Positions 1 to 64,000 of a stretch of 64,000 nt of DNA are shown here, piece by piece. Positions within the stretch are counted from its first letter, which is position 1. Every line of letters starts with the position of its first letter. The stretch is from positions 1 through 64,000 of the forward strand of contig NZ_LMQC01000007.1 of NCBI RefSeq assembly GCF_001424485.1. Reading direction: 5' to 3'. Under the pieces are notes generated by a model. That model was given only the letters and a program-made list of their open reading frames with translations, ran no database searches and had not been told where the DNA came from. Made by a program: the position numbers and the translations under genes. Source of the DNA: Modestobacter sp. Leaf380 (GTDB taxonomy: Bacteria; Actinomycetota; Actinomycetes; Mycobacteriales; Geodermatophilaceae).

Positions 1-93
1 AGAGCCGCCGACAGATCTCAGCCAAGACAGCAACCGCGTCGGTCAGCACACCGGGTCAGACGACCCCCGATGACGCCACCCCCATCCTCACTG

Positions 94-498
94 TCAGCCG
101 GACAGTCCCGCCAGCCGCCGGACCACCAGCAGCCCCGCGTCCCCGCCGGGCCAGTGCCGCACCAGGGCCTCGTCCCCGGCGCGGCGGACCACCGAGCGCA
201 GCGCCCAGGCGACCACCACCACGTCGTCGGCGTAGCCCAGCACCGGGACCACGTCGGGCACCAGGTCCACCGGGGAGAGCAGGTAGGCCACCAGCAGCCA
301 CAGCCGGACCCGCACACCCCGCGGCAGCGTCCGGTCGCCGGCCAGTCGGCGCACCAGCCGGACCAGGTCGGGCAGCAGACGCAGCGCGTCCCGCACGGTC
401 AACCCGTCGGGCCGGCGCACCCACAGCAGGGCGAGCGCCACGAGCCACAGGGAGAGCAGACCACCCAGCAGGGCGAGCGCGCCCAACCACCAGGTCAC
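94..498 (-). CDS. DUF1232 (YkvA-type) small membrane protein
   Basis: The 134-residue product starts at a GTG (residues VTWWLGALALL). It has an N-terminal hydrophobic helix followed by the DUF1232 core, in which LLVAYLLSPVDLVPDVVPVLGYADDVVVV is the recognisable part: a membrane hairpin carrying the S-P-x-D-L-x-P-D signature. The frame stays open upstream, but that part is Arg/Pro/His-rich and looks non-coding, so I cut it at the GTG. The molecular function of the family is unknown. The gene is transcribed away from thyX and appears monocistronic. Nothing is seen in bases 1-93. Confidence 0.75.
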   Translation of the reverse strand: MTWWLGALALLGGLLSLWLVALALLWVRRPDGLTVRDALRLLPDLVRLVRRLAGDRTLPRGVRVRLWLLVAYLLSPVDLVPDVVPVLGYADDVVVVAWALRSVVRRAGDEALVRHWPGGDAGLLVVRRLAGLSG

Positions 499-707
499 CG
501 GTCCGCCGCCGGTCGCTGCAGCGGCTGTGACGGGCTGCCGCACGCGCCGCGGCACGTGACGTGCCGGGACCCGACCCCGGCGCGGGTGCGGTGGATGGCG
601 GGGCGGGCGGGCAGCACGTGGTGAGCATGACGGCCCACGGGCCCCAGGGGGCACACCACACCCCGGGGACTCGATGTGTCGGGGCACCCGCCGTAAGGTC
701 CTCACCC

Positions 708-1460
708 GTGCCAACCATCGCCCCGCTGAAGGTCCAGGTCGTCGCGCAGACGCAGTTCACCCCGCCGGCCGACGTGCCGTGGGAGACCGACGTCGACGGG
801 GGACAGGCCCTGGCCGAGTTCGCCGGCCGCGCCTGCTACCAGTCCTGGACCAAGCCGAACCCGGCCACCGCCAGCAACGCCGGGTACCTGAGGCACATCC
901 TCGAGGTCGGCCACCTGTCGGTGCTCGAGCACGGCACGGTGTCCATGTACCTCACCGGTGTCTCCCGCTCGCTGACCCACGAGCTCATCCGGCACCGGCA
1001 CTTCTCCTACAGCCAGCTCTCCCAGCGGTACGTCCCCGAGCGGGACGCCGCGTTCGTCGAGCCCGGCGTCATCGCCGAGGACCCCGAGCTGCACCGGCTG
1101 TTCACCGAGGCGGCCGACGCGTCGCTGAAGGCCTACACCGACCTGCTGGAGGGCCTGGAGACCCGGTTCGCCGACGTCCCCAACGCCACGCTGCGCCGCA
1201 AGCAGGCCCGCCAGGCCGCCCGCTCGGTGCTGCCCAACGCCACCGAGACCCGCATCGTCGTCACCGGCAACTACCGCGCGTGGCGGCACTTCGTCGCCAT
1301 GCGCGCCAGCGAGCACGCCGACGTGGAGATCCGTGAGCTCGCCGTCCTGTGCCTGCGCGAGCTGCAGCGGGTCGCCGGCAACGTGTTCGACGACTTCCGG
1401 ATCAGCTCGCTGGCCGACGGGACCGAGGTCGCCGCCAGCCCGTACGTCAGCGAGGGCTGA
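708..1460 (+). CDS. thyX: FAD-dependent thymidylate synthase ThyX
   Basis: The protein makes dTMP from dUMP using FAD, NADPH and methylene-tetrahydrofolate. It has 250 residues, a normal ThyX length. The family signature RHRxxSxxxxSxR is complete at residues 95-107 ([13 protein letters not shown]). I chose the GTG at 708 because the upstream in-frame extension is low-complexity and unlike the family. The order thyX-dapA-rnj is widely conserved in actinobacteria. No ThyA is seen in the window, so this may be the organism's dTMP source; that is inference. Confidence 0.97.
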
Positions 1461-1469
1461 GCCGGCGGC

Positions 1470-2045
1470 TCACCGGGTGGGGACGGCGGCTCCGGCCGCA
1501 GCCCACAGCGCCTCCACCCGGGCCGCGACCTCGGTCGCGGTGCCGGAGGCGTCCACCTCGGCGTCGACGTCCCGGACCACGGCGCTCTCCGCGTGCAGGG
1601 CCTCCAGCTCGGGCCCGGTGAACGGGGAGCCGGCCGAACGGGCGCGGGCGACGTCCAGGGGCACCCGCAGCGCCACGACGAACGGCGTGGCCGCAGACGT
1701 CCGGTAGACCTCGGCGACGGGAGCCCGGACGACGTCGACGAGGACGACCTCGACGCCCGCGGCGACGAACGAGGACGCGAGCAGGCACGCCTGCACCGCG
1801 GCCAGCCGGTGCTGGCCCTCGCCGGCGCCGGGGCGCCACGGGTCGACCGCCCCGGTGCGCACCAGGGCGCGGACGTCGTCGACCTCCACGACGGCGCACA
1901 GTGCGCGGCCGGCGGCGAGGGTCGCCGCGAGCGTCGACTTGCCCGCCGACGGGGGGCCGGTGACCAGCAGTGGCCGGCGCAGCGGCGGCACCGGCGTCCC
2001 GCCGTCGGTGGTGGGGGCGGCGGGGGCGTCCGGGGGGAGGGTCAC
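1470..2045 (-). CDS. P-loop nucleoside/adenylyl kinase-like protein
   Basis: The 191-residue product has a clear Walker A motif, TGPPSAGKST, near residues 28-37. An ExDD-type acidic segment (VVEVDD) and a mixed alpha/beta pattern like AAA_33/zeta-toxin/shikimate-kinase-type NTPases follow. The substrate cannot be assigned. A GTG start lies just ahead of LPPDAPAAPTTDG; upstream codons in frame are compositionally odd and overlap the dapA upstream region. The gene lies convergent to thyX (9 nt apart) and divergent from dapA. Confidence 0.7.
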   Translation of the reverse strand: MTLPPDAPAAPTTDGGTPVPPLRRPLLVTGPPSAGKSTLAATLAAGRALCAVVEVDDVRALVRTGAVDPWRPGAGEGQHRLAAVQACLLASSFVAAGVEVVLVDVVRAPVAEVYRTSAATPFVVALRVPLDVARARSAGSPFTGPELEALHAESAVVRDVDAEVDASGTATEVAARVEALWAAAGAAVPTR

Positions 2046-2152
2046 GGCCGCATCCTGCCCGGGGCGTCCGAGGGCCGCCCGCCCGGGCAGGAGCGGCCAG
2101 CTGCCCGGCAGCGGCCCGGCAGCGGCCCGCGACCGGTCGGTAAGTTCGACCC

Positions 2153-3073
2153 ATGTCCTCACCCGTCCCGGCCACCGGAGCCCGCGACCCCCGGCGGCCC
2201 TTCGGTCGCGTGCTCAGCGCCATGGTCACGCCGATGACCGAGGACGGCACGGTCGACCTGGCCGGCGCCCAGGAGCTGGCCGCGCACCTGGTGGACCGCT
2301 GCGCGCACGACGGCCTGGTGGTCAACGGCACGACGGGGGAGTCCCCGACGCTCAGCGACGCCGAACAGCGCTCGGTGCTCGAGGTGGTGCTCGACGCCGT
2401 GGGCGACCGGGCGGTCGTCGTCGCCGGGGTGGGCACCAACGACACCGCGCACTCGATCGACAAGGCGCGGGACGCCGAGCGTCTCGGGGCGCACGCGCTG
2501 ATGGCCGTGACGCCGTACTACAACAAGCCGCCACAGTCCGGGCTGCTCCGGCACTTCACCTCGATCGCGGACAGCACCGACCTGCCGGTGATGCTCTACG
2601 ACATCCCGCCGCGTTCGGTGGTGCCGATCGAGGTGGCGACCCTGGTCCGGGCCGCTGAGCACCCGCGGATCGTCGCGGTCAAGGACGCCAAGGGCGACCT
2701 GCCGGCCGTTGCCTGGACGCTGGCCCGCACCGACCTCGCCTACTACAGCGGTGAGGACGCGCTGAACCTCCCGCTGCTGGCCCTCGGTGCGGTCGGCGTG
2801 GTGAGCGTCGTCGGGCACCTCGTGGGGCCGCGGCTGGCCGAGCTGATCGCTGCCGTCGAGGCCGGGGACCTGGTGCGGGCTCGCGAGGTCAACACCTCGC
2901 TGCTGCCGGTCTACACCGGGGTCTTCCGCACCCAGGGCGCGATCCTGGTCAAGGCCGCGCTGCGGCTGCAGGGCCTGCCCTCGGGTCCGGTCCGCCCGCC
3001 CCTGGTCGACGCCACCGAGGAGGAGGTGGCCCAGCTCCGCCGCGACCTCGCCGAGGGCGGCGTGCAGCTGTGA
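2153..3073 (+). CDS. dapA: 4-hydroxy-tetrahydrodipicolinate synthase DapA
   Basis: The enzyme condenses pyruvate with aspartate semialdehyde, the first committed step towards diaminopimelate and lysine. It has 306 residues. The GTTGESPTL motif (59-67) binds pyruvate carboxylate, PYYNKP (121-126) supplies the catalytic Tyr, and the Schiff-base lysine is K177 in AVKDAKGD. Translation starts at ATG 2153. The stop overlaps the rnj start (GTGA), a sign of translational coupling. Its partner dapF is also in this window, at 44.4 kb. Confidence 0.97.
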   Translation: MSSPVPATGARDPRRPFGRVLSAMVTPMTEDGTVDLAGAQELAAHLVDRCAHDGLVVNGTTGESPTLSDAEQRSVLEVVLDAVGDRAVVVAGVGTNDTAHSIDKARDAERLGAHALMAVTPYYNKPPQSGLLRHFTSIADSTDLPVMLYDIPPRSVVPIEVATLVRAAEHPRIVAVKDAKGDLPAVAWTLARTDLAYYSGEDALNLPLLALGAVGVVSVVGHLVGPRLAELIAAVEAGDLVRAREVNTSLLPVYTGVFRTQGAILVKAALRLQGLPSGPVRPPLVDATEEEVAQLRRDLAEGGVQL

Positions 3074-4773
3074 GCGGCCCGCTGCCCAGCACGGCCCACC
3101 TGGGGCTGACCGACCCGCCACCGCTGCCCACGGGCGCGTTGCGGGTCGTCCCCGTCGGCGGGCTGGGCGAGATCGGCCGGAACATGGCCGTGCTCGAGTT
3201 CGACGGCGCGCTGCTGGTCATCGACTGCGGCCTGCTGTTCCCCGAGGCCGACCAGCCCGGCATCGACCTGGTGCTGCCCGACTTCAGCGTCATCGCCGAC
3301 CGGATCGACGACGTCGTGGGCGTCGTCCTCACCCACGGGCACGAGGACCACATCGGCGCGGTGCCCTACCTGCTGCGGCTGCGGGCGGACCTGCCGCTGA
3401 TCGGCTCACGGTTCACCCTGGCCCTGGTGGCGGCGAAGCTCCGCGAGCACCGGATCGAGCCGGTTCTCGTCGAGGTCACCGCCGGTGACCACCATCAAGC
3501 CGGGCCGTTCGACACCGAGTACGTCTGCGTCAACCACTCCATCCCCGACGCGCTGGCCGTCGCCGTGCACACCCCGGCCGGCACGCTGGTGCACACCGGT
3601 GACTTCAAGATGGACCAGCTGCCGCTGGACGGCCGGGTCACCGACCTGGCCACCTTCGCCCGGCTCGGGGACGCCGGGGTCGACCTGCTGCTCAGCGACT
3701 CGACCAACGCCGAGGTGCCCGGCTTCGTCACCAGCGAGCGGTCCATCGGCCCGGTCGTGGACGGCGTGTTCGCCCGCGCCGGGCAGCGGCTGATCGTCTC
3801 CAGCTTCGCCAGCCACGTGCACCGCATCCAGCAGGTGCTCGACAGTGCCGTCCGGCACCGGCGCAAGGTCGCCCTCGTCGGACGCTCGATGGTGCGCAAC
3901 ATGGGCCTGGCCCAGGAGCTGGGGCTGCTGCACGTCGAGGCGGGCCTGGTGGTCACCCTCGAGGAGGCCCTGCAGATGCCGCCGGCCCAGGTGGTGCTGG
4001 TCAGCACCGGCTCCCAGGGTGAGCCGCTGAGCGCACTGGGCCGGATGGCCCGCGGCGACCACGCCCAGGTCACGATCACCGCCGGGGACACCGTGCTGCT
4101 GGCCAGCTCGCTGGTGCCCGGCAACGAGACCGCGGTCTACGGCGTCATCAACGGGCTGACCCGGCTGGGCGCGACCGTGGTGCACAAGGAGACCGCCCGG
4201 GTGCACGTGTCCGGCCACGCGCCCGCGGGGGAGCTGCGCACCCTGCTGCAGGTCACCCGGCCCAGGCACCTGCTGCCCGTCCACGGGGAGTGGCGGCACC
4301 TGCGGGCGCATGCCGCGATCGCCGCCGAGACCGGGATGCGGGCCGACCAGGTGCTGCTGGCCGAGGACGGCGTCGTCGTCGACCTGGTGGACGGCCGGGC
4401 CTCGATCGTCGGCCGGGTGCCCATCGGCGACGTCTACGTCGACGGGCTCGGCGTCGGCGAGGTGGGCGAGGAGTCGCTGCAGGCCCGCCGGATCCTCGGG
4501 GAGGAGGGCTTCGTCGCCATCACCGTGGTGGTGGAGCCCACGACGGGCACCCTGGTGCGACCGGTGCACCTGACCGCCCGCGGGTTCGCCGACGACCCCA
4601 CGGCCTTCGACCCCGCGCTGGCCCTGGTGGAGACGGCGCTGCGGGCGGCGCTGGCCGACGGCCCGGTGGAGGCCCAGAAGCTGTCCCGGGTCGTCCGCCG
4701 CACCGTCGGCACCTGGGTGGCCCAGACCCACCGCCGCCGGCCGATGATCGTGCCGACGGTGCTCGAGGTCTGA
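3070..4773 (+). CDS. rnj: Ribonuclease J
   Basis: This is a metallo-beta-lactamase/beta-CASP RNase with endonuclease and 5'-3' exonuclease activity in RNA maturation and decay. It has 567 residues, the usual RNase J size. The two-zinc motif HxHxDH is THGHEDHIG (H89, H91, D93, H94). The later HVSGHAP and LPVHGEWRHL segments match the beta-CASP and C-terminal parts. The start is a GTG overlapping the dapA stop by 4 nt. The dapA-rnj pairing is typical of actinobacteria. Confidence 0.97.
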   Translation: MSGPLPSTAHLGLTDPPPLPTGALRVVPVGGLGEIGRNMAVLEFDGALLVIDCGLLFPEADQPGIDLVLPDFSVIADRIDDVVGVVLTHGHEDHIGAVPYLLRLRADLPLIGSRFTLALVAAKLREHRIEPVLVEVTAGDHHQAGPFDTEYVCVNHSIPDALAVAVHTPAGTLVHTGDFKMDQLPLDGRVTDLATFARLGDAGVDLLLSDSTNAEVPGFVTSERSIGPVVDGVFARAGQRLIVSSFASHVHRIQQVLDSAVRHRRKVALVGRSMVRNMGLAQELGLLHVEAGLVVTLEEALQMPPAQVVLVSTGSQGEPLSALGRMARGDHAQVTITAGDTVLLASSLVPGNETAVYGVINGLTRLGATVVHKETARVHVSGHAPAGELRTLLQVTRPRHLLPVHGEWRHLRAHAAIAAETGMRADQVLLAEDGVVVDLVDGRASIVGRVPIGDVYVDGLGVGEVGEESLQARRILGEEGFVAITVVVEPTTGTLVRPVHLTARGFADDPTAFDPALALVETALRAALADGPVEAQKLSRVVRRTVGTWVAQTHRRRPMIVPTVLEV

Positions 4774-4797
4774 CCCGGGGTCTGACCGCCCCCGACC

Positions 4798-6753
4798 TCA
4801 GCGGACCGTGATCGGGGTGATCCCCTCGGCCGCGGGCAGCTCGAAGCCGAAAACCTGAGCGTAGAAGGACAGCTCGCCGTCCAGCGCCGCCCGGATGTTG
4901 GCAGCCTGCCGGAAGCCGTGCTGCTCCCCGGGGAAGAGCAGGTAGGCGTGCGGCACCCCCTTGTCCCGCAGGGCCGCGACCATGGTCTCGGCCTGCTCGG
5001 GCGGCACGATCCGGTCCTCCGCACCCTGGAAGACCGCCAGCGGGGTGGAGAGCCGGTCGACCGCGTGGATGGGGGAGCGCTCGGTGTAGACGGCCTCGCC
5101 CGCCGGCCAGGGGGCGATCAGCCCGTCGAGGTACCGGGACTCGAACGAGTGCGTGTCCGCGGCCAGGGCCGCCAGGTCGGCCACGCCGTAGTGGCTGGCA
5201 CCCGCGGCGAACACCCCGGGGCGGAAGGTGAGCGCGGCCAGCGTCGTGTACCCACCGGCCGAGCCGCCGCGGACGACCGCCCGGGCCGGGTCGACGCGCA
5301 GCGCCCCGGGCGCGTCGGGGGAGGACAGGTACCGCACGCAGGCCACGACGTCGTCCAGGTCGGCGATGCCCCACCGGCCCTGCAGCGCGTCCCGGTAGGC
5401 CCGGCCGTAGCCGGTGGACCCGCGGTAGTCGACGTCGGCGACGGCGAACCCGCGCGAGGTCCAGTACTGGGTGCCCAGCGTGAGCACCGGCGAGGCCGCG
5501 GACGTCGGACCGCCGTGCACGACCACCACCAGCGGCGGGAGCTCGCCGGGCGGCGCGGTGACGTCGGGGTTGGTGGGCGGGTAGACCAGCGCGTGCGCCT
5601 CCGTGACGCCGGAGCCGTCGTCGGTGGTCGGGAAGGTGACGTGCACCGGCCGGGAGAACCACGCCGGGTCCAGCTCCTGCGGGGCCGGGCGGAGTTCCTC
5701 GACCGTGCCCGCGTCGACGTCGACCCGGGCGACGACGGGCTTCGTCGTGGGGCCGCCGGCGACACACACCACGGCGGTGCCGTCGGCGCGCAGCTGGCCG
5801 AAGGAGGCGTACGGGGTGTCGACCTCGCGCAGCCGCCCGTCGGCGGTCAGGACGGCGAGCCGGTCGGCGCCGTCCCGGCCGACGGCCAGCACCAGCCGGC
5901 CGTCGGGCAGCTCGGTGAAGCGGCTGGCACCGAACACCCACTGCGGACCGGTCAGGTCGCTGCCGGTGTCCAGCAGCAGCTCGGGTCCCGTCCCCGGGCG
6001 CCACCGGTACAGCGCCCACACCCCGGTGCGGTCGGCGGTGAAGAGCAGTGAGCCGTCCGCGGACCAGACCGGCTGCACGACGGACTCCGGACGGGCCCCC
6101 GACCGACCGCCGGCGACGACGGTGTCCCGCCCGTCCGGTGCGCGCACGACGAGCTCGGCGGCGTCCCAGGGCATGTCCGGGTGCTGCCACTGCAACCAGC
6201 ACAGCGACCCGTCCGGGCCCAGCCGCGGGTCGGACACGAAGTCGGGGCCGGTGACCAGCACGTCGACGGTGCCGTCGAGTGCGACGGTGACGACCTCGTG
6301 CACCACCTCGGCGGCGTCCCCGGAGGCCGTGTGGGTCTCCCGCACGGCGAGCACCAGGCCGCCGGGGGTGACCGTCAGGTCGGCGAAGCGCACCCCGGCC
6401 GGGATCTCCGGGGCCGCGGTCAGCGCCTCGGGCTCCCCGCCGCCGGGCAGGACCCGGTACAGCCGCTGGTCGCCGAAGTCGGTGAAGAAGACCGTGCCCC
6501 CGTCGACCGCCCAGGAGCCACCGCCGTACTCGTGCACCCGGGTGCGGGCGTTCCAGGGCGCCGGCAGCAGGTCGGTGGTCGTCCCGTCGGCCGCACGGTG
6601 CACCAGCACCGTGCGCCCGCCCTCGGACGCCCGGCCCTCCGCCCACCAGACGCCGTCGTCCACCACGGCCACCTCGCCGAGGCGCGCCGCGCCCTGCACC
6701 ACCAGCTCGGAGGTGATCGGGGTGGGCCAGCTGCCGAACGGGTGCGTCTGCAT
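4798..6753 (-). CDS. S9 family prolyl oligopeptidase-type serine peptidase
   Basis: The protein has 651 residues: an N-terminal beta-propeller of roughly 380 residues and a C-terminal alpha/beta hydrolase domain. The nucleophile elbow is GGSAGGY, the acid lies in [10 protein letters not shown] and the histidine in GEQHGFR. This is the acylaminoacyl-peptidase/dipeptidyl-peptidase-like S9C layout. It starts at an ATG (MQTHPFGSW). The same frame stays open far upstream through ftsK antisense, but that is only a GC-rich shadow. No signal peptide is visible, so it is probably cytoplasmic. It is divergent from ftsK. Confidence 0.93.
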
Positions 6754-6849
6754 GCCGCGACGGTAGCCAGCGGGTCCGACAGGAGCGCCCGGCAGACACG
6801 CAGTCCCGCCTGCCACACGAGCACCACGCACTCGCCTACCGTCGGCGAC

Positions 6850-9429
6850 ATGCCTGCGCGCGCGTCCACCCCGAGCCGGCGGCCGGCGGCCGGCGGCTCG
6901 TCGCGGAGCCGCCCGGCCACCACGTCCGCCAAGAAGAAGGCGCCCGCCAAGCGGGCCACGGGCACCCGTGCCCCGGCCAAGCGCGGCTCCACCACCGCGG
7001 CCCGTCGTCCGGCCGCGAAGCCGCGCCGCTCGATCGGCGCCGGGCTCTGGTCGGCCGCCAGCGGCAGCTGGTCGTTGCTGGCCCGCGGCGCCGGTGGCCT
7101 CGCCCGCTCCGTCGCCCGGCCCGACGAGGCCGAGCCGCTGGCCCCCGAACACCGCCGTGACGGCGTCGGCCTCGCCGTCCTCGGGCTGGCGATCGTGCTG
7201 GGCGTCACCGCCTACGTCGGCGACGTCGGCCCGGTCGGGTCCGGCATCGCCGGTGCCTTCCGCTGGGCCTTCGGCGCGCTCACCTACGTGCTGCCCGTGG
7301 TCCTGCTGGTGGGTGCGGTGCGGCTGCTGCGCCACGGGCCCAAGCCCGAGGCGCGCGGCCGGCTGGTCATCGGCTGGGTCTGCGTGGTGCTGCCGGTGCT
7401 GGGCATCGCGCACCTGGTCACCGGTTCCCCGGCCGACGACGCCGGTCGCGACGCCGGCGGCGGTCTGGTCGGCTGGGCCATCGGCAACCCGGTGGGGGCC
7501 GGCGTCGGCCCCGTCGTGGGCGTCGCCCTGCTGCTGCTCGCGGTCTTCTTCGGCGTCCTGGTCATCACCGCCACCCCCGTGCACCAGGTGCCCGAGCGGT
7601 TGCGCGGCTGGCTGGACCGGGTCACCGGTCGCGCCGAGGACGACGAGGAGTACGACGAGGACGAGTACGAGGAGTTCGACGACGGCCTGGACGTCGTCGA
7701 GCCCGAGCCGGTCGTCAAGCCCCGCCGCAGCCGCGCCAAGGCCGCACTGGAGACCCTGACCGGGGCCGACTCGACGGACACCGGCGTCGTGGACACCGGC
7801 GCCCTGGACGGCGCGGCGGACGCCGTCGCCGTCGAGCCGGTGGGCACCGCCTCGCTGCGCCGTCCCCCCGTGGTCGACCGCACGCTCAAGCCCGTCGAGC
7901 TGGAGCCGATGCCGCAGGGCGACTCCGAGCAGCTGCAGATCGAGCCGGTCGAGGGCGACTACGTCCTGCCCTCGCTGAACACGCTGCGCGCCGGCACCCC
8001 GCCGCGCGCCCGCTCCAAGTCCAACGACGTCGCCATCGAGGCGATCACCGGGGTGCTGGAGCAGTTCAACGTCGACGCTGCGGTCACCGGGTTCACCCGC
8101 GGACCGACCGTCACCCGCTACGAGGTCGAGCTGGGGCCCGCGGTCAAGGTCGAGAAGATCACCGCGCTGACCCGCAACCTGGCCTACGCCGTCGCCAACG
8201 ACAACATCCGGATCCTGGCGCCGATCCCCGGAAAGTCCGCCGTGGGCATCGAGGTGCCCAACACCGACCGCGAGACCGTCAGCCTCGGCGACGTCATGCG
8301 CTCGGGGGCGGCCAAGCAGGACCCGCACCCGATGCTGGTCGGGCTGGGCAAGGACATCGAGGGCGGCTTCGTCTGCGCCAACCTGGCGAAGATGCCGCAC
8401 CTGCTGGTGGCCGGTGCCACCGGTGCCGGCAAGTCCTCCTGCATCAACTCGCTGCTGACCTCGCTGCTGCTGCGGGCCACGCCCGACCAGCTGCGGATGA
8501 TCCTCATCGACCCCAAGATGGTCGAGCTCACGCCCTACGACGGCATCCCGCACCTGATCACGCCGATCATCACCGACCCCAAGAAGGCCGCCACCGCGCT
8601 GGCCTGGCTGGTCGAGGAGATGGAGCAGCGCTACCAGGACATGCGCGCCACCGGCGTCCGGCACATCGACGACTTCAACAAGAAGGTCGAGCGCGGGGAG
8701 ATCACCGCGCCGCCCGGGTCCGAGCGGGTCTACCGGCCCTACCCCTACATCCTGGCGATCGTCGACGAGCTGGCCGACCTGATGATGGTCGCTCCCCGCG
8801 ACGTCGAGGAGTCGATCGTCCGGATCACCCAGAAGGCCCGTGCGGCCGGCATCCACCTGGTGCTGGCGACCCAGCGGCCCTCGGTCGACGTCGTCACCGG
8901 GCTGATCAAGGCCAACGTGCCCTCGCGGCTGGCCTTCTCCACCTCCAGCCTCACCGACAGCCGGGTCATCCTCGACCAGCCCGGCGCGGAGAAGCTGATC
9001 GGCATGGGCGACGCCCTGTTCCTGCCGATCGGCGCCGGCAAGCCCATCCGCGTGCAGGGCGCCTACGTCTCCGACAGCGAGATCGAGGCGGTCGTCGAGT
9101 TCACCAAGCGGCAGGCCGAGCCCGACTACCGGCAGGAGGTCGTCGAGAAGGCCGGCGGCGAGCAGAAGGAGATCGACGAGGACATCGGCGGGGACCTGGA
9201 GCTGCTGGTCCAGGCCGTCGAGCTCGTCGTCACCAGCCAGTTCGGGTCGACCTCGATGCTGCAGCGCAAGCTCCGGGTCGGGTTCGCCAAGGCCGGCCGG
9301 CTGATGGACCTGATGGAGAGCCGCGGGATCGTCGGCCCGTCGGAGGGTTCCAAGGCCCGCGACGTGCTGCTCAAGCCCGATGACCTGCCCGGCACCCTCA
9401 TGCTGCTCCGCGGCGGCGGAGAAGGATGA
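6850..9429 (+). CDS. ftsK: DNA translocase FtsK
   Basis: FtsK is the septal ATP-dependent DNA pump that clears chromosomes during division. It has 859 residues: a basic, Ala/Lys/Arg-rich N-terminus, four membrane helices at about residues 95-245, and an acidic linker ([15 protein letters not shown]). The motor follows, with Walker [10 protein letters not shown] (K528) and the later DELADLMM. The C-terminus is a gamma winged helix ([26 protein letters not shown]) that would read KOPS-type sequences. I start at ATG 6850, the first residue of a plausible cytoplasmic N-terminus. Confidence 0.97.
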
Positions 9430-9451
9430 CAGCGGCGCCTACGATGTCCGG

Positions 9452-10903
9452 GTGACTGTTGTGCCCGCTGGACCTGCCCTGCCTCTCGCCGACCTCCCCG
9501 CCGGAGCCCGCAAGGTCGCCATGGTGACCCTGGGCTGTGCCCGCAACGAGGTCGACTCCGAGGAGCTGGCCGGCCGGCTGTCGGCCGACGGGTACGAGCT
9601 GGTCACCGACGCCGAGGACGCCGACGCCGTCCTGGTCAACACCTGCGGCTTCATCGAGACGGCCAAGAAGGACTCCGTCGACGCGATCCTGGAGGCCACC
9701 GGCAGCGGTGCGCACGTGGTCGCGGTGGGCTGCATGGCCGAGCGGTACGGCACCGAGCTGGCCGGGGCGCTGCCCGAGGCCACGGTGCTGGGCTTCGACG
9801 ACTACGAGGCCATCGGCGACCGACTGGACGACGTCCTGGCCGGGCGTCCGCTGGTGCCGCACACCCCGCGTGACCGTCGCACCCTGCTGCCGATCAGCCC
9901 GGCCGACCGCACCCGGGCCGCGATCTCGCCGGAGGCACCCGCCATCCCCGGGCACGACTGGCTCAAGCGCACCCGGCTGGCCAGCGGCCCCTCGGCCGCG
10001 CTGAAGCTGGCCAGCGGCTGCGACCGGCGCTGCGCCTTCTGCGCCATCCCCACCTTCCGTGGCGCGTTCGTCTCCCGCCCGGTCGCCGAGGTCCTCGGCG
10101 AGGCGCACTGGCTGGCGGGCCAGGGCGTGACCGAGCTGGTCCTGGTGAGCGAGAACTCGACCTCCTACGGCAAGGACATCGGCGACCTGCGCACGCTGGA
10201 GAAGCTGCTGCCCCAGCTGGCCGCGATCGAGGGCCTGGTCCGGGTGCGGGTGGCCTACCTGCAGCCGGCCGAGCTGCGGCCGGGCCTGCTGGAGACCATC
10301 GCCGGCACCCCGGGCATCGCGCCCTACTTCGACCTGTCCTTCCAGCACAGCTCGCCGACCCTGCTGCGCCGGATGCGCCGCTTCGGCGGCACCGAGGACT
10401 TCCTCGCCCTCATCGACCGGGCCCGCGCCATCGCCCCCACCGCCGGCTTCCGCACCAACGTCATCCTCGGGTTCCCCGGCGAGACCGAGGCCGACGTCGC
10501 CGAGCTGGAGCGCTTCCTGACCGCGGGCCGCCTGGACGCCGTCGGGGTGTTCGGCTACTCCGACGAGGAGGGCACCGAGGGTGCCCGCCTGGACGGCCAC
10601 CTGCCCCAGCACGAGGTCGACGCACGGGTCGCCCGGATCACCGACCTGGTCGAGGAGCTCACCGCGCAGCGCGCCGAGGAGCGGATCGGCGAGGACGTCG
10701 AGGTGCTGCTCACCGAGCCGCTGGCCGGGGAGCCCGGCAGCTGGACCGGCCACGCCGCCCACCAGGACCCCGACGCCGACGGCCAGACCACCGTCGTCGG
10801 CGTCCCGCTGGACGCGACCCCCGGCCAGGTCGTGCCGGCCCGGGTCACCGGCACCGAGGGCGTCGACCTCGTGGCCGCCTGTCTCGTCCCCGCGGCCGCC
10901 TGA
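9452..10903 (+). CDS. rimO: Ribosomal protein S12 methylthiotransferase RimO
   Basis: RimO is a radical-SAM methylthiotransferase acting on an aspartate of ribosomal protein S12. It has 483 residues from a GTG start. The N-terminal MTTase domain has [14 protein letters not shown] and the NTCGF cysteine. The radical SAM cluster is C190-DRR-C194-AF-C197. A C-terminal TRAM domain follows. The [15 protein letters not shown] context separates it from MiaB, which is at 39.4 kb. It lies 22 nt after ftsK and upstream of pgsA. Confidence 0.96.
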
Positions 10904-10921
10904 CCCGGCAGTGACCCCCCG

Positions 10922-11593
10922 ATGAGCAGCGTCGTCCCGGACCCGGCCGCCACCCCGCCCTCCACGGCGCGGTTGGTGAACCTGCCCAACGCACTGACCG
11001 TGCTGCGGCTGGCCGTGGTCCCGCTGTTCGCCTGGCTGCTGCTGGCCGACGGCGGCATGGACGAGGCCCGCCGCTGGTGGGCGACGCTGTTCTTCGCCCT
11101 GGCGATCATCACCGACCGCTACGACGGGATGATCGCCCGCCGACGCAACCAGGTCACCGAGTTCGGCAAGCTGGCCGATCCGATCGCGGACAAGGCGCTG
11201 ACCGGGTCCGCGCTCATCGGGCTCTCGGTGCTGGACCTGCTGCCGTGGTGGGTGACGCTGGCGATCCTGGTCCGGGAACTGGGCGTCACCGTGCTCCGGT
11301 TCTGGGTCATCCGGCACGGGGTGATCGCCAGCAGCCGCGGCGGCAAGGCCAAGACGGTGCTGCAGGCGCTGGCCATCGGCTTCTACCTGTCCCCGCTGAC
11401 CGGGTTCATGGGCACGGTGCGCTGGTGGCTGATGGCTGCGGCGCTGGCCCTGACCCTGGTCACCGGGTTCGACTACGTCGTCCGGGCGCTGCGGCTGCGG
11501 CGGACCAGCGCCCGCGCCATGCGGTCCGCGGCTGCGCGGCGCGCCGCAGCGGCCGGCGAGAACGCCACCGAGCGCCGCGACACCGCGGCCTGA
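10922..11593 (+). CDS. pgsA: CDP-diacylglycerol--glycerol-3-phosphate 3-phosphatidyltransferase
   Basis: The enzyme makes phosphatidylglycerol phosphate. It has 223 residues and about five membrane helices. The CDP-alcohol phosphotransferase motif is intact: DRYDGMIARRRNQVTEFG, then KLADPIADK, supplying the four aspartates, the AR pair and the glycines. It follows rimO by 18 nt and precedes cinA by 4 nt, the conserved pgsA-cinA-clgR order of actinobacteria. The last 40 residues are Ala/Arg-rich and probably cytoplasmic. Confidence 0.94.
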   Translation: MSSVVPDPAATPPSTARLVNLPNALTVLRLAVVPLFAWLLLADGGMDEARRWWATLFFALAIITDRYDGMIARRRNQVTEFGKLADPIADKALTGSALIGLSVLDLLPWWVTLAILVRELGVTVLRFWVIRHGVIASSRGGKAKTVLQALAIGFYLSPLTGFMGTVRWWLMAAALALTLVTGFDYVVRALRLRRTSARAMRSAAARRAAAAGENATERRDTAA

Positions 11594-11597
11594 GCCC

Positions 11598-12068
11598 GTG
11601 ACCACGCCGACCGCCGCCGACCTGCACGCCGCCCTGCTGGGCCGGGGCGAGACCGTCGCGGCCGCCGAGTCGCTCACCGCCGGGCTGTTCTGCGCGACGC
11701 TGGCCGGCGTGCCCGGGGCCAGTGCCACGCTGCGCGGGGGAGCGGTGGTCTACGCGACGGACCTCAAGGCCACCCTCGCCGGGGTCGACGCCGACCTGCT
11801 GTCCCGGGTGGGCCCGGTGGCCCGGGAGACCGCGGCCGCGCTGGCCGAGGGGATCGCCGCCCGCTGCGGGGCGACCTGGGGCGTGGGGCTGACCGGGGTC
11901 GCCGGCCCCGACCCCGTCGACGACCACCCGCCGGGCACCGTGTTCCTCGGTCTGGCCGGGCCCGGGGGCACCATCGTGTCGCTGCTGCGCCTGACCGGCG
12001 ACCGGGCCGCGGTGCGCGAGGCCACCGTCCAGGCCGCCGTCGCGGGGCTGCTCGACCGGCTGGGGTGA
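11598..12068 (+). CDS. pncC: CinA-family nicotinamide-nucleotide amidohydrolase
   Basis: The 156-residue product corresponds to a stand-alone CinA C-terminal domain, which deamidates NMN to NaMN in the pyridine nucleotide cycle. Diagnostic segments are ETVAAAESLTAGL, GASATLRGGAVVYATDLK and GLTGVAGPDP. The COG1058 N-terminal domain of full-length CinA is absent, as is common in this phylum. The GTG start lies 4 nt after pgsA, so the two are probably co-transcribed. Confidence 0.92.
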   Translation: MTTPTAADLHAALLGRGETVAAAESLTAGLFCATLAGVPGASATLRGGAVVYATDLKATLAGVDADLLSRVGPVARETAAALAEGIAARCGATWGVGLTGVAGPDPVDDHPPGTVFLGLAGPGGTIVSLLRLTGDRAAVREATVQAAVAGLLDRLG

Positions 12069-12226
12069 GGGCGGGAACGCCCGCCCCCGCCGTGGCGTTA
12101 CGCCATCAGCGGACGCGGCACGGCCCACCGGGTCGAGGACCCGTCGTCCGCGTAGCGTGAGAGCACGGTGACACCGACGGCCCGACCGTCGTGTCGCCAC
12201 TGCATCCAGCGAGACAGGAGACGGCC

Positions 12227-12589
12227 ATGACGCTGCTGCGCACCCAGCTCGGCGACACCCTGCGCGGCCACCGCCTGCGTCAGCGCCGCACCCTGCGCGA
12301 CGTCTCCGGCGCGGCGCGGGTCAGCCTCGGCTACCTCTCGGAGGTCGAGCGGGGCCAGAAGGAGGCCTCCTCGGAGCTGCTGGCCTCCATCTGCGACGCC
12401 CTCGACGTCGAGCTCGCCGACCTGCTCGCCCAGGTCAGCCAGGAGCTCCGCACCGCCGACGAGGCCCGCCGCCCGGTCCGCCCGCTGGTCCCCGCGGCGA
12501 CCCCCGCCCCCGAGCCTGCGCTCGCGCTGGTCGGTGTGGACGGTCCGGTCACCACCCGGCGCCGCGGCGCGGTCGCGCTCGCCGCCTGA
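12227..12589 (+). CDS. clgR: ClgR-type XRE/HTH transcriptional regulator
   Basis: The 120-residue protein has a helix-turn-helix at about 12-65 ([37 protein letters not shown]). This closely fits ClgR/PopR, which activates clp protease and lon genes in actinobacteria. I start at ATG 12227 because GACAGGAG lies 5-12 nt upstream; the longer in-frame version lacks one. The protein ends ...VALAA. In Streptomyces ClgR a terminal Ala-Ala pair marks the regulator for ClpP degradation. The position downstream of pgsA-cinA is the standard clgR locus. Confidence 0.9.
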
Positions 12590-12604
12590 GTGGTCAGGTC
12601 GAGG

Positions 12605-13660
12605 TCATCCGGCCAGTGACACCGCCAGGTCGGGGTCGAACTGCCCCGACACGGTGCCCGCGCCGATGCCGCAGTCCCCGTCGGACTCCCCGGGGGGCTT
12701 GACCCACAGCAGTGCGTCGACGTCGTCCCCCAGGCCGGGGGAGGACGTGGGCGGCTGACCGGTCCGCTGGCCCGCGGGGTTGCACCACACCCGGGTGCCC
12801 GTGCCGTTGCGGCTGGTGTCCACGACGAGGCCCAGCCGCTGCCCGGTCCGGTCGGCGAGCTCCCGGGCGGTGGCCCGGCCGAACTCCACCGCTGTCGACG
12901 TCTCGGTGTAGTTGGACACGCCGAGTGCGATGCCGTGGGCGTCGGCGATGCCCGCTGCGACCAGCCGGTCGGCCAGCTCGGCGGCGGCGATGGACCAGTT
13001 GGCGGCCGAACCGTCCAGGTAGACCCGTGCCCGCGGTGCCCGCTGCGCCAGGACGGCGGTGGCGTCGGCCAGCAGGGCCTCCCGCTCGGTGACCTGGTCG
13101 CCGGTCAGGCAGTCGAAGTGCACCAGGGAGTCCGGCTCCAGGACCACGACGGCCCGACGGCCGCCCAACCCGTCGGCAAAGGACCGGATCCAGGCGCGGT
13201 AGGTGTCGGCGTCGGCGGCCCCGCCGGAGGAGTACTGGCCGCAGTCCCGGTCGGGGATCGCGTAGGCGACCAGGGTGGGGGTGGCGCCGACGATGGAGGC
13301 CGCGTCGACGTAGGCGTCGACCTGTGAGCGCACGGCCTCGGTGGGGTCGGTGAACCAGCGGGCGACCGGCCGGGCGGCGACGGCGTCGGCGACGGCCGGG
13401 GTGCGCGGGTCGTCCGGGTGGGCGGCCACCCACTGGAGGGCCTGGGCGTCGGGGTTGCCGTAGAGCCGGGTGCCCGGGGCCAGGGTGGGGGAGTCCCCGC
13501 CGGCGAGCTGGCGCAGGGCGAAGGCCCCGGTGTCCGGGCGGGTGCCGAACCACCCGAGGGTCCCCAGGACCGCCACCAGCAGCAGCACCAGGAGCCGGCG
13601 TCGGGGACGGCGGCCGTGGTCGGGACGCCGCTGCGGACGGCGACGGTCGGTGCGGGACAC
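12605..13660 (-). CDS. Membrane-anchored glycoside hydrolase family 6 (cellulase-type)
   Basis: The 351-residue protein has an Arg-rich N-terminus and one hydrophobic segment (LLVLLLVAVLGTLGWF, about 24-39) with no clear cleavage site, so it is likely a signal anchor with the catalytic domain outside. GH6 landmarks are YAIPDRDCGQYSSGG (catalytic aspartate loop), VVVLEPDSL (the general-acid region), LDGSAANW and LWVKPPGESDGDCG. No carbohydrate-binding module is present. The start is GTG. Family function is hydrolysis of beta-1,4-glucan; the substrate here is not proven. Confidence 0.92.
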   Translation of the reverse strand: MSRTDRRRPQRRPDHGRRPRRRLLVLLLVAVLGTLGWFGTRPDTGAFALRQLAGGDSPTLAPGTRLYGNPDAQALQWVAAHPDDPRTPAVADAVAARPVARWFTDPTEAVRSQVDAYVDAASIVGATPTLVAYAIPDRDCGQYSSGGAADADTYRAWIRSFADGLGGRRAVVVLEPDSLVHFDCLTGDQVTEREALLADATAVLAQRAPRARVYLDGSAANWSIAAAELADRLVAAGIADAHGIALGVSNYTETSTAVEFGRATARELADRTGQRLGLVVDTSRNGTGTRVWCNPAGQRTGQPPTSSPGLGDDVDALLWVKPPGESDGDCGIGAGTVSGQFDPDLAVSLAG

Positions 13661-13843
13661 GGGGCTCCTCCGGGGGCGCCCGTGGCCGGTCCACCGAGCC
13701 CACCCACGCTAGGTGAGCGGGCCCGCTGGGCGCGCCACCCGGGCGGGTGACCCCGTCCCGGGCGGTCGGCCGGGGCCGCGACACGGTCGTCGTCCGAGGC
13801 CCCGGTCCTTGACCCTGGGTAGGGGCAATGAGACACAGGGTGC

Positions 13844-14539
13844 ATGCAGCCGATCCCGTTGCCCGACCGCTACGCCCCGCGCCCCGTGGCCGACGCCTCG
13901 ACGGGCGTGCTCTCGGCCGTCCGCGACCTCGACGGGCCCGCCACCGACGCCGGCGAGGACGCCCCCACCGGCACCCACGCCACCGTCGTCTTCGAAGGCC
14001 TCCCGCCGCTGCGCCCGGCCGCCCCCGGCCACCGGGCCGGGGAGCACACCCGCTCCGGCAACGCCATGGGCCGCACCCGCCGCGGCCTGCTCGCCGGCGC
14101 CGCCACCGCCTTCGCCGACCAGGGCCTGCGCAAGACCACGATGCAGCACGTCGCCGCCGCCGCCGGCGTCGCCAAGGCCACGCTGTACAACCACTTCCGC
14201 ACCAAGGACGACGTCGCCGCGGCCCTGCTCGACGACGAGCTGCAGCGCCTGGTCGGCCTGGCCGGCGAGCTGCCCCGTGGGGCGGCCCTGGGCCGGCTGG
14301 CCGAGGAGGTCGGCGCGCACCCGGTGCTGCGTCGGCTCGCGGTGAGCGAGCCCGAGGTGCTGGCCCGGCTGCTGCTGGCCGAGGACCGGCTCGTGGTGGC
14401 CGACCTGGCCCGCGCCCTGCAGGTCGAGCGGGACGCCGCCACGCTGGTGCTGCGCTGGCTGTCGGGCCTGGTGCTCCGCCCGGGCACCGCCGCCGAGCGG
14501 GCCCGGCAGGCCGCGGCGCTGGAGCACGTGCTCGGCTGA
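13844..14539 (+). CDS. TetR family regulator with N-terminal extension
   Basis: The product has 231 residues from the ATG at 13844. The DNA-binding domain lies at about 75-125 (RRGLLAGAATAFADQGLRKTTMQHVAAAAGVAKATLYNHFRTKDD). The first 74 residues are Pro/Ala-rich with no match I recognise; internal starts near the HTH (for example MGRTRRG) would give a conventional 157-residue TetR protein. The ligand domain is short. It is divergent from the GH6 gene, which it might control; that is inference. Confidence 0.85.
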   Translation: MQPIPLPDRYAPRPVADASTGVLSAVRDLDGPATDAGEDAPTGTHATVVFEGLPPLRPAAPGHRAGEHTRSGNAMGRTRRGLLAGAATAFADQGLRKTTMQHVAAAAGVAKATLYNHFRTKDDVAAALLDDELQRLVGLAGELPRGAALGRLAEEVGAHPVLRRLAVSEPEVLARLLLAEDRLVVADLARALQVERDAATLVLRWLSGLVLRPGTAAERARQAAALEHVLG

Positions 14540-14557
14540 CCCGCGCACCGCGCGCAC

Positions 14558-14589
14558 CGGGCCCGGGCGGCAGCTGCCGCCCGGGCCCG
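14558..14589. terminator. Perfect palindrome terminator after the TetR gene
   Basis: A 16-bp perfect inverted repeat (CGGGCCCGGGCGGCAG and its complement) without a spacer lies 19 nt after the TetR stop. There is no T-tract, which is usual in high-GC actinobacteria. Downstream, at about 14610-14640, GGCCCGTTCGACC-like direct repeats precede the next gene. Confidence 0.6.
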
Positions 14590-14679
14590 TGACGTGGCAC
14601 CGTCGTCCCGGGCCCCGTTCGACCGGCCCGTTCGACCGGCCCGTGCGGCCGGCCCCGTCCGACCGACCCCGGAGTCCCC

Positions 14680-15921
14680 ATGCGCTTCCTGTTCCGACCG
14701 CCGGCGACGGAGGCAGCGGCCCTGCTGCACCTGCCCTGGGACTCCCCGTTGTCCGAGTGGGACCCCTCGGTGCTCCTGGACGTGCCGCAACGGGGCATCT
14801 CCCGGCACGTGGTCCGCTTCGTGGCCACCGAGGGCCGGGTGTACGCGCTCAAGGAGATCACCGAGTCCCTCGCCCGGCGGGAGTACCGCCTGCTGGGGGA
14901 GTTCGAGTCCGACGGGCTGCCCTCGGTCTCGGTGCTGGGGATCTGCGTGGACCGCCCCGACGACCAGGAGGCGATCCTGGTGACCCGGTACCTCGAGTAC
15001 TCGATGTCCTACCGGCACCTGTTCTCCAGCCCCCGCAGCCAGCACTCGACGTCCCAGCTGCTGGACACCCTGGTCGTGCTGCTGGTCCGGCTGCACCTGT
15101 CGGGGGTGTTCTGGGGCGACTGCTCGCTGTCCAACACGCTCTTCCGGCCCGACGCCGACGGGCTGACCGCGTACCTGGTCGACGCCGAGACGGCCGAGCG
15201 GCACCCGCAGCTGTCCCGCGGGATGCGCCAGCACGACGTCGAGCTGGCCCGGGAACGGGTGGGCGCGGAGCTGCTGGACCTGCAGTTCGGCGGGCTGCTG
15301 TCCCCGGAGATCAGCCCGGTCGACGTCGCCGACGCCCTGCCGGAGCGCTACGCCGCGCTGTGGGACGCCGTCACCCGTGAGGAGGTGTTCCGGCTCGACG
15401 AGCAGCGGTACCGGGTGGCCGAGCGGCTGCAGTGGCTCAACGAGCTGGGCTTCGACGCCGGTGAGGTGGAGCTGGTGCACACCCCCGAGGGCGCCCGGCT
15501 CCGGGTGGACACCCGGGTCGCCGAGCCGGGCCAGAACCGTCGCGAGCTGCTGCGGCTCACCGGCCTGGAGGTGCAGGAGAACCAGGCGCGGCGGCTGCTC
15601 AACGACGTCCGCAGCCACCGGGCGTGGCTGGAGCAGAAGGAGGGCCGCCCGGTGCCGGAGGCGGTGGCCGCGCACCGTTGGCTCGCCGACGTCTACGTGC
15701 CCGTGGTGGAGGCGATCCCCCCGCACCTGGCCGGTCGCCTCGCCCCCGCGCAGGTCTTCCACGAGGTGCTGGAGCACCGGTGGTTCCTGTCCGAGCAGGC
15801 CGGCCGGGACGTCGGGACGACGGCCGCGCTCGCCTCCTACCTGGACCACGAACTGCCCAAGACCCCCGCGGACCAGACGACGCCGTCGGTGCTGGCCTCG
15901 CCCGGTGGCGCGTCGTCCTGA
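14680..15921 (+). CDS. DUF4032 protein with lipopolysaccharide-kinase-like fold
   Basis: The 413-residue product belongs to the DUF4032 family of actinobacteria. The N-terminal half looks like an atypical small-molecule kinase: YALKEI (VAIK-like lysine), GVFWGDCSLSNTLF (catalytic-loop-like, D for phosphotransfer) and AYLVDAETAE (DFG-like metal-binding D). The C-terminal half (about 240-390) carries DUF4032 proper and is helical. The substrate is unknown. It starts at an ATG, is followed by about 260 bp of non-coding DNA, then the sugar importer. There is no signal peptide. Confidence 0.8.
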   Translation: MRFLFRPPATEAAALLHLPWDSPLSEWDPSVLLDVPQRGISRHVVRFVATEGRVYALKEITESLARREYRLLGEFESDGLPSVSVLGICVDRPDDQEAILVTRYLEYSMSYRHLFSSPRSQHSTSQLLDTLVVLLVRLHLSGVFWGDCSLSNTLFRPDADGLTAYLVDAETAERHPQLSRGMRQHDVELARERVGAELLDLQFGGLLSPEISPVDVADALPERYAALWDAVTREEVFRLDEQRYRVAERLQWLNELGFDAGEVELVHTPEGARLRVDTRVAEPGQNRRELLRLTGLEVQENQARRLLNDVRSHRAWLEQKEGRPVPEAVAAHRWLADVYVPVVEAIPPHLAGRLAPAQVFHEVLEHRWFLSEQAGRDVGTTAALASYLDHELPKTPADQTTPSVLASPGGASS

Positions 15922-16184
15922 CCTGACCGATCAACCGGGTCGACGCCCGGCGCGCAGCGTGATCGACAGCTCCGGACGGGGCTCTGACCAGGCCGGACCG
16001 AGCACACCCGGACGGGTCCCCACGGACTCCCACACGGCGCTGGCAACGAACTGGCAACAGCCTGGACTCCAGCTTGACGGCGCACTTGACCTGGGTCACA
16101 GTCGCCGGACCGGGTGGTGATCAACACGCCGCCCGGCCCGCCGCGGCCCACCGGCCGCTGGACGTCGACGGAGGCGGTTGCAGG

Positions 16185-17528
16185 GTGCCTGAGAGCGCAG
16201 ACCAGACCAGGGGACGGCGAACCGCCGTGCCGCGGGGGAGGGCCCGGCGGGCGTTGGGGGCGGGCGCTGCGGCGGTCGTCCTGGCGTCCGGGCTGGCCGC
16301 CTGCGGCAGCGGCGACAGCGGGGTCCCCGAGCTCGTCTGGTACACGAACCCCGACTCCGGCGGGCAGGCCGAGCTGGCCGCCCGGTGCACGGAGGCCGCT
16401 GGTGGTCGGTACACGATCACCACCTCGGTGCTGCCCCGCGAGGCCAGCGCGCAGCGCGAGCAGCTGGTCCGCCGGCTGGCGGCCAACGACGCCTCGATCG
16501 ACATCATGAGCCTGGACCCGCCGTTCATCCCGGAGTTCGCCCAGGCCGGCTTCCTGGCCCCGGTGCCCGAGGACGTCGCCGAGCGGGTCACCGAGGACGT
16601 CGTGGAGAGCGCCATCGAGGGCTCCACCTGGGACGACGAGCTGGTCGCCGTCCCGTGGTGGGCCAACACCCAGGTGCTCTGGTACCGCACGTCGGTCGCC
16701 GAGGCCGCCGGGCTGGACATGACCCAGCCGGTCACCTGGGACCAGCTGATCACCGCCGCGCAGGACCAGGACGTGCTGCTGGGTGTGCAGGGCATCCGGG
16801 CCGAGGCGCTGACCGTGTGGTTCAACGCCCTCATCGAGAGCGCCGGCGGTTCGATCATCGCCGAGAACTCCACCGACCCCGAGCAGATCCAGCTGGGCCT
16901 GACGTCGGAGGAGGGCATCCGGGCCGCCGAGGTCATGCGCGACATCTCGACCTCCGGCCAGGTCGGGCCGGCACTGTCGACCGCCAACGAGGACTCCACG
17001 GCCACCGGCTTCGAGTCCGACCAGGGCGGCTTCATGGTCAACTACCCGTTCGTCTACCCCCGCGGCCTGGCCGCGGTGGAGGCCGGGACGCTGGACCAGT
17101 CCGTCGTCGACGACTACGCGGCCGCGGTCTACCCCCAGGTCGACGAGGGCGTCGAGGCCGCCCCGCCCTACGGCGGGATCAACCTGGGCGTCGGGGCCTA
17201 CAGCGAGCACACCGACCTGGCCTACGAGGCCACCGAGTGCATCACCACGACGGAGAACCAGGCCTACTACTTCGTCAGCAACGGCAACCCGGCCTCCGAC
17301 ACCGCGGTCTACGACGACCCCGAGGTGCTCGAGGAGTTCCCCCAGGCGCCGGTGATCCTGCAGTCCCTGCAGCAGGCCGCACCCCGCCCGCAGACCCCGT
17401 ACTACAGCGAGGTCTCGGGCGGGCTGCAGCGCGAGTACCACCCCACCGCCGCCATCGACCCCGAGCAGACGCCGCAGGACGCGACCGAGCTCATCGAAGC
17501 CGTCCTGCGGAAGGAGCAGCTGCTGTGA
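16185..17528 (+). CDS. Sugar ABC transporter substrate-binding lipoprotein (LpqY type)
   Basis: This is a 447-residue lipoprotein: a basic n-region, a hydrophobic core and the lipobox LAAC (ASGLAACGSG). A family-1 extracellular solute-binding fold follows, similar to LpqY of the mycobacterial trehalose importer (LVWYTNPDSGG, SIDIMSLDPPFIPEFAQAG, VPWWANTQVLWYR). I chose GTG 16185, which has GGAGG 10 nt upstream; GTG 16227 is an alternative that still leaves a full signal peptide. It is first in a four-gene cluster and overlaps the first permease by 4 nt. The sugar is inferred to be trehalose or a related disaccharide. Confidence 0.88.
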   Translation: MPESADQTRGRRTAVPRGRARRALGAGAAAVVLASGLAACGSGDSGVPELVWYTNPDSGGQAELAARCTEAAGGRYTITTSVLPREASAQREQLVRRLAANDASIDIMSLDPPFIPEFAQAGFLAPVPEDVAERVTEDVVESAIEGSTWDDELVAVPWWANTQVLWYRTSVAEAAGLDMTQPVTWDQLITAAQDQDVLLGVQGIRAEALTVWFNALIESAGGSIIAENSTDPEQIQLGLTSEEGIRAAEVMRDISTSGQVGPALSTANEDSTATGFESDQGGFMVNYPFVYPRGLAAVEAGTLDQSVVDDYAAAVYPQVDEGVEAAPPYGGINLGVGAYSEHTDLAYEATECITTTENQAYYFVSNGNPASDTAVYDDPEVLEEFPQAPVILQSLQQAAPRPQTPYYSEVSGGLQREYHPTAAIDPEQTPQDATELIEAVLRKEQLL

Positions 17529-18487
17529 GTACGACGACGCTCCCGCCGGCGCCGAAGACCGAGCCGGTCTCCAAGCCCAAGGCGTTCGTGAGCGACCGGG
17601 CCAAGGCCGAGCGCAAGCTCGGCTGGATGCTGGCCGGCCCGGCGCTGGCGGTGATGCTGCTGGTCACCGCGTACCCGATCGCCCAGGCGTTCTACGACTC
17701 GCTGTTCGACTACCGGCTCACCGACCCGGAGAACCGCTCGTTCACCGGTCTGAGCAACTACCTGGTGATCCTCACCGACTCGCTGTGGTGGACCGCGATC
17801 CTCGTGACGGCCTTCATCACCGTGGTCACCGTGGCCGTCGAGCTGGTGCTCGGCTTCGCCCTGGCGATGGTGATGAACAAGGCGCTGAAGGCGATCCGGC
17901 CGTTCCTGCGGGCGGTCATCCTCATCCCCTACGCCGTCATCACCGTGGTCTCGGCGTTCGCCTGGCAGTTCGCCTTCGACATCAACACCGGGTTCGTCAA
18001 CAGCTGGTTCGCCTGGATCCCCGGTGTCGGCGCCGACACCGACTGGTTCGGTGACACCGGGACGTCGCTGTTCGTCATCTGCCTGGCCGAGATCTGGAAG
18101 ACCACCCCGTTCATCTCGCTGCTCCTGCTGGCCGGTCTGGCCCAGGTGCCCGAGGTGCTGCAGGAGGCCGCCCAGGTCGACGGGGCCACCTGGTGGCAGC
18201 GGATGCGCCGGGTGACGCTGCCGAACATGAAGGCCGCGATCATGGTCGCGCTGCTGTTCCGCACGCTGGACGCCTTCCGCGTCTTCGACTCGATCTTCGT
18301 GATGACGGCGGGGGCCAACAACACCGAGTCGGTGTCGTTCCTGGCCTACCGGCAGACCATCTCCCGGCTGGAGATCGGGCTGGGTTCGGCGGTCTCGGTG
18401 CTGCTGTTCATCGTCGTGGTGCTGATCGCGTTCATCTTCATCAAGGGCTTCAAGGTCGACCTGGCCCAGGCACGAGGGGACGGCTGA
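17525..18487 (+). CDS. Sugar ABC transporter permease (SugA-like)
   Basis: The 320-residue MalF-type permease has six predicted helices. The EAA loop (EAAQVDGATWWQRMRRVTLPNMK) contacts the ATPase. The GTG start overlaps the lipoprotein stop (GTGA), so translation is probably coupled. Its stop shares one base with the next permease's ATG. The first 40 residues are a soluble Pro/Lys-rich tail. Confidence 0.93.
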   Translation: MSTTTLPPAPKTEPVSKPKAFVSDRAKAERKLGWMLAGPALAVMLLVTAYPIAQAFYDSLFDYRLTDPENRSFTGLSNYLVILTDSLWWTAILVTAFITVVTVAVELVLGFALAMVMNKALKAIRPFLRAVILIPYAVITVVSAFAWQFAFDINTGFVNSWFAWIPGVGADTDWFGDTGTSLFVICLAEIWKTTPFISLLLLAGLAQVPEVLQEAAQVDGATWWQRMRRVTLPNMKAAIMVALLFRTLDAFRVFDSIFVMTAGANNTESVSFLAYRQTISRLEIGLGSAVSVLLFIVVVLIAFIFIKGFKVDLAQARGDG

Positions 18488-19320
18488 TGTCGACCAAGGA
18501 GAAGAGCTGGTGGATCGTCGCCGGCGTCGCGATCGCCCTCTACGCGCTGTCGCCCATCGCGTGGATCGTGTCGCTGTCGTTCAAGGCGCCCAGTGACCTG
18601 GCCAACGGCTCGTTCTTGCCGACGGTGTTCTCCACCGAGAACTACGGCCTTATCCTGAACGGGGAGGCCAGCGACCTGTTCCTGCCGGCGCTGCGCAACA
18701 GCTTCGGCATCTGCCTGATCGCGACCTTCATCAGCTGCGTGCTGTCGATGTTCGCGGCCTACGCGATCGCCCGGCTGGACTTCCCGGGCAAGAAGTTCAT
18801 CCTCGGGACGGCGCTGGCGGTGGCCATCTTCCCGGTCATCTCGATCGTCACGCCGCTGTTCAACCTGTGGCGCCAGATCGGGCTGTACGACACCTGGCCC
18901 GGGCTGATCATCCCCTACCTGTCGCTGACCCTGCCGCTGTCGATCTGGACCATGTCGGCGTTCTTCCGCGAGATCCCCTGGGAGATGGAGCAGGCCGCCC
19001 AGGTCGACGGGGCCACCACCTGGCAGGCGTTCCGCAAGGTGATCGTGCCGCTGGCGGCGCCCGGGGTGTTCACCACCGCGATCATCGCCTTCTTCATCGC
19101 CTGGAACGACTTCGTCTACGGCATCTCGCTGACCTCGACCGGCGCCTCCCGGCCGGTCCCGGCCGCGCTGGGCCTGTTCTCCGGGGCCTCGCAGTTCGAG
19201 GACCCCACCGGCGCGATCGCCGCGGCCGCCGTCATCGTGACGATCCCCGTCGTCGTGCTGGTGCTGGTCTTCCAGCGCCGCATCGTCGCCGGCCTGACCA
19301 ACGGTGCCGTCAAGGGCTGA
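18487..19320 (+). CDS. Sugar ABC transporter permease (SugB-like)
   Basis: The 277-residue MalG-type permease has six helices. The EAA loop reads EQAAQVDGATTWQAFRKVIVPLAAPG. It starts at an ATG in a TGATG overlap with the upstream permease, so it is translationally coupled. It pairs with that permease as the membrane heterodimer of the importer. Confidence 0.93.
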   Translation: MSTKEKSWWIVAGVAIALYALSPIAWIVSLSFKAPSDLANGSFLPTVFSTENYGLILNGEASDLFLPALRNSFGICLIATFISCVLSMFAAYAIARLDFPGKKFILGTALAVAIFPVISIVTPLFNLWRQIGLYDTWPGLIIPYLSLTLPLSIWTMSAFFREIPWEMEQAAQVDGATTWQAFRKVIVPLAAPGVFTTAIIAFFIAWNDFVYGISLTSTGASRPVPAALGLFSGASQFEDPTGAIAAAAVIVTIPVVVLVLVFQRRIVAGLTNGAVKG

Positions 19321-19366
19321 CCGGCCCACCCCTCAGCCCGACCCCCGACCTCGCAAGGAGTCCACG

Positions 19367-20644
19367 ATGGCCTCGATCCAGATGAAGAACATCGTCAAGA
19401 AGTACGGCGACGGGTTCCCCGCCGTGAACGACATCAGCCTGGACATCGCCGACGGCGAGTTCATGATCCTGGTGGGCCCCTCCGGCTGCGGGAAGTCCAC
19501 GCTGCTGCGGATGATCGTGGGGCTGGAGGACATCACCTCCGGCGACATGGTCATCGGCGGCGACCGGGTCAACGACAAGGCCCCGCGGGACCGCAACCTG
19601 TCGATGGTCTTCCAGAACTACGCCCTCTACCCGCACATGAGCGTCTACGAGAACATCGCCTTCCCGCTGCGGCTGGCCAAGACCCCCGACGACAAGGTGG
19701 ACCGCCTGGTCAAGGAGGCCGCCGACGTCCTGGAGCTGCACGAGCACCTGGAGCGCAAGCCGGCCAACCTCTCCGGTGGCCAGCGCCAGCGGGTGGCCAT
19801 GGGCCGCGCGATCGTACGGCAGGCCGAGGCCTTCCTCTTCGACGAGCCGCTGTCCAACCTGGACGCCAAGCTGCGCGGGCAGATGCGCACCGAGATCGCC
19901 CGGCTGCAGCGCCGGCTGGGCATCACCACCGTCTACGTCACCCACGACCAGACGGAGGCCATGACCCTGGGCGACCGGGTCTGCGTGCTGCGCAAGGGCT
20001 CCATCCAGCAGGTCGCCTCCCCGCGCGAGCTGTACGAGCAGCCGGTCAACCTGTTCGTCGCCGGGTTCATCGGCTCGCCGCCGATGAACTTCCTGCCGGC
20101 CACGGTGCAGGGGTCCACGCTGACGACGCCCTTCGGCACCATCGAGCTCGACGAGCGCCGGGCGGCGGCGGTCGCCGGTCACGACCTGCTGCTGGTCGGC
20201 ATCCGCCCGGAGTACTTCGAGGACGCCTCGCTCGTCGACGACGCCAAGAAGCACCTGGGGTCCACGTTCACCGCCCGGGTCGACGTCACCGAGTGGCTGG
20301 GCGACCAGCAGTACGCCTACATCCCCTACGACGCCCCGGACACCATCCGGGACCGGCTGCGGGAGCTGTCCAAGGAACTGGACAGCGAGGAGCTGCGCAC
20401 CCAGGCGATCGTCTCGATCGACGCCTCGAGCCGGATCCGCGAGGGCCGGGACGCCGAGTTCTGGCTCGACAGCCGCAAGGTGCACGTCTTCGACCCGGAG
20501 TCCGGGGTCAACCTGACCCGCGACGAGCAGGCCGGGGCCGAGCTGACCCGGATGGCCGACGAGGACCGGCAGGAGCAGGTCGCCGAGGCGGCCGGCGGAC
20601 TGACCGGTGAGCGCACCGGCGGGTCGGGCAGCACCGCCGCCTGA
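19367..20644 (+). CDS. Sugar ABC transporter ATP-binding protein (SugC/MsmK/UgpC type)
   Basis: This is a 425-residue ATPase. Walker A is GPSGCGKST, the signature LSGGQRQRVAMG, Walker B AFLFDEPLSNLD and the switch THDQTEAM. A C-terminal TOBE/MalK regulatory domain follows (FIGSPPMNFLPA onward). It is longer than the usual 360-390 residues because of an insertion near 310-350 (YDAPDTIRDRLRELSKELDSEELRT) and an acidic tail. AAGGAG lies 7 nt upstream of the ATG. It closes the importer operon and is followed by a strong hairpin. Confidence 0.93.
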   Translation: MASIQMKNIVKKYGDGFPAVNDISLDIADGEFMILVGPSGCGKSTLLRMIVGLEDITSGDMVIGGDRVNDKAPRDRNLSMVFQNYALYPHMSVYENIAFPLRLAKTPDDKVDRLVKEAADVLELHEHLERKPANLSGGQRQRVAMGRAIVRQAEAFLFDEPLSNLDAKLRGQMRTEIARLQRRLGITTVYVTHDQTEAMTLGDRVCVLRKGSIQQVASPRELYEQPVNLFVAGFIGSPPMNFLPATVQGSTLTTPFGTIELDERRAAAVAGHDLLLVGIRPEYFEDASLVDDAKKHLGSTFTARVDVTEWLGDQQYAYIPYDAPDTIRDRLRELSKELDSEELRTQAIVSIDASSRIREGRDAEFWLDSRKVHVFDPESGVNLTRDEQAGAELTRMADEDRQEQVAEAAGGLTGERTGGSGSTAA

Positions 20645-20650
20645 CCGGCT

Positions 20651-20696
20651 GCACGACGAAGGCCCCGCACCTGCCGGTGCGGGGCCCTCGTCGTGC
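20651..20696. terminator. Strong terminator after the sugar importer
   Basis: A long hairpin combines GCACGACGA with its complement TCGTCGTGC outside and GGCCCCGCACC with GGTGCGGGGCC inside, around a TGCC loop. It sits 6 nt after the ATPase stop and just before the convergent sugar kinase stop, so it can serve both. Confidence 0.85.
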
Positions 20697-20705
20697 GTGC
20701 GGGTC

Positions 20706-21698
20706 CTACCCGCGGGCGGCGTCGAGCTCCGCCCGGGTCGGCGGGTCCGCCCCCACCCGGGTGCAGCACAGTGCCGCCACCAGCGCCGCGTCGGCGACGA
20801 CCCGCTCCAGCAGGTCCTCCGGCACCGCGTCCAGCGCGGCCCGGGTGGTCACCCCGGCCTCCAGCAGACCGGTGAGCAGGCCCGCGGCGAGGGAGTCCCC
20901 GGCCCCCACGGTGTCGGCGACGGTCACCGTCGGCGGGGTGTGCCGCAGCAGGGGGCGGCCGGGCCGGGCCACCCGCAGCGGGGCACCGCCATCGGTCAGC
21001 ACCAGCAGGGCCGGGCCACGCTCGGCCCACCGCTGCGCGGCCTCGTCCAGGCCGGCCTCGTCCTGTGCGGTCCCCGGCTCCAGCCAGGCCAGGTCCTCGG
21101 CGCTCACCTTGACCACGTCGGCGACGGCGAGCAGGCGCTCCAGCCGCGCCCGGACGGCGTCCCCGGTGTTGCCGAAGCCCTCGGCCAGCGAGACGCGCAC
21201 GTTGGGGTCGACGCTGACCAGCGCGGACCCGTCGGCGTGCAGGCGCTCGGCCAGCCCGGCGACGGCCTCGCTGCCCGGTGCGGTCCAGGAGGAGATCGAC
21301 CCGACGTGCAGCGCGTTGCTCCCGGCCGGCCACGCGGCAGCGACCTCGTCGTCGGTCCACTGCCAGTCGGCGGCGCCGAGCACGTGGAAGCCGTAGTCGG
21401 CTGACCCGTCGGGAGCCAGACCCACCACGGCCAGGCTGACCGGGTCGCCGGAGGTGACCGACCGGCTCACGTCGACACCGGCGAGCTCCGCGTGCCGCCG
21501 CAGGTTGCCGGCCAACGGCCCGGTGCCGAACCGGGCCAGCAGGTGCACCGGGTGCCCCAGGCGCCCGGCGGCGACGGCGACGTTGAGGGCGTTGCCGCCC
21601 GGGCGGGCCACGAACTGCGGGGCGGTGCCCTCGTCCCCGGCGTCGGCCCCGGGCACCGGGATGAGGTCGACGATGAGCTCGCCGAGGACGGTCAGCAT
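20706..21698 (-). CDS. PfkB family carbohydrate kinase (fructokinase-like)
   Basis: This 330-residue ribokinase-family enzyme has an N-terminal [18 protein letters not shown] segment (PfkB signature 1). The C-terminal [14 protein letters not shown] motif carries the anion hole and the catalytic aspartate. The ATG start is [12 protein letters not shown]. Its position convergent to the sugar importer suggests it phosphorylates an imported or derived sugar; that is inference. Closest in style to fructokinases, but the sugar is not shown. Confidence 0.9.
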
Positions 21699-21840
21699 GG
21701 GCCGGACCCTAGCGGCGCGCCACCCTCCGGGGTGCCGTGGTGGTGCGGGGCCGCGGTGTGCTGGGACGATGGAGGACGACGTCGTCGCCCGCGGCGCGCG
21801 CCGGCCCGCCCGGGACGTGTGCACCGGACCAGGAGGAACC

Positions 21841-22695
21841 ATGCCCAACCCGTTCGTGAAGTTCTGGAAGTACCTCACGGCGTCGGCGAACGCGCAGATC
21901 GACGAGCGTGCCGACCCCAAGATCCAGATCGCACAGGCGATCGAGGGTGAGCAGCAGCGTCACCAGTCGCTGGCCAACCAGGCCGCGGCGGTGCTGGGCA
22001 ACCAGCGTCAGCTGGAGATGCGGCTCAGCCGCCAGCTCACCGAGGTCGAGCAGCTGCAGGGCTCGGCCCAGCAGGCCCTGGCCCTCGCCGACCAGACCCG
22101 CTCCGCCGGTGACCCCGCCAAGGCCGCCGAGTACGAGAACGCCGCCCAGGCCTTCGCCACCCAGCTGGTCAGCGCCGAGCAGTCCGTCGAGGACCTCAAG
22201 CGCAGCCACGACGAGGCCCTCCAGGCCGCCGAGCAGGCCAAGGGCGCCGTCGAGCAGAGCCGGATGCGGTTGCAGACGATCCTGGCCGAGCGCACCAAGC
22301 TGCTGTCCCAGCTGGAGCAGGCCAAGATGCAGGAGCAGGTGTCCGCCTCGATCAAGAGCGTCAACGAGCTCTCCGCGCCGGGCAACACGCCCAACCTGGG
22401 CGAGGTCCGCGACAAGATCGAGCGTCGGTACGCCAACGCCCTCGGTCAGGCCGAGCTGGCGCAGAACTCGGTCGAGGGCCGGATGCTCGAGGTGCAGAAG
22501 GCCACCCTCGACGTCGCCGGTGCCTCACGCCTGCAGCAGATCCGCGCCGGGATGGGCGGGGGTGCCGGAGCGGGCCAGCAGGCCGTCACCGGTGGCACCC
22601 AGCCGGCCGGCGCCATCGGCCAGGGCACCCCGCAGGGCCAGCCGGCCGAGCAGCCGGTCGCCCAGCCCGTGGAGCGCCCGGAGTCGCACAGCTGA
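21841..22695 (+). CDS. PspA/IM30 (Vipp1) family membrane-stress protein
   Basis: The 284-residue protein is almost entirely helical with long coiled coils (about residues 25-220), typical of PspA/IM30 ESCRT-III-like membrane-remodelling proteins. Its N-terminal helix is amphipathic ([21 protein letters not shown]). The last 50 residues are Gly/Gln/Pro-rich and probably disordered. The start is ATG with AGGAGG 5-10 nt upstream. It is followed by a hairpin terminator and appears monocistronic. Confidence 0.92.
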
Positions 22696-22714
22696 CACCG
22701 GTACCGCCCGCGCC

Positions 22715-22750
22715 GACGGCCGTCGTCCCCTCCGGGGGACGGCGGCCGTC
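22715..22750. terminator. Terminator between the pspA-like and nei genes
   Basis: Sixteen-base arms (GACGGCCGTCGTCCCC and GGGGACGGCGGCCGTC, one G-U pair) surround a TCCG loop. It lies between two convergent genes, 19 nt after one stop and 6 nt before the other. Confidence 0.8.
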
Positions 22751-22756
22751 AGCGTC

Positions 22757-23608
22757 TCAGTACCGGGCCCGACGGGCCTCGGTGCCGGGCAGACCGGTCC
22801 GGGCCCGCGGGTCCACCGGCTGTGGCTCGGCCTGGCAGCGGGGGCACCACCAGGTGACCCGCTCCTGCAGGTCCGGGCCCTGGTCGCCGAGCTGGATCGT
22901 CGTCCCGCAGCGGCGGCAGGGGCGGCCCTTGCGGCCGGCCACCCAGTGGTCCTGGCCGCGGCGCAGGTCCCCGGTGGTGGCCTGCTCGGGACGGTCGCGG
23001 TTGAGCAGCATCAGCGCGCGACCCCGCTCGACGAGCCCGGGCAAGTCCGGGACGTCGGCCACCCGGGCCCACGGGTTGACCCCGGCGAGGAAGAGCGTCT
23101 CGACCTTGTAGAGGTTCCCCAGTCCGGCGAGGTTGCGCTGGTCCAGCACGGCGACGCCGATCTGCTCGTCGGGCCGGGCGCGCAGTCGGCGCAGCGCCTC
23201 CTCCAGGTCCCAGTCCGGGCCCAGCACGTCCGGGCCCAGGTGGCCGACGACCGAGGCCTCGTCGGCGGTGGGCACGATCGTCATGTCGTGCAGCCGGTAC
23301 CCGACGCACTGCCACTCGCTGGTGGTCAGCAGGGCCCGGATGCTGAACGCCGGACCACCGCGCCAGGGCGTGCCGGGCCGGTAGAGGTGCCAGCTGCCGT
23401 CCATCCGGTAGTGCGTGCGCAGGGTGCGGCCGTCGGCGAAGCGGATGAGCATGTGCTTGCCCCGGGGGACCACCTCGGTGACGGTGGCGCCCGCCAGGTC
23501 GACCGCGGCCAGCTGGGGCACACGCAACTCGCCGCGGGTGAGGGTGGCGCCGTGCAGCACCGCGTCCATCCGCTTGGCCGCCAACCAGACGGTGTCTCCC
23601 TCGGGCAC
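22757..23608 (-). CDS. nei2: Fpg/Nei family DNA glycosylase (Nei2-like)
   Basis: This 283-residue oxidised-base glycosylase/AP lyase requires an N-terminal PE after removal of the initiator. The GTG at 23608 gives (M)PEGDTVWLAAKR, which fixes the start; the longer frame would hide it. The H2TH region is present (DQRNLAGLGNLYKVE). The C-terminal zinc finger is CRRCGTTIQ...CPRCQ. It resembles mycobacterial Nei2 (endonuclease VIII) more than Fpg. It acts in base excision repair. Confidence 0.93.
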   Translation of the reverse strand: MPEGDTVWLAAKRMDAVLHGATLTRGELRVPQLAAVDLAGATVTEVVPRGKHMLIRFADGRTLRTHYRMDGSWHLYRPGTPWRGGPAFSIRALLTTSEWQCVGYRLHDMTIVPTADEASVVGHLGPDVLGPDWDLEEALRRLRARPDEQIGVAVLDQRNLAGLGNLYKVETLFLAGVNPWARVADVPDLPGLVERGRALMLLNRDRPEQATTGDLRRGQDHWVAGRKGRPCRRCGTTIQLGDQGPDLQERVTWWCPRCQAEPQPVDPRARTGLPGTEARRARY

Positions 23609-23683
23609 CGCCCCATGGTCCCCGGGTTGTGAGCCCCCCGACACCCGGGAACGGATGAGGGTCTCTCAGCGCTGAGGCATCTC

Positions 23684-24247
23684 GTGCGCACCCGATTCAG
23701 CGAGAACACCGTGGCGGCCCAGCCCGTCACCGTGACGGCGGCCCGGGTCGTGCGGCCCGAGCGTCGCGAGGCCTTCGAGCAGTGGGCCACCGAGGTGCAG
23801 GCGCTGGCCGCCACCTTCCCCGGTCACCTGGGGTCCTCGACACTGCGCCCGGGACCCGGCAGCGACGAGTACCACTTGGTCTACCGGTTCGCCGACGCCG
23901 ATGCGCTGGCCGGCTGGGAGCGCTCGCCGGAGCGGGCCGCGATGGTCGCCCGGCTCGGCGGGCTGGTGCAGGACGAGCGTTTCGCCCGGGTGTCGGGCCT
24001 GGAGGGCTTCTTCGCCGCCGCGACGCCGCCGGCCCCGGCCTGGCGGATCGTGCTGCTGACGGTGCTCGGGGTCTTCCTGCTCACCTCGACGTTCCACCTG
24101 CTGCTCGAGCCGCTGGTGGCCGACTGGCCGTGGCCGGTCCGGTTGCTGTCCTCGGCGCTGGTCGTCGTCACCGGCCTGCGCTTCGTGGTGATGCCGGCCC
24201 TGACCCGGGTCTCCGGCCGCTGGCTGCGTCCGGCCTCACGCTCCTAG
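23684..24247 (+). CDS. ABM-domain membrane protein, tandem copy 1
   Basis: The 187-residue product has an antibiotic-biosynthesis-monooxygenase-type ferredoxin-like domain at about 12-105 (PVTVTAARVVRPERREAFEQW...FPGHLGSSTLRPG...EYHLVYRFADADALAGWERSPER). Two C-terminal membrane helices follow (IVLLTVLGVFLLTSTFHLLL; LLSSALVVVTGLRFVVMPAL). Start GTG 23684; a GTG nine codons later is possible. The enzymatic role is unproven. A close paralogue follows directly. Confidence 0.8.
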   Translation: MRTRFSENTVAAQPVTVTAARVVRPERREAFEQWATEVQALAATFPGHLGSSTLRPGPGSDEYHLVYRFADADALAGWERSPERAAMVARLGGLVQDERFARVSGLEGFFAAATPPAPAWRIVLLTVLGVFLLTSTFHLLLEPLVADWPWPVRLLSSALVVVTGLRFVVMPALTRVSGRWLRPASRS

Positions 24248-24287
24248 ACCCTCCCGGGGAGGTCCGTGCTGGGGGACGCTGTCCGGC

Positions 24288-24848
24288 GTGCCCCGCCGCC
24301 GCTCTCCCGTGCCCGACACCCAGCCGGTCACGGTGACCGCGGCCCGGCTGGTGCGCCCGGACCAGGCCGAGTACTTCGAGCGCTGGGCGGCCGAGATCAT
24401 GGCGCTGGCCGGCACCTTCCCCGGTCACCTGGGCTCCACCCTGCTGCGCCCGGGGGCAGGTAGCACCGAGTACCACCTGGTCTACCGGTTCCACGACCGC
24501 GACGCCCTGGCCGGGTGGGAACGCTCCCCGGAGCGGCACGAGGCGCTGGCGCGGTGCAGCGGCATGGTGGACCGGTCGCGGTACTCCCGGGTCAGCGGCC
24601 TGGAGAGCTTCTTCACCGCCCCCGACCGCGCCGACGGGCCCTCCCGGACCCGGCTGACCCTGCTGACGATCACCGTGGTCTTCGGGCTGCAACTGGTGCT
24701 GCAGTCCCTCGTCGCACCCGTCGTCGGCCACTGGCCCCTCGTGCTGCGGGCGCTCTTCTACGCCTGCGTGGTGGTGCTCTCGCTGGGGTACGTGTTCATG
24801 CCCTTCCTGACCCGGCGGCTGGGTCGCTGGTTGCGTCCCCGACGGTGA
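24288..24848 (+). CDS. ABM-domain membrane protein, tandem copy 2
   Basis: The 186-residue paralogue of the preceding gene shares its architecture and many identical segments (QPVTVTAAR, TFPGHLGS, EYHLVYRF, ALAGWERSPER, SRVSGLE.FF). It too ends in two membrane helices and an Arg-rich tail. The start is GTG, 40 nt after copy 1. The duplication suggests a heteromeric pair or subfunctionalisation. No partner enzyme is nearby. Confidence 0.8.
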   Translation: MPRRRSPVPDTQPVTVTAARLVRPDQAEYFERWAAEIMALAGTFPGHLGSTLLRPGAGSTEYHLVYRFHDRDALAGWERSPERHEALARCSGMVDRSRYSRVSGLESFFTAPDRADGPSRTRLTLLTITVVFGLQLVLQSLVAPVVGHWPLVLRALFYACVVVLSLGYVFMPFLTRRLGRWLRPRR

Positions 24849-24940
24849 GTCGACGGGTCGCCGGACGAGCCCGGTGACGGGCGGTCGGCGGGGGAGCAGT
24901 GGGTCCCTCGGGGCCGGCGGGGCACCTGGGGGGAGACGGA

Positions 24941-24984
24941 GCGCCGAGTCGCCGAGTCGAGGTGTCGAGGTGTCGACTCGGCGC
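24941..24984. terminator. Hairpin between the ABM copy 2 and lhr genes
   Basis: The 11-bp perfect arms GCGCCGAGTCG and CGACTCGGCGC enclose a loop with repeated GTCGAGGT units. It lies just before the convergent lhr stop. The rest of the roughly 140-bp spacer shows nothing else. Confidence 0.55.
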
Positions 24985-24991
24985 CGGCGGT

Positions 24992-27900
24992 TCAGCCGCG
25001 CAGTCGCAGCCCCCGGGGGGTGGCGGAGAACCCGGCCGCCTGCAGTGCCTCGGTGAGCGGACCGGACTCGTGCACCGAGGCCCCGTCGGCCTTCTGCACC
25101 GTCATCCGGCCCAGCGCGCCGGCGGCGACCGCGTTGGACAGCGCGGTCGCGGCCTCCTTGAGCCGCGTCTCGTCCTCGGTCCAGGACAGCAGGGTCTTCC
25201 CGCCGCGCTCGACGTAGAGCGTCAGCTCGCCGTCCACGAGGACCACCAGGGCGCCGGCCTTGCGCCCGGCGCGGTGGCCGGTCTGGGCCCGCTTCTTCGT
25301 GGTGCCCTCGCCCAGGTCGACGGCCTCGACGTCCGGGTCGGCAGCACCGGGGGCGCCCGGGGCGCCGGGCCGCTCGGGCCACGGCAGGGCCGCGCCGTAG
25401 ACGTTGGCCGGGTCGGTCGCGGCCAGCACGACGGCGGGGACCGGGTTCCGGTCGGGGCTGGCGAAGCTGCGCAGCCGGTCGATCGAGCCCGGGGTGCCGA
25501 ACTGGGCGGCTCCGAGGGTCTCGACGAAGTAGCCGCGGCGGGCCCGGCCGTTCTCCTCGTGGGCCCGCAGGATCGGGTAGACCGCGGAGAAGCCCCCCAG
25601 CACCTGCTCGGCCATGACGGCGCCCCGGGTGAGCACCCCGTGCCGCTCCAGCAGCGACTCGGTGCGGGCGTTGTTCCGCTTGGTCGAGTTCGTCTCCAGG
25701 TCCGGCAGCCGGGACCAGCGGCCGGCGACCATGGGCGGCCCGGTCCGGCTGGGCATCGCCGGGCGGCCGACCCGGGTGCGTCCGTACCGGGTCCGGTCCA
25801 GCCTCGGCCGGGGCGCCGCCGGGGCCTTCTTGTGCGCTCCGCCGCCGGCCAACCGGGCCCGTAGCGGGGCCAGGGTGTCGTTGGTCAGCGCGCCGGCCCA
25901 CACGAGGTCCCAGACCGTCTCGGCGAACGCCTGGTCGTCGGTGGCACCCACCCGGTCGGACAGGCCGCGGAAGAACAGCGCCTGCCCACCGGCGAGCTCC
26001 TCCAGCACCTGCTGGCCCACCCCGCCCTCGTCCTGGGCGCCGAGCGGCGGCTCGGGCAGCAGCAGGGAGGCCAGGTCGGCCGGGACCAGGGTGATCCAGC
26101 CGTCGCCGCCGGCCAGCCCGCCGGCGCCGGCCCACAGCACCTCACCGGCGCTGGTCAGCTCGTCGAGCATCCCCGGCTGGTAGCCCTGCACCCGGGAGGG
26201 CAGCACCAGCGACTCCAGCGCCGAGGCGGGCACCAGCGCGCCGGCCAGCTGCTCGACGACGGCCAGCACGCCGTCGACCCCGCGCATCCGGCTGCCCACC
26301 GACTGCCAGGACGGCGTGTACCGGGCCAGCGTCTCGATCGGGACGGGCTCGACCTCCTGACGCAGCTTGGCCAGGCTGCGCCGCCGGATGGAGCGCAGCA
26401 CCTCGGCGTCGCACCACTCCTGGCCCACGCCACCGGGCCGGAACTCCCCGGTGACGATGCGGCCGGTGCCGACCAGGCGCCCGATCGTCGTGGTCACCAC
26501 CGCGACGCCCAGGCCCAGCCGGTCGGCGACCTCACCGGGCACGAACGGGCCGTGCGTCCGGGCGTACCGGCCGACCAGGTCACCCAGGGGGTCGGCGACC
26601 GGCTCGGTGAACACCTCGGGCACCCCGACCGGGAGCGCGGTGCCCAGCGCGTCCCGGAACCGGCCGGCGTCCTCGATCGCGATGTGCCGGTCCTGCCCGG
26701 CGATGCGCACCCGCAGCGCGCGCCGGGACACGACCAGTTCCTCCAGCCACTTCTGGCTGACCCCCCGGGCGGCCGCCTCCTCGGTGGTCAGGTCGCCGAC
26801 CACGCGCAGCAGGTCGGCGCCGGCGTCGACGTCGCGGGGGTGCCGATCGGTGGGCAGTCGCTGCAGCTCGGCTTCGATCTCGGTGAGCGCGTCGCCGTCG
26901 AGCAGCTCGCGCAGCTCGGAGCGGCCCAGCAGCTCGGCCAGCAGGCCGGTGTCCAGCGCCAGTGCCTGGGCGCGCCGCTCGGCCAGCGGGGCGTCGCCCT
27001 CGTAGATGAACTGACCGACGTAGCCGAACAGCAGCGACTGGGCGAAGGGTGAGGCGGACTGGGTCTGCACGTCGGCGACCCGCACCCGGCGGGAGCGCAC
27101 GTCGCTCATCAGCTCGACCAGGCCCGGCACGTCGTAGACGTCCTGCAGCACCTCCCGGACCGCCTCCAGGGTGATCGGGAAGGAGGAGAACTCGCTGGCC
27201 ACGCTGAGCAGCTGGGCTGCGCGCTGGCGCTGCTGCCACAGCGGGGTGCGCCGGCGCGGGTCGCGGCGGGGGAGCAGCAGCGCCCGGGCCGCGCACTCCC
27301 GGAAGCGGCTGGCGAACAGCGCCGAGTTGCCGACCTCGGCGGTGACCTCCCGCTCGACGTCGTCGGGGTCCAGGATCGCGAGGTCGGCCTCGGGCGGCTC
27401 GCCGGTGGTGTCGGGCAGCCGCAGCACGATGCCGTCGTCGGCGTGCATCGAGGCGACGTCCACCCCGTAGCGCTCCCGCAGCCGGGCGGCCAGCACGAGG
27501 GCCCACGGGGCGTTGACCTGGGCGCCGAAGGGGGAGTGCACCACCAGCCGCCAGTCGCCCAGCTCGTCGCGGAACCGCTCGACCAGCAGCGTGCGGTCGT
27601 CGGGCAGGTGGCCGGTGGCGGCCTTCTGCTCGGCCAGGTAGGCCTGCAGGTTGGCTGCGCCCCAGTCGTCCAGGCCGGCGGCCCGGGCCCGCTCGAGCCC
27701 GGCGGCCGGGGTGGCGCCGCCGACCTCGCGCAGGAACGCGCCCAGCGCCCGGCCCAGCTCCAGCGGGCGGCCCAGGGTGTCGCCGTGCCAGAACGGCATC
27801 TTCCCGGGCTGCCCGGGCGCGGGGGTGACGAGCACCCGGTCGTGGGTGATCTCCTCGATCCGCCACGAGGAGGAGCCCAGCAGGAAGACGTCGCCCACCC

Positions 27901-29638
27901 GGGACTCGTAGACCATCTCCTCGTCGAGCTCACCGACGCGCCGTCCACCGGTCTCCCCGCCGCCGGAGACGATGAAGACGCCGAAGAGCCCGCGGTCGGG
28001 GATCGTGCCGCCGCTGGTGACGGCGAGCCGCTGCGCGCCGGTGCGGGGGGTGAGGGTGTCGGTGACCCGGTCCCAGGTCAGCCGGGGCCGCAGCTCGGCG
28101 AAGGCGTCGGAGGGGTAGCGGCCGGCGAGCATGTCCAGCACCGCGTGCAGGGCGGAGTCCGGCAGCGAGGCGAACGCCGCCGAGCGGCGCAGGATCCCGG
28201 CGACCTCGTCGACCGTGACGCCCTCGCCGGTCTGCGGGGGCACCGCCACGATGGCGACGATCTGCTGGGCGAGCACGTCGAGGGGGTTGCGCAGGTAGCG
28301 GATGGACTCGATGTCGCCGGACTTCATCCGCTCGGCCACGACGGCGGACTGCACCAGGTCGCCGCGGAACTTGGGGAACAACACCCCGCGGCTGACCGCG
28401 CCGACCTGGTGCCCGGCCCGGCCCACCCGCTGCAGGCCCGAGGCCACGTTCGGCGGGGACTCGACCTGGATGACCAGGTCCACCGCGCCCATGTCGATGC
28501 CCAGCTCCAGCGAGGACGTGGCGACGACGGCAGGCAGCTGCCCGGACTTCAGCGCCTCCTCCACCACCGCGCGCTGCTCCCGCGAGACCGACCCGTGGTG
28601 GGCGGAGGCGACCGGCTTGGCGTCCGGCGGCAGCCCGCCGCCACCCCCGGACTGGGCCATCAGCTGCGCCGCGTCCGCCCCGGCGGGGACGGTCTCCCCG
28701 GTGGCCCGCTCGTAGGCCAGCTCGTTGAGCCGGCTGGTGAGCCGCTCGGCCAGCCGGCGCGAGTTGGCGAACACGATGGTGGAGCGGTGCGCCTCGATGA
28801 GGTCCAGCACCCGCTCCTCGACCGCCGGCCAGATCGAGGTCCGGGGCTGCCCCCCGGCGGCCGAGCCCTCCAGCTCGCCGGCGGGCTGGCCGAGCTGGCT
28901 CATGTCCTCGACCGGCACGACGACCGAGAGGTCCCACTTCTTGGTCGACGGCGGGGCGACGACCTGCACGGGCCGGCCACCGGCCAGGAAGGTCGACACC
29001 TCGTCGATCGGCCGCACCGTTGCCGACAGCCCGATCCGCTGCGCCGGCTTGTCCAGCAGCGTGTCCAACCGGTCCAGCGAGACGGCCATGTGCGCCCCGC
29101 GCTTGCTGGCGCAGACCGCGTGCACCTCGTCGATGATCACCGTCTCGACCCCGCGCAGGGCCTCCCGGGCCTGGCTGGTCAGCAGCAGGAACAGCGACTC
29201 CGGGGTGGTGATCAGGATGTCGGTGGGGCGGCGGACGAAGGCCCGGCGCTCGTCGGCGGGGGTGTCCCCGGACCTGATGCCGACGGTGATCTCCGGCCGG
29301 GGCAGGCCCAGTCGGGCGGCCGCCTGGCCGATGCCGGTCAGCGGGGCGCGCAGGTTGCGTTCCACGTCGACGGCCAGGGCCTTGAGCGGGGACACGTAGA
29401 GGACGCGGCAGCGGGTCTTCTCGTCGGCCGGTGGGGTGGAGGCCAGCCGGTCCAGCGACCACAGGAACGCCGCCAGGGTCTTGCCCGAGCCGGTCGGGGC
29501 CACGACGAGGGCGTGCTCACCGCTGCTGATCGCCTGCCAGGCACCCTCCTGCGCCGTCGTCGGGCGGTCGAAGGCGCCGGTGAACCAGGCCCTGGTGGGC
29601 TCGGAGAACCGGTCGAGCGCGGACGGCTGCTGTGCCAC
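24992..29638 (-). CDS. lhr: Lhr family ATP-dependent DNA helicase
   Basis: This 1548-residue superfamily 2 helicase matches the long Lhr of actinobacteria. Motif I is APTGSGKT (about residues 47-54) and motif II DEVH (IIDEVHAV). SAT (GLSATVRP) and the helicase C domain follow (ATSSLELGIDMG, QRVGRAGHQ). The winged-helix/beta-barrel Lhr core and a long C-terminal extension complete it. Lhr translocates 3'-5' on ssDNA and is linked to DNA repair. The start is GTG (MAQQPSAL). It is the largest gene in the window and appears monocistronic. Confidence 0.96.
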   Translation of the reverse strand: MAQQPSALDRFSEPTRAWFTGAFDRPTTAQEGAWQAISSGEHALVVAPTGSGKTLAAFLWSLDRLASTPPADEKTRCRVLYVSPLKALAVDVERNLRAPLTGIGQAAARLGLPRPEITVGIRSGDTPADERRAFVRRPTDILITTPESLFLLLTSQAREALRGVETVIIDEVHAVCASKRGAHMAVSLDRLDTLLDKPAQRIGLSATVRPIDEVSTFLAGGRPVQVVAPPSTKKWDLSVVVPVEDMSQLGQPAGELEGSAAGGQPRTSIWPAVEERVLDLIEAHRSTIVFANSRRLAERLTSRLNELAYERATGETVPAGADAAQLMAQSGGGGGLPPDAKPVASAHHGSVSREQRAVVEEALKSGQLPAVVATSSLELGIDMGAVDLVIQVESPPNVASGLQRVGRAGHQVGAVSRGVLFPKFRGDLVQSAVVAERMKSGDIESIRYLRNPLDVLAQQIVAIVAVPPQTGEGVTVDEVAGILRRSAAFASLPDSALHAVLDMLAGRYPSDAFAELRPRLTWDRVTDTLTPRTGAQRLAVTSGGTIPDRGLFGVFIVSGGGETGGRRVGELDEEMVYESRVGDVFLLGSSSWRIEEITHDRVLVTPAPGQPGKMPFWHGDTLGRPLELGRALGAFLREVGGATPAAGLERARAAGLDDWGAANLQAYLAEQKAATGHLPDDRTLLVERFRDELGDWRLVVHSPFGAQVNAPWALVLAARLRERYGVDVASMHADDGIVLRLPDTTGEPPEADLAILDPDDVEREVTAEVGNSALFASRFRECAARALLLPRRDPRRRTPLWQQRQRAAQLLSVASEFSSFPITLEAVREVLQDVYDVPGLVELMSDVRSRRVRVADVQTQSASPFAQSLLFGYVGQFIYEGDAPLAERRAQALALDTGLLAELLGRSELRELLDGDALTEIEAELQRLPTDRHPRDVDAGADLLRVVGDLTTEEAAARGVSQKWLEELVVSRRALRVRIAGQDRHIAIEDAGRFRDALGTALPVGVPEVFTEPVADPLGDLVGRYARTHGPFVPGEVADRLGLGVAVVTTTIGRLVGTGRIVTGEFRPGGVGQEWCDAEVLRSIRRRSLAKLRQEVEPVPIETLARYTPSWQSVGSRMRGVDGVLAVVEQLAGALVPASALESLVLPSRVQGYQPGMLDELTSAGEVLWAGAGGLAGGDGWITLVPADLASLLLPEPPLGAQDEGGVGQQVLEELAGGQALFFRGLSDRVGATDDQAFAETVWDLVWAGALTNDTLAPLRARLAGGGAHKKAPAAPRPRLDRTRYGRTRVGRPAMPSRTGPPMVAGRWSRLPDLETNSTKRNNARTESLLERHGVLTRGAVMAEQVLGGFSAVYPILRAHEENGRARRGYFVETLGAAQFGTPGSIDRLRSFASPDRNPVPAVVLAATDPANVYGAALPWPERPGAPGAPGAADPDVEAVDLGEGTTKKRAQTGHRAGRKAGALVVLVDGELTLYVERGGKTLLSWTEDETRLKEAATALSNAVAAGALGRMTVQKADGASVHESGPLTEALQAAGFSATPRGLRLRG

Positions 29639-29720
29639 GTCCTCCAGTGTCCACAGGGGTACGACAGGACCGCCTGGTGGAGGGCTGGAAACAGTCAGCG
29701 CTGTCTGTCACTCTCGGGCC

Positions 29721-30866
29721 ATGCGCCGTCACCTGTACGAGGCCGACCACGATGCCTTCCGCGACACCGCGCGGACCTTCCTGGCGAAGAACGTCGTGCC
29801 CTTCCACGACCAGTGGGAGCGCGACAGCATCGTGCCGCGCGAGGTCTGGACGGCCGGTGGCGCCCAGGGCCTGCTGGGGATGGACCTGCCCGAGGAGCAT
29901 GGCGGGGGCGGGGTCCGGGACTTCCGCTACAACGCCGTCCTCGGGGAGGAGCTGCAGCGGATCGGCGCCAGCGGCGTCGGCTTCACCCTGCACAACGACG
30001 TCACCGGCCCCTACCTGCGGGACCTGGCCACGCCCGAGCAGCAGGCCCGGTGGCTGCCCGGGGTGTGCAGCGGTGAGCTCATCACCGCGATCGCGATGAC
30101 CGAGCCGGGCACCGGCAGCGACCTGCAGGGCATCACGACCACCGCCCGGCGGGACGGCGAGGGCTGGGTGCTCAACGGCTCCAAGACGTTCATCACCAAC
30201 GGCATCAACGCCGACCTGGTGATCGTGGTGGCCCGCACCGACCCCGACGCCCCGGCGTCCAGGGGCACCAGCCTGCTGGTGGTCGAGCGGGACCAGCCCG
30301 GCTTCGTGCGCGGCCGCAACCTGGACAAGGTCGGGCTCAAGGCCCAGGACACCGCGGAGCTGTTCTTCGAGGACGTGCGGGTGCCGGCGGAGAACCTGCT
30401 GGGCACCGAGGACAGGGGGTTCCTGCACCTGATGGAGAACCTGCCCCAGGAGCGGCTGTCGATCGCGGTCGGCGCGGTGGCGGCGGCCGAGACCGTGCTC
30501 GCGCAGACCGTCGAGTACGTCTCCACCCGCACGGCCTTCGGCAAGCCGGTGGGCAGCTTCCAGAACAGCCGGTTCGTCCTGGCCGAGCTGCAGACCGAGG
30601 TGTCGATCGCGCGCACCTTCGTCGACGAGTGCATCACCCAGCTCAACGCCGGCGACCTGACCGCCACGGACGCCGCGATGGCCAAGTGGTGGACGACGGA
30701 CCTGCAGAACAAGGCCGCCGACCGCTGCCTGCAGCTGCACGGCGGCTACGGGTACATGACCGAGTACCCGGTGTCCAAGGCCTGGCGCGATGCCCGCGTG
30801 CAGTCCATCTACGGCGGCACGAACGAGATCATGAAGGAGATCGTCGGCCGGTCCATGGGCCTCTGA
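29721..30866 (+). CDS. Acyl-CoA dehydrogenase
   Basis: This 381-residue FAD enzyme catalyses alpha,beta-dehydrogenation of acyl-CoA. AMTEPGTGSDLQG binds flavin and the C-terminal RDARVQSIYGGTNEIMKEIVGR is a family hallmark. The YEGT glutamate of the medium-chain type is replaced by YGGT. A glutamate in the LPQERLSIA segment may be the base instead, as in isovaleryl/long-chain types. It starts at an ATG, is divergent from lhr, and its substrate is unknown. Confidence 0.93.
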   Translation: MRRHLYEADHDAFRDTARTFLAKNVVPFHDQWERDSIVPREVWTAGGAQGLLGMDLPEEHGGGGVRDFRYNAVLGEELQRIGASGVGFTLHNDVTGPYLRDLATPEQQARWLPGVCSGELITAIAMTEPGTGSDLQGITTTARRDGEGWVLNGSKTFITNGINADLVIVVARTDPDAPASRGTSLLVVERDQPGFVRGRNLDKVGLKAQDTAELFFEDVRVPAENLLGTEDRGFLHLMENLPQERLSIAVGAVAAAETVLAQTVEYVSTRTAFGKPVGSFQNSRFVLAELQTEVSIARTFVDECITQLNAGDLTATDAAMAKWWTTDLQNKAADRCLQLHGGYGYMTEYPVSKAWRDARVQSIYGGTNEIMKEIVGRSMGL

Positions 30867-30905
30867 CGCACGTCGCTGCCCGGGGCGCCCGGGTAGCGTG
30901 TCGGC

Positions 30906-31100
30906 GTGCGACTGCAGGAGTTCTGGACACGGATGCGGGAGCAGTTCGGCGACCTGCGGGCCGAGAGCATCAGCCGGGACCACCACTTCGCCGAGCTCGG
31001 TGGCCGCAGCGCGGTGGGCGCCATCGACGCCGGTGTCCAGGTGCGGACGGTCTGGTTGGCCGTCTGCGAGGAGTTCGACGTCCCGGCGCGGGTGCGCTGA
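30906..31100 (+). CDS. DUF3046 protein
   Basis: The 64-residue protein starts at a GTG (MRLQEFWTRMREQFG...RDHHFAELGGRSAVGAIDAGVQVRTVWLAVCEEFDVP). It matches DUF3046, a small family usually found just upstream of recA in actinobacteria. Its function is unknown. Here the NmrA/HxlR pair is inserted between it and recA. Confidence 0.85.
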   Translation: MRLQEFWTRMREQFGDLRAESISRDHHFAELGGRSAVGAIDAGVQVRTVWLAVCEEFDVPARVR

Positions 31101-31121
31101 CCCGCACCGGGACGCCAGGGC

Positions 31122-31979
31122 TCAGCGGCCCAGGACGATCGCGACGTGCTCGGCCAGCGTGCGGGTGGGGCGGCCGGTGAGGGCGGAGATGCCCTTCCCG
31201 CCGGTGTCCAGCTCGCCGGCGGCGATGCCGGTGTCGATCGCGGCCACGAAGCCCGCGGTGCCCTCGTCCAGGCCGACGCCGGTCAGCAGGGCGACGTGCT
31301 CGTCGGTGGGCAGGTCCTGGTGGGTGACCCCGGTGCCGGTCTGCCGGCCGATCTCGGTGGCCAGGTCGGCCAGTGCCATGGGGGAGTCCCCGTCCAACTC
31401 GATGGTCGCCGGGGCGACCTCGGGGGCGGTGAGGACGGCGACGGCGGCCGCGGCGAAGTCCGCGCGCGACGCCGGCCAGACGACCCCGCCGTGGGTGCTG
31501 CCGGCCAGCCGGCCGGTGGCCGCTGCCTGCCCGATCGTGGCGTCGTAGTTCTCCCAGTACCAGTTGTTGCGCAGCACGACGACCGGCAGCCCGCTGTCGG
31601 CCAGCAGCTCCTCGGTGGCCTTGTGCTCGGGGGCCAGGACGAGGGAGCTGGTGAGCGCGCGGGGGGCGGAGGTGTAGGCGAGCAGCTGGACCCCGGCGGC
31701 CTTCGCAGCCTCGATGACGTTGGTGTGCTGGGCGACCCGCTGACCGACCTCGCTGCCCGACACCAGCAGCAGCCGGTCGGTGCCGGCGAGGGCGACGTCC
31801 AGCGAGGCGCGGTCGCTGTAGTCGGCGACGGTGACGACGACGCCCAGCTCGCTCAGGTCGGTGGCCCTGGCGGCGTCGCGGACGAGGGCGGTGACCTCGG
31901 CGGCCGGGGTGCCGGCCTCGAGCAGGCCGGTGACGACGAGACGGCCGAGCTGGCCGGTGGCTCCGGTGACGGTGATCAT
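31122..31979 (-). CDS. NmrA/QorB-like NAD(P)-binding oxidoreductase
   Basis: The 285-residue Rossmann protein has TGATGQLGRLVV at the N-terminus and is close to the NmrA/QorB (quinone oxidoreductase 2) group of atypical SDR proteins. The usual SDR YxxxK pair is not evident. It starts at an ATG and is divergent from an HxlR regulator across a perfect palindrome. E. coli qorB likewise sits next to an HxlR regulator. A role in quinone or electrophile stress is inferred from that parallel. Confidence 0.88.
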   Translation of the reverse strand: MITVTGATGQLGRLVVTGLLEAGTPAAEVTALVRDAARATDLSELGVVVTVADYSDRASLDVALAGTDRLLLVSGSEVGQRVAQHTNVIEAAKAAGVQLLAYTSAPRALTSSLVLAPEHKATEELLADSGLPVVVLRNNWYWENYDATIGQAAATGRLAGSTHGGVVWPASRADFAAAAVAVLTAPEVAPATIELDGDSPMALADLATEIGRQTGTGVTHQDLPTDEHVALLTGVGLDEGTAGFVAAIDTGIAAGELDTGGKGISALTGRPTRTLAEHVAIVLGR

Positions 31980-31998
31980 GGCACTTCCCTCTCGATGT

Positions 31999-32019
31999 GC
32001 ACTAACTCCCGGTTAGTGC
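31999..32019. promoter_or_regulatory. Palindromic operator in the NmrA/HxlR divergent region
   Basis: A perfect inverted repeat GCACTAAC-TCCCG-GTTAGTGC lies midway in the 90-bp intergenic region. Its size and position suit a dimeric HxlR regulator controlling both divergent genes. A TACACT at 32034-32039 may be the -10 of the HxlR gene. Assignment to this regulator is inference. Confidence 0.7.
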
Positions 32020-32069
32020 TTTCGACGAGAACGTACACTGGTCTGCACACCCGTCGAGAGGAGGGCGCC

Positions 32070-32489
32070 GTGAGCGTCAGCACGTCCGGCCCGCGCCCGT
32101 CCCCGGACCGCGCGGCGGACCCCGTCGAGCAGCTCGCTGCCGACGTCTTCTCGCGTCGGTGCACCTCGCGCGAGGCTCTGGAGCACGTCACCGGCAAGTG
32201 GTCGCTGCTGGCCCTGACGGCACTGCTGGACCAGCCGCACCGCTTCGGGGAGCTCCGCCGCCGGGTCGACGGGGTGAGCGAGAAGATGCTCTCCCAGAGC
32301 CTGCAGACCCTCGAGCGAGACGGCTGGGTGCACCGCGAGGTCCGCTCGACCATCCCGCCGCACGTGGAGTACCGGTTGACCGATGCCGGCCGCGAGCTGG
32401 CCCCCCGGCTGCTGGCGCTGATCACCTTCGTCGAGGCGGCCGTGCCCGCGGTGCACGCCGCCCGGGCGGAGCACGACACCCGGGACTGA
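32070..32489 (+). CDS. HxlR family transcriptional regulator
   Basis: The 139-residue winged-helix regulator contains [52 protein letters not shown]...[12 protein letters not shown], a textbook HxlR domain (about 35-120). The start is GTG with GAGAGGAGGG upstream. It carries one cysteine before the HTH (SRRCTSREA), as in redox- or electrophile-sensing members. It probably represses itself and the divergent oxidoreductase. Confidence 0.92.
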
Positions 32490-32534
32490 GCTCCCGCTCC
32501 CTGGGCGACACGCCCGTCCGGCGTGTCGCTGGAT

Positions 32535-32550
32535 TCGAACAGGTGTTCGT
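32535..32550. promoter_or_regulatory. LexA-binding SOS box upstream of recA
   Basis: TCGAACAGGTGTTCGT matches the actinobacterial/Gram-positive SOS box (TCGAACnnnnGTTCGA) in 15 of 16 aligned positions. It lies about 145 bp upstream of the recA ATG. A very similar box precedes lexA. Confidence 0.9.
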
Positions 32551-32609
32551 CCTACCGTTGTCGTCCACAGGCCGATCGTGGATCCACAGATCCCTCCGAC
32601 CGTCCGGTT

Positions 32610-32632
32610 TTGTCGGACCCCCGCCCTAACGT
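32610..32632 (+). promoter_or_regulatory. RecA-NDp/PafBC-type promoter of recA
   Basis: TTGTCGGACCC, six bases, then TAACGT. This is the LexA-independent DNA-damage promoter layout described for mycobacterial recA (TTGTCRGTGGC-N6-TAGGGT). It lies downstream of the SOS box and 62 bp before the recA ATG, so recA would have both controls. Confidence 0.75.
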
Positions 32633-32694
32633 CGGTCCCGACCCGCTCAGCAGCTGGACGACTCACCAGCGCGACGAACCCGAAGGTGGACCCC

Positions 32695-33729
32695 ATGGCA
32701 ACCCTGGACCGCGACAAGGCCCTCGACATGGCCCTCGCCCAGATCGACAAGCAGTTCGGCAAGGGCTCCGTCATGCGCCTGGGCGACTCGCCCGAGGTCG
32801 CCATGAAGGTGATCCCGACCGGCTCGATCGCCCTCGACATCGCCCTGGGCGTGGGCGGCCTGCCCCGCGGCCGCGTGGTCGAGGTCTACGGCCCCGAGGC
32901 CTCGGGCAAGACGACGGTCGCCCTGCACGCGGTGGCCAACGCCCAGGCCTCCGGCGGCATCGTGGCCTTCATCGACGCCGAGCACGCGCTGGACCCCGAC
33001 TACGCCCGCGCCATCGGCGTGGACACCGACGCCCTGCTGATCAGCCAGCCCGACACCGGTGAGCAGGCCCTGGAGATCGCGGACATGCTGATCCGCTCCG
33101 GCGCGCTGGACCTCATCGTCATCGACTCGGTCGCGGCCCTGGTGCCCCGCGCGGAGATCGAGGGCGAGATGGGTGACAGCCACGTCGGTCTGCAGGCCCG
33201 CCTCATGAGCCAGGCCCTCCGCAAGATCACCGGTGCGCTGAGCAACTCGGGCACGACCTGCATCTTCATCAACCAGCTGCGCGAGAAGGTGGGCGTGGTC
33301 TACGGCTCGCCCGAGGTCACCACCGGTGGCCGTGCGCTGAAGTTCTACTCCTCGGTCCGGCTGGACGTCCGCCGCATCGAGACCCTGAAGACGGGCACGG
33401 ACGCCGTCGGCAGCCGGGTCCGGATCAAGGTCGTCAAGAACAAGGTGGCCGCGCCCTTCAAGCAGGCCGAGCTGGACCTCATCTGGGGCACCGGCTTCAG
33501 CCGTGAGGGCGGCCTCATCGACATCGGCGTCGAGCAGGGCTTCGTGCGCAAGTCCGGCGCTTGGTACACCTACGACGGCGACCAGCTGGGCCAGGGCAAG
33601 GAGAACGCCCGCGGCTTCCTCCGGGACAACCCGGACCTGGCCGACGAGATCGAGAAGAAGATCAAGGAGAAGCTCGGCATCGGTGCGCGGCTGGACGCGC
33701 CGGCCGCCGCCGCTCCCGCCGACTTCTGA
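32695..33729 (+). CDS. recA: Recombinase RecA
   Basis: The 344-residue strand-exchange ATPase and LexA co-protease has Walker [10 protein letters not shown] at 66-74 and L1/L2 DNA-binding loops ([47 protein letters not shown]). No intein is present, unlike M. tuberculosis recA. The ATG is preceded by a weak GAAGGTGG. It is followed 8 nt later by recX. Confidence 0.99.
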
Positions 33730-33737
33730 GTCGGTCC

Positions 33738-35279
33738 GTGGCTCCCTCGGACCACGACCCCGCCCGGGACGTCGACAGCTGGGACCCCTGGGCCGACGAG
33801 AGCCAGGACCCGGCACCGTTCGCCGACCGCGACGAGGACCAGAGCGCGAGCTCCCGTCCTCGTCGCGGCGGGGAACGGGCGGTCGAGCGCGACGCGGACG
33901 TGTTGTCCGCCCCGCTGACCCCGTCGGTGTCCGCCGGCGGGGTGGTCGACCTCGACCAGCTCACCGGGGACACCCCGGCGCCCGAGCGGCCGGCCCGGCG
34001 TCGCTCGGCCGCGGGCGGGACGACGCGGTCGCGCAAGCCCACCGGACGTCCACCGGCGGCCCCGGTGGACGCGGGGGCAGCGGGCACGTCGGAGGAGTCC
34101 GGTCAGGAGGAGCCGACCGCCGCGCAGCGTCGCACGAGCTCCTCCCTCGGCAGCCCGAAGCGGGGCTCGGGCAACAGCTCGTTCGGGAGGCCGAAGCCCG
34201 GCTCCGGCAACAGCTCCTTCGCCCGGCCCGAACCGGGTGGCGCCTCCAGCTCCTTCGGTCAGCGCAGTGGCGCGGGGAGCTTCGGCAAGCGGTCCTCGGG
34301 CGGCAGCTCGTTCGGTGACGGCGGGTCCTCCGGGTTCGGCCGCAGCGGTGGCAAGAAGAAGTCGCGGCAGAAGACCTGGGGCATCCAGCTCGACGCCGAG
34401 ATCGAGGAGCCCACCCCGGTGGACCCCGACGCCCCCCGCGTCTTCGACGCCGCGGCCGCTGCCGAGGAGGAGGCCGCCGACGAGCGGCGTCGTGCCCGGG
34501 CCGCCGGCGGTACCGGCGCCGCCCGCGGTCGCTCAGGTTCCTTCGACCGGCCTCGACGACCCGCCGGGGAACCGGCCCCCGAGCTCGAGGACCCCGAGGC
34601 CACTGCCCGCCAGCTCTGTCTCACCGCACTCACCGGTGCGGCGAAGACCCGCCAGCAGCTGGCCACCATGCTCGCCGAGCGCGACGTCCCCGAGGACGCC
34701 GCCACCGCCGTCCTGGACCGGTTCCAGGAGGTCGGGCTCGTCGACGACGCCGCCTACGCCGCGGCCTGGATCAGCTCCCGGCAGACCGGACGAGGGCTGT
34801 CCAAGCGGGCGCTGGCCCAGGAGCTGAAGACCAAGGGCATCGACCCCGAGGTGGCCGCGGTCGCCCTGGAGGCCGTGGACCCGCAGGACGAGTGGGACAC
34901 CGCTCGCGCACTGGTCGCCAAGAAGGTGCCCTCGATGCGGCGGCTGGACACCGTGACCGCCACCCGGCGGCTCGTCGGGATGCTCGCCCGCAAGGGCTAC
35001 GGCGGCGGGCTCGCGGCGATCGTCGTCCGGGAGGCCCTGGAAGCCGACGGCCAGGCCGAGGACGCCGCAGCCGTCGCCGACGACGCCCCGCCGGAGCTGC
35101 CCGACACCGGCGCGCCGACCGGGGACGTCGACGAGACGCCGGTGCGACTGGGTCGCTGGTCGGGCACGCCGCTGCTCGACGACGACACCGAGGTCGGCGA
35201 GGGCCTCACCCAGGACGCGGCCGCCCGGTCGGGTCCGGCGGCCCGGCGACGCAGCAGCTTCGGCAACCGCGGCCGCTGA
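33738..35279 (+). CDS. recX: RecX regulator with very long disordered N-terminus
   Basis: RecX binds and inhibits RecA. The conserved three-helix repeats occupy about residues 290-440 (ARQLCLTALTGAAKTRQQLATMLAERDVPEDAATAVLDRFQEVGLVDDAAYAAAW). The first 285 residues are low-complexity: acidic, then Ser/Gly/Phe-rich with repeated NSSFGRPKPGSG-like units, then basic. At 513 residues it is two to three times a normal RecX. GTG 33738 lies 8 nt after recA. A shorter start cannot be ruled out, but the frame keeps strong coding-type GC3 throughout. Confidence 0.85.
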   Translation: MAPSDHDPARDVDSWDPWADESQDPAPFADRDEDQSASSRPRRGGERAVERDADVLSAPLTPSVSAGGVVDLDQLTGDTPAPERPARRRSAAGGTTRSRKPTGRPPAAPVDAGAAGTSEESGQEEPTAAQRRTSSSLGSPKRGSGNSSFGRPKPGSGNSSFARPEPGGASSSFGQRSGAGSFGKRSSGGSSFGDGGSSGFGRSGGKKKSRQKTWGIQLDAEIEEPTPVDPDAPRVFDAAAAAEEEAADERRRARAAGGTGAARGRSGSFDRPRRPAGEPAPELEDPEATARQLCLTALTGAAKTRQQLATMLAERDVPEDAATAVLDRFQEVGLVDDAAYAAAWISSRQTGRGLSKRALAQELKTKGIDPEVAAVALEAVDPQDEWDTARALVAKKVPSMRRLDTVTATRRLVGMLARKGYGGGLAAIVVREALEADGQAEDAAAVADDAPPELPDTGAPTGDVDETPVRLGRWSGTPLLDDDTEVGEGLTQDAAARSGPAARRRSSFGNRGR

Positions 35280-35359
35280 CGCCCGACCCCGCCCCAGGTG
35301 GGAGGGCGTCAGCGCTGCGCCCCGTCCGGCCGATCAGCTGCCGGCGGGGCGGAGCGGGA

Positions 35360-35869
35360 TCAGTGCGCCAACCAGGCCGCGACGTCGACAGCGGTGCCGG
35401 CGGGGGAGTCCTCGTCCGCGACCAGCCACAGCGGGTCGGAGGGGCGGCCCTCGGTGAGCCACTGCTGGATGGCCACGTCGAACGCCGACGTGGTCGCCGC
35501 GAGCGCAGCCGTCCCACCGGCCGCCCCGACCGGAGGCGCAGCGGCAGCCGGGCCCAGGAACGTCACGTCGGACTCGTCGCCGTCGGACCAGCGCAGCACC
35601 ACCCGGCAGCGCGAGCGCCGGTGACGGGCCGGCGGTACCGCTTCGCGGACGACCGCGGACTGGGCACCCGCCGCCGAGGCGAACCCCGGCGCCGCCGACC
35701 GGAGCCGGCTGACGAAGAGCTGCTCGGGATCCGCGACCGACCGGCTCGAGAGGGCCACCTCGTCGGTGGCGTGAGCGGGCAGGTCGTGCGGGGGCTGGGC
35801 GTGCGTGGGCTGGGCGCGCGGGGGCGGGGCGTGAGCGGGCAGGGCGTGCGCTGCTGGGTCGTCGTCCAT
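35360..35869 (-). CDS. Hypothetical protein
   Basis: I do not recognise this 169-residue protein. The N-terminal 35 residues are a His/Pro/Ala repeat (AHALPAHAPPPRAQPTHAQPPHDLPAHA), encoded by repeated GGGCGTG-type DNA. The rest has a plausible alpha/beta pattern (CRVVLRWSDGDESDVTFLGP; FDVAIQQWLTEGRPSDPLWLVADEDS). It starts at an ATG. It is convergent with recX and lies downstream of no clear operon. Confidence 0.5.
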   Translation of the reverse strand: MDDDPAAHALPAHAPPPRAQPTHAQPPHDLPAHATDEVALSSRSVADPEQLFVSRLRSAAPGFASAAGAQSAVVREAVPPARHRRSRCRVVLRWSDGDESDVTFLGPAAAAPPVGAAGGTAALAATTSAFDVAIQQWLTEGRPSDPLWLVADEDSPAGTAVDVAAWLAH

Positions 35870-35897
35870 GACCGGTCCAGTCTCACCCCGGACACGG

Positions 35898-35932
35898 CTC
35901 GGCCCCGGGAGCGGCGCGCTCCCGGGGCCGAG
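35898..35932. terminator. Terminator downstream of the glutamate importer
   Basis: Perfect 16-bp arms (CTCGGCCCCGGGAGCG and complement) flank a GCG loop. It lies 10 nt beyond the stop of the last permease gene, in the direction of its transcription. Confidence 0.8.
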
Positions 35933-35941
35933 TGTGTGGCG

Positions 35942-36835
35942 TCAGACCCGCTGGGTGTCCCCGGCGACCGGCGGCGTCCCGGCGGTCATGTCCACGGCCG
36001 TGGTGGCGGCGACCTTGGCACTGCGGTCGGTCCGCTTCTCGATGGCCTTCGCCAGCTGGGACAGCAGCACGTTGACCACGATGTAGATCAGGCCGGCGGC
36101 CACGTAGAGCTGGAAGGTGTAGATCGGGCCGAACTGGAAGTTCAGCGTCTCCACCAGGCTCCGCGCGGTCCGCAGCAGCTCCAGGTAGCCCACGATGAAG
36201 CCCAGCGAGCTGTCCTTGAGCAGCACCACCAGCTGGGCCACCAGCACCGGCAGCATCCGGCGCACGGCCTGGGGCACCAGCACCGACGTCATGACCTGCC
36301 ACTTGCGCAGACCCAGGCCGTAGGCGGCCTCGCTCTGCCCGCGGTCCACCGACAGGATCCCGGCCCGGATGATCTCGGCCAGCACCGCCATGTTGTAGAG
36401 CGTCAGGCCCAGCGCCAGCGCACCGAAGGCACTGATCGAGACACCGACCTGGGGCAGGAAGAGGAAGCAGAACAGGATCAGCACCAGCAGCGGCACCGCA
36501 CGGAAGAACTCGATGACCACGGTCACCGGCACCCGCACCCACACGTGGTCCGACAGGCGGCCCACGGCGAGGAACGCGCCCAGCACGGTCGCGGCGACCA
36601 TCCCGACGGCGGCCACCTGCAGGGTGTTCAGCAGCGCCTCCAGCAGCCGCTGGGGCACGTTGGTGCGGGTGTCGAAGAGCACCGCCCAGCGGGAGGGGTC
36701 CAGCTGGCCGTTGCTGCCCAGCCGCCAGAGCACCAGGCCCACCAGGACGGCCACGACGACGCCGCCCAGGACGGTGCCCAGGCGCTGCCGGCGACGGGCC
36801 TTCGGGCCGGGGACGTCGAACAGGACGCTGGTCAT
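35942..36835 (-). CDS. gluD: Glutamate ABC transporter permease (GluD-like)
   Basis: The 297-residue HisM-type permease has about five helices. The EAA-type loop is QSEAAYGLGLRKWQVMTSVLVPQAVRRMLP. It overlaps gluC by 4 nt (ATGA), so it is translationally coupled. The C-terminal 30 residues are soluble. Order gluA-gluB-gluC-gluD on the minus strand matches the actinobacterial glutamate importer located near recA-recX. Confidence 0.9.
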   Translation of the reverse strand: MTSVLFDVPGPKARRRQRLGTVLGGVVVAVLVGLVLWRLGSNGQLDPSRWAVLFDTRTNVPQRLLEALLNTLQVAAVGMVAATVLGAFLAVGRLSDHVWVRVPVTVVIEFFRAVPLLVLILFCFLFLPQVGVSISAFGALALGLTLYNMAVLAEIIRAGILSVDRGQSEAAYGLGLRKWQVMTSVLVPQAVRRMLPVLVAQLVVLLKDSSLGFIVGYLELLRTARSLVETLNFQFGPIYTFQLYVAAGLIYIVVNVLLSQLAKAIEKRTDRSAKVAATTAVDMTAGTPPVAGDTQRV

Positions 36836-37482
36836 CGCAGGACCGCCAGTCGACGCTCGAGGACACGGATCCCCCATGCGGAGGGGAGCGTGATGATCAG
36901 GTAGCCGACCACCACCGCGGCGAAGACCAGCACGAGCTGGTCGGCGTTGGCGTTGGCCAGCCGCTGCAGCGTGGCGGTGAGGTCGGTGACCGCGAAGCCG
37001 GCGGCGATGGAGGTGTTCTTCGCCAGCGCGATCCACACGTTGCCCAGCGGCGGCACGACGGTGCGGAAGGCCTGGGGGAGCACCACGGTGGTCAGGCTCT
37101 GCCGGAAGTCCAGCCCGAGTGCCCGCGCGGCCTCGGCCTGCCCGGGCGGCACGGCGTTGATGCCAGACCGCAGCGCCTCGCAGACGAAGGCGGCGGTGTA
37201 GAGCGACAGCGCGGCGACCGCGGTGATGAACCGGCTGGGGAACTGCAGGTCGATCTGCACGATCCCGAACGCCAGGAAGAAGAAGACGACGGTGAGGGGC
37301 GTGTTGCGGAAGGTCTCGACGTAGAACGTCGCCAGCCCTCGCAGTGCCACCACCGGGCTCACCCGCATGGCCACCAGCACGGTGCCCAGCACGAGGGCCA
37401 GCAGTCCGCTGACCACGGTCAGGGCCAGGGTGGTCAGGAAGGCGTCCCGCAGCAGCGGGAAGTTGTCGGCCAGGAACGACAC
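36832..37482 (-). CDS. gluC: Glutamate ABC transporter permease (GluC-like)
   Basis: The 216-residue HisM-type permease has the EAA loop GQAEAARALGLDFRQSLTTVVLPQAFRTVVPPLGN. It starts at a GTG. It is separated from gluB by an 82-bp spacer holding a stem-loop and forms the membrane dimer with gluD. Confidence 0.9.
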   Translation of the reverse strand: MSFLADNFPLLRDAFLTTLALTVVSGLLALVLGTVLVAMRVSPVVALRGLATFYVETFRNTPLTVVFFFLAFGIVQIDLQFPSRFITAVAALSLYTAAFVCEALRSGINAVPPGQAEAARALGLDFRQSLTTVVLPQAFRTVVPPLGNVWIALAKNTSIAAGFAVTDLTATLQRLANANADQLVLVFAAVVVGYLIITLPSAWGIRVLERRLAVLR

Positions 37483-37513
37483 CCGGGCTCCTCTCGGTCA
37501 GTGGGGGTGGCGC

Positions 37514-37558
37514 GACCGGGGCCGCCGACGACCCGTCAGGTCGCCGGCGGCCCCGGTC
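37514..37558. terminator. Stem-loop in the gluB-gluC spacer
   Basis: Fourteen-base perfect arms (GACCGGGGCCGCCG and complement) have a 17-nt loop. Inside an operon this position would leave more transcript of the binding protein than of the permeases, by partial termination or 3'-end protection. The role is inferred. Confidence 0.55.
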
Positions 37559-37564
37559 GGTGGA

Positions 37565-38455
37565 TCAGTAGCGGTCGACGGCCGGCGGCTCGGGCGCCGG
37601 CTCACCGGTGATGGCACCGGCGGTGGCGTCCCAGGCGGCCTCCCACGAACCGTCCTCGAAGGACTGCTCGAGGGTGTCGTTGAGGAAGTCGCGGAACTCG
37701 GTGTCGCCCAGGGTCAGGCCGATGCCGTAGGGCTCCTCGGTGAACGGGTTGCCGACGAGCTCGAAGGCGTCCGGGTTCCCGGCGACGAGGCCGGTGAGGA
37801 TGACGTTGTCCGTCGTCACGGCGTCGACGTTGCCGTTGAGCAGGTCGTCGGCGCACTTGGAGTAGACGTCGTACAGCGTGAGGGTGGCCTCGGGGTAGTT
37901 CGTCCGGATGTTCTCCGCGGGGGTCGAGCCCTCGACCGAGCAGACGTTGAGGCCGGCGAGGTCGTCGGGGCCCTCGATGCCCTCGGGGTTGCCCGAGGCG
38001 ACCATGATGTCCTGCCCGGCCTCGTAGTACGGCCCGGCGAAGTCCACGACCTGCTTGCGGGTGTCGTTGATCGTGTACGTCGCGATGACGATGTCGACCT
38101 GGCCGTTCTGGATGAAGGGCTCGCGGTTCGCCGACACGGTCTCGGTGAACTCGATCTGGTCCTCGGACAGGCCCAGCTCGGCGGCGATGATCTTCGCCAT
38201 CTCGACGTCGAAGCCCTCGGGGGTGCCCTCGGTGTTGGCCAGGCCGAAGCCGGGCTGGTCGATCTTGGTGCCGACGCGGAGCACGCCGGCCTCGTTGATC
38301 TCGGCCATGGTGGTGCCGGCCTCGAAGGAGACGTCCTCCTGGACCTCGACGGTGTTCTCCGCCGCGTCCTGGGCCTGGTCGCCGGCTTCGCTGGAGCAGC
38401 CGGTGAGCACGACGCCGAGAGCTGCGGCCGCAGCCGCGTACCTGGTGAGACGCAT
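37565..38455 (-). CDS. gluB: Glutamate ABC transporter substrate-binding lipoprotein (GluB-like)
   Basis: The 296-residue lipoprotein has the lipobox LTGC (ALGVVLTGCSSE) after a short signal. A family-3 amino-acid-binding fold follows: GTKIDQPGFGLAN, GFDVEMAKIIAAELGL, VDIVIATYTIND. It matches the actinobacterial glutamate-binding protein group. It starts at an ATG and lies 29 nt downstream of gluA. Confidence 0.92.
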   Translation of the reverse strand: MRLTRYAAAAAALGVVLTGCSSEAGDQAQDAAENTVEVQEDVSFEAGTTMAEINEAGVLRVGTKIDQPGFGLANTEGTPEGFDVEMAKIIAAELGLSEDQIEFTETVSANREPFIQNGQVDIVIATYTINDTRKQVVDFAGPYYEAGQDIMVASGNPEGIEGPDDLAGLNVCSVEGSTPAENIRTNYPEATLTLYDVYSKCADDLLNGNVDAVTTDNVILTGLVAGNPDAFELVGNPFTEEPYGIGLTLGDTEFRDFLNDTLEQSFEDGSWEAAWDATAGAITGEPAPEPPAVDRY

Positions 38456-38484
38456 GTGTCCTCTTCTCGTGGGGGTGCGGTGGG

Positions 38485-39240
38485 TCAGTGGTTGAGGATC
38501 TTGGACAGGAAGTCCTTGGCCCGGTCGCTGGTGGGGGCCGTGAAGAAGGTCTCGGGGTCGCTGGACTCGACGATCCGGCCGCCGTCCATGAACACGACCC
38601 GGTTGGCGGCCCGGCGGGCGAAGCCCATCTCGTGGGTGACCACGACCATCGTCATGCCGTCGGCGGCGAGCCCGACCATGACCTCGAGGACCTCGTTGAT
38701 CATCTCGGGGTCCAGGGCGGAGGTGGGCTCGTCGAAGAGCATCACCTTGGGGTCCATGGCCAGTGCGCGGGCGATGGCCACGCGCTGCTGCTGCCCGCCG
38801 GAGAGCTGGGCGGGCACCTTGTCGGCCTGGTGGCCCACGCCGACCCGGTCCAGCAGTTCCCGGGCGCGCTTCTCGGCGGCTGCCTTGGACTGCTTGCGGA
38901 CCTTGATTGGGCCCAGCGTGACGTTCTCGAGGATCGTCTTGTGGGCGAAGAGGTTGAAGCTCTGGAACACCATGCCGACGTCGCTGCGCAGCGCCGCCAG
39001 CTCCTTGCCCTCGGCGGGCAGCGGGGTCCCGTCGATGGTGATCTCGCCCTGCTCGATGGACTCGAGGCGGTTGATCGTGCGGCACAGGGTCGACTTGCCC
39101 GACCCGGACGGACCGATGACGACGACGACCTCGCCGCGGTCGATGGTCAGGTCGACGTCCTGCAACACGTGCAGATCGCCGAACCACTTGTTGACACCGG
39201 TCAGGCGGACGAGCGGATCTGTCGTGGTCGGGCTGGTCAC
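38485..39240 (-). CDS. gluA: Glutamate ABC transporter ATP-binding protein (GluA-like)
   Basis: This 251-residue polar amino-acid uptake ATPase has Walker [10 protein letters not shown], signature [15 protein letters not shown], Walker [15 protein letters not shown] and switch VTHEMGFA. It starts at a GTG. It is first in the gluABCD operon and divergent from miaB across 155 bp; within that spacer ACGAAGCTG occurs twice in tandem near 39290-39310. Confidence 0.93.
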
Positions 39241-39395
39241 GATCGCCGACCCTAGGGTGGCCCCGGTTCCGGGAACGGGCCCTGGCGATCACGAAGCTGT
39301 AACGAAGCTGCGGCGTCGTCGTGAGTTCCCGGTGACCACGAGGCGTCGGTCACGCTCTCCCGCCCACGGCTGGGCGCCGTACCCTCGCTGTCGTC

Positions 39396-40877
39396 ATGAC
39401 GAGCACCCAGACCGAGCCGAGCCACCGCACCTACCGGGTCCGCACCTACGGCTGCCAGATGAACGTGCACGACTCCGAGCGCCTGTCGGGCCTGCTGGAG
39501 GACGCCGGCTACACCGCGGCCGGTGACGGCGACGAGGCCGACGTGGTCGTGCTGAACACGTGCGCCGTGCGGGAGAACGCGGACAACAAGCTGTACGGCA
39601 ACCTGGGTCAGCTGCGGCCGGTGAAGGCCGGGCACCCCGGCATGCAGATCGCCGTGGGCGGCTGCCTGGCCCAGAAGGACCGGGCCACCATCGTGGACCG
39701 CGCCCCCTGGGTCGACGTCGTCTTCGGCACCCACAACGTGGGCTCGCTGCCGGCGCTGCTGGACCGTGCCCGGCACAACGCGGAGGCCCAGGTCGAGATC
39801 AAGGAGGCATTGGAGGTCTTCCCGAGCTCCCTGCCGGCCAAGCGGGACAGTGCCCACTCGGGCTGGGTGTCGATCAGCGTGGGCTGCAACAACACCTGCA
39901 CGTTCTGCATCGTGCCGGCGCTGCGCGGGAAGGAGCGCGACCGCCGGCCCGGGGACGTGCTCGCCGAGGTGCAGGCGCTGGTCGACCAGGGCGTGCTCGA
40001 GGTGACCCTGCTGGGGCAGAACGTCAACGCCTACGGCGTCGAGTTCCGCGAGCGGGGCGCCTTCGCCGACCTGCTGCGCTCCGCCGGCCGGATCGAGGGA
40101 CTGGAGCGCATCCGGTTCACCAGCCCGCACCCGCGCGAGTTCACCGACGACGTCATCGAGGCGATGGCGCAGACCCCGGCGGTCTGCCACCAGCTGCACA
40201 TGCCGCTGCAGTCCGGCTCCGACGACGTGCTGCGCCGGATGCGGCGCGGCTACCGGGCCGAGCGCTACCTGGGGATCATCGACCGGGTGCGGGCCGCGAT
40301 GCCCGATGCCGCGATCACCACCGACGTCATCGTGGGGTTCCCCGGGGAGACCGAGGCGGACTTCCAGGGCACCCTGGACGTCGTCGCGGCCAGCCGGTTC
40401 TCCAGCGCGTTCACCTTCCAGTACTCCAAGCGACCCGGCACGCCGGCCGCCGACATGGAGGGCCAGCTGCCCAAGGAGGTCGTGCAGGAGCGCTACATGC
40501 GCCTCACCGCTCTCCAGGACGAGATCAGCTGGGCCGAGAACCAGGCCATCGTCGGCCGCACCGTCGAGCTGCTGGTGGCCTCGGGGGAGGGCAGCAAGGA
40601 CGCCGACCGCGGCCGGCTGTCCGGCCGGGCCCGGGACGGCCGGCTGGTGCACTTCGCCTCGGCGCCGGGCGTGCGCCCCGGTGACGTCGTCGAGACGGTG
40701 GTGACCGGCGGCAAGCCGCACTTCCTGCTCGCTGACGGCCCCCTGCTCTCGCACCGCCGCACCCGCGCCGGGGACGCCGGGGAGGCCGGCGTGCGCCCGA
40801 CGACGACGGGGGTCGGGCTCGGCATGCCGGGCATCGGGCTGCCGGCCCCGCTGCCGGCGGCCGTCGGCTGCGCCTGA
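39396..40877 (+). CDS. miaB: tRNA-2-methylthio-N6-dimethylallyladenosine synthase MiaB
   Basis: This 493-residue radical-SAM methylthiotransferase adds the 2-methylthio group to i6A37 of tRNA. The N-terminal MTTase motif is [12 protein letters not shown], with NTCAVRE. The radical SAM cluster is C164-NNT-C168-TF-C171. A TRAM domain ends near 440, followed by a short Gly/Thr tail. MiaA, which makes its substrate, is encoded 2.7 kb downstream. Confidence 0.97.
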
Positions 40878-40886
40878 CCCCGGAGA

Positions 40887-40927
40887 CCGACGAGCCCCCC
40901 ACCGGCATCCGGTGGGGGGCTCGTCGG
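40887..40927. terminator. Bidirectional terminator between miaB and the DUF349 gene
   Basis: The 19-bp perfect arms (CCGACGAGCCCCCCACCGG and its complement) enclose a CAT loop, located 10 nt after the miaB stop and 14 nt before the convergent stop. Confidence 0.88.
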
Positions 40928-40940
40928 GCAGTGCGGGGGA

Positions 40941-42749
40941 TCAGCGGCGGGAGCCGGCCTTCTCCGCGGCGGCCAGGAACTCCTGGCGGCTGGCGAGGTT
41001 GGCCTCGGCGTCGGCGATCCGCTTGGCGTCACCGGCGGCGCGGGCCTTGGTGAGCTGCTCCTGCGCCTTCTCCGCCGCCGCGCGCAGCGAGGTCAGCATC
41101 GGGTTCTCGGCCACGGCCCGGGGGCGGAAGCCCTCGGCGGCGCCGCGCACCTTCTCCTCGACGGCCTGCATGCGGTCCTCCAGGGAGCGCATGACCTCGC
41201 GCGGCACGTGGCCGATCGCGTCGTAGCGCTCCTGGATCTTGCGCAGCGCGGCCTGGGCGCCACGGAGGTCGCGGGTCGGGTCGATCTTCTCGGCCTCGGC
41301 CAGCAGCGCCTCCTTCTGCTCCTGGTTGCCCTTCTGCTCGGAGTTGCGTGCCTTGTCGGACTCCGCGCGGGCGGCGAAGAAGACGTCCTGGGCGGCCCGG
41401 AACTTCTTCCACAGGTCGTCGTCGGTGTCCCGGCCGGTGCGGGGCACGGCCTTCCAGCGGTCCATCAGCGCCCGCATCGCGGCGCTGGTCGGGCCCCACT
41501 CGGTGGAGGTCGACAGCTTCTCCGCCTCGGCGATGAGCTCGCTCTTGGCGGCGCGCGACTCCCCGCGCTGCACGTCGAGGGCGGCGAAGTGCGAGCCGCG
41601 ACGGCGGCCGAAGGCGTCCCGGGCGGCGGCGAAGCGCGTCCACAGCGCCTCGTCGGTCTTCCGGTCGATGCCCTTGATCGTCTTCCACTCCTCGACGATC
41701 GCCTTCAGGCGGTCGCCGGCGGCCTTCCACTGGCTGGACTCGGCGGCGATCTGCTCCGCCTCGGCGGCCAGGGCCTCCTTCTTGGCGATCTGCTCGACGC
41801 GGGCGGCGGCCTTCTCGGCGCGGCTCACGGCGGCAGCGCCCTCGGCGGCGTCGATGATCGTGCCGAGGCGGGAGGCCAGGGCCGGGAGGTCACCGACGAC
41901 GTCGGCGGTCGGCACCTGCTCGGCCAGCGCCTGCGCCTTGGTGCGGATCTCACCGGGGTTGCCGGTGTGCGCCCGCAGCCGGGCCTCCAGCAGGCCGACC
42001 TCGGTGGCCAGGTCGTCGTAGCGACGGCCGTAGTGGGCCAGGCCCTCGGCGGGCTCGCCGGCCTGCCAGGACCCGACGACGCGCTCGCCGCCGTCGGCGG
42101 TGCGCACGTAGACGGTGCCGTCGTCGTCGACCCGGCCCCACGTCGAGGGGTCCGAGGCCGGGGCGCGGGGCTGCGGCGGGGTGGGCACCCGGGCCGGGGC
42201 GGGGGTGGCGACGTCGGCGGTCTCGCCGGTCACCTCGGCGGAGGCGGTCCCGGTGCCCTCGGTGGCCGTGGGGTCGCCGGCGGCACCGTCGGGCGCGGGG
42301 GAGGCGACGGCGTCGGAGGCCTCGGTGACCTCGGCCTCGGAGGGGACGACGACCGGCTCCTCGACGGCGGCGCCGTCGGGGGCCTCGGAGGTGGCGTCGG
42401 TGGTCTCGGCGGTCTCGCTGACGTCGAGCAGGTCACCCTCGGCGGGCACGTCGGCCGCGGCCAGCACCTCGGCGGCGTCGGGGACCTCGACCGGGTCGGC
42501 CGGGGCCTCGGTCGCGTCCTCGGACGAGGCTCCGGTGGAGGCCTCGGTGAGGGCCTCGGTGGAGGGCGGGGCGTCGCTCGTCGGGTCGGCCACCGCGGCG
42601 TCCGCGGGGGCGTCCGCGGACGGGGTGCCGGCCTCGGGGGTCACCGCCTCGGACCCGCCCGGGGTCGCCTCGGACGCCGGCGTCACCCCGGTCGTCGACT
42701 CCTCGTTCGGCTGCTGCGCTCCGTCTGCGGTGTTCTCCGTGCTCGACAC
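40941..42749 (-). CDS. DUF349 coiled-coil protein with acidic N-terminal tail
   Basis: The 602-residue protein has a low-complexity acidic Ala/Thr/Glu/Pro-rich N-terminus (about 1-195). A small beta segment follows (WGRVDDDGTVYVRTADGGERVVGSW), then helical DUF349 repeats (WKTIKGIDRKTDEALWTRFAAARDAF; WKAVPRTGRDTDDDLWKKFRAAQDVFF; a third near IQERYDAIGHVPRE). The family's function is unknown. The start is GTG (VSSTENTADG). It is divergent from the extradiol-dioxygenase-like gene. Confidence 0.85.
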   Translation of the reverse strand: MSSTENTADGAQQPNEESTTGVTPASEATPGGSEAVTPEAGTPSADAPADAAVADPTSDAPPSTEALTEASTGASSEDATEAPADPVEVPDAAEVLAAADVPAEGDLLDVSETAETTDATSEAPDGAAVEEPVVVPSEAEVTEASDAVASPAPDGAAGDPTATEGTGTASAEVTGETADVATPAPARVPTPPQPRAPASDPSTWGRVDDDGTVYVRTADGGERVVGSWQAGEPAEGLAHYGRRYDDLATEVGLLEARLRAHTGNPGEIRTKAQALAEQVPTADVVGDLPALASRLGTIIDAAEGAAAVSRAEKAAARVEQIAKKEALAAEAEQIAAESSQWKAAGDRLKAIVEEWKTIKGIDRKTDEALWTRFAAARDAFGRRRGSHFAALDVQRGESRAAKSELIAEAEKLSTSTEWGPTSAAMRALMDRWKAVPRTGRDTDDDLWKKFRAAQDVFFAARAESDKARNSEQKGNQEQKEALLAEAEKIDPTRDLRGAQAALRKIQERYDAIGHVPREVMRSLEDRMQAVEEKVRGAAEGFRPRAVAENPMLTSLRAAAEKAQEQLTKARAAGDAKRIADAEANLASRQEFLAAAEKAGSRR

Positions 42750-42788
42750 ACCCCGAGTCTCCCACGTGCGATCGGCGACACTCCCCCC

Positions 42789-43538
42789 GTGAGTCCCGAC
42801 GCCACGTCCTCCCGCCCCGTGGCGGTCGCGTTCTGTCCGCACCCGCCGCTGCTGCTGCCCGCGCTGGAGGGAGCACCGACCCCGGCGACCGACCGGTTGC
42901 GGATCGCGTGCTCCGACGTCGTGGCCACCGTCCTGGGGGTGGACCCCGACGTCGTCCTCGTGGTGGGGGAGGGCCCCAACGGCGTGCGGTACGGCGACGG
43001 GGACGCCGGGGACCTGCGGCCCTGGGGCGCCACGGGCCGCCAGCCGTTCTCGGGTCGGGTCCGGCCCGGGGGCCGCGAGCTGCCGCTGGCCCACACGGTC
43101 GCCGCCTGGCTGCTGGACCGCGCCGGGTACGCCGGGACCCGGTTGGGGGTGGCCCCCGACGACCTGGACGCGGCGTTGCTCGACCTGCCGGGACCGGTGG
43201 CGCTGCTGGCGATGGGCGACGGGTCCGCGCGCCGCTCCGACAAGGCCCCCGGGCACCTGGACCCGGCCGCCGAGGGCTTCGACGCCGCGGTCGCCGACGC
43301 CCTCGCCGCCGGGGACGCCGGTGCCCTGGCAGCGCTGGACCCGGTCGAGGGGGACCGGCTGATGGCCTCGGGCACCGCGACCTGGCGGGCGGTCGGGGCG
43401 GCGCTGGCCGGCGTCCCCACCACGGCCCGGCTGGTGCACGCCGCCGCACCGCACGGCGTCGGCTACCTCGTCGCCGACTGGGTGCTGGCGCACGTCCCGG
43501 ACGGCGTCCCGGGCTGGCTGACCCGGGGGGAGGGGTGA
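42789..43538 (+). CDS. Class III extradiol dioxygenase-like protein
   Basis: The 249-residue protein resembles the LigB/MEMO-type fold (FCPHPPLLLPALEGA at the N-terminus; GDGSARRSDKAPGHLDPAAEGFD; APHGVGYLVADWV). It is encoded in the position of the conserved Ala-rich gene between miaB and miaA in mycobacteria (Rv2728c). Catalytic activity is unproven. It starts at a GTG and overlaps miaA by 4 nt (GTGA), indicating coupling. Confidence 0.8.
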   Translation: MSPDATSSRPVAVAFCPHPPLLLPALEGAPTPATDRLRIACSDVVATVLGVDPDVVLVVGEGPNGVRYGDGDAGDLRPWGATGRQPFSGRVRPGGRELPLAHTVAAWLLDRAGYAGTRLGVAPDDLDAALLDLPGPVALLAMGDGSARRSDKAPGHLDPAAEGFDAAVADALAAGDAGALAALDPVEGDRLMASGTATWRAVGAALAGVPTTARLVHAAAPHGVGYLVADWVLAHVPDGVPGWLTRGEG

Positions 43539-44440
43539 GCGGGCCGCCGGTCGTCGCCGTCGTCGGGCCGACCGCCACGGGCAAGACCGCCCTGGCGGTG
43601 GCGCTGGCGCACCGGCTGGGTGGTGAGGTCGTCAACGCCGACTCGATGCAGCTCTACCGCGGCATGGACGTCGGCACCGCCAAGCCGACCCCGGCCGAAC
43701 GGGACGGCGTGCCGCACCACCTGATGGACCTGTGGCACGTCCGGGAGCCCGCCAGCGTGGCCGAGTACCGGGACCGCGCCCGGGCCGAGATCGACCGGCT
43801 CCGCACCGCGGGGACCGTGCCGCTGCTGGTCGGCGGGTCCGGCCTGTACGTGCGGGCGGTCCTCGACGAGCTGGACTTCCCCGGCACCGACCCGGCCGTC
43901 CGCGCGCGGCTGGAGGCCGAGCTGGCCGACGTCGGGTCGGGCGTGCTGCACGCCCGGCTGGCGCAGGTCGACCCGGCCGCGGCGGCCGCCGTCCTGCCCA
44001 GCAACGGACGCCGGCTGGTGCGGGCCCTCGAGGTCGTCGAGATCACCGGGCGCCCCTTCACCGCCTCGATGCCCCAGCCGCGCCCGCACTACCCGGCGGT
44101 CACGATCGGCCTGGACCGGGAGCCTGCCGAGCTCGACGAGCGGGTCGCGGTGCGGGTGGACCGGATGTGGGACGCCGGTCTGGTGGAGGAGGTGACGGCG
44201 CTGGCGGCCGACGGCCTCCGGGAGGGGCCGACGGCCTCCCGGGCGCTGGGCTACGCGCAGGTGCTCCGCCAGCTGGACGGCGAGCTGACCCCCGAGGCGG
44301 CCCGGGAGGAGACGGTGCGCACCACCCGGCGCTTCGTCCGCCGGCAACGGTCCTGGTTCCGCCGTGACGCCGCCACGACGTGGCTGGACGCCGGCGACCC
44401 GGACCTGCTGTCCCGGGCGCTCTCTACGATCGGGGCGTGA
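43535..44440 (+). CDS. miaA: tRNA dimethylallyltransferase MiaA
   Basis: The 301-residue enzyme transfers a dimethylallyl group to A37 of tRNA. P-loop GPTATGKT lies at 11-18, ADSMQLYRGMDVGTAKP binds substrate and LPSNGRRLVRALEV is typical. The GTG start overlaps the preceding gene and its own stop overlaps dapF (GTGA). Confidence 0.96.
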   Translation: MSGPPVVAVVGPTATGKTALAVALAHRLGGEVVNADSMQLYRGMDVGTAKPTPAERDGVPHHLMDLWHVREPASVAEYRDRARAEIDRLRTAGTVPLLVGGSGLYVRAVLDELDFPGTDPAVRARLEAELADVGSGVLHARLAQVDPAAAAAVLPSNGRRLVRALEVVEITGRPFTASMPQPRPHYPAVTIGLDREPAELDERVAVRVDRMWDAGLVEEVTALAADGLREGPTASRALGYAQVLRQLDGELTPEAAREETVRTTRRFVRRQRSWFRRDAATTWLDAGDPDLLSRALSTIGA

Positions 44441-45324
44441 CTGGACCGCGGGTGCTCAAGGGGCACGGCACCGAGAACGACTTCGTCGTGCTCCCCGACC
44501 CCGACGGTGACGTCTGGCCCGAGAGCCGGCTGGACGGCGCGCTGGTCCGCCGGCTGTGCGACCGGCAGGGTGGGCTGGGTGCCGACGGCGTGCTCCGGGT
44601 CGTCCGCAGCGAGCACGTGCCCGACGCCGCCGCCGTCCTGGGGGACGCCCTCGGTGACTGCACCTGGTTCATGGACCACCGCAACGCCGACGGCTCGCAC
44701 GCCGAGATGTGCGGCAACGGGATCCGGGTCTACCTGCACGTCCTGCTCACCGAGGGGCTGCTGTCCCGCGCGGAGGCCCTGGCCGGGGTGCTCGTGGGCA
44801 CCCGCGGCGGGCCGCGCCGGGTCGGGCTGGGGGAGTCGGGCTACCGGGTGGAGATGGGTGCGGCGCGCCCCTTCGGCCGCGGTGAGGCCCAGCTGGGTGG
44901 CCGGCTGTTCCCCGGGATCGGCGTCTCCATGGGCAACCCGCACCTGGCCTGCCTGACCGACGTGGCGGTCGACTCGCTGGACCTGACGGTGCAGCCGCGG
45001 GTCGACGCCGCGCTGTTCCCCGAGGGCGTCAACGTCGAGCTGGTCAACGTGCTCGACGCGCAGGAGGGGCCGGCGGGCACCACCGCCCACGTCCGGCTGC
45101 GGGTCTTCGAGCGGGGCGTGGGGGAGACCCGCTCGTGCGGCACCGGTGCCTGCGCGGCGGCGTACGCGGCCCTGGAGGCCGGCGGCCGGGACGCCGGCAC
45201 GGTCACCGTCGACGTGCCGGGCGGCCGGCTGACCGTGGAGGTCGCCCCGGACAGCACGGTGCTGTCCGGGCCGGCCGTCGTCGTCAGCAGCGGGACGCTG
45301 ACTGCGGAGTGGCTGGGGGCCTAG
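44437..45324 (+). CDS. dapF: Diaminopimelate epimerase DapF
   Basis: This 295-residue cofactor-independent epimerase converts LL- to meso-diaminopimelate. Both catalytic cysteines are present: C92 in EMCGNGIRV and C234 in ETRSCGTGACA. It starts at a GTG coupled to miaA. It is convergent with a small acidic gene, overlapping it by 4 nt at the stops. Confidence 0.97.
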   Translation: MTGPRVLKGHGTENDFVVLPDPDGDVWPESRLDGALVRRLCDRQGGLGADGVLRVVRSEHVPDAAAVLGDALGDCTWFMDHRNADGSHAEMCGNGIRVYLHVLLTEGLLSRAEALAGVLVGTRGGPRRVGLGESGYRVEMGAARPFGRGEAQLGGRLFPGIGVSMGNPHLACLTDVAVDSLDLTVQPRVDAALFPEGVNVELVNVLDAQEGPAGTTAHVRLRVFERGVGETRSCGTGACAAAYAALEAGGRDAGTVTVDVPGGRLTVEVAPDSTVLSGPAVVVSSGTLTAEWLGA

Positions 45325-45566
45325 ACCGCGTCCGCGCCGTCCGCGGGGGGCTTGTCGCCGGCCCGGTCGGCGTCGTCCCCGGGGGGCGGGCTCTGCGCGG
45401 GACGGCGCTGGCTGCTGCCCGGGTCGTAGCTGCCGTGCTCGGGCAGCGTGCCCGCGGCGGAGAACAGGTCGCGCGGCGGGTCCAGGCCCGCCGGGTCGCG
45501 GCCCGGGTCGTCGTCGGTGCCGGGTGTGGTGTCCGGGGTGGTGTCCTCGGTGGTCTCGTCGGTCAT
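45321..45566 (-). CDS. Small acidic hypothetical protein
   Basis: The 81-residue protein is Asp/Thr/Pro-rich and probably disordered (TDETTEDTTPDTTPGTDDDPG). Its ATG overlaps the stop of the upstream MFS gene by 4 nt, which supports real translation. Its stop overlaps that of dapF. No function can be given. Confidence 0.5.
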   Translation of the reverse strand: MTDETTEDTTPDTTPGTDDDPGRDPAGLDPPRDLFSAAGTLPEHGSYDPGSSQRRPAQSPPPGDDADRAGDKPPADGADAV

Positions 45567-46891
45567 GCCGGGGGGCTACCCGGTGACGCCGCGGACGACT
45601 CCTGCACCGGCCCGGCGTCCCACTCGTCGGGCAGGTCGCGCATGCCCGCCAGCGGGCTCAGCAGCACCGGCAGGGCGGCCAGCAGCTGGCCGGCGACGGC
45701 CACCCACAGCGCCGGGACGACGCCGACCGCCGTCCCCAGCACCCCGCCCAGCAGCCCGCCGACCGGCATGGTGCCGAAGACCAGGAACCGGACCGAGGCG
45801 TTCATCCGGCCCAGCAGGCCCGGTGGGCACAGCCGCTGCCGGAAGCTGACCTGCACGACGTTGTAGACCACCACCGCCCAGCTGCCGGCGATGCTGCCGC
45901 CCACGAGCAGGGCCAGCCGGACGGTGCCCTCGGCCAGCGACGCGAGCGGGGTGAGGGAGGCGGCGAGCCCGAAGGCCACCGCGGACAGCGGGATGGTCCG
46001 GCCGTCCCCGACCCACCGGGCGAACGGCGCCGCCGTGCCGGCGCCGAGCAGGCCGCCGGCGGCACCGGCGGACAGCACCAGACCGAGGGTGGACTCCGAG
46101 AGCCCCAGCGTCCGCAGGACGTAGATCGCCAGCAGCGTGCCGGTGATCGCCCCGAAGAGGTTGCCGGTGCCGGTGCACGCCACGATCCGGCGCAGCAGCG
46201 GGTGGCCCACGACGAAGGCCAGGCCCTCCCGGACCTCGACCCGCAGCCGGCGGCGGGAGCTGCGCGCGGGCACGACGTCCCCGTGGTGGATCCGGCCGAC
46301 CGCGGCCGCCGACAGCAGGTAGCCCACCGCCGTCACCACGATCAGCAGCGGGGCGGCCACCACCCGCAGCAGGACCCCGGCCAGCCCGGGCCCGGCGACC
46401 TGGGCGACGGCCCGGCTGATCTCCAGCTTCCCGTTGCCGTCGGTGAGTTGGCTGCGGTCGACCAGTGAGGGCAGGTAGCTCTGGTAGGCGACGTCGAAGA
46501 AGACGGTGGCGGTCCCGACGACGGCGGCCACCACGAACAGCTGCCCGAGGGTCAGCGCGTCCAGCAGGTACGCCACCGGGATGGTCAGCAGCGCCAGCGC
46601 CCGGACGACGTCGGCCCGCACCAGCACCCGTTGCCGGCGCCACCGGTCCACCCACGCACCGGCCGGGAGCGCGATGAGCAGGAACGCCGCCGTCTCCAGC
46701 GCCGTCAGCACGCCCATCTCCAGCGGGCTGGCCCCGAGCACCGCGACGGCGACCACCGGGAGGGCGACGCCGACGACCTGGGTGCCGACGTGGCTGGCGG
46801 TCTCGGCGACCCACAGCTGCCGGAAGCCGCGGTGCCGCCAGAGGCTGCGGGGGGCGGTCACGGGGGCAGCCTGCTGCGCCGGTCCGGCCAC
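45563..46891 (-). CDS. MFS transporter
   Basis: The 442-residue protein has about twelve membrane helices and the cytoplasmic motif AGAWVDRWRRQRVLVRADVVRAL between helices 2 and 3. It resembles DHA3/enterobactin-exporter-like MFS efflux proteins. GTG 46891 has AGGGGA upstream; GTG 46945 would add 18 residues, and the GTG at 46861 lies directly before the first conserved block (VTAPRSLWRHRGFRQLW). Substrate unknown. Confidence 0.88.
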   Translation of the reverse strand: MAGPAQQAAPVTAPRSLWRHRGFRQLWVAETASHVGTQVVGVALPVVAVAVLGASPLEMGVLTALETAAFLLIALPAGAWVDRWRRQRVLVRADVVRALALLTIPVAYLLDALTLGQLFVVAAVVGTATVFFDVAYQSYLPSLVDRSQLTDGNGKLEISRAVAQVAGPGLAGVLLRVVAAPLLIVVTAVGYLLSAAAVGRIHHGDVVPARSSRRRLRVEVREGLAFVVGHPLLRRIVACTGTGNLFGAITGTLLAIYVLRTLGLSESTLGLVLSAGAAGGLLGAGTAAPFARWVGDGRTIPLSAVAFGLAASLTPLASLAEGTVRLALLVGGSIAGSWAVVVYNVVQVSFRQRLCPPGLLGRMNASVRFLVFGTMPVGGLLGGVLGTAVGVVPALWVAVAGQLLAALPVLLSPLAGMRDLPDEWDAGPVQESSAASPGSPPA

Positions 46892-47033
46892 GGTCAACGG
46901 GGTCCCCTGGGCTCCGGGCACCCGCTGTACGGGCGCGAGATGCACCCCGTGGGATGACCTGGGAGCTCCCCGGCGTTGTCACCAGCAGGAAGTCAGGTGC
47001 CCCGGAGGCCGGGGCGTGACACGCTGGGAGACG

Positions 47034-48530
47034 ATGACGACAGCACAGAACCGGGCCATCCTCGAGGACGCCGCCGCACGCGCCGACAAGGCAGCCGTGA
47101 CGGCGCTCCCGACCGAGACCCGGCCCGCCCCGCGCGGGCAGTGGGACACCCCCGACGAGACGACCGGCTCCTACGCGCTCGAGGAGCGCGGGGCCCTGCG
47201 TCGCGTCGCCGGGCTGTCCACCGAGCTCGCCGACGTCACCGAGGTCGAGTACCGCCAGCTGCGCCTGGAGCGCGTCGTGCTGGTCGGGGTCTGGACCGAG
47301 GGGACGGCCGCCGACGCCGACCGGTCGCTCGCCGAGCTGGCCGCCCTGGCCCAGACGGCGGGCTCCGAGGTGCTCGAGGCGGTCAGCCAGCGCCGGGACA
47401 AGCCCGACGCCGGCACCTACGTGGGCTCGGGCAAGGCCGCGGAGATCCGCGAGATCGTGGCCGCGACCGGCGCCGACACGGTGATCTGCGACGGCGAGCT
47501 GACCCCCGGTCAGCTCAACCAGCTGGAGAAGATCCTCAAGGTCAAGGTGGTCGACCGGACCGCGCTGATCCTGGACATCTTCGCCCAGCACGCCTCCAGC
47601 CGGGAGGGCAAGGCCCAGGTCGAGCTCGCCCAGATGCAGTACATGCTGCCGCGGCTGCGCGGGTGGGGTGAGTCGCTGTCCCGGCAGGCCGGTGGTCGTG
47701 TCGCCGGCGGTGGCGGCATCGGCACCCGTGGTCCCGGTGAGACCAAGATCGAGACCGACCGGCGGCGGATCCGGGCCCGGGTGAGCAAGCTGCGCCGGGA
47801 GATCGCCGGCATGGCGACCGCCCGGACCACGCAGCGCAACAGCCGGGACCGCAACCAGACCCCCTCGGTCGCGATCGCCGGGTACACCAACGCCGGGAAG
47901 TCGAGCCTGCTCAACCAGCTCACCGACGCCGGTGTCCTGGTCCAGGACGCGCTCTTCGCCACCCTGGACCCGACGGTCCGCCGGGCCGAGACGCCCGACG
48001 GCCGGGACTACACGCTCACCGACACCGTGGGCTTCGTGCGGCACCTGCCGCACCAGTTGATCGACGCCTTCCGCTCGACGCTGGAGGAGGTGGCCGCCGC
48101 CGACCTGCTGGTGCACGTCGTCGACGGCTCCGACCCCGACCCGCTGGGCCAGATCGACGCGGTGCACGTGGTGCTCTCCGAGATCGACGCGGCCTCGGTG
48201 CCCGAGCTCATCGTGGTGAACAAGATCGACGCGATGGACGAGGACGACGTCCTCACCCTGCGTCAGGCGCTGCCCGGTGCGCACTGGGTCTCGGCCCGCA
48301 CGGGGGAGGGGATGGCGGCCCTGCGCGACGTCATCGCCGCCCGGCTCCCGCACCCCGACGTGGACGTCGACGTGCTCGTGCCCTTCGACCGGGGTGACCT
48401 GGTCGCCCGGGTCCACCGCGACGGCGAGGTCCTCAGCGAGGACTTCTCCTCCGAGGGCACCCGGTTGCACGCCCGTGTCGACGGCGCCCTCGCCGCCGCC
48501 CTGGGCGAGTTCGTGGCCCCGGTCGCCTGA
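47034..48530 (+). CDS. hflX: GTPase HflX
   Basis: This 498-residue ribosome-associated GTPase splits stalled 70S ribosomes. The N-terminal HflX domain contains DAGTYVGSGKAAEI and GELTPGQLNQLE. A linker follows (GGGGIGTRGPGETKIETDRRRI), then the G domain with G1 GYTNAGKSS, G3 DTVGF and G4 NKID. ATG 47034 has GGGAG upstream. Confidence 0.96.
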   Translation: MTTAQNRAILEDAAARADKAAVTALPTETRPAPRGQWDTPDETTGSYALEERGALRRVAGLSTELADVTEVEYRQLRLERVVLVGVWTEGTAADADRSLAELAALAQTAGSEVLEAVSQRRDKPDAGTYVGSGKAAEIREIVAATGADTVICDGELTPGQLNQLEKILKVKVVDRTALILDIFAQHASSREGKAQVELAQMQYMLPRLRGWGESLSRQAGGRVAGGGGIGTRGPGETKIETDRRRIRARVSKLRREIAGMATARTTQRNSRDRNQTPSVAIAGYTNAGKSSLLNQLTDAGVLVQDALFATLDPTVRRAETPDGRDYTLTDTVGFVRHLPHQLIDAFRSTLEEVAAADLLVHVVDGSDPDPLGQIDAVHVVLSEIDAASVPELIVVNKIDAMDEDDVLTLRQALPGAHWVSARTGEGMAALRDVIAARLPHPDVDVDVLVPFDRGDLVARVHRDGEVLSEDFSSEGTRLHARVDGALAAALGEFVAPVA

Positions 48531-48551
48531 CGGCGACCGGCTGACCCCGGC

Positions 48552-48583
48552 ACCTCCCCGCCGTCGCCCGGCGGCGGGGAGGT
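48552..48583. terminator. Terminator after hflX
   Basis: Twelve-base arms (ACCTCCCCGCCG and complement) with an 8-nt loop start 21 nt after the hflX stop. Confidence 0.75.
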
Positions 48584-48620
48584 CACGGGATGGTCACGGA
48601 ACTGCCGGTACGGTGGCGAG

Positions 48621-49334
48621 GTGACGACCGCCCCTGCCGCTGCCCCGTCCCGGGGACCGGCGGTCATCGGCGTGGGCCGGCCGGCCTGGTGGTCGGTGGG
48701 GCTGGCGGTCGTGGTCACCGTGCTCGTGACGGTCGACCTGCTCGCGCGGGGCACGCTGGAGCGGATGGACCTGCAGGTCTCGGAGGTCGTCAGCTCCTGG
48801 GGGCTGCGTGACTCGGTCCTCTACTGGCCGGTGTGGGTCCTCACCCAGGCCGGCGGGCGGGTCACCATCCTGCTCGTCCTCGCCGTGCTGGTGGGGTGGA
48901 CCTGCATCCGGCAGCGGACGATCGTCCCGCTGCTCCGGGTGCTGGTCGCGCTGGCCCTGCTGACCGCGGTGGTCTACGCCTTCAAGTTCGGCACCGGCCG
49001 CACCGCGCCGGCCTACCCGGGGTCCTTCTTCCACCGCGACGGCGCCTCGTACCCCTCGGGGCACGTCGCCAACGCCGTCCTGATGTGGGGCGTGGCCCGG
49101 TGGCAGGCGGTCGAGTCCGGTCTTCCCGCAGCGGTCCAGCGTGGCCTCTGGGTGCTCAGCGTCTTCGGTCCCGTTGTGACGGGTGTGGCCATGGTGGCCC
49201 TTGACTTCCACTGGGTCACCGATGCCGTGGTCGGGGCGGCTGTGGGCCTCGTCCTGCTGGGCGTGGTGCACGCACTCGACGCAATCGTCCTGTCACGCTT
49301 CGTACGTGCCCGAGCCGGTCGACCGACTGTCTGA
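48621..49334 (+). CDS. PAP2 family phosphatase
   Basis: The 237-residue protein has six predicted helices. The three phosphatase motifs are KFGTGRTAP, YPSGH and the H-x4-D segment of ALDFHWVTD (the usual leading S-R is degenerate). It probably dephosphorylates a lipid phosphate such as undecaprenyl-PP or phosphatidate. It starts at a GTG and overlaps the next gene by 29 nt. Confidence 0.88.
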   Translation: MTTAPAAAPSRGPAVIGVGRPAWWSVGLAVVVTVLVTVDLLARGTLERMDLQVSEVVSSWGLRDSVLYWPVWVLTQAGGRVTILLVLAVLVGWTCIRQRTIVPLLRVLVALALLTAVVYAFKFGTGRTAPAYPGSFFHRDGASYPSGHVANAVLMWGVARWQAVESGLPAAVQRGLWVLSVFGPVVTGVAMVALDFHWVTDAVVGAAVGLVLLGVVHALDAIVLSRFVRARAGRPTV

Positions 49335-50418
49335 GGCCCCCGTCCGCCGGTCGAGGGCCCTGGTGGCGACCCTCGCGGCCGCCGGCCTCCTGCTCGGCCC
49401 CTTCCTCCCCGGGTCCTTCCTCTCCCCGGGGCTGGCCCAGGCGCCCGGCGAGGTCGTCACCGCCGCCGCCGAGGAGACCGTCGCGCCCTACAGCGAGCCG
49501 ACGACACCGTGCTCGGTGACCGACGCGCGCCTGCCGGAGATCTCCGGGCTGGCCACCTCCGGTGACACGACGCTGGCGATGAACGACGGCGGGGACGCCG
49601 TCACCGTGTACGTGCTGGACGCCGCCTGCACGGTCGTCGCCGAGCGCACGGCCGCCGTGGACCCCTACGACCCCGAGGACATGGCGCTCGCCGCCGACGG
49701 GACCGTCTGGATCGCCGACACCGGCGACAACCGGGCCACCCGGGAGACCGTCGCGCTGATCGCGCTGCGCCCCGACGGTGCCGCGGAGGTCTTCCGGCTC
49801 TCCTACCCCGACGGCGCGCACGACTCCGAGGCGCTGCTCCTCGCCCCCGACGGCACCCCCTACCTGGTGACCAAGGAGGTCCTGGGCAGCAGTGGCGTCT
49901 ACCGCCCCGCCACGGCCCTCGACGCCGGCACGACCGTCGCGCTGGAGCGGGTCGGGGACCTGACGCTGGAGCTGACCGGCACGTCGGGCGGCCCGGTGGG
50001 CCGCGCCGGGCAGCTGATGGTGACCGGTGGCGCGGTCAGTGCCGACGGCGCCGCTGTGGCGGTGCGCACCTACACCGACGTGCTGGTCTGGCCCCTGGCC
50101 GGTTCCGACGTCGCAGGCGCCCTGGCGACGCCGCCGGCCCGGGTCGCGCTGCCGGACTCCCCGCAGGGCGAAGCCGTCACGTTCGCGGCCGACGGGCGCA
50201 GTCTCGTGGTCTCCGGCGAAGGGCTCCCGGCCGCGGTGACCGTCGTCCCGGCTGTGGGCGCGCTCGCCCCGGCTGCAGCCACCGGCCCGGCAGCCGTCTC
50301 CGCGCAGGCCCTGACCGAGGACGGCAGCACCGGCCTGTCGCCCTGGACGGCCGGGCTCATCGCAGCGGTCGCCGCGGCGGTGCTGGTCTGGACGACGGGC
50401 AAGCTCCGCCGCCGCTGA
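49306..50418 (+). CDS. Secreted beta-propeller-like protein with C-terminal anchor
   Basis: The 370-residue product has a signal peptide (RRSRALVATLAAAGLLLGPFLPG...LAQA). A repetitive beta-rich domain follows, with PEDMALAADGTVWIADTGDN, HDSEALLLAPDGTPYLVTKE and GEAVTFAADGRSLVVSGEG, resembling NHL/WD-like blades. It ends in a membrane helix and a basic tail (AAVLVWTTGKLRRR), so it is surface-anchored. GTG 49306 is preferred because it gives a full n-region; GTG 49363 is possible. Function unknown. Confidence 0.75.
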   Translation: MPEPVDRLSEAPVRRSRALVATLAAAGLLLGPFLPGSFLSPGLAQAPGEVVTAAAEETVAPYSEPTTPCSVTDARLPEISGLATSGDTTLAMNDGGDAVTVYVLDAACTVVAERTAAVDPYDPEDMALAADGTVWIADTGDNRATRETVALIALRPDGAAEVFRLSYPDGAHDSEALLLAPDGTPYLVTKEVLGSSGVYRPATALDAGTTVALERVGDLTLELTGTSGGPVGRAGQLMVTGGAVSADGAAVAVRTYTDVLVWPLAGSDVAGALATPPARVALPDSPQGEAVTFAADGRSLVVSGEGLPAAVTVVPAVGALAPAAATGPAAVSAQALTEDGSTGLSPWTAGLIAAVAAAVLVWTTGKLRRR

Positions 50419-50488
50419 CCTCCTGCGCCACGGGGCGGACGCCGGTCGAGGCGCCCGACCCGAGGCCGGTGGGGGTGGTCCAGCTGCC

Positions 50489-51319
50489 TCAGACGCGACG
50501 CAGGACGGTCACCACACGGCCCAGGACCGTGGCGTCGTCCCCCGGGATGGGCTCGAAGGCCGGGTTGTGCGGCATCAGCCACACGTGGCCGTCGCGCCGC
50601 TTGTAGGTCTTGACGGTCGCCTCACCGTCGATCATCGCAGCGACGATCTCGCCGTTCTCGGCCGTGGCCTGCTGGCGGACGACGACCCAGTCGCCGTCGC
50701 AGATGGCGGCCTCGATCATCGACTCGCCGGTGACCTTGAGCATGAAGAGCGTGCCCTCGCCGACGAGCTCCTTGGGGAGCGGGAAGACGTCCTCCACGGC
50801 CTGCTCGGCCAGCACCGGGCCACCGGCGGCGATCCGGCCGACGAGGGGGACGTAGGTCGGCACCGGGGCGCTGGGGTCGTCGACGCCGCTGCCGGCGCCC
50901 GCCCCGGCGAGCGCGGCGGGGGAGGAGTCGGCGTCGGGGTGGTCCCCGGGCAGCCGGACGTCCAGGGCGCGCGGCCGGTTGGGGTCCCGGCGCAGCCAGC
51001 CCTTCTTCTGCAGGACCGAGAGCTGGTGGGCCACCGAGGACGCCGAGGACAGGCCCACGGCTTCCCCGATCTCGCGCACGGAGGGCGGGTAGCCGCGACG
51101 CTCGATCGAGTCGCGGATGACCTCCAGGACGCGGCGCTGACGCTGGGTCAGGCCGTCGCCGGCCTCGCTGCGGTCGGGGAACTCCCGCACCGACGCGCCG
51201 GTCGCCTCCTCGGCGGCCCCGGTGGTGGCCGGCGTGCGGGCCGCCTTGGCCCGCCGCGTCGCCGTCGACCGCTTGGTCGTCGCCGTGCCGCCGTCGCCCG
51301 GTGTGCCCTCGACCGCCAC
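50489..51319 (-). CDS. lexA: SOS repressor LexA
   Basis: The 276-residue repressor has a winged HTH at about 57-120 ([55 protein letters not shown]). The Ala165-Gly166 self-cleavage site is [13 protein letters not shown]; the catalytic dyad is Ser200 (GESM) and Lys237 (ATVKTYKR). GTG 51319 has GAGGAGG at ideal spacing, which fixes the start over the longer frame. The first 50 residues are an Ala/Thr/Lys-rich extension. Confidence 0.97.
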
Positions 51320-51461
51320 GTGTCCTCCTCGCCGGCTGCGTCCCCGCAGCTCTCTGGCCGACGGCCGGACACCCGTCCTCCGGGCGCTCCCGTGAGGGTC
51401 CGCCCGGCGCGACGGTGGCCGTCGTGATCGACACGGACAGTAACCCCCTCGGCGCCGTCGT

Positions 51462-51477
51462 TCAAACAGGTGTTCGA
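51462..51477. promoter_or_regulatory. LexA-binding SOS box in the lexA/LysM divergent region
   Basis: TCAAACAGGTGTTCGA matches the SOS box with one mismatch. It shares the core AACAGGTGTTCG with the recA box and lies between lexA and the divergent LysM gene, so it can autoregulate lexA and repress its neighbour. Confidence 0.9.
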
Positions 51478-51501
51478 AGGACACGCCGTGTCCGCTCGAT
51501 T

Positions 51502-51524
51502 TTGTCGGACCCCTCGGGTAGACA
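51502..51524 (+). promoter_or_regulatory. RecA-NDp/PafBC-type promoter of the LysM gene
   Basis: TTGTCGGACCC, six bases, TAGACA. The first 11 bases are identical to those at recA. It reads rightwards towards the LysM gene, with about 75 bp to its ATG. Confidence 0.7.
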
Positions 51525-51598
51525 TCGCACAGACGTTCGAATCGACACCCGTTCGATCACCTTCCCCCGACGTCGGCGACCCACCAGGAGCGATGACG

Positions 51599-52150
51599 AT
51601 GGCCACCACGCAGCGCAGCACTCCCTCTCCCCGCGGCAACCACCCGGCCGGCCGCGCCCTGCTCGCCGCGGGGGACCGCCCGGGCGGGGTGCGCGCGGTC
51701 GGGTCGGCCCGGGCGGCCGGGGAGTCGCCGGTCGAGCTCCCGGAGCAGGCGGCCCCGGGTGGGGCTCCCGGGACCGGTGAGCGGCTCGCCGAGGTCCTGC
51801 CCTTCCCGGTCCGCAGGTCGGACCGCGGGTCCCGGTCGTCGGTCGAGCACGAACCGGTCGCACCCCTGCGACTGACCCGCCGTGGTCGCCGGGTCGTCGC
51901 CGGCCTGGTCCTCGTGGGCGGTCTCGGACTGGCGGCCCTGCTGGGTCCGGCCGTCGTCGGCCCGCAGGGCCCCGGGCTGGCGCTGGCGGGGGAGAGCAGC
52001 GTCGTGGTGCAGCCGGGGGACACCCTGTGGTCGATCGCCAGCGCGATCGCCCCGGACGAGGACCCGCGCGGCGTCGTCGACGCGCTGTGGGCGGCCAACG
52101 ACCTCGAGGGTGCGGGCCTCGTGCCCGGGCAGGTGCTGCTCGTCCCCTGA
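51599..52150 (+). CDS. LysM membrane protein, SOS division-suppressor-like (Rv2719c/DivS position)
   Basis: The 183-residue product has a disordered N-terminus, one membrane helix (VVAGLVLVGGLGLAALLGPAVVG, about 100-122) and a C-terminal LysM domain (SVVVQPGDTLWSIASAIAPDEDPRGVVDALWAANDL). Divergence from lexA, an SOS box and this layout match Rv2719c (ChiZ) of M. tuberculosis and fit DivS-like SOS inhibitors of division. ATG 51599 is 8 nt after AGGAG; the ATG two codons earlier is too close. Confidence 0.85.
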   Translation: MATTQRSTPSPRGNHPAGRALLAAGDRPGGVRAVGSARAAGESPVELPEQAAPGGAPGTGERLAEVLPFPVRRSDRGSRSSVEHEPVAPLRLTRRGRRVVAGLVLVGGLGLAALLGPAVVGPQGPGLALAGESSVVVQPGDTLWSIASAIAPDEDPRGVVDALWAANDLEGAGLVPGQVLLVP

Positions 52151-52535
52151 GTCCGGCCGGCACCCGCGCGCCGCCCGGTCGGCGCTCCGATCGGGGTTGG
52201 AGGAGACGCTGTCACGAGGGCGTGGCCGCGCTGCTCACGAGCCGGGTCCCGGGCCAGGTGAGGCCCCCGGTCACCACCACGTCCTGTCGCCCGCCCTCCC
52301 GTGCTCCCGGCTGCCCCACGCTCGCGGCCTGCGCCTCCCTCTGGGAGCACACCTCCACGCGTCCCCGCCACTGGTGCTCGTCCGTCCCGTCGCCGTCCTC
52401 GGCCCGGCTCGGGTCCCCGCAGGAGGGCGCTCGGATGGCTGCGATCCAGGCCCCGCTGCTCCGTCCCGCCTCGTTCCGACCCGCCGCGCACCGGCCGCCT
52501 CGCTCAGGCCCGCCTCTTTCCGTCACGCCTCGCTG

Positions 52536-52560
52536 CCTCGCCTCGCCTCGCCTCGCCTCG
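52536..52560. repeat. CCTCG pentanucleotide repeat
   Basis: Five perfect tandem copies of CCTCG, preceded by degenerate copies, in non-coding DNA between the LysM gene and nrdR. Confidence 0.9.
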
Positions 52561-52810
52561 CCCCGGTGTGCGCTGTGGCCCGTCGGCCCGGCCCCTCCTC
52601 CGGGCGTCGGTCTCCTGGTGGTCACACGTGCCGTCCGCCGTGGGCCTCGGGGTCGGTCCCCGGGGCACACCGGCTCGCCTGATGACCGCCCCGGCGCGCG
52701 ACGCGCCGACGTCCGCCACGGTTCTCGCCAGCCGCGGCGGGGGCTGCTGTGAGGTGCTGTGCGAGCTGCGGTGCAGGTGGGGTCGGGGTGCCTGGCGGGG
52801 CGGGTCGACC

Positions 52811-52900
52811 ACAACAGGTAGTGGTGGAAGACGACACGCGCACCAGGGCTTGCACACCAGTAGGGGTGCGGGGCTACTCTCACCACAACATCTAGTAGTT
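52811..52900. promoter_or_regulatory. Candidate NrdR boxes upstream of nrdR-nrdJ
   Basis: Three related 16-bp sites occur: ACAACAGGTAGTGGTG (52811), ACACCAGTAGGGGTGC (52854) and ACAACATCTAGTAGTT (52885). The last two are separated by 15 bp (31 bp centre to centre), the spacing of paired NrdR boxes. They resemble the ACACnnnATnTAGTGT-type consensus only loosely. Autoregulation of nrdRJ by NrdR is the expected use. Confidence 0.5.
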
Positions 52901-53082
52901 ACACAGATGTCGTTCCATCCACAGGGTTGTCCCCAGGAAGCCCCCGGGTTGTCCACCGGATGTCCCCGGGATCGTCCACAGACGCCCCGCGGAGTCGCCC
53001 GGGCACGGTGCCACGGCACCTGCCGGAGGACCTGCCCGACACGCCCCCACCGACCCGCCCGGACCCGAGAGGAGACACCGCG

Positions 53083-53703
53083 ATGCGCTGCCCGTTCTGC
53101 CACAACCCGGACAGCCGGGTCGTCGACTCCCGGGAGACCGACGAGGGTGCGACGACCCGTCGCCGGCGGTCCTGCCCCGGCTGCGGTCGGCGGTTCACCA
53201 CCGTCGAGGAGGCCGTCCTCGCCGTCGTCAAGCGCTCGGGGGTGACCGAGCCCTTCAACCGGTCCAAGGTCATCGCGGGTGTGCGACGGGCCTGCCAGGG
53301 CCGCCCGGTCGACGAGGACCAGCTCGCCGTGCTGGCCGCCCAGGTCGAGGACGCGGTGCGCTGCACCGGGTCGGCCGAGGTGCCCAGCAACGAGGTGGGC
53401 CTGGCGATCCTGCGGCCCCTGCGGGACCTCGACGAGGTCGCCTACCTGCGCTTCGCGAGCGTCTACCGCTCCTTCACCTCCGCGGCGGACTTCGAGAAGG
53501 AGATCACCGAGATGCGGCGGGCGCACGCGCTCGCCGCCACCGGGAGCTTCGTGCCCGGCACGGGCCGGCCACGGGCCGTCCCGGACCCCGTCGTGGCCGA
53601 CCCGGCCGTCGGTACGGACTTCCCGGCCGGGACCACCACGCCGTCCGACCGCCCGTCGCCGGAGACCGCCGCCCCGCCCGGCGCCGGAGGCCCCGGCTCC
53701 TGA
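53083..53703 (+). CDS. nrdR: Ribonucleotide reductase repressor NrdR
   Basis: NrdR is a nucleotide-sensing repressor of RNR genes. The N-terminal zinc ribbon is CPFC...CPGCGRRF (residues 3-40). The ATP-cone occupies about 46-136 ([24 protein letters not shown]...VASVYRSF-like end). A Pro/Thr-rich tail of some 50 residues makes it longer (206) than the usual 150-160. ATG 53083 has GAGAGGAG upstream. It precedes nrdJ, as in Streptomyces. Confidence 0.95.
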
Positions 53704-53709
53704 CCGCGC

Positions 53710-53739
53710 CGGACGTGGACCTCTTCCCCGCCACGTCCG
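53710..53739. other. Stem-loop between nrdR and nrdJ
   Basis: A 9-bp stem (CGGACGTGG and CCACGTCCG) with a 12-nt loop lies 7 nt after the nrdR stop, in the 178-bp spacer before nrdJ. It could be a terminator or an RNA-processing site. Nothing else is seen in the spacer. Confidence 0.45.
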
Positions 53740-53881
53740 CCCCGGCACCGTCGCCGGGCCAGCACCTGCACGCACGAGACCAGCACCGCAGCGCGCCCGC
53801 TCCACCGAAATGTCAGCAGCACCCGCTAGAACACCAGCCCGGGGCCCCACCCCGGTGCGCCACACGACCCCAGGGGGAGTC

Positions 53882-56749
53882 TTGACCGAGACCACCGACC
53901 GCATCTCGTCCGGCCGCAAGCGTGCGAGCAAGGCGTCCGACCGCAAGGGCCTGAAGATCGCCCGGGTCTTCACCACCGAGGGCGTCCACCCCTACGACGA
54001 GGTGACCTGGGAGCGTCGTGACGTCGTCATGACCAACTGGCGCGACGGCTCGATCAACTTCGAGCAGCGCGGCGTCGAGTTCCCGGCCGAGTGGTCGATC
54101 AACGCCACCAACATCGTGACCACGAAGTACTTCCGTGGCGCCGTCGGGACCCCGCAGCGGGAGACCAGCCTGCGTCAGCTCATCGACCGGGTCGTGCTCA
54201 CCTACACCGAGGCCGGCCGCGAGCACGGGTACTTCACGACCGAGTCCGACGCCGAGCTCTTCGAGCACGAGCTGACCTGGATGCTGCTGCACCAGGTGTT
54301 CAGCTTCAACTCACCCGTCTGGTTCAACGTGGGCACCTCGAGCCCCCAGCAGGTCAGCGCCTGCTTCATCCTCGCCGTCGACGACACGATGGACTCGATC
54401 CTCAACTGGTACCGCGAGGAGGGCCTGATCTTCAAGGGCGGCTCCGGTGCCGGCCTGAACCTCTCCCGCATCCGCTCCTCCAAGGAGCTGCTGTCCTCCG
54501 GTGGCACGGCCTCGGGCCCGGTGTCCTTCATGCGTGGGGCCGACGCCTCCGCCGGGACCATCAAGTCCGGTGGCGCCACCCGCCGCGCGGCGAAGATGGT
54601 CGTGCTGGACATCGACCACCCCGACATCGAGGAGTTCGTCGAGACCAAGGCGCGCGAGGAGGACAAGATCCGCGCGCTGCGCGACGCCGGCTACGACATG
54701 GACCTGGGCGGCCGGGACATCACCAGCGTCCAGTACCAGAACGCCAACAACTCGGTCCGGGTGAACGAGGAGTTCATGCGCGCCGTCGAGGACGGCACCC
54801 CGTTCGGGCTGCGCTCGCGCACCGACGGCTCGGTCCTGGAGACCGTCGACGCCAAGGAGCTCTTCCGCAAGGTCACCACCGCCGCGTGGGAGTGCGCCGA
54901 CCCGGGCATCCAGTACGACGACACGATCAACGACTGGCACACCAACCCCGAGACCGGGCGGATCAACGCGTCCAACCCCTGCTCGGAGTACATGAGCCTG
55001 GACAACAGCTCGTGCAACCTGGCCTCGCTGAACCTCATGAAGTTCCTGCGGGCCGACGGCACGTTCGACTCCGGGCGGTTCACCCGTTCCGTCGAGCTGA
55101 TCATCACCGCGATGGACATCTCGATCTGCTTCGCCGACTTCCCGACGGCGCCCATCGGCGACACCACCCGGGCCTACCGCCAGCTGGGCATCGGCTACGC
55201 CAACCTCGGCGCGCTGCTGATGGCCACCGGCCACGCCTACGACTCCCGCGGTGGCCAGACCCTGGCCGCGGCGATCACCTCGCTGATGACCGGCACCGCC
55301 TACCGCCGCTCGGCCGAGCTGGCCGGTGTCGTCGGTGCCTACGAGGGCTACGCCCGCAACGCCTCGGCGCACGCCCGGGTCATGCGCAAGCACTCGGCCG
55401 CCAACGACGCGATCCGCCCCGTCGGCGCCGACGACGCCGACGTGCTCAAGGCCGCGACCGCCCAGTGGCAGGACTGCCTGGCGATCGGTGCCGAGAACGG
55501 CTGGCGCAACGCACAGGCCTCCGTGCTGGCCCCCACCGGCACCATCGGCTTCATGATGGACTGCGACACGACCGGCATCGAGCCGGACTTCTCGCTGGTC
55601 AAGTTCAAGAAGCTGGTCGGCGGCGGCTCCATGCAGATCGTCAACCAGACGGTCCCGAGGGCGCTGAAGAGCCTGGGCTACCAGGACGAGCAGGTCGAGG
55701 CGATCGTCGAGTACATCGCCGAGCACGGCCACGTCGTCGACGCCCCCACGCTGCGCCCCGAGCACTACGAGGTCTTCGACTGCGCCATGGGCGAGCGGTC
55801 CATCTCCCCGATGGGCCACGTCCGGATGATGGCCGCGGTCCAGCCCTTCATCTCCGGTGCCATCTCCAAGACGGTCAACATGCCCGAGTCGGCGACCATC
55901 GAGGACGTCGAGAACATCTACTTCCAGGGCTGGAAGCTCGGCATCAAGGCCCTCGCCATCTACCGCGACAACTGCAAGGTCGGCCAGCCGCTGTCCGGGG
56001 GCAAGGGCAAGAACGACGGCACCAAGGCCGAGGTCGCCGAGGTGGCCGCCCCGGTCGCCGCGACCATGGCCCACCCGGTGCGCAAGCGCCTGCCCAAGAA
56101 GCGGACCAGCGTCACGACCTCGTTCTCCGTCGCCGGGGCCGAGGGCTACATGACCGCCGGCATGTACGAGGACGGCAGTCTGGGCGAGGTCTTCCTCAAG
56201 CTGGGCAAGCAGGGCTCGACCCTGGCCGGCGTCATGGACGCCTTCTCGATCGGCATCTCGCTGGCGCTGCAGCACGGTGTGCCTCTGGAGACCTACATCT
56301 CCAAGTTCACCAACATGCGCTTCGAGCCCGCCGGCATGACCGACGACCCGGACATCCGGATCGCCCAGTCGGTGATGGACTACATCTTCCGTCGCCTGGC
56401 GCTGGACCACCTGTCCGTCGAGAAGCGCGCCAACCTGGGCATCTTCACCGCCGAGGAGCGCGCTGCGCAGGTGTCGGGCTACGGCTCGGCCTCCACCACC
56501 TCGGTGGAGGAGGAGGTCGACCTGGAGGCGCTGCGCGGCTCCGCGCCGACCGAGGTCGCCAAGGTCGAGGCGCCCGCCGCCAAGGCCCCCACCTCGATCA
56601 AGGAGGCCCACTCCTCGGCCGAGCTGCTCGAGCTGGTCACCGGGACTGCCACCGACGCGCCGCTGTGCATGACCTGCGGCACGAAGATGCGCCCGGCCGG
56701 CAGCTGCTACGTCTGCGAGGGCTGCGGCTCCACCAGCGGCTGCAGCTGA
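53882..56749 (+). CDS. nrdJ: Adenosylcobalamin-dependent ribonucleotide reductase NrdJ (class II)
   Basis: This 955-residue enzyme reduces ribonucleotides with B12. N-terminal VHPYDEVTWERRDVVMTNWRDGSINFEQRGVEFP and the active-site NPCSEYMSLDNSSCNLASLNL are class II hallmarks. The C-terminus ends in a cysteine-rich segment (CMTCGTKMRPAGSCYVCEGCGSTSGCS). The start is a TTG (MTETTDRISSG) with AGGGGGA upstream; the long frame before it is an nrdR shadow. B12 supply is therefore essential for dNTP synthesis unless class I enzymes exist elsewhere. Confidence 0.96.
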   Translation: MTETTDRISSGRKRASKASDRKGLKIARVFTTEGVHPYDEVTWERRDVVMTNWRDGSINFEQRGVEFPAEWSINATNIVTTKYFRGAVGTPQRETSLRQLIDRVVLTYTEAGREHGYFTTESDAELFEHELTWMLLHQVFSFNSPVWFNVGTSSPQQVSACFILAVDDTMDSILNWYREEGLIFKGGSGAGLNLSRIRSSKELLSSGGTASGPVSFMRGADASAGTIKSGGATRRAAKMVVLDIDHPDIEEFVETKAREEDKIRALRDAGYDMDLGGRDITSVQYQNANNSVRVNEEFMRAVEDGTPFGLRSRTDGSVLETVDAKELFRKVTTAAWECADPGIQYDDTINDWHTNPETGRINASNPCSEYMSLDNSSCNLASLNLMKFLRADGTFDSGRFTRSVELIITAMDISICFADFPTAPIGDTTRAYRQLGIGYANLGALLMATGHAYDSRGGQTLAAAITSLMTGTAYRRSAELAGVVGAYEGYARNASAHARVMRKHSAANDAIRPVGADDADVLKAATAQWQDCLAIGAENGWRNAQASVLAPTGTIGFMMDCDTTGIEPDFSLVKFKKLVGGGSMQIVNQTVPRALKSLGYQDEQVEAIVEYIAEHGHVVDAPTLRPEHYEVFDCAMGERSISPMGHVRMMAAVQPFISGAISKTVNMPESATIEDVENIYFQGWKLGIKALAIYRDNCKVGQPLSGGKGKNDGTKAEVAEVAAPVAATMAHPVRKRLPKKRTSVTTSFSVAGAEGYMTAGMYEDGSLGEVFLKLGKQGSTLAGVMDAFSIGISLALQHGVPLETYISKFTNMRFEPAGMTDDPDIRIAQSVMDYIFRRLALDHLSVEKRANLGIFTAEERAAQVSGYGSASTTSVEEEVDLEALRGSAPTEVAKVEAPAAKAPTSIKEAHSSAELLELVTGTATDAPLCMTCGTKMRPAGSCYVCEGCGSTSGCS

Positions 56750-56756
56750 TAGCGGA

Positions 56757-56843
56757 TCTCAGGATTCTGTCACCAGAATCTCAGGATTCTGACACCGCGT
56801 TCTCAGGATTCTGTCACCAGTGATCTCAGCACTTTGTCACCAG
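56757..56843. repeat. Four-copy 22-bp direct repeat at the island border
   Basis: The unit TCTCAGGATTCTGTCACCAG occurs at 56757, 56779 (TCTCAGGATTCTGACACCGC), 56801 and 56824 (TCTCAGCACTTTGTCACCAG). Spacing is a regular 22-23 bp. The repeats begin 7 nt after the nrdJ stop and end before its terminator. Multiple short terminal repeats with TGTCACC are a feature of IS21-type element ends; no transposase is present. Confidence 0.85.
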
Positions 56844-56859
56844 TGACGGAGCGAAAGTA

Positions 56860-56895
56860 AGAGGGGCGGGCGACCGGTTGGTCGCCCGCCCCTCT
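56860..56895. terminator. Strong terminator downstream of nrdJ
   Basis: Perfect 16-bp arms (AGAGGGGCGGGCGACC and complement) enclose a GGTT loop and are followed by a T-containing stretch (GGCTTTGCTG). The repeat cluster lies between it and nrdJ. Confidence 0.9.
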
Positions 56896-56911
56896 GGCTT
56901 TGCTGTAGGCG

Positions 56912-57234
56912 CTACTCGATGTCGGGAAGTACGAGACGCATGTCGAAGGTCGGCCGGTACTGGGCTTGGTCGTCGAGTTCGATGCAACCCATGTTCCCGA
57001 GCGCGCCGAGCGGGAGTTTCTCCTGCTGACCGACGTTGCGGTGGAACACCGGCTCGCTGTTTGGTGATGCGCCGGAGGGTGTGGGCCTGCGATGCCTTGA
57101 GGCCGGAGGTCGTGGTCTGGAGCCGACCGATGGCCTGGCCCAGCGACTTTGCTGAGTCTTCCAGGAGTTCGAGGACCGCGCCTAAGGGGCCGAGGCTGCG
57201 ATCTTGCTGCTGCAGCAGGACATGAGCCCGCGCT
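56912..57234 (-). pseudogene. Decayed minus-strand gene fragment
   Basis: On the minus strand an open frame reads HVLLQQQDRSLGPLGAVLEL then LEDSAKSLGQAIGRLQTTTSG and LKASQAHTLRRITK, a helical region. About 57075-57090 the coding signal shifts to another frame reading PNSEPVFHRNVGQQEKLPLG, ALGNMGCIELDDQAQYRPTF and DMRLVLPDIE, ending in TAG at 56912. Both parts use GC3-rich codons. They look like one gene's C-terminus broken by a frameshift. I do not recognise the family. The right limit, where the plus-strand remnant begins, is uncertain. Confidence 0.4.
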
Positions 57235-58241
57235 CCGACGCGCCTCGCATCCTCTTCCCGCGTCTGGACAAGCAGATCCAGCCGCAGCCGTTCACTCTGT
57301 CTGACGTTGCCGATGACGACGCCCGCCTCGGTGGCCTGAACTATCGGTCGGAGATCGCCAGCCCGCTCGACCGGGTCGGTCTCGTCGCTGAGCGCCGCGG
57401 CGAGGTCATCGACGTCACCCCGCGCAAACAGGCCGAAGACATCGCCGCCAGCCAGGAGATGCTGCCGGTCATCGACCTCATCACCGAGATGACCGGCCGA
57501 GTCCTCGGAAGCGGACTCGTCATCCCCGAGACGAAAGAAAAGAACGCCGTCCGCCGCCTCACCCGGGCGTTCCTTGCGGGGGCCGGAGTGGACGACCCTG
57601 AGACGGCCGAGTGGTCACAGCGCCGCGTCCAGGCCGCCACTGACGCGTTCCTTCACCTGGCCCGGGAGAAGCACAAGAACCGGCCTAGCGGCATTGTCGA
57701 AAAGATCGAGCCGATCGGCTACCCGCCGAGCACCCTGCCGTCGATCACCGAAACCCTCGACCGGTACACCGTCAAGAACGCGGCCACCTTCGTCCCCGGC
57801 AAGCCCTACACCGGCTGGACCAAGAGCATCCTGCCCGCCGCCGCCTTCGACGCCTACAGCACCGAGTACCGGCTCGCCGACCTCCTCGACTCCGCCCCCG
57901 AGATCACCTGGTGGGTCCGCGTCCTGCCCAACTACGGCGCCTACCTCAACTACGGCGCCAACCAGCGCTACATCCCAGACTTCATCGCCGTCGCCATCGC
58001 CATCGCCATCGCCATCGCCATCGACATAGACGGCATTCACTGGCTCATCGAAGGCAAGGCCGACGTCCGCGCCAGTGACAGGGACGTCCTCGCGAAAAAG
58101 GAAACAGCCGAACGCTGGGTCCGGCACGTCAACGACAGTGGTGAAGTCGATGCCGAATGGCGATACCTGTTCGCCACCGAGACCAACGTCAAGCACGCCG
58201 CCGGATCATGGACCGGACTTCGGCAGGTGACCGGCTCGTGA
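57222..58241 (+). pseudogene. C-terminal remnant of a DEAD/DEAH helicase-nuclease (type III restriction Res-like)
   Basis: The roughly 340 residues resemble only the C-terminal part of a Res-type helicase. The end carries a PD-(D/E)xK-like nuclease: YIPDF, then WLIEGKAD, with KKETAERW after it. No Walker A, DEAD box or motif VI remains, whereas full-length relatives exceed 800 residues. ATG 57222 (AGGA upstream) or TTG 57204 could start it, so a truncated protein may be made. The helicase part is missing where the minus-strand remnant abuts. A hexanucleotide repeat interrupts the nuclease core. Confidence 0.6.
57993..58022. repeat. GCCATC hexanucleotide microsatellite inside the nuclease motif
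   Basis: Five perfect tandem GCCATC copies encode Ala-Ile dipeptides between PDF and ExK of the preceding remnant. Being a multiple of three, copy-number changes keep the frame. Confidence 0.9.
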
Positions 58242-58272
58242 GCCCGCGGCTAACGGTTTATCGGCGCACCCG

Positions 58273-58836
58273 ATGCGAACTCGGCGACAGCGGATGACCG
58301 CTACACCGCCATGTACGCCAGCCACGAGCGGCGAGTCCGACGCCTTCACGGTTCAGGCCCGCTGGCTGTTGGAGTGGCACAACAAGCGCAACGACGGCTT
58401 TTCCACCCGCTCGGTCGCCATCCTCGGCTTCGCCGGCGTCATTCTCGCCTTGCTGCCCCGAGGTCTCGACCTCACCGGTCCCCTGGAGATGACCGGGGGT
58501 ATCCGGGCCTGCCTTATCGCGACCGCCGGATTCCTGCTCCTGACCGCGACGTTCTGCCTCCTCGTGCTGGCCCCGCAGAAGTCGAATGCCCCGAGTATCC
58601 GGCACCTGCGTGAGCAGTGGCGCAAGTACATCGACGCTAAGGACGGCCCGCCGCCGCAAGCGCAGATCACCGAGGGGCTCCTCCATGGCCAGTCAGTGGA
58701 AGCGAGCAGTCCACTCGACCTGGTGTTCCGCGAGGCGAACCGGCGGGGCCGATGGTTCGCCGTCGCCGTTCTGTCGCTGGGCGCGGCCCTCTTCAGCCTC
58801 GCCGCGCTGGTCGTACAGGTCTTCTGGCAGATGTGA
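58273..58836 (+). CDS. Three-helix membrane protein of defence-effector style
   Basis: The 187-residue protein has a short helix (FTVQARWLLEWHNKRNDGFSTR), two adjacent membrane helices (SVAILGFAGVILALLPRGL; ACLIATAGFLLLTATFCLLVL), a soluble helical stretch of about 60 residues and a third membrane helix (WFAVAVLSLGAALFSLAALVVQVFW). This layout is reminiscent of Pycsar/SLATT-type membrane effectors, but no specific family is claimed. ATG 58294 would shorten it by 7 residues. It lies 31 nt after the helicase remnant. Confidence 0.65.
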   Translation: MRTRRQRMTATPPCTPATSGESDAFTVQARWLLEWHNKRNDGFSTRSVAILGFAGVILALLPRGLDLTGPLEMTGGIRACLIATAGFLLLTATFCLLVLAPQKSNAPSIRHLREQWRKYIDAKDGPPPQAQITEGLLHGQSVEASSPLDLVFREANRRGRWFAVAVLSLGAALFSLAALVVQVFWQM

Positions 58837-58847
58837 GGGGGTGTCAC

Positions 58848-58970
58848 ATGAGCGCGCAGCAGCCGAAGCCGGAGCCGACTCCGCCGCCCCGCGAGCCGAT
58901 GAAACTCGATCCGCCTGAAGTCGACTGGTTCACCAAGAACAAGAACCCGCGAGACATCGAGCGTCGCTGA
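58848..58970 (+). CDS. 40-residue proline-rich protein
   Basis: An ATG 11 nt after the membrane-protein stop, with GAGGGGG 7-13 nt upstream, opens a 40-codon frame: MSAQQPKPEPTPPPREPM, KLDPPEVDWFTKNKNPRDIE and RR. The composition is Pro/Lys/Glu-rich with no hydrophobic core. A good ribosome site and a terminator directly after it support expression. Function unknown; it could be a partner of the membrane protein. Confidence 0.55.
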   Translation: MSAQQPKPEPTPPPREPMKLDPPEVDWFTKNKNPRDIERR

Positions 58971-58973
58971 GAA

Positions 58974-59011
58974 CGGGCGGGCTGCCCACCGTGCGCGGCG
59001 CAGCCCGCCCG
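58974..59011. terminator. Terminator separating the membrane-protein unit from the TIR operon
   Basis: Twelve-base perfect arms (CGGGCGGGCTGC and GCAGCCCGCCCG) with a 14-nt loop start 3 nt after the small ORF's stop. The TIR operon's own promoter follows. Confidence 0.8.
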
Positions 59012-59058
59012 CCTTGCGAACCGGCAGGTCAGCCGCTGTTTGCTCCGGCTGCCCGATT

Positions 59059-59081
59059 CTGTCGGTGCCCTGCTCTAGCGT
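59059..59081 (+). promoter_or_regulatory. RecA-NDp/PafBC-type promoter of the TIR operon
   Basis: CTGTCGGTGCC, exactly six bases, then TAGCGT. Against TTGTCRGTGGC-N6-TAGGGT this is 9 of 11 plus 5 of 6 matches. The -10 ends 53 bp before the TIR ATG. The motif is a closer fit to the mycobacterial consensus than the host's own recA copy. Confidence 0.7.
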
Positions 59082-59134
59082 CCCGACCGTCAGCGTCACA
59101 CCGCCCCGGCGGTACGGAGCAGAGGGGCACCCAC

Positions 59135-59623
59135 ATGGCTCGATCGTCGTTCGTCAGTTTCCACTACCAGAACGATTACTGGCGGGTCCAGCAAATCCTG
59201 CGGATGGGCGCCGTCGAAGGGCAGGAGATCCTGCCCGCCCAGAACTGGGAAGCCGTGAAGGCGCGCGGTCGCCAGGCCGTCCAGGACTGGATTGACAAGG
59301 AGATGTCCTACAAGGGCGCTGTCGTCGTCCTCATCGGTTCCCAGACCGCGTCCCGCGAGTGGGTGAAGTATGAGATCAAGAAGGCATGGGCATCCCGGAA
59401 GCCGCTCCTCGGGATCAACATCCACGGACTCAAGGACAAGGACGGGTACACCTCTACCGCCGGAGCAAACCCCTTCTCCCAGTTCGGCTTCAGCGACAGC
59501 AACAAGACCTACGCCGACTACGTGCCGGTCAACAACCCGACGGGCTATGACAGCACCCAGGTCTACGCCAGCATCAAGAACAACATCGAGTCGTGGATCG
59601 CCAGCGGCTACAAGCGGCCCTGA
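59135..59623 (+). CDS. TIR-like (MTH538/ThsB-type) protein
   Basis: The 162-residue single-domain protein begins MARSSFVSFHYQNDYWRVQQ and contains VVVLIGSQTASREWVKYEIK (about 63-82), then LLGINIHGLKDKDGY and ANPF. From memory this runs parallel to Bacillus ThsB of Thoeris; E80 in WVKYEI falls where ThsB has its essential E85. ThsB proteins turn NAD+ into cyclic-ADP-ribose-type signals on phage infection. ATG 59135 has AGAGGGGC upstream. It is first in a tight operon (HIT 3 nt later). No ThsA (SIR2-SLOG or macro-TM) is nearby. The signal product is unproven. Confidence 0.88.
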   Translation: MARSSFVSFHYQNDYWRVQQILRMGAVEGQEILPAQNWEAVKARGRQAVQDWIDKEMSYKGAVVVLIGSQTASREWVKYEIKKAWASRKPLLGINIHGLKDKDGYTSTAGANPFSQFGFSDSNKTYADYVPVNNPTGYDSTQVYASIKNNIESWIASGYKRP

Positions 59624-59625
59624 CA

Positions 59626-60078
59626 ATGCGCGCCGACCCCGACTGCGACTTCTGCCAGATCGTCACCCATGAGGAACCAGCCCGCGAGGTCCTCCGGACG
59701 GGCAAGGTAGTCGCGTTCTTCCCGCTAGAACCGGCCACCCTCGGGCACACCATGATCATTCCTCGCGAGCACATCCCCGACATCTGGTCACTCGACGACC
59801 AGACCGCCCGCGACCTGGCCGACGCCACCCTGCGCGTCGCCCGCGCCATCCGAGCGGCTGTCCCATTGGACGGTCTCAACATCATCCAGTCCAACGGCGA
59901 GGCAGCCACACAGAGCGTCTTCCACCTGCATGTACACGTCGTTCCCCGCCGTACCGACGACGCGATGGGTCCCATCTGGCCAGCAGAAACCCACTGGAGC
60001 GAGAAGAACAAAAGCGACGCTCAAGGCAGAATCCGCGCCGCCCTCGCCCTGGGTGCAGGGGAAGAAGGCTCCCCATGA
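59626..60078 (+). CDS. HIT family nucleotide hydrolase/transferase
   Basis: The 150-residue protein has an intact histidine triad HLHVHVVPR and the N-terminal CDFCQIV with LRTGKVVAFFPLEPATLGHTMIIPREHI. HIT proteins cleave or transfer nucleotidyl groups on substrates such as AppppA, ApppA or AMP conjugates. It lies 2 nt after the TIR stop and overlaps the next ATG by 4 nt. In this operon it may process or remove the TIR-made nucleotide; that is inference. It could be a captured housekeeping gene. Confidence 0.9.
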   Translation: MRADPDCDFCQIVTHEEPAREVLRTGKVVAFFPLEPATLGHTMIIPREHIPDIWSLDDQTARDLADATLRVARAIRAAVPLDGLNIIQSNGEAATQSVFHLHVHVVPRRTDDAMGPIWPAETHWSEKNKSDAQGRIRAALALGAGEEGSP

Positions 60079-60506
60079 GCAGCAGCCCCGTCGCTCGGGC
60101 TTCCGATCCCGAGGACCGCAGGAAGCATCTGGACTACGTCCAAGCGGTCATTGCCCGACTCTCGCAATCTTCAGCGACTGCCAAAGGCTGGAGCCTTACT
60201 ATCGCCGGAGCCGCTTTCGGGTTCTCCGCAGTCATCGAGCGCTGGTACCTCGCACTCCTGGGCTTGGCCATCATCATCTCGTTCTCGATCCTCGACATGT
60301 ATTACCTCTACGAGGAACGCCTGTTCCGGTGCCTCTACAACGGCGTCGTTGCCGGAACCGTCCCGTCGTACTCCATGGACAAGAACGTGTTCAAGGACCA
60401 AGCGTCCAGGCTGGACACCTACACGTCCTGGTCAGTCCTCGGGTTCTACGCCCCGCTTACGGTCGCCGGGACCGCCGTCACCGGAATCTCAGTCCTGACC
60501 GGATGA
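60075..60506 (+). CDS. Three-helix membrane protein, candidate effector of the TIR operon
   Basis: The 143-residue protein starts with a soluble helix (DRRKHLDYVQAVIARLSQSSATAKGWS). A membrane hairpin follows (LTIAGAAFGFSAVI; WYLALLGLAIIISFSILDMYYLYEERLFRCLY), then a loop with SYSMDKN and a last helix (SWSVLGFYAPLTVAGTAVTGISVL). The KGWS...LDMYYLYEERLFR pattern is familiar to me from membrane proteins encoded beside TIR-like genes in defence islands. The ATG overlaps the HIT stop (ATGA). A membrane-disrupting effector triggered by a TIR product is the working idea. Confidence 0.75.
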   Translation: MSSSPVARASDPEDRRKHLDYVQAVIARLSQSSATAKGWSLTIAGAAFGFSAVIERWYLALLGLAIIISFSILDMYYLYEERLFRCLYNGVVAGTVPSYSMDKNVFKDQASRLDTYTSWSVLGFYAPLTVAGTAVTGISVLTG

Positions 60507-60518
60507 CCGGAAGCGGCG

Positions 60519-60857
60519 ATGATCCCTGACGCCTACACGCTCACATTCCTGCTCGTACTCGCCGAGTTCAACTCCGACGACGGGCATCACTCCATCATGT
60601 GGATGGATGAGGAAAGCGCCGAATACTGGGAGGCGCCGTACGCGGGTGCATGCTGGCCGTGCAAACGGGTCCGTGACGACGCGGTCTACCGGGGCCGCCC
60701 GGTCCCTGGCATGACCGTCCCAGAGGCGCACGCGATTCCCTACTGGCGTCCCGTGCACGACGGAGCCGACGCTGTCGCCTTTCTCCGCGAGCACAGCGGC
60801 TGTGGAGAAACCCCGCCGGCGCTGCGGTCGAGCGGGAGTGTTGGTGACGCGCCGTAG
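60519..60857 (+). CDS. Unknown protein at the end of the TIR operon
   Basis: The 112-residue protein starts at ATG 60519, 12 nt after the membrane gene, with GGAAG upstream. It is rich in Trp, Tyr, His and acidic residues, with two Cys in GACWPCKRV and no membrane helix. The tail after residue 90 (HSGCGETPPALRSSGSVGDAP) may be disordered. I recognise no family. Its spacing suggests co-transcription with the TIR, HIT and membrane genes. Confidence 0.5.
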   Translation: MIPDAYTLTFLLVLAEFNSDDGHHSIMWMDEESAEYWEAPYAGACWPCKRVRDDAVYRGRPVPGMTVPEAHAIPYWRPVHDGADAVAFLREHSGCGETPPALRSSGSVGDAP

Positions 60858-60879
60858 GTGCACACCTGGCGAAGGCCAA

Positions 60880-61134
60880 TCAGCATCCGCCTCGGTCGGC
60901 GACCTCCGCGAGAGACGTGGGCGAGCCGGTGGAGCCGCCGGAGTCGAGCCGCTCCGCCAGGTCTCCAGCCGTACGAGGCATGAACGTCGCCGCCTGCCGG
61001 TCAAACCGCATGCTGACGATGGCGTTCCGCGCCGCCTTATCGGTGAGTGCCGCATCCCCGTACGGGACCGCCACCGCCAACGCGTCGATGTCGTGAATGT
61101 CGTTGGCCGTCCAGTTGCTGGACGCCGCATCCCG
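60880..61134 (-). pseudogene. C-terminal fragment of a PIN-like or related gene
   Basis: Directly after the AlbA_2 stop codon, and in the same frame, 84 codons read through ANDIHDIDALAVAVPYGDAA, LTDKAARNAIVSMRFDRQAA and TFMPRTAGDLAERLDS to a TGA. There is no good start. The DIDxLAVAVPYxD...DLAE pattern recalls C-termini of PIN-type or host-island hypothetical proteins. It looks like a leftover 3' end fused to the end of the neighbour. Family assignment is tentative. Confidence 0.45.
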
Positions 61135-62439
61135 TCAGTCGGCGAGTTGCCACTGAAGAATGATCTCCTCGGCATCGAGCGATGATGTGACCCCCGCCTG
61201 ATTGACCGCGTCCCGCACCAGGTCCAGCCAAGTGGTCAACGCCTGATCACGGCCGCCGTCAACCAAGACGGGTCCGTCCACCGGTGCATAGCCGAGCACC
61301 CGGTGCGATTCGTCGAAGGGCAGGAACTCGTTGATATGCGGGTCGAGCCGCCGGAACACTTGCGTCGAAGGCTCGACGGCGATTCGTGCGCTGTAGTCAC
61401 CGGTGACGCCAAGTGCCGTTCTCGCGGTCCAGAGCAACGCGAAGAACTCAAGGCCGGTCTGCTCGATGTCGGCGAGGGCGACTTCGCCCCGCTGCGTCTC
61501 GCCGCGAAAGAATCCGTCCCGGGTGAATGCCATCGCGACGGTTCCGTCGCCGTGAACCTCGACCCGAGCCCGCGGAGTAGCGCCGCCTGCCTGGGAGACC
61601 GGCTGACGACCGAAGCGGTAATACCGCTGAAGTCCACGGCGGGTGACCTCATTGCCAGTAAGCAACCTCGGACCCATCTTCTGACCCACCGGCCAACGCC
61701 AAGCCCGCTCGATGATCCGGTTAGCCCGGTCCAACCGCAGGTCCCGTGGCCGGTGAAGCGGCGTCTCCGGCACCGCCATCGCCACGATCCAGTTCACCCC
61801 CTCGGCGACGCCACATGAAGCGACGAACCGGTCAAATCGATCGTTGAAGTTCTCCCGCCGCTTTCGGTGTCCCGCCTCACGGGCCCGGTAGGCGTCCGCG
61901 ATCTGCCGCTCGACCATCCATTCGGTGTCCGGCCCATGTCGGTAAGGGACGCCGAACCAGTCGTCGGTGTTCCTCGGGTGGACAAGGTGAGGCGCATCCG
62001 GGCTGTCCGGAACAAGGAGAATCAGGACGCCCTGCTCAGGGTCGTCTGCCGGGGCAAGTGGCCGCAGATCCAGGCCAGTGACCGGCGGATAGATCAGGTT
62101 CCCGGCGACCTGACGAATCGAGCGGGACGTGCCCTCATCCACCGGACCCGCAGGGACCACATGGTCCGCAGCCGAGGTTCCCTCAATCCGAGCCTCCGCT
62201 ACGCCGTAAACAATCATCCCGCCGCCGCTGTTCGCCATCGCCGCGATGTCCTTGGCCAGTTCAGCCTGCTGGGCCACCTTCTTCTGCTTGTCCTCCGACG
62301 TGGCGGTTAGAGGGAGTTGCTGCTTCCAATCCAGATCGGCGCGCTCGGTCACCCGGTTCTCGCAGGCCCGCTCGATCAGCCCGAAGTCCAGCGTGGTCCC
62401 GACATCTCCCAATGCGGCGTGCAGCGGCGTCCGTGGCAT
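61135..62439 (-). CDS. Schlafen AlbA_2 domain protein
   Basis: The 434-residue protein has an N-terminal AlbA_2 domain (about 18-170). ERADLDWKQQLPL gives the acidic E-x-LDxK signature; AKDIAAMANSGGGMIVYGVAE is the glycine-rich strand-loop; HPRNTDDWFGVPYRHG follows. The remaining 260 residues are unique to me. AlbA_2/Schlafen-type domains occur in RNA- or DNA-targeting proteins and in many defence loci. It starts at an ATG and is divergent from the MBL gene. Codon use is less GC-biased than in the core chromosome. Confidence 0.8.
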   Translation of the reverse strand: MPRTPLHAALGDVGTTLDFGLIERACENRVTERADLDWKQQLPLTATSEDKQKKVAQQAELAKDIAAMANSGGGMIVYGVAEARIEGTSAADHVVPAGPVDEGTSRSIRQVAGNLIYPPVTGLDLRPLAPADDPEQGVLILLVPDSPDAPHLVHPRNTDDWFGVPYRHGPDTEWMVERQIADAYRAREAGHRKRRENFNDRFDRFVASCGVAEGVNWIVAMAVPETPLHRPRDLRLDRANRIIERAWRWPVGQKMGPRLLTGNEVTRRGLQRYYRFGRQPVSQAGGATPRARVEVHGDGTVAMAFTRDGFFRGETQRGEVALADIEQTGLEFFALLWTARTALGVTGDYSARIAVEPSTQVFRRLDPHINEFLPFDESHRVLGYAPVDGPVLVDGGRDQALTTWLDLVRDAVNQAGVTSSLDAEEIILQWQLAD

Positions 62440-62522
62440 GAGGGCACGGTAGGGCCCGCGCCGACGTCAGCCCGACCTTGAGGCGAGTCGCTGTCCTCCA
62501 CCTTCCCCGAAAGGGCCGCCAA

Positions 62523-62545
62523 CTGTCAGTACCCGCCGCTACGGT
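62523..62545 (+). promoter_or_regulatory. RecA-NDp/PafBC-type promoter of the MBL gene
   Basis: CTGTCAGTACC, exactly six bases, then TACGGT. Against TTGTCRGTGGC-N6-TAGGGT this is 8 of 11 plus 5 of 6. The -10 ends 36 bp before the MBL ATG. Confidence 0.6.
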
Positions 62546-62581
62546 CCTGGCTGGGGCACCATCCAACGGCGAGGAGACGCA

Positions 62582-63589
62582 ATGATCGACATCGACTTCC
62601 TGTGGGTCGGGGAGAAGCAGAAGACAGGGGACGCCATCACCTGTCAGTTCACCGACCCCTCCACGGGGCAGGACGTCGTAATCGTGATCGACGGAGGGTT
62701 CGCTGACGACGGCTCACGCATCGCCAGCCACGTCCGCAGGTACTACGGAACAGACCGGGTCGACCTGGTGATCTGCACCCATCCCGATGACGACCACATC
62801 CGCGGGCTGTTCGGCGTGATTGAGGAACTAGACGTTGCCCGCCTCCTCATCCACCGACCCTCGGCCTACGGTTACACCGGGGACGACGTCAAAGCCACCC
62901 TTGTCGATGACCTCATCGCCACCGCGCGCGGATGCGGAACCGCAGTCGATCACGGTTTCGCGGGGACGACCTACTTCGGTGGGGCACTGACGATCGCTGG
63001 ACCGTCGGAGTCCTACTACCGGCAACTGCTGGAGGAGCAGGTCCAATACGGCAGTCTGACCGCGTCCATCGGCCGTGCGTTCTCCAAGGCCGCGAGCAGC
63101 GTCATGGAGGCCATTCGCAGCCTCGTGAGCGACCCGGGCGAAACGATGACCGACGACAATGGTGGAACCACGCCCCGCAACAACAGCAGCGTCATTACGA
63201 ACCTGGCCGTCGATGGATACCGAGCACTGTTCACCGGGGACGCAGGGGTGCCCGCCCTCAACCAAGCGGCCGACCACCTCGACCTCGCAGGAAAGTCAGC
63301 CACCATCGACTTCTTGGACGTCCCCCACCACGGTTCCCGGCACAACCTTGACCCACAGACGCTGGACCGACTCCTAGGGCCAATCGTCGGGGACCTCCAG
63401 TACGGCTCCGCGTTCGTCTCCGTAGGCAAGGAGGCTGACGACTTCCCGCGGCCCGAGGTGGCAAACGCCATCAGACGCCGCGGATACCCGGTGTCCGCAA
63501 CTCGGGGACAGAGCATCAGGTGGAACCGCGGCGGCTACCTGAGACCGGACTACAGCGCTCTCACGCCGATCGGCTGGCTCGCCGAGTGA
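62582..63589 (+). CDS. Metallo-beta-lactamase-fold hydrolase (ComEC/Rec2-like)
   Basis: The 335-residue protein has the metal motif THPDDDH (about 61-67), IDGGFADDG, NNSSVITNL, LFTGDAG and VPHHGSRHN, the ComEC-type MBL series. There is no membrane part, so it is a soluble hydrolase. Such proteins recur in defence islands, for example as the MBL subunit of some AVAST systems. ATG 62582 has GGCGAGGAG upstream. It is followed 10 nt later by a membrane-protein gene. Confidence 0.88.
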   Translation: MIDIDFLWVGEKQKTGDAITCQFTDPSTGQDVVIVIDGGFADDGSRIASHVRRYYGTDRVDLVICTHPDDDHIRGLFGVIEELDVARLLIHRPSAYGYTGDDVKATLVDDLIATARGCGTAVDHGFAGTTYFGGALTIAGPSESYYRQLLEEQVQYGSLTASIGRAFSKAASSVMEAIRSLVSDPGETMTDDNGGTTPRNNSSVITNLAVDGYRALFTGDAGVPALNQAADHLDLAGKSATIDFLDVPHHGSRHNLDPQTLDRLLGPIVGDLQYGSAFVSVGKEADDFPRPEVANAIRRRGYPVSATRGQSIRWNRGGYLRPDYSALTPIGWLAE

Positions 63590-63599
63590 CCCGCTGACA

Positions 63600-64000
63600 A
63601 TGGATGCATACGAGCGCAAAGCACGCCTCTACCCGGCAGCCGTGGTCATCTTTCCTCTGACCCTCCTTGGCCTTCTACTCTTCAGCCTCCCGGATTGGTG
63701 GAAGGGTCTCGCCACCTTCGCCGCGGCTGGCGGACTTCACTTCCCCGTCATGCACCTGGTTCGAGACCGAGGGAGCAGCAAGCAGAGCGCTCTTTGGGTG
63801 TCCTGGGGCGGCCCGCCGACGACCGCGCTGCTCCGCTGGACGGGGAAGACGAACACCATCCAGCAGCAGCAGCGTCATGCGGCAGTCGCCAGAGCGACCG
63901 GCTACAGCCTCCCGTCGTCCGAGGATGAGGCCGCAAACCCCACTGAGGCAGATGCCATCTACGAGGCTGCGGTCGATGCACTGCGCACTAAGACTCGGGG
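63600..64000 (+). CDS. Membrane protein paired with the MBL gene (partial, cut by window edge)
   Basis: The first 133 residues are visible: MDAYERKARLYPAAVVIFPL, two close hydrophobic helices (TLLGLLLFSLPDWWKGL; TFAAAGGLHFPVMHLV), then a soluble part with SALWVSWGGPPTTALLRWTG, AAVARATGYSLPSSEDEA and NPTEADAIYEAAVDALRTKT. I recall a defence-island family with the same YERKARLYP...WGGxPTT...LRxxTR pattern, without a known function. The frame is open to the window end. It is probably the effector or anchor partner of the MBL protein; that is inference. Confidence 0.75.
   Translation, partial: MDAYERKARLYPAAVVIFPLTLLGLLLFSLPDWWKGLATFAAAGGLHFPVMHLVRDRGSSKQSALWVSWGGPPTTALLRWTGKTNTIQQQQRHAAVARATGYSLPSSEDEAANPTEADAIYEAAVDALRTKTR

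What the first reader, a model, noticed from the sequence alone, without database searches (positions are those of the whole stretch)
59059..59081. DNA-damage (PafBC-type) promoter drives the TIR operon
CTGTCGGTGCC-N6-TAGCGT has the exact spacing of the LexA-independent DNA-damage promoter. It sits after a terminator and 53 bp before the TIR gene. A defence operon induced by DNA damage would link phage or genome injury to TIR expression. I know of no Thoeris-like locus described with this control.
Basis: partly seen in the sequence, partly recalled or inferred. Interest (0 to 1): 0.8.

Follow-up and report, generated by a model that had tools for sequence, protein, structure and literature searches.

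The report
DNA-damage promoter on TIR immune operon
A bacterial immune operon that probably makes an NAD-derived alarm signal is switched on from the same kind of promoter that actinobacteria use for their DNA-repair genes, and the same wiring turns up in front of related immune operons across many actinobacteria, suggesting that DNA damage arms these defences.

Summary
The site is real and well beyond chance. CTGTCGGTG-N8-TAGCGT (59059-59081) matches the PafBC (RecA-NDp/P1) promoter except at its weak first base. The core occurs 13 times in the genome against 1 for the reversed control; most hits precede genes, several of them DNA-repair genes. None of 519,428 sampled or 40 million simulated positions scores as high. 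recA in this window has the same promoter plus a LexA box, and pafBC is present. The site is retained in Geodermatophilaceae homologues (75% TIR identity). It drives TIR(ThsB)-HIT-2TM.

The finding generalises. Of 81 other actinobacterial ThsB-TIR loci, 7 have a site with at most 1 mismatch in the 250 bp upstream, against 0 in 498,932 other positions of these loci. Sites concentrate on two classes, TIR-HIT-2TM and type IV Thoeris (TIR-caspase). Actinobacterial plasmid loci carry it (5 of 12, at most 2 mismatches); non-actinobacterial homologues do not (0 of 29). About half of class members lack it, so control is recurrent, not universal.

DNA-damage control of immune operons is known (CapW/BrxR, CapHP, CapKS), but through dedicated local regulators. 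Use of the host's global WYL activator appears new. Induction and PafBC dependence are inferred, not shown.

The parts
58974..59011 (+). GC-rich hairpin (12-bp stem), terminator-like, between the upstream small gene and the promoter
   Evidence: fold -36.9 kcal/mol, z -2.8; no T tract; weaker in L019 and L020
59059..59067 (+). PafB-contacted -26 element CTGTCGGTG
   Evidence: consensus tTGTCRgtg; contact by analogy with M. smegmatis
59076..59081 (+). -10 hexamer TAGCGT; start site expected near 59088 (inferred)
   Evidence: spacing of exactly 8 nt
59117..59127 (+). probable ribosome-binding region GAGCAGAGGGG
   Evidence: sequence; conserved in homologues
59135..59623 (+). ThsB-type TIR, 162 aa, catalytic-type Glu80 (WVKYE) invariant
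   Evidence: PF08937 1.8e-23; PADLOC ThsB 1.7e-59 and PDC-M50B 3.9e-52; alignment; 8wcf 8e-37
59626..60078 (+). HIT-family protein with intact HLHVH triad (PADLOC ThsC)
   Evidence: PF01230 2.5e-21; ThsC2 5e-18; triad found in 24 of 24 loci
60075..60506 (+). small helical membrane protein (PDC-M50A), fused to HIT in 10 of 24 relatives
   Evidence: hydropathy, AlphaFold mean pLDDT 81
60519..60857 (+). fourth gene, 112 aa, unknown function, kept in the three close relatives (79-85%)
   Evidence: no Pfam or PADLOC match
32536..32549 (+). LexA box CGAACAGGTGTTCG upstream of recA (reference site)
32610..32632 (+). recA P1 (PafBC-type) promoter TTGTCGGAC-N8-TAACGT (in-window reference site)
62523..62545 (+). 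second PafBC-like site CTGTCAGTA-N8-TACGGT, 36 bp before the MBL gene (suggestive only)
   Evidence: 15.4 bits, about 8.6 expected per genome by chance; a similar site before the Curtobacterium homologue L257 but not before L256, L258, L259
62582..63589 (+). MBL-fold protein of a second defence-type operon (PDC-M48B/LmuA-like)
   Evidence: (8e-59)
57204..58241 (+). 5'-truncated remnant of a type III restriction-type helicase; intact (832-839 aa) in relatives

Best explanation
59059-59081 is a PafBC-dependent, sigma-A promoter. When DNA damage (including that caused by phage) yields single-stranded DNA, PafBC binds it, docks on RNA polymerase at the TGTCGGTG element and raises transcription of a TIR-HIT-2TM immune operon. 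The TIR then, on a separate infection trigger, makes an ADP-ribose-type signal from NAD+; the HIT protein, often fused to the membrane protein, senses or turns over that signal; and the small membrane protein acts as the effector. Shown by sequence: site, position, regulon context, phylogenetic retention, recurrence, domain content. Inferred: PafBC dependence, inducibility, signalling chemistry, effector role, immune function.
For: Consensus match and spacing. 13 vs 1 in the genome; most other sites directly precede genes, including rnhB, ligA, rnj, scpA and a yloV-type gene. recA P1 in the same window. Adjacent pafBC genes with HTH_PafC, WYL and WCX domains. Site retained in L019 (95%), L020 and L021 (75%), with consensus T in the latter two; block identity 25/27 vs 105/145 in neighbouring non-coding DNA, p = 0.027. 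Recurrence: 81 other actinobacterial ThsB-TIR loci hold 7 sites of at most 1 mismatch in 18,468 upstream positions vs 0 in 498,932 elsewhere; sites lie 33-91 bp before the domain start; concentrated in TIR-HIT-2TM and type IV Thoeris. Plasmid test: R. ruber, M. chelonae, M. vanbaalenii (2), R. opacus carry it; 0 of 29 non-actinobacterial homologues do. ssDNA-activated PafBC and sigma adaptation: PMC11804915.
Against: No expression data. The footprint p-value is modest, and L020/L021 are one lineage. More distant Geodermatophilaceae homologues (L047, L048, 47%) and several other TIR-HIT-2TM loci (L111, L112, L143, L170-L172; plasmids of Arthrobacter, Rhodococcus p52, Dietzia, Gordonia) lack the site. 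Only about 10 independent lineages carry it, because some positive upstream regions are homologous to each other. pafBC presence was tested only in the window's genome. Class membership of two loci (L142, L175) was assigned after seeing the result; without that, p = 5e-4 instead of 7e-6.
Confidence: 0.83

Rival explanations
1. [quoted passage not shown]
For: ClgR has been reported to recognise the same P1 motif (cited in PMC5656591); no expression data.
Against: TGTCRGTG at this spacing is the published damage-promoter signature; recA, ligA, rnhB and sbcD in this genome share it.
Confidence: 0.1
2. Chance match in a GC-rich genome.
For: One site, partly degenerate motif.
Against: 0 of 40 million simulated and 0 of 519,428 sampled positions score as high; retained in homologues; recurs upstream of other ThsB-TIR genes but not in non-actinobacteria.
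Confidence: 0.02
3. The stretch is coding: an in-frame GTG at 58991 would extend the TIR ORF through the site.
For: Open frame 58991-59623 in the window and a longer frame in L019.
Against: Homologues align from the ATG at 59135; upstream DNA has many gaps between relatives; a good ribosome-binding site precedes 59135; the ORF in L020 begins only 7 codons upstream.
Confidence: 0.02
4. The operon is a repair or stress module rather than an immune one, which is why it sits in the damage regulon.
For: HIT proteins occur in housekeeping nucleotide metabolism; no phage data exist for this operon.
Against: ThsB-class TIR, neighbouring restriction-type and AlbA-type genes, plasmid carriage and PADLOC defence models, and the same promoter type on type IV Thoeris, a published antiviral system.
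Confidence: 0.12

Closest known systems
PafBC / RecA-NDp (P1) promoters of mycobacteria
   Same: Element, 8-nt spacer and -10; shared with recA and repair genes; pafBC present
   Different: Target is an immune-type operon; PafBC dependence not shown here
CapW/BrxR, CapH+CapP, CapK+CapS
   Same: DNA-damage or ssDNA signal raises expression of an immune operon; CapKS precedes some type IV Thoeris operons (PMC13373217)
   Different: Those are dedicated, locally encoded regulators acting through repression; here only a cis promoter for the host's global activator is seen, with no local regulator found
PADLOC 'Thoeris type II' with ThsC (HIT) and candidate system PDC-M50
   Same: ThsB-type TIR, HIT and small membrane protein models all match
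   Different: No ThsA (SIR2-SLOG or TM-macro) effector; the effector candidate is the 2TM protein, often fused to HIT
TM-macro (type II) Thoeris
   Same: ThsB TIR plus a membrane protein tied to a nucleotide-binding domain
   Different: HIT in place of macro domain; macro-type loci lack a convincing PafBC site (0 of 8 with at most 1 mismatch)
Type IV Thoeris (TIR plus caspase-like protease)
   Same: In actinobacteria 4 of 6 sampled loci carry the same promoter type
   Different: Different effector; not the operon in this window

Membership tests
PafBC (RecA-NDp) promoter | TGTCRGTG element with 8-nt spacer to TANNNT | tested here: met
PafBC (RecA-NDp) promoter | Located just upstream of a gene or its start site | tested here: met
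   53 bp before the TIR ATG
PafBC (RecA-NDp) promoter | Host encodes PafB and PafC | tested here: met
   (own genome only)
PafBC (RecA-NDp) promoter | Induced by DNA damage in a PafBC-dependent way | not testable with these tools
   needs expression data
Thoeris | ThsB-type TIR | tested here: met
   PF08937 over cut-off; closest solved chains 8wcf and ThsB1 9b7d
Thoeris | ThsA effector (SIR2-SLOG, TM-macro, or caspase-like) | tested here: not met
   no such gene in the operon
Thoeris | TIR makes a nucleotide signal that activates the effector; phage defence | not testable with these tools
   biochemistry and phage assays needed
PDC-M50 candidate system (PADLOC) | PDC-M50A and PDC-M50B proteins in one operon | tested here: met
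   PDC-M50A 3.8e-26, PDC-M50B 3.9e-52; the HIT gene lies between them
Cap-type locally encoded DNA-damage regulators | Dedicated regulator gene (CapW/BrxR, CapHP, CapKS) next to the operon | tested here: not met
   the nine window proteins scanned between 57204 and 63998 have no regulator match in PADLOC or Pfam

The most novel reading that the evidence does not exclude
Actinobacteria repeatedly plug Thoeris-like immune operons (TIR-HIT-2TM and type IV TIR-caspase) into the host's global PafBC DNA-damage regulon by acquiring its promoter, so that ssDNA in the cell pre-arms NAD+-signalling immunity; other phyla do the equivalent with local regulators such as CapK+CapS.
Probability: 0.7. Interest if true: 0.8.

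Novelty: new variant of a known kind. Interest (0 to 1): 0.7.

Why it matters
Abortive-type immune operons are costly, and how they are kept quiet until needed is an open question. Known answers in other phyla are local ssDNA-responsive regulators. A 2023 paper states that no WYL transcription factor had been described to regulate phage defence in Actinobacteria (PMC10693628). If this is right, PafBC does so, through a short cis element that any mobile operon can acquire. It predicts that DNA-damaging drugs change phage resistance in actinobacteria, and it gives a simple screen (scan defence operons for PafBC promoters). It can be tested in M. smegmatis, where a pafBC deletion exists.

Tried and rejected
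The MBL-gene site (62523) was considered as a second example: score 15.4 bits is near chance genome-wide, and only 1 of 4 plasmid homologues has a similar site, so it is listed as suggestive only. A LexA-box-like GAACGCCTGTTC inside the 2TM gene (60315) was set aside as probable chance. Macro-domain Thoeris as a third promoter class: only one weak 2-mismatch site among 8, rejected. Structure search with the 2TM model gave no significant match. No paper was found that mentions PDC-M50; the only paper holding both PafBC and TIR is a workshop report, not read.

Full report
OBSERVATION. Window 59059-59081 reads CTGTCGGTGCCCTGCTCTAGCGT. Written against the published LexA/RecA-independent damage promoter, tTGTCRgtg-8nt-TannnT (PMC5656591), it is CTGTCGGTG-N8-TAGCGT: one departure, at the weak first base. 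It lies 53 bp before the ATG of a TIR gene (59135) and after a strong GC hairpin (58974-59011; -36.9 kcal/mol, z -2.8). The hairpin has no T tract and is weaker in relatives, so 'terminator' is plausible but unproven.

CHANCE. The window lies in a 4.76 Mb genome of Geodermatophilaceae (relatives: Klenkia, Blastococcus). The core TGTCRGTG-N8-TANNNT occurs 13 times in it, versus 1 for the pattern read backwards, and 957 versus 17 times in 114 genomes of the family (tallied). Most of the other 12 sites directly precede genes, recognised here by eye from the translations: rnhB, a yloV-type gene (usually upstream of recG, from general knowledge), ligA, rnj, scpA, an isochorismatase-like gene and others; the downstream genes of two sites are unclear. 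A matrix built from those 12 sites plus recA P1 scores the TIR site 24.5 bits; none of 519,428 sampled genome positions and none of 40 million Markov positions reaches that. A high hit in the random sample turned out to precede sbcD. The matrix sites were chosen with the consensus, so the score is not fully independent; the counts against the reversed control are.

THE REGULON IS PRESENT. recA lies in the same window and carries both a LexA box (32536-32549) and a P1-type site TTGTCGGAC-N8-TAACGT (32610-32632). Two adjacent WYL genes on contig C21 are taken as pafB and pafC; one has the PafC-specific helix-turn-helix, WYL and WCX domains.

THE OPERON. TIR (59135-59623; ThsB_TIR 1.8e-23), HIT (59626-60078; intact HLHVH), a small membrane protein (60075-60506) and a 112-aa protein of unknown function (60519-60857) follow one another closely. 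PADLOC models match TIR as ThsB and PDC-M50B, HIT as ThsC and the membrane protein as PDC-M50A. The catalytic-type Glu (E80) is invariant in ten aligned TIRs. HIT and membrane protein are fused in 10 of 24 loci, and the HIT triad is present in all 24: fusion argues that the two act together, and triad retention argues that the HIT enzyme is active. PADLOC's authors suggested HIT as an off-switch (PMC8565338). An alternative, by analogy with TM-macro ThsA (PMC11204291), is that HIT is the nucleotide-sensing part of the effector; neither is tested. The 2TM model has three long helices and no significant PDB match.

RETENTION. In L019 (TIR 95% identical) and L020/L021 (75%) the promoter is kept at 56-57 bp from the start codon, and in L020/L021 the first base is the consensus T. 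Adjacent non-coding DNA is less conserved (25/27 vs 105/145, p = 0.027). Upstream of 58869 the window is no longer homologous to the relatives until the helicase, and its restriction-type helicase is truncated, so the promoter stayed with the operon while the neighbourhood changed.

RECURRENCE. I collected ThsB_TIR (PF08937) loci from three actinobacterial samples: 81 loci besides the window's own family. In the 250 bp before the domain, 7 sites have at most 1 mismatch, versus 0 in 498,932 other positions of the same loci; at most 2 mismatches: 12 versus 24. None of 130 own-genome sample genes has a site with at most 2 mismatches. Classification by neighbours (which counts the window's four family loci in the first class): TIR-HIT-2TM 8 of 17, type IV (TIR-caspase) 4 of 6, macro-type 1 of 8 (weak), others 3 of 56. 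Leaving out the window's family and counting two TIRs that fall among the TIR-HIT-2TM sequences in the tree (L142, L175), the first two classes have 10 of 21 versus 2 of 62 (p = 7e-6); without that reassignment 8 of 19 versus 4 of 64 (p = 5e-4). On the tree of TIR-HIT-2TM TIRs the motif needs about five changes. Some positive upstream regions are homologous to each other (L141/L142/L173; L169/L175; L124/L185), so about ten independent lineages is a fair count.

HELD-OUT TEST. TIR homologues on plasmids were fetched with annotation. Among 12 actinobacterial plasmid loci, 5 have a site with at most 2 mismatches 44-63 bp upstream: Rhodococcus ruber, Mycobacteroides chelonae, two of Mycolicibacterium vanbaalenii, and the type IV locus of Rhodococcus opacus. 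Among 29 non-actinobacterial homologues, including eight with type IV-like TIRs 65-82% identical to the query, none has one (p = 0.001). That is what a PafBC element should look like, if PafBC is essentially an actinobacterial regulator.

MECHANISM. In M. smegmatis PafBC is activated by ssDNA on its WYL domains, binds sigma-A RNA polymerase at the promoter and contacts the -26 element (PMC11804915). By analogy, ssDNA from damage or phage replication would raise TIR-HIT-2TM levels; a separate trigger would then activate the TIR to make an ADP-ribose-type signal. Expression control and enzyme activation are probably two separate locks. These steps are inferred.

COMPARISON. Immune operons controlled by DNA damage are known: CapW/BrxR, CapH+CapP and CapK+CapS, the last found before 12 type IV Thoeris operons (PMC13373217). 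All are dedicated regulators encoded next to the operon. Here no such gene is seen; the operon uses the host's own global activator. A 2023 paper states that no WYL factor was known to control phage defence in Actinobacteria (PMC10693628). I found no paper linking PafBC to Thoeris or TIR operons, within an open-access library only. The operon itself is Thoeris-like but lacks a ThsA effector, so I do not file it as Thoeris; it fits PADLOC's candidate system PDC-M50 plus ThsC.

LIMITS. No expression data; about half of the class members lack the site; pafBC was checked only in the window's genome; the literature library is incomplete.

Noticed in passing
32536-32632: recA has a LexA box and a PafBC-type P1 site in tandem; P1 lies downstream of the first in-frame GTG of the listed ORF (32578), so the true recA start is further downstream.
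   Followed up: partly
62523-62545: PafBC-like site 36 bp before an MBL-fold gene (PDC-M48B/LmuA-like); a similar site precedes the homologue on a Curtobacterium plasmid (L257) but not three Rhodococcus homologues.
   Followed up: partly
L107:10113-10135 (own genome, contig C20:244113-244135, - strand): TTATCGGTG-N8-TAACGT 6 bp before a C5 DNA methyltransferase-like gene next to a Vsr-like gene: possibly another foreign-DNA-related gene under PafBC.
   Followed up: no
Geodermatophilaceae genomes listed (for example G003, G006, G007, G009, G013): Recurrent composite site TGTCGGTGGTCGAACATACGAT, in which what looks like a LexA box (GAACATAC) overlaps the -10 of a PafBC promoter: possible dual control; downstream gene not identified.
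   Followed up: no
57204-58241: C-terminal remnant of a type III restriction-type helicase that is intact in L019, L020 and L021 at the same place.
   Followed up: yes
60519-60857: Fourth operon gene (112 aa), 79-85% conserved in close relatives, no Pfam or PADLOC match.
   Followed up: partly
L011 and L078 (own genome C21:115399-115420, - strand): A consensus PafBC site lies just downstream of pafC, before a short ORF of about 72 aa ahead of a tatA-like gene.
   Followed up: no
L225, L227, L198, L197: Actinobacterial type IV Thoeris operons (TIR, caspase-like protease and, in three of them, a small RyR-like protein) with PafBC-type promoters; these may be the easiest system in which to test the idea.
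   Followed up: partly

What the first reader, a model, noticed from the sequence alone, without database searches (positions are those of the whole stretch)
59135..60857. Candidate new TIR-signalling defence operon: TIR-like + HIT hydrolase + three-helix membrane protein + unknown
Four genes are packed with 2-nt, -4-nt and 12-nt junctions. The first is a ThsB-type TIR protein with the conserved E80, but no ThsA (SIR2-SLOG or macro-TM) is within reach. In its place is a small membrane protein whose topology suits pore formation or membrane disruption, and a HIT hydrolase that could cleave or tune the nucleotide signal. This would be a Thoeris-like circuit with a different effector and a built-in signal-processing enzyme. 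Gene order and motifs are seen; the circuit is inferred.
Basis: partly seen in the sequence, partly recalled or inferred. Interest (0 to 1): 0.88.

Follow-up and report, generated by a model that had tools for sequence, protein, structure and literature searches.

The report
TIR, HIT and membrane-protein defence operon
A three-gene bacterial cassette (a probable signal-making TIR enzyme, a nucleotide-handling HIT enzyme and a three-helix membrane protein, sometimes with the last two fused) recurs on chromosomes and plasmids and looks like a Thoeris-type anti-phage alarm with a different weapon; it is predicted and untested.

Summary
In detail: TIR (59135-59623), HIT (59626-60078), three-helix membrane protein "TM" (60075-60506) and a lineage-specific gene (60519-60857), with the stated junctions and E80. 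TM+TIR is already a candidate system in PADLOC-DB (PDC-M50A/B), and a HIT gene beside some Thoeris systems was reported in 2021 with an off-switch hypothesis (PMC8565338). The new part is anatomical. TM relatives occur across bacteria and in an archaeon, mostly beside a TIR gene. In a tree of 84, one branch parts 28 rows (27 distinct), all with HIT within 1 kb or fused, from 56 with none; HIT follows the TM clade rather than taxonomy. The HIT motif is intact in 28 of 28 HIT rows, 26 distinct; eight of eight actinobacterial plasmid loci opened carry TIR+HIT+TM. The window's TIR is 51% identical to a ThsB beside a true ThsA, and other relatives sit near phospholipases, so effectors are exchanged around one TIR family. 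Best reading: Thoeris-like TIR signalling to a HIT-TM membrane effector, with HIT binding and cleaving the signal. Signal, pore and the direction of HIT's effect are inferred. New variant of a known kind.

The parts
59135..59623 (+). TIR protein (ThsB-type), 162 aa, with WVKYE80 motif
   Evidence: Pfam PF08937 1.8e-23; PADLOC ThsB 1.7e-59 and PDC-M50B 3.9e-52; best PDB match 8wcf 8e-37, ThsB 6lhy/9b7d 9e-15
59626..60078 (+). HIT hydrolase/transferase, 150 aa, HLHVHVVPR intact
   Evidence: Pfam PF01230 2.5e-21; motif intact in 28 of 28 operon HIT rows, 26 distinct; one cluster, modestly supported, apart from 12 HITs elsewhere in four genomes
60075..60506 (+). PDC-M50A membrane protein, 143 aa, three long helices; invariant H18, L19, Q23, W39, D74, E81
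   Evidence: PADLOC PDC-M50A 3.8e-26; 75 of 75 aligned relatives match; AlphaFold2 pLDDT 91.4; invariants over 75 rows
60519..60857 (+). 112-aa protein of unknown function; accessory, lineage-restricted
   Evidence: homologues only in L014, L015, L016 among the loci then held; no Pfam or PADLOC match

Best explanation
A Thoeris-like defence module. Infection activates the ThsB-type TIR, which turns NAD+ into an ADP-ribose-derived signal. The signal acts on a membrane effector made of the three-helix PDC-M50A protein and its dedicated HIT partner. PDC-M50A has a conserved helical hairpin beyond the membrane spans (H18, Q23, R28 on one helix; D74, E81, R85 on the other) that I take to be cytoplasmic and to bind the signal or relay it; once engaged, it permeabilises or depolarises the membrane and stops phage growth. 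HIT binds and cleaves the signal at the effector, as a built-in eraser or timer. Shown: gene order, conserved linkage, HIT-TM fusion, clade-wide HIT association, motifs, predicted three-helix model. Inferred: NAD+ chemistry, signal, ligand site, pore, phage defence, direction of the HIT effect.
For: ThsB identity, and 51% identity to a ThsB beside a SIR2-STALD ThsA. Of 8 plasmid relatives of this TIR opened (60 listed, 62 records), 2 sit with ThsA, 2 near CBASS-type phospholipases, 1 beside PDC-M50A and 3 beside other TIR genes: effectors exchange around one TIR family. In the class sample, ThsA_Macro sits by ThsB in 3 genomes, none of them a PDC-M50A genome. TIR within 1 kb of TM in 57 of 78 distinct loci by my HMM; in 9 of the other 21 an adjacent gene matches a TIR model, in 1 more by eye only. 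All 28 clade-A TM rows have HIT within 1 kb or fused, 0 of 56 clade-B rows (support 100/97). HxHxHxxPR in 28 of 28 HIT rows. HIT fused to TM in five tree rows, one origin, and in four of eight plasmid loci. Restriction-modification, DISARM drmD, helicase or GIY-YIG genes lie next to six of those eight loci. Patchy and mobile: 5 of 394 genomes; 112 plasmid records, 67 predicted conjugative.
Against: No experiment. Clade-B TMs have TIR and no HIT, so the effector family does not need HIT in general. Nine of 28 clade-A rows have no ThsB-type TIR within 1 kb. Of these nine, L021, L024, L039 and G721 have a clear TIR_2 protein within about 5 kb, L037 a weak one below Pfam's cut-off, and L030's lies near another trio; for L017, L029 and L042 I found none in the genes scanned. 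In the phylum sample only 3 of 7 TM genomes carry HIT. Twelve of 20 HIT-linked TIR rows do form one group, so TIR exchange is partial. Two of eight actinobacterial plasmid loci show no other defence gene nearby. The TM has no recognised ligand domain and no convincing fold match. The fusion model's pTM of 0.70 does not fix how HIT and TM sit together.
Confidence: 0.55

Rival explanations
1. HIT is a second-step synthase, not an eraser: TIR makes a precursor (for example an ADP-ribose conjugate) and HIT transfers or trims it into the ligand that opens PDC-M50A.
For: HIT is present at every clade-A TM row and fused to it in one lineage; HIT enzymes include nucleotidyl transferases (general knowledge); clade A and clade B differ at positions fixed in clade B, such as F34 and W71 (52 of 52 rows), as if tuned to different ligands.
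Against: The six invariant residues are the same in both clades; HIT stays while the TIR partner varies among subfamilies, which fits a regulator of TM better than a step in one pathway.
Confidence: 0.2
2. HIT-TM is a toxin-antitoxin-like pair: TM is constitutively harmful and HIT restrains it, by binding or by removing a nucleotide that is always present; the TIR product or NAD+ loss releases it.
For: HIT is present at every clade-A TM row, also where no ThsB is near; HIT and TM are convergent in many loci and fused in others.
Against: A fused antitoxin is unusual (general knowledge); the catalytic triad is kept in 28 of 28 rows; clade-B TMs have no such partner.
Confidence: 0.15
3. The TIR is itself the killer (NADase) and TM (with HIT) is the sensor or membrane anchor that activates it.
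For: TM occurs with many TIR subfamilies, including CAP12-type TIRs and a large LRR-Roc-COR-TIR protein, as a common sensor might.
Against: The window's TIR belongs to the single-domain ThsB kind, several of whose relatives stand beside separate effectors.
Confidence: 0.12
4. The cassette is not for defence but a general membrane or nucleotide signalling unit.
For: No phage challenge has been run; PDC status is only 'candidate'.
Against: Patchy spread, plasmids, neighbourhood, ThsB kinship.
Confidence: 0.05

Closest known systems
PDC-M50 (PDC-M50A + PDC-M50B), candidate system in PADLOC-DB 2.0.0
   Same: Both gene products match: TM to PDC-M50A (3.8e-26), TIR to PDC-M50B (3.9e-52), one gene apart
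   Different: Adds a dedicated HIT enzyme, fused to TM in one lineage; the HIT matched no PDC-M50 model. No paper in the held library names PDC-M50
Thoeris type I (ThsA SIR2-SLOG + ThsB)
   Same: ThsB-type TIR; 51% identity to a ThsB beside a ThsA of Cereibacter
   Different: No linked ThsA found; membrane protein instead
Thoeris type II with macro-TM ThsA (PMC11204291, passages read)
   Same: TIR signalling to a membrane effector, as proposed here
   Different: PDC-M50A matched no macro or ThsA model; three long helices predicted
PADLOC 'Thoeris type II' with HIT protein ThsC (PMC8565338, passages read)
   Same: HIT with ThsB; off-switch idea already proposed there
   Different: Described there as an addition to Thoeris systems; the operon HIT scores no better against ThsC (63 bits) than a HIT elsewhere in G712 (66 bits)
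TIR + 2TM SLATT pairs (predicted; PMC9503650, passages read)
   Same: TIR beside a small membrane protein thought to respond to ADP-ribose derivatives
   Different: No SLATT model matched P0002 at E<=1; three helices; fold relation untested

Membership tests
PDC-M50 (PADLOC-DB) | PDC-M50A membrane protein | tested here: met
   75 of 75 relatives
PDC-M50 (PADLOC-DB) | PDC-M50B TIR in the same operon | tested here: met
   (one HIT gene between them)
Thoeris | ThsB-type TIR with catalytic Glu | tested here: met
   that E80 is catalytic is recalled knowledge of TIRs
Thoeris | Linked ThsA effector (SIR2-SLOG or macro-TM) | tested here: not met
   no ThsA model among 8 neighbours; PF20016 none in own genome; PF18185 search uninformative
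Thoeris | NAD+-derived signal made on infection | not testable with these tools
   needs biochemistry
PADLOC Thoeris with ThsC (HIT) | HIT protein of the ThsC family | tested here: inconclusive
   63 bits, but a HIT gene elsewhere in G712 scores 66
SLATT effectors | SLATT domain by sequence | tested here: inconclusive
   none for P0002 at E<=1; not among the 25 of 47 families shown for 75 relatives
8xMP octameric membrane proteins (PF24838) | match to the family profile | tested here: inconclusive
   6 of 75 members, best E 4.8e-4; not P0002 itself
anti-phage systems | protection against phage | not testable with these tools
   no assay

The most novel reading that the evidence does not exclude
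HIT is the dedicated nucleotide-handling subunit of a TIR-activated membrane effector: a receptor-side enzyme, in one lineage a domain of the same polypeptide, that binds and cleaves the alarm molecule and so times or gates membrane damage. This would be a Thoeris subtype with its own effector (PDC-M50A) and a signal eraser built into the effector.
Probability: 0.42. Interest if true: 0.8.

Novelty: new variant of a known kind. Interest (0 to 1): 0.6.

Why it matters
If true, one ThsB-type TIR family feeds several effector kinds (SIR2 ThsA, phospholipase, PDC-M50A, HIT with PDC-M50A), and bacterial immunity has an effector with its own signal-cleaving enzyme. It gives an immediate biochemical question: which TIR product does the HIT bind or cleave? 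It also gives a natural set of fused, split and HIT-less versions to test it on. PDC-M50A relatives are found in 112 plasmid records, 38 of them Klebsiella and 31 Escherichia, and 67 of the 112 are predicted conjugative, so the effector family is widespread.

Tried and rejected
Considered and rejected: the trio as a chance neighbourhood (rejected); the fourth gene as a core part; HIT as simply the known ThsC (a HIT gene elsewhere in G712 scores as well); HIT presence as a mere taxonomic habit (Ramlibacter, Pseudomonadota, has HIT inside clade A; an Actinomycetota MAG, L062, has none inside clade B).

Led nowhere: Foldseek and VIA-align for the TM model gave no significant match, only helical bundles (best VIA Z 10.4, which the tool calls common for helical proteins). 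PF18185 rang nowhere. Phage records had no match. Sequence search of the PDB with the TM profile found nothing. The fusion model has pTM 0.70 and no coordinates I could inspect. I first called nine clade-A rows 'HIT only, TIR-free'; later looks found TIR_2 proteins near L021, L024, L039 and G721, and a weak one near L037, so that label is too strong. L066 was counted with a TIR by eye only; Pfam and PADLOC did not confirm it. Paper searches for a printed description listed none that I could tie to TIR+HIT+PDC-M50A; Wang et al. 2024 (PMC11350192; 12 E. coli TIR systems, seen only as cited in PMC12847820) is not held and may include a PDC-M50 pair.

Rows dropped or partial: the search for related loci kept the best 80 of 217 relatives, so rows nearest the query are favoured; two duplicate loci (L016, L019) were dropped from 80; many contigs end close to the TM, so absence of a neighbour is a lower bound. 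The TM tree has 84 rows, of which L018 and L096 are identical; its 53 'TIR' rows in clade B include ten relabelled by eye or model, L066 doubtful among them; L006, L011 and the fragment L013 (phylum sample, no HIT found) were not put in it. In the HIT tree L016, L019, L027, L096 and L119 were left out; in the TIR tree L012, L016, L019, L027 and rows with E above 1e-20 or under 120 aa.

Full report
What is there. The four genes lie as described: TIR 59135-59623, HIT 59626-60078, membrane protein (TM) 60075-60506, unknown 60519-60857, with junctions of +2, -4 and +12 nt. The TIR matches ThsB_TIR (1.8e-23) and HIT matches PF01230 (2.5e-21); the other two have no match above a curated cut-off. PADLOC-DB models identify the TIR as ThsB (1.7e-59) and PDC-M50B (3.9e-52), TM as PDC-M50A (3.8e-26) and HIT as ThsC (5e-18). 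So the TM+TIR pair is already a catalogued candidate, though no paper in the held library names PDC-M50. The genome has 4.76 Mb in 25 contigs; the nearest named relatives are Blastococcus and Klenkia, 90-91% identical in TM, which suggests a member of Geodermatophilaceae.

The membrane protein. An alignment of 75 relatives has six invariant residues (H18, L19, Q23, W39, D74, E81); R28, S33, F70 and R85 are among those nearly so. The six are invariant in both clades. AlphaFold2 gives three long helices with mean pLDDT 91.4. Hydropathy places membrane spans near 36-54, 57-75 and 120-142, leaving the outer parts of helices 1 and 2, where H18, Q23, R28, E81 and R85 lie, outside the membrane; that this hairpin is cytoplasmic and binds a ligand is inference. 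No solved structure matches convincingly and no viral model does.

Conservation. A scan of one genome per species with a TM alignment gave 217 relatives, of which the best 80 were kept. After removing two duplicates, 78 loci split as TIR only 43, TIR+HIT 11, TIR with fused HIT-TM 3, HIT only 8, neither 13, within 1 kb and by my own HMMs. In nine of the 13 an adjacent gene matches a TIR model (L031, L053, L055, L067, L068, L069, L078, L085, L087); L066 looks like one by eye only; in L034, L052 and L054 I saw none. Partners include CAP12-type TIRs in three Neobacillus and an LRR-Roc-COR-TIR protein in Aureivirga. An independent sample with PADLOC's own profile found PDC-M50A in 5 of 394 class genomes and 0 of 14 controls; ThsB_TIR is in 20 of 394; TIR is within 1 kb in 4 of the 5 and HIT adjacent or fused in 5 of 5. 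In a phylum sample, 7 of 396 genomes had TM and 3 of those 7 had HIT.

The HIT follows the TM clade. In a tree of 84 TM rows one well supported branch (100/97) parts 28 rows (27 distinct), all with HIT within 1 kb or fused (14 with TIR, 5 fused with TIR, 9 without ThsB-type TIR within 1 kb), from 56 rows with no HIT (53 labelled with a TIR, 3 with none). Ramlibacter, a proteobacterium, has HIT and lies among the 28; an Actinomycetota MAG (L062) has none and lies among the 56. The fused form has one origin in this tree. Operon HITs keep HxHxHxxPR in 28 of 28 rows, 26 distinct; the HIT beside TM is the best match to the window's HIT in four of four genomes, the window's own included, and operon HITs group apart from 12 other HITs with modest support (78/83; 80% of bootstrap trees). 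TIRs of HIT-bearing loci do not form one group: 12 of 20 rows cluster (90/98) but the rest lie among HIT-less ones (six changes, at least three forced by starred branches). So the TIR has been exchanged in part, while TM and HIT stayed together.

Loci with HIT but no ThsB. ThsB_TIR was absent from 6 of 8 such genomes and weak in the other two; TIR_2 proteins are common there (8 of 9 genomes, the own genome being the one without). In L021 the gene next to HIT on the same strand is a TIR_2 protein (6.5e-15); L039 (7e-12) and L024 (6e-8) have one nearby and L037 a weak one below Pfam's cut-off; in G721 a TIR_2 match lies 4.5 kb from TM inside an ORF with many WD40 repeats. In L017, L029 and L042 I found none, having scanned two to three neighbouring genes each. 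So HIT+TM without any TIR is possible but not proved.

Kinship of the TIR and exchange of effectors. The window's TIR is 51% identical to a TIR on a Cereibacter plasmid that stands directly before a SIR2-STALD ThsA (8e-153) and a second TIR; Phocaeicola shows the same. On Pantoea and E. coli plasmids its relatives stand near CBASS-type phospholipases, on a Ligilactobacillus plasmid beside PDC-M50A, and in Sphingobium, Rhizobium and Roseovarius beside other TIR genes, with no TM found. These are the 8 loci opened of 60 listed; none of the 8 has a HIT by my HMM. Of 21 class genomes searched (20 with ThsB plus G721), 3 have a macro ThsA beside ThsB and none of these has PDC-M50A. The closest solved structure is 8wcf (8e-37), then ThsB 6lhy and 9b7d; a search by entry code found no paper on 8wcf.

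Mobility and context. P0002 finds 112 plasmid records, 67 predicted conjugative, no phage record and 8 IMG/VR contigs, of which 7 carry a TIR near TM and 1 of these also a HIT. Eight of eight actinobacterial plasmid loci opened carry TIR, HIT and TM, four with HIT-TM fused (checked by HMM); six of the eight have restriction-modification, DISARM drmD, helicase or GIY-YIG genes alongside and two do not. Three other plasmid loci opened from the TM search have TM and TIR and no HIT. In the window, GC falls from 0.73-0.75 at 52-54 kb to 0.63-0.67 from about 56 kb on, and neighbours include a type III restriction-like gene, a Schlafen/AlbA_2 protein and an MBL protein of PDC-M48B type.

Mechanism. 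The best-supported chain is: TIR senses infection and makes a nucleotide signal (inferred from ThsB kinship); the signal acts at the PDC-M50A membrane protein (inferred from wide TIR linkage and conserved polar residues); membrane damage stops the phage (inferred); HIT, tied to the effector by adjacency, clade and fusion (shown), with an intact active-site motif (shown), binds and cleaves the signal (inferred; eraser favoured over synthase or restrainer). Payne et al. 2021 already proposed that a HIT protein beside Thoeris might form or degrade the messenger, perhaps as an off-switch (PMC8565338, passages read). TIR-linked 2TM SLATT proteins were predicted to be ADP-ribose-responsive effectors (PMC9503650, passages read). 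Signals for Thoeris types I, II and IV are summarised in PMC12847820 (passages read).

Verdict. Real, conserved and mobile; a new variant of a known kind (Thoeris-like / PDC-M50), with the HIT-effector bond as the new point. No activity has been shown.

Noticed in passing
window 57204-58241: This 345-aa frame aligns with the last 335 or so residues of an 832-839 aa type III restriction-like protein that is one frame in Blastococcus and Klenkia (L014-L016); the window's copy is split. A like gene also stands directly before TIR in Corynebacterium L026 and L033.
   Followed up: partly
window 58273-58836: A further small membrane protein with a weak PycTM match (E 0.028) sits between the restriction-like gene and TIR; not found in the related loci searched.
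   Followed up: partly
window 61135-63589: Schlafen/AlbA_2 protein and MBL protein (PDC-M48B, 8e-59) downstream suggest a defence island.
   Followed up: no
L085:4995-8916: PDC-M50A directly before an 1171-aa LRR-Roc-COR-TIR protein in Aureivirga.
   Followed up: no
L067:4995-6495, also L069 and L087: PDC-M50A beside a CAP12/Pycsar-type TIR in Neobacillus; I did not search for a cyclase nearby.
   Followed up: partly
L143 and L145 (Pantoea and E. coli plasmids): ThsB-type TIR genes followed by a CBASS-type phospholipase; no cyclase annotated in the 5.4-kb stretches (the plasmid gene table is incomplete): possibly a TIR-activated phospholipase.
   Followed up: partly
L108 and the 112 plasmid records: PDC-M50A relatives on 38 Klebsiella and 31 Escherichia plasmid records; the one Klebsiella record opened has TM followed by TIR. 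No Escherichia record of this list was opened.
   Followed up: partly
L020:2198-5393: Two TIR-like genes and a SLOG-cluster3 protein precede a TM that also has convergent HIT and TIR in Humibacillus.
   Followed up: no
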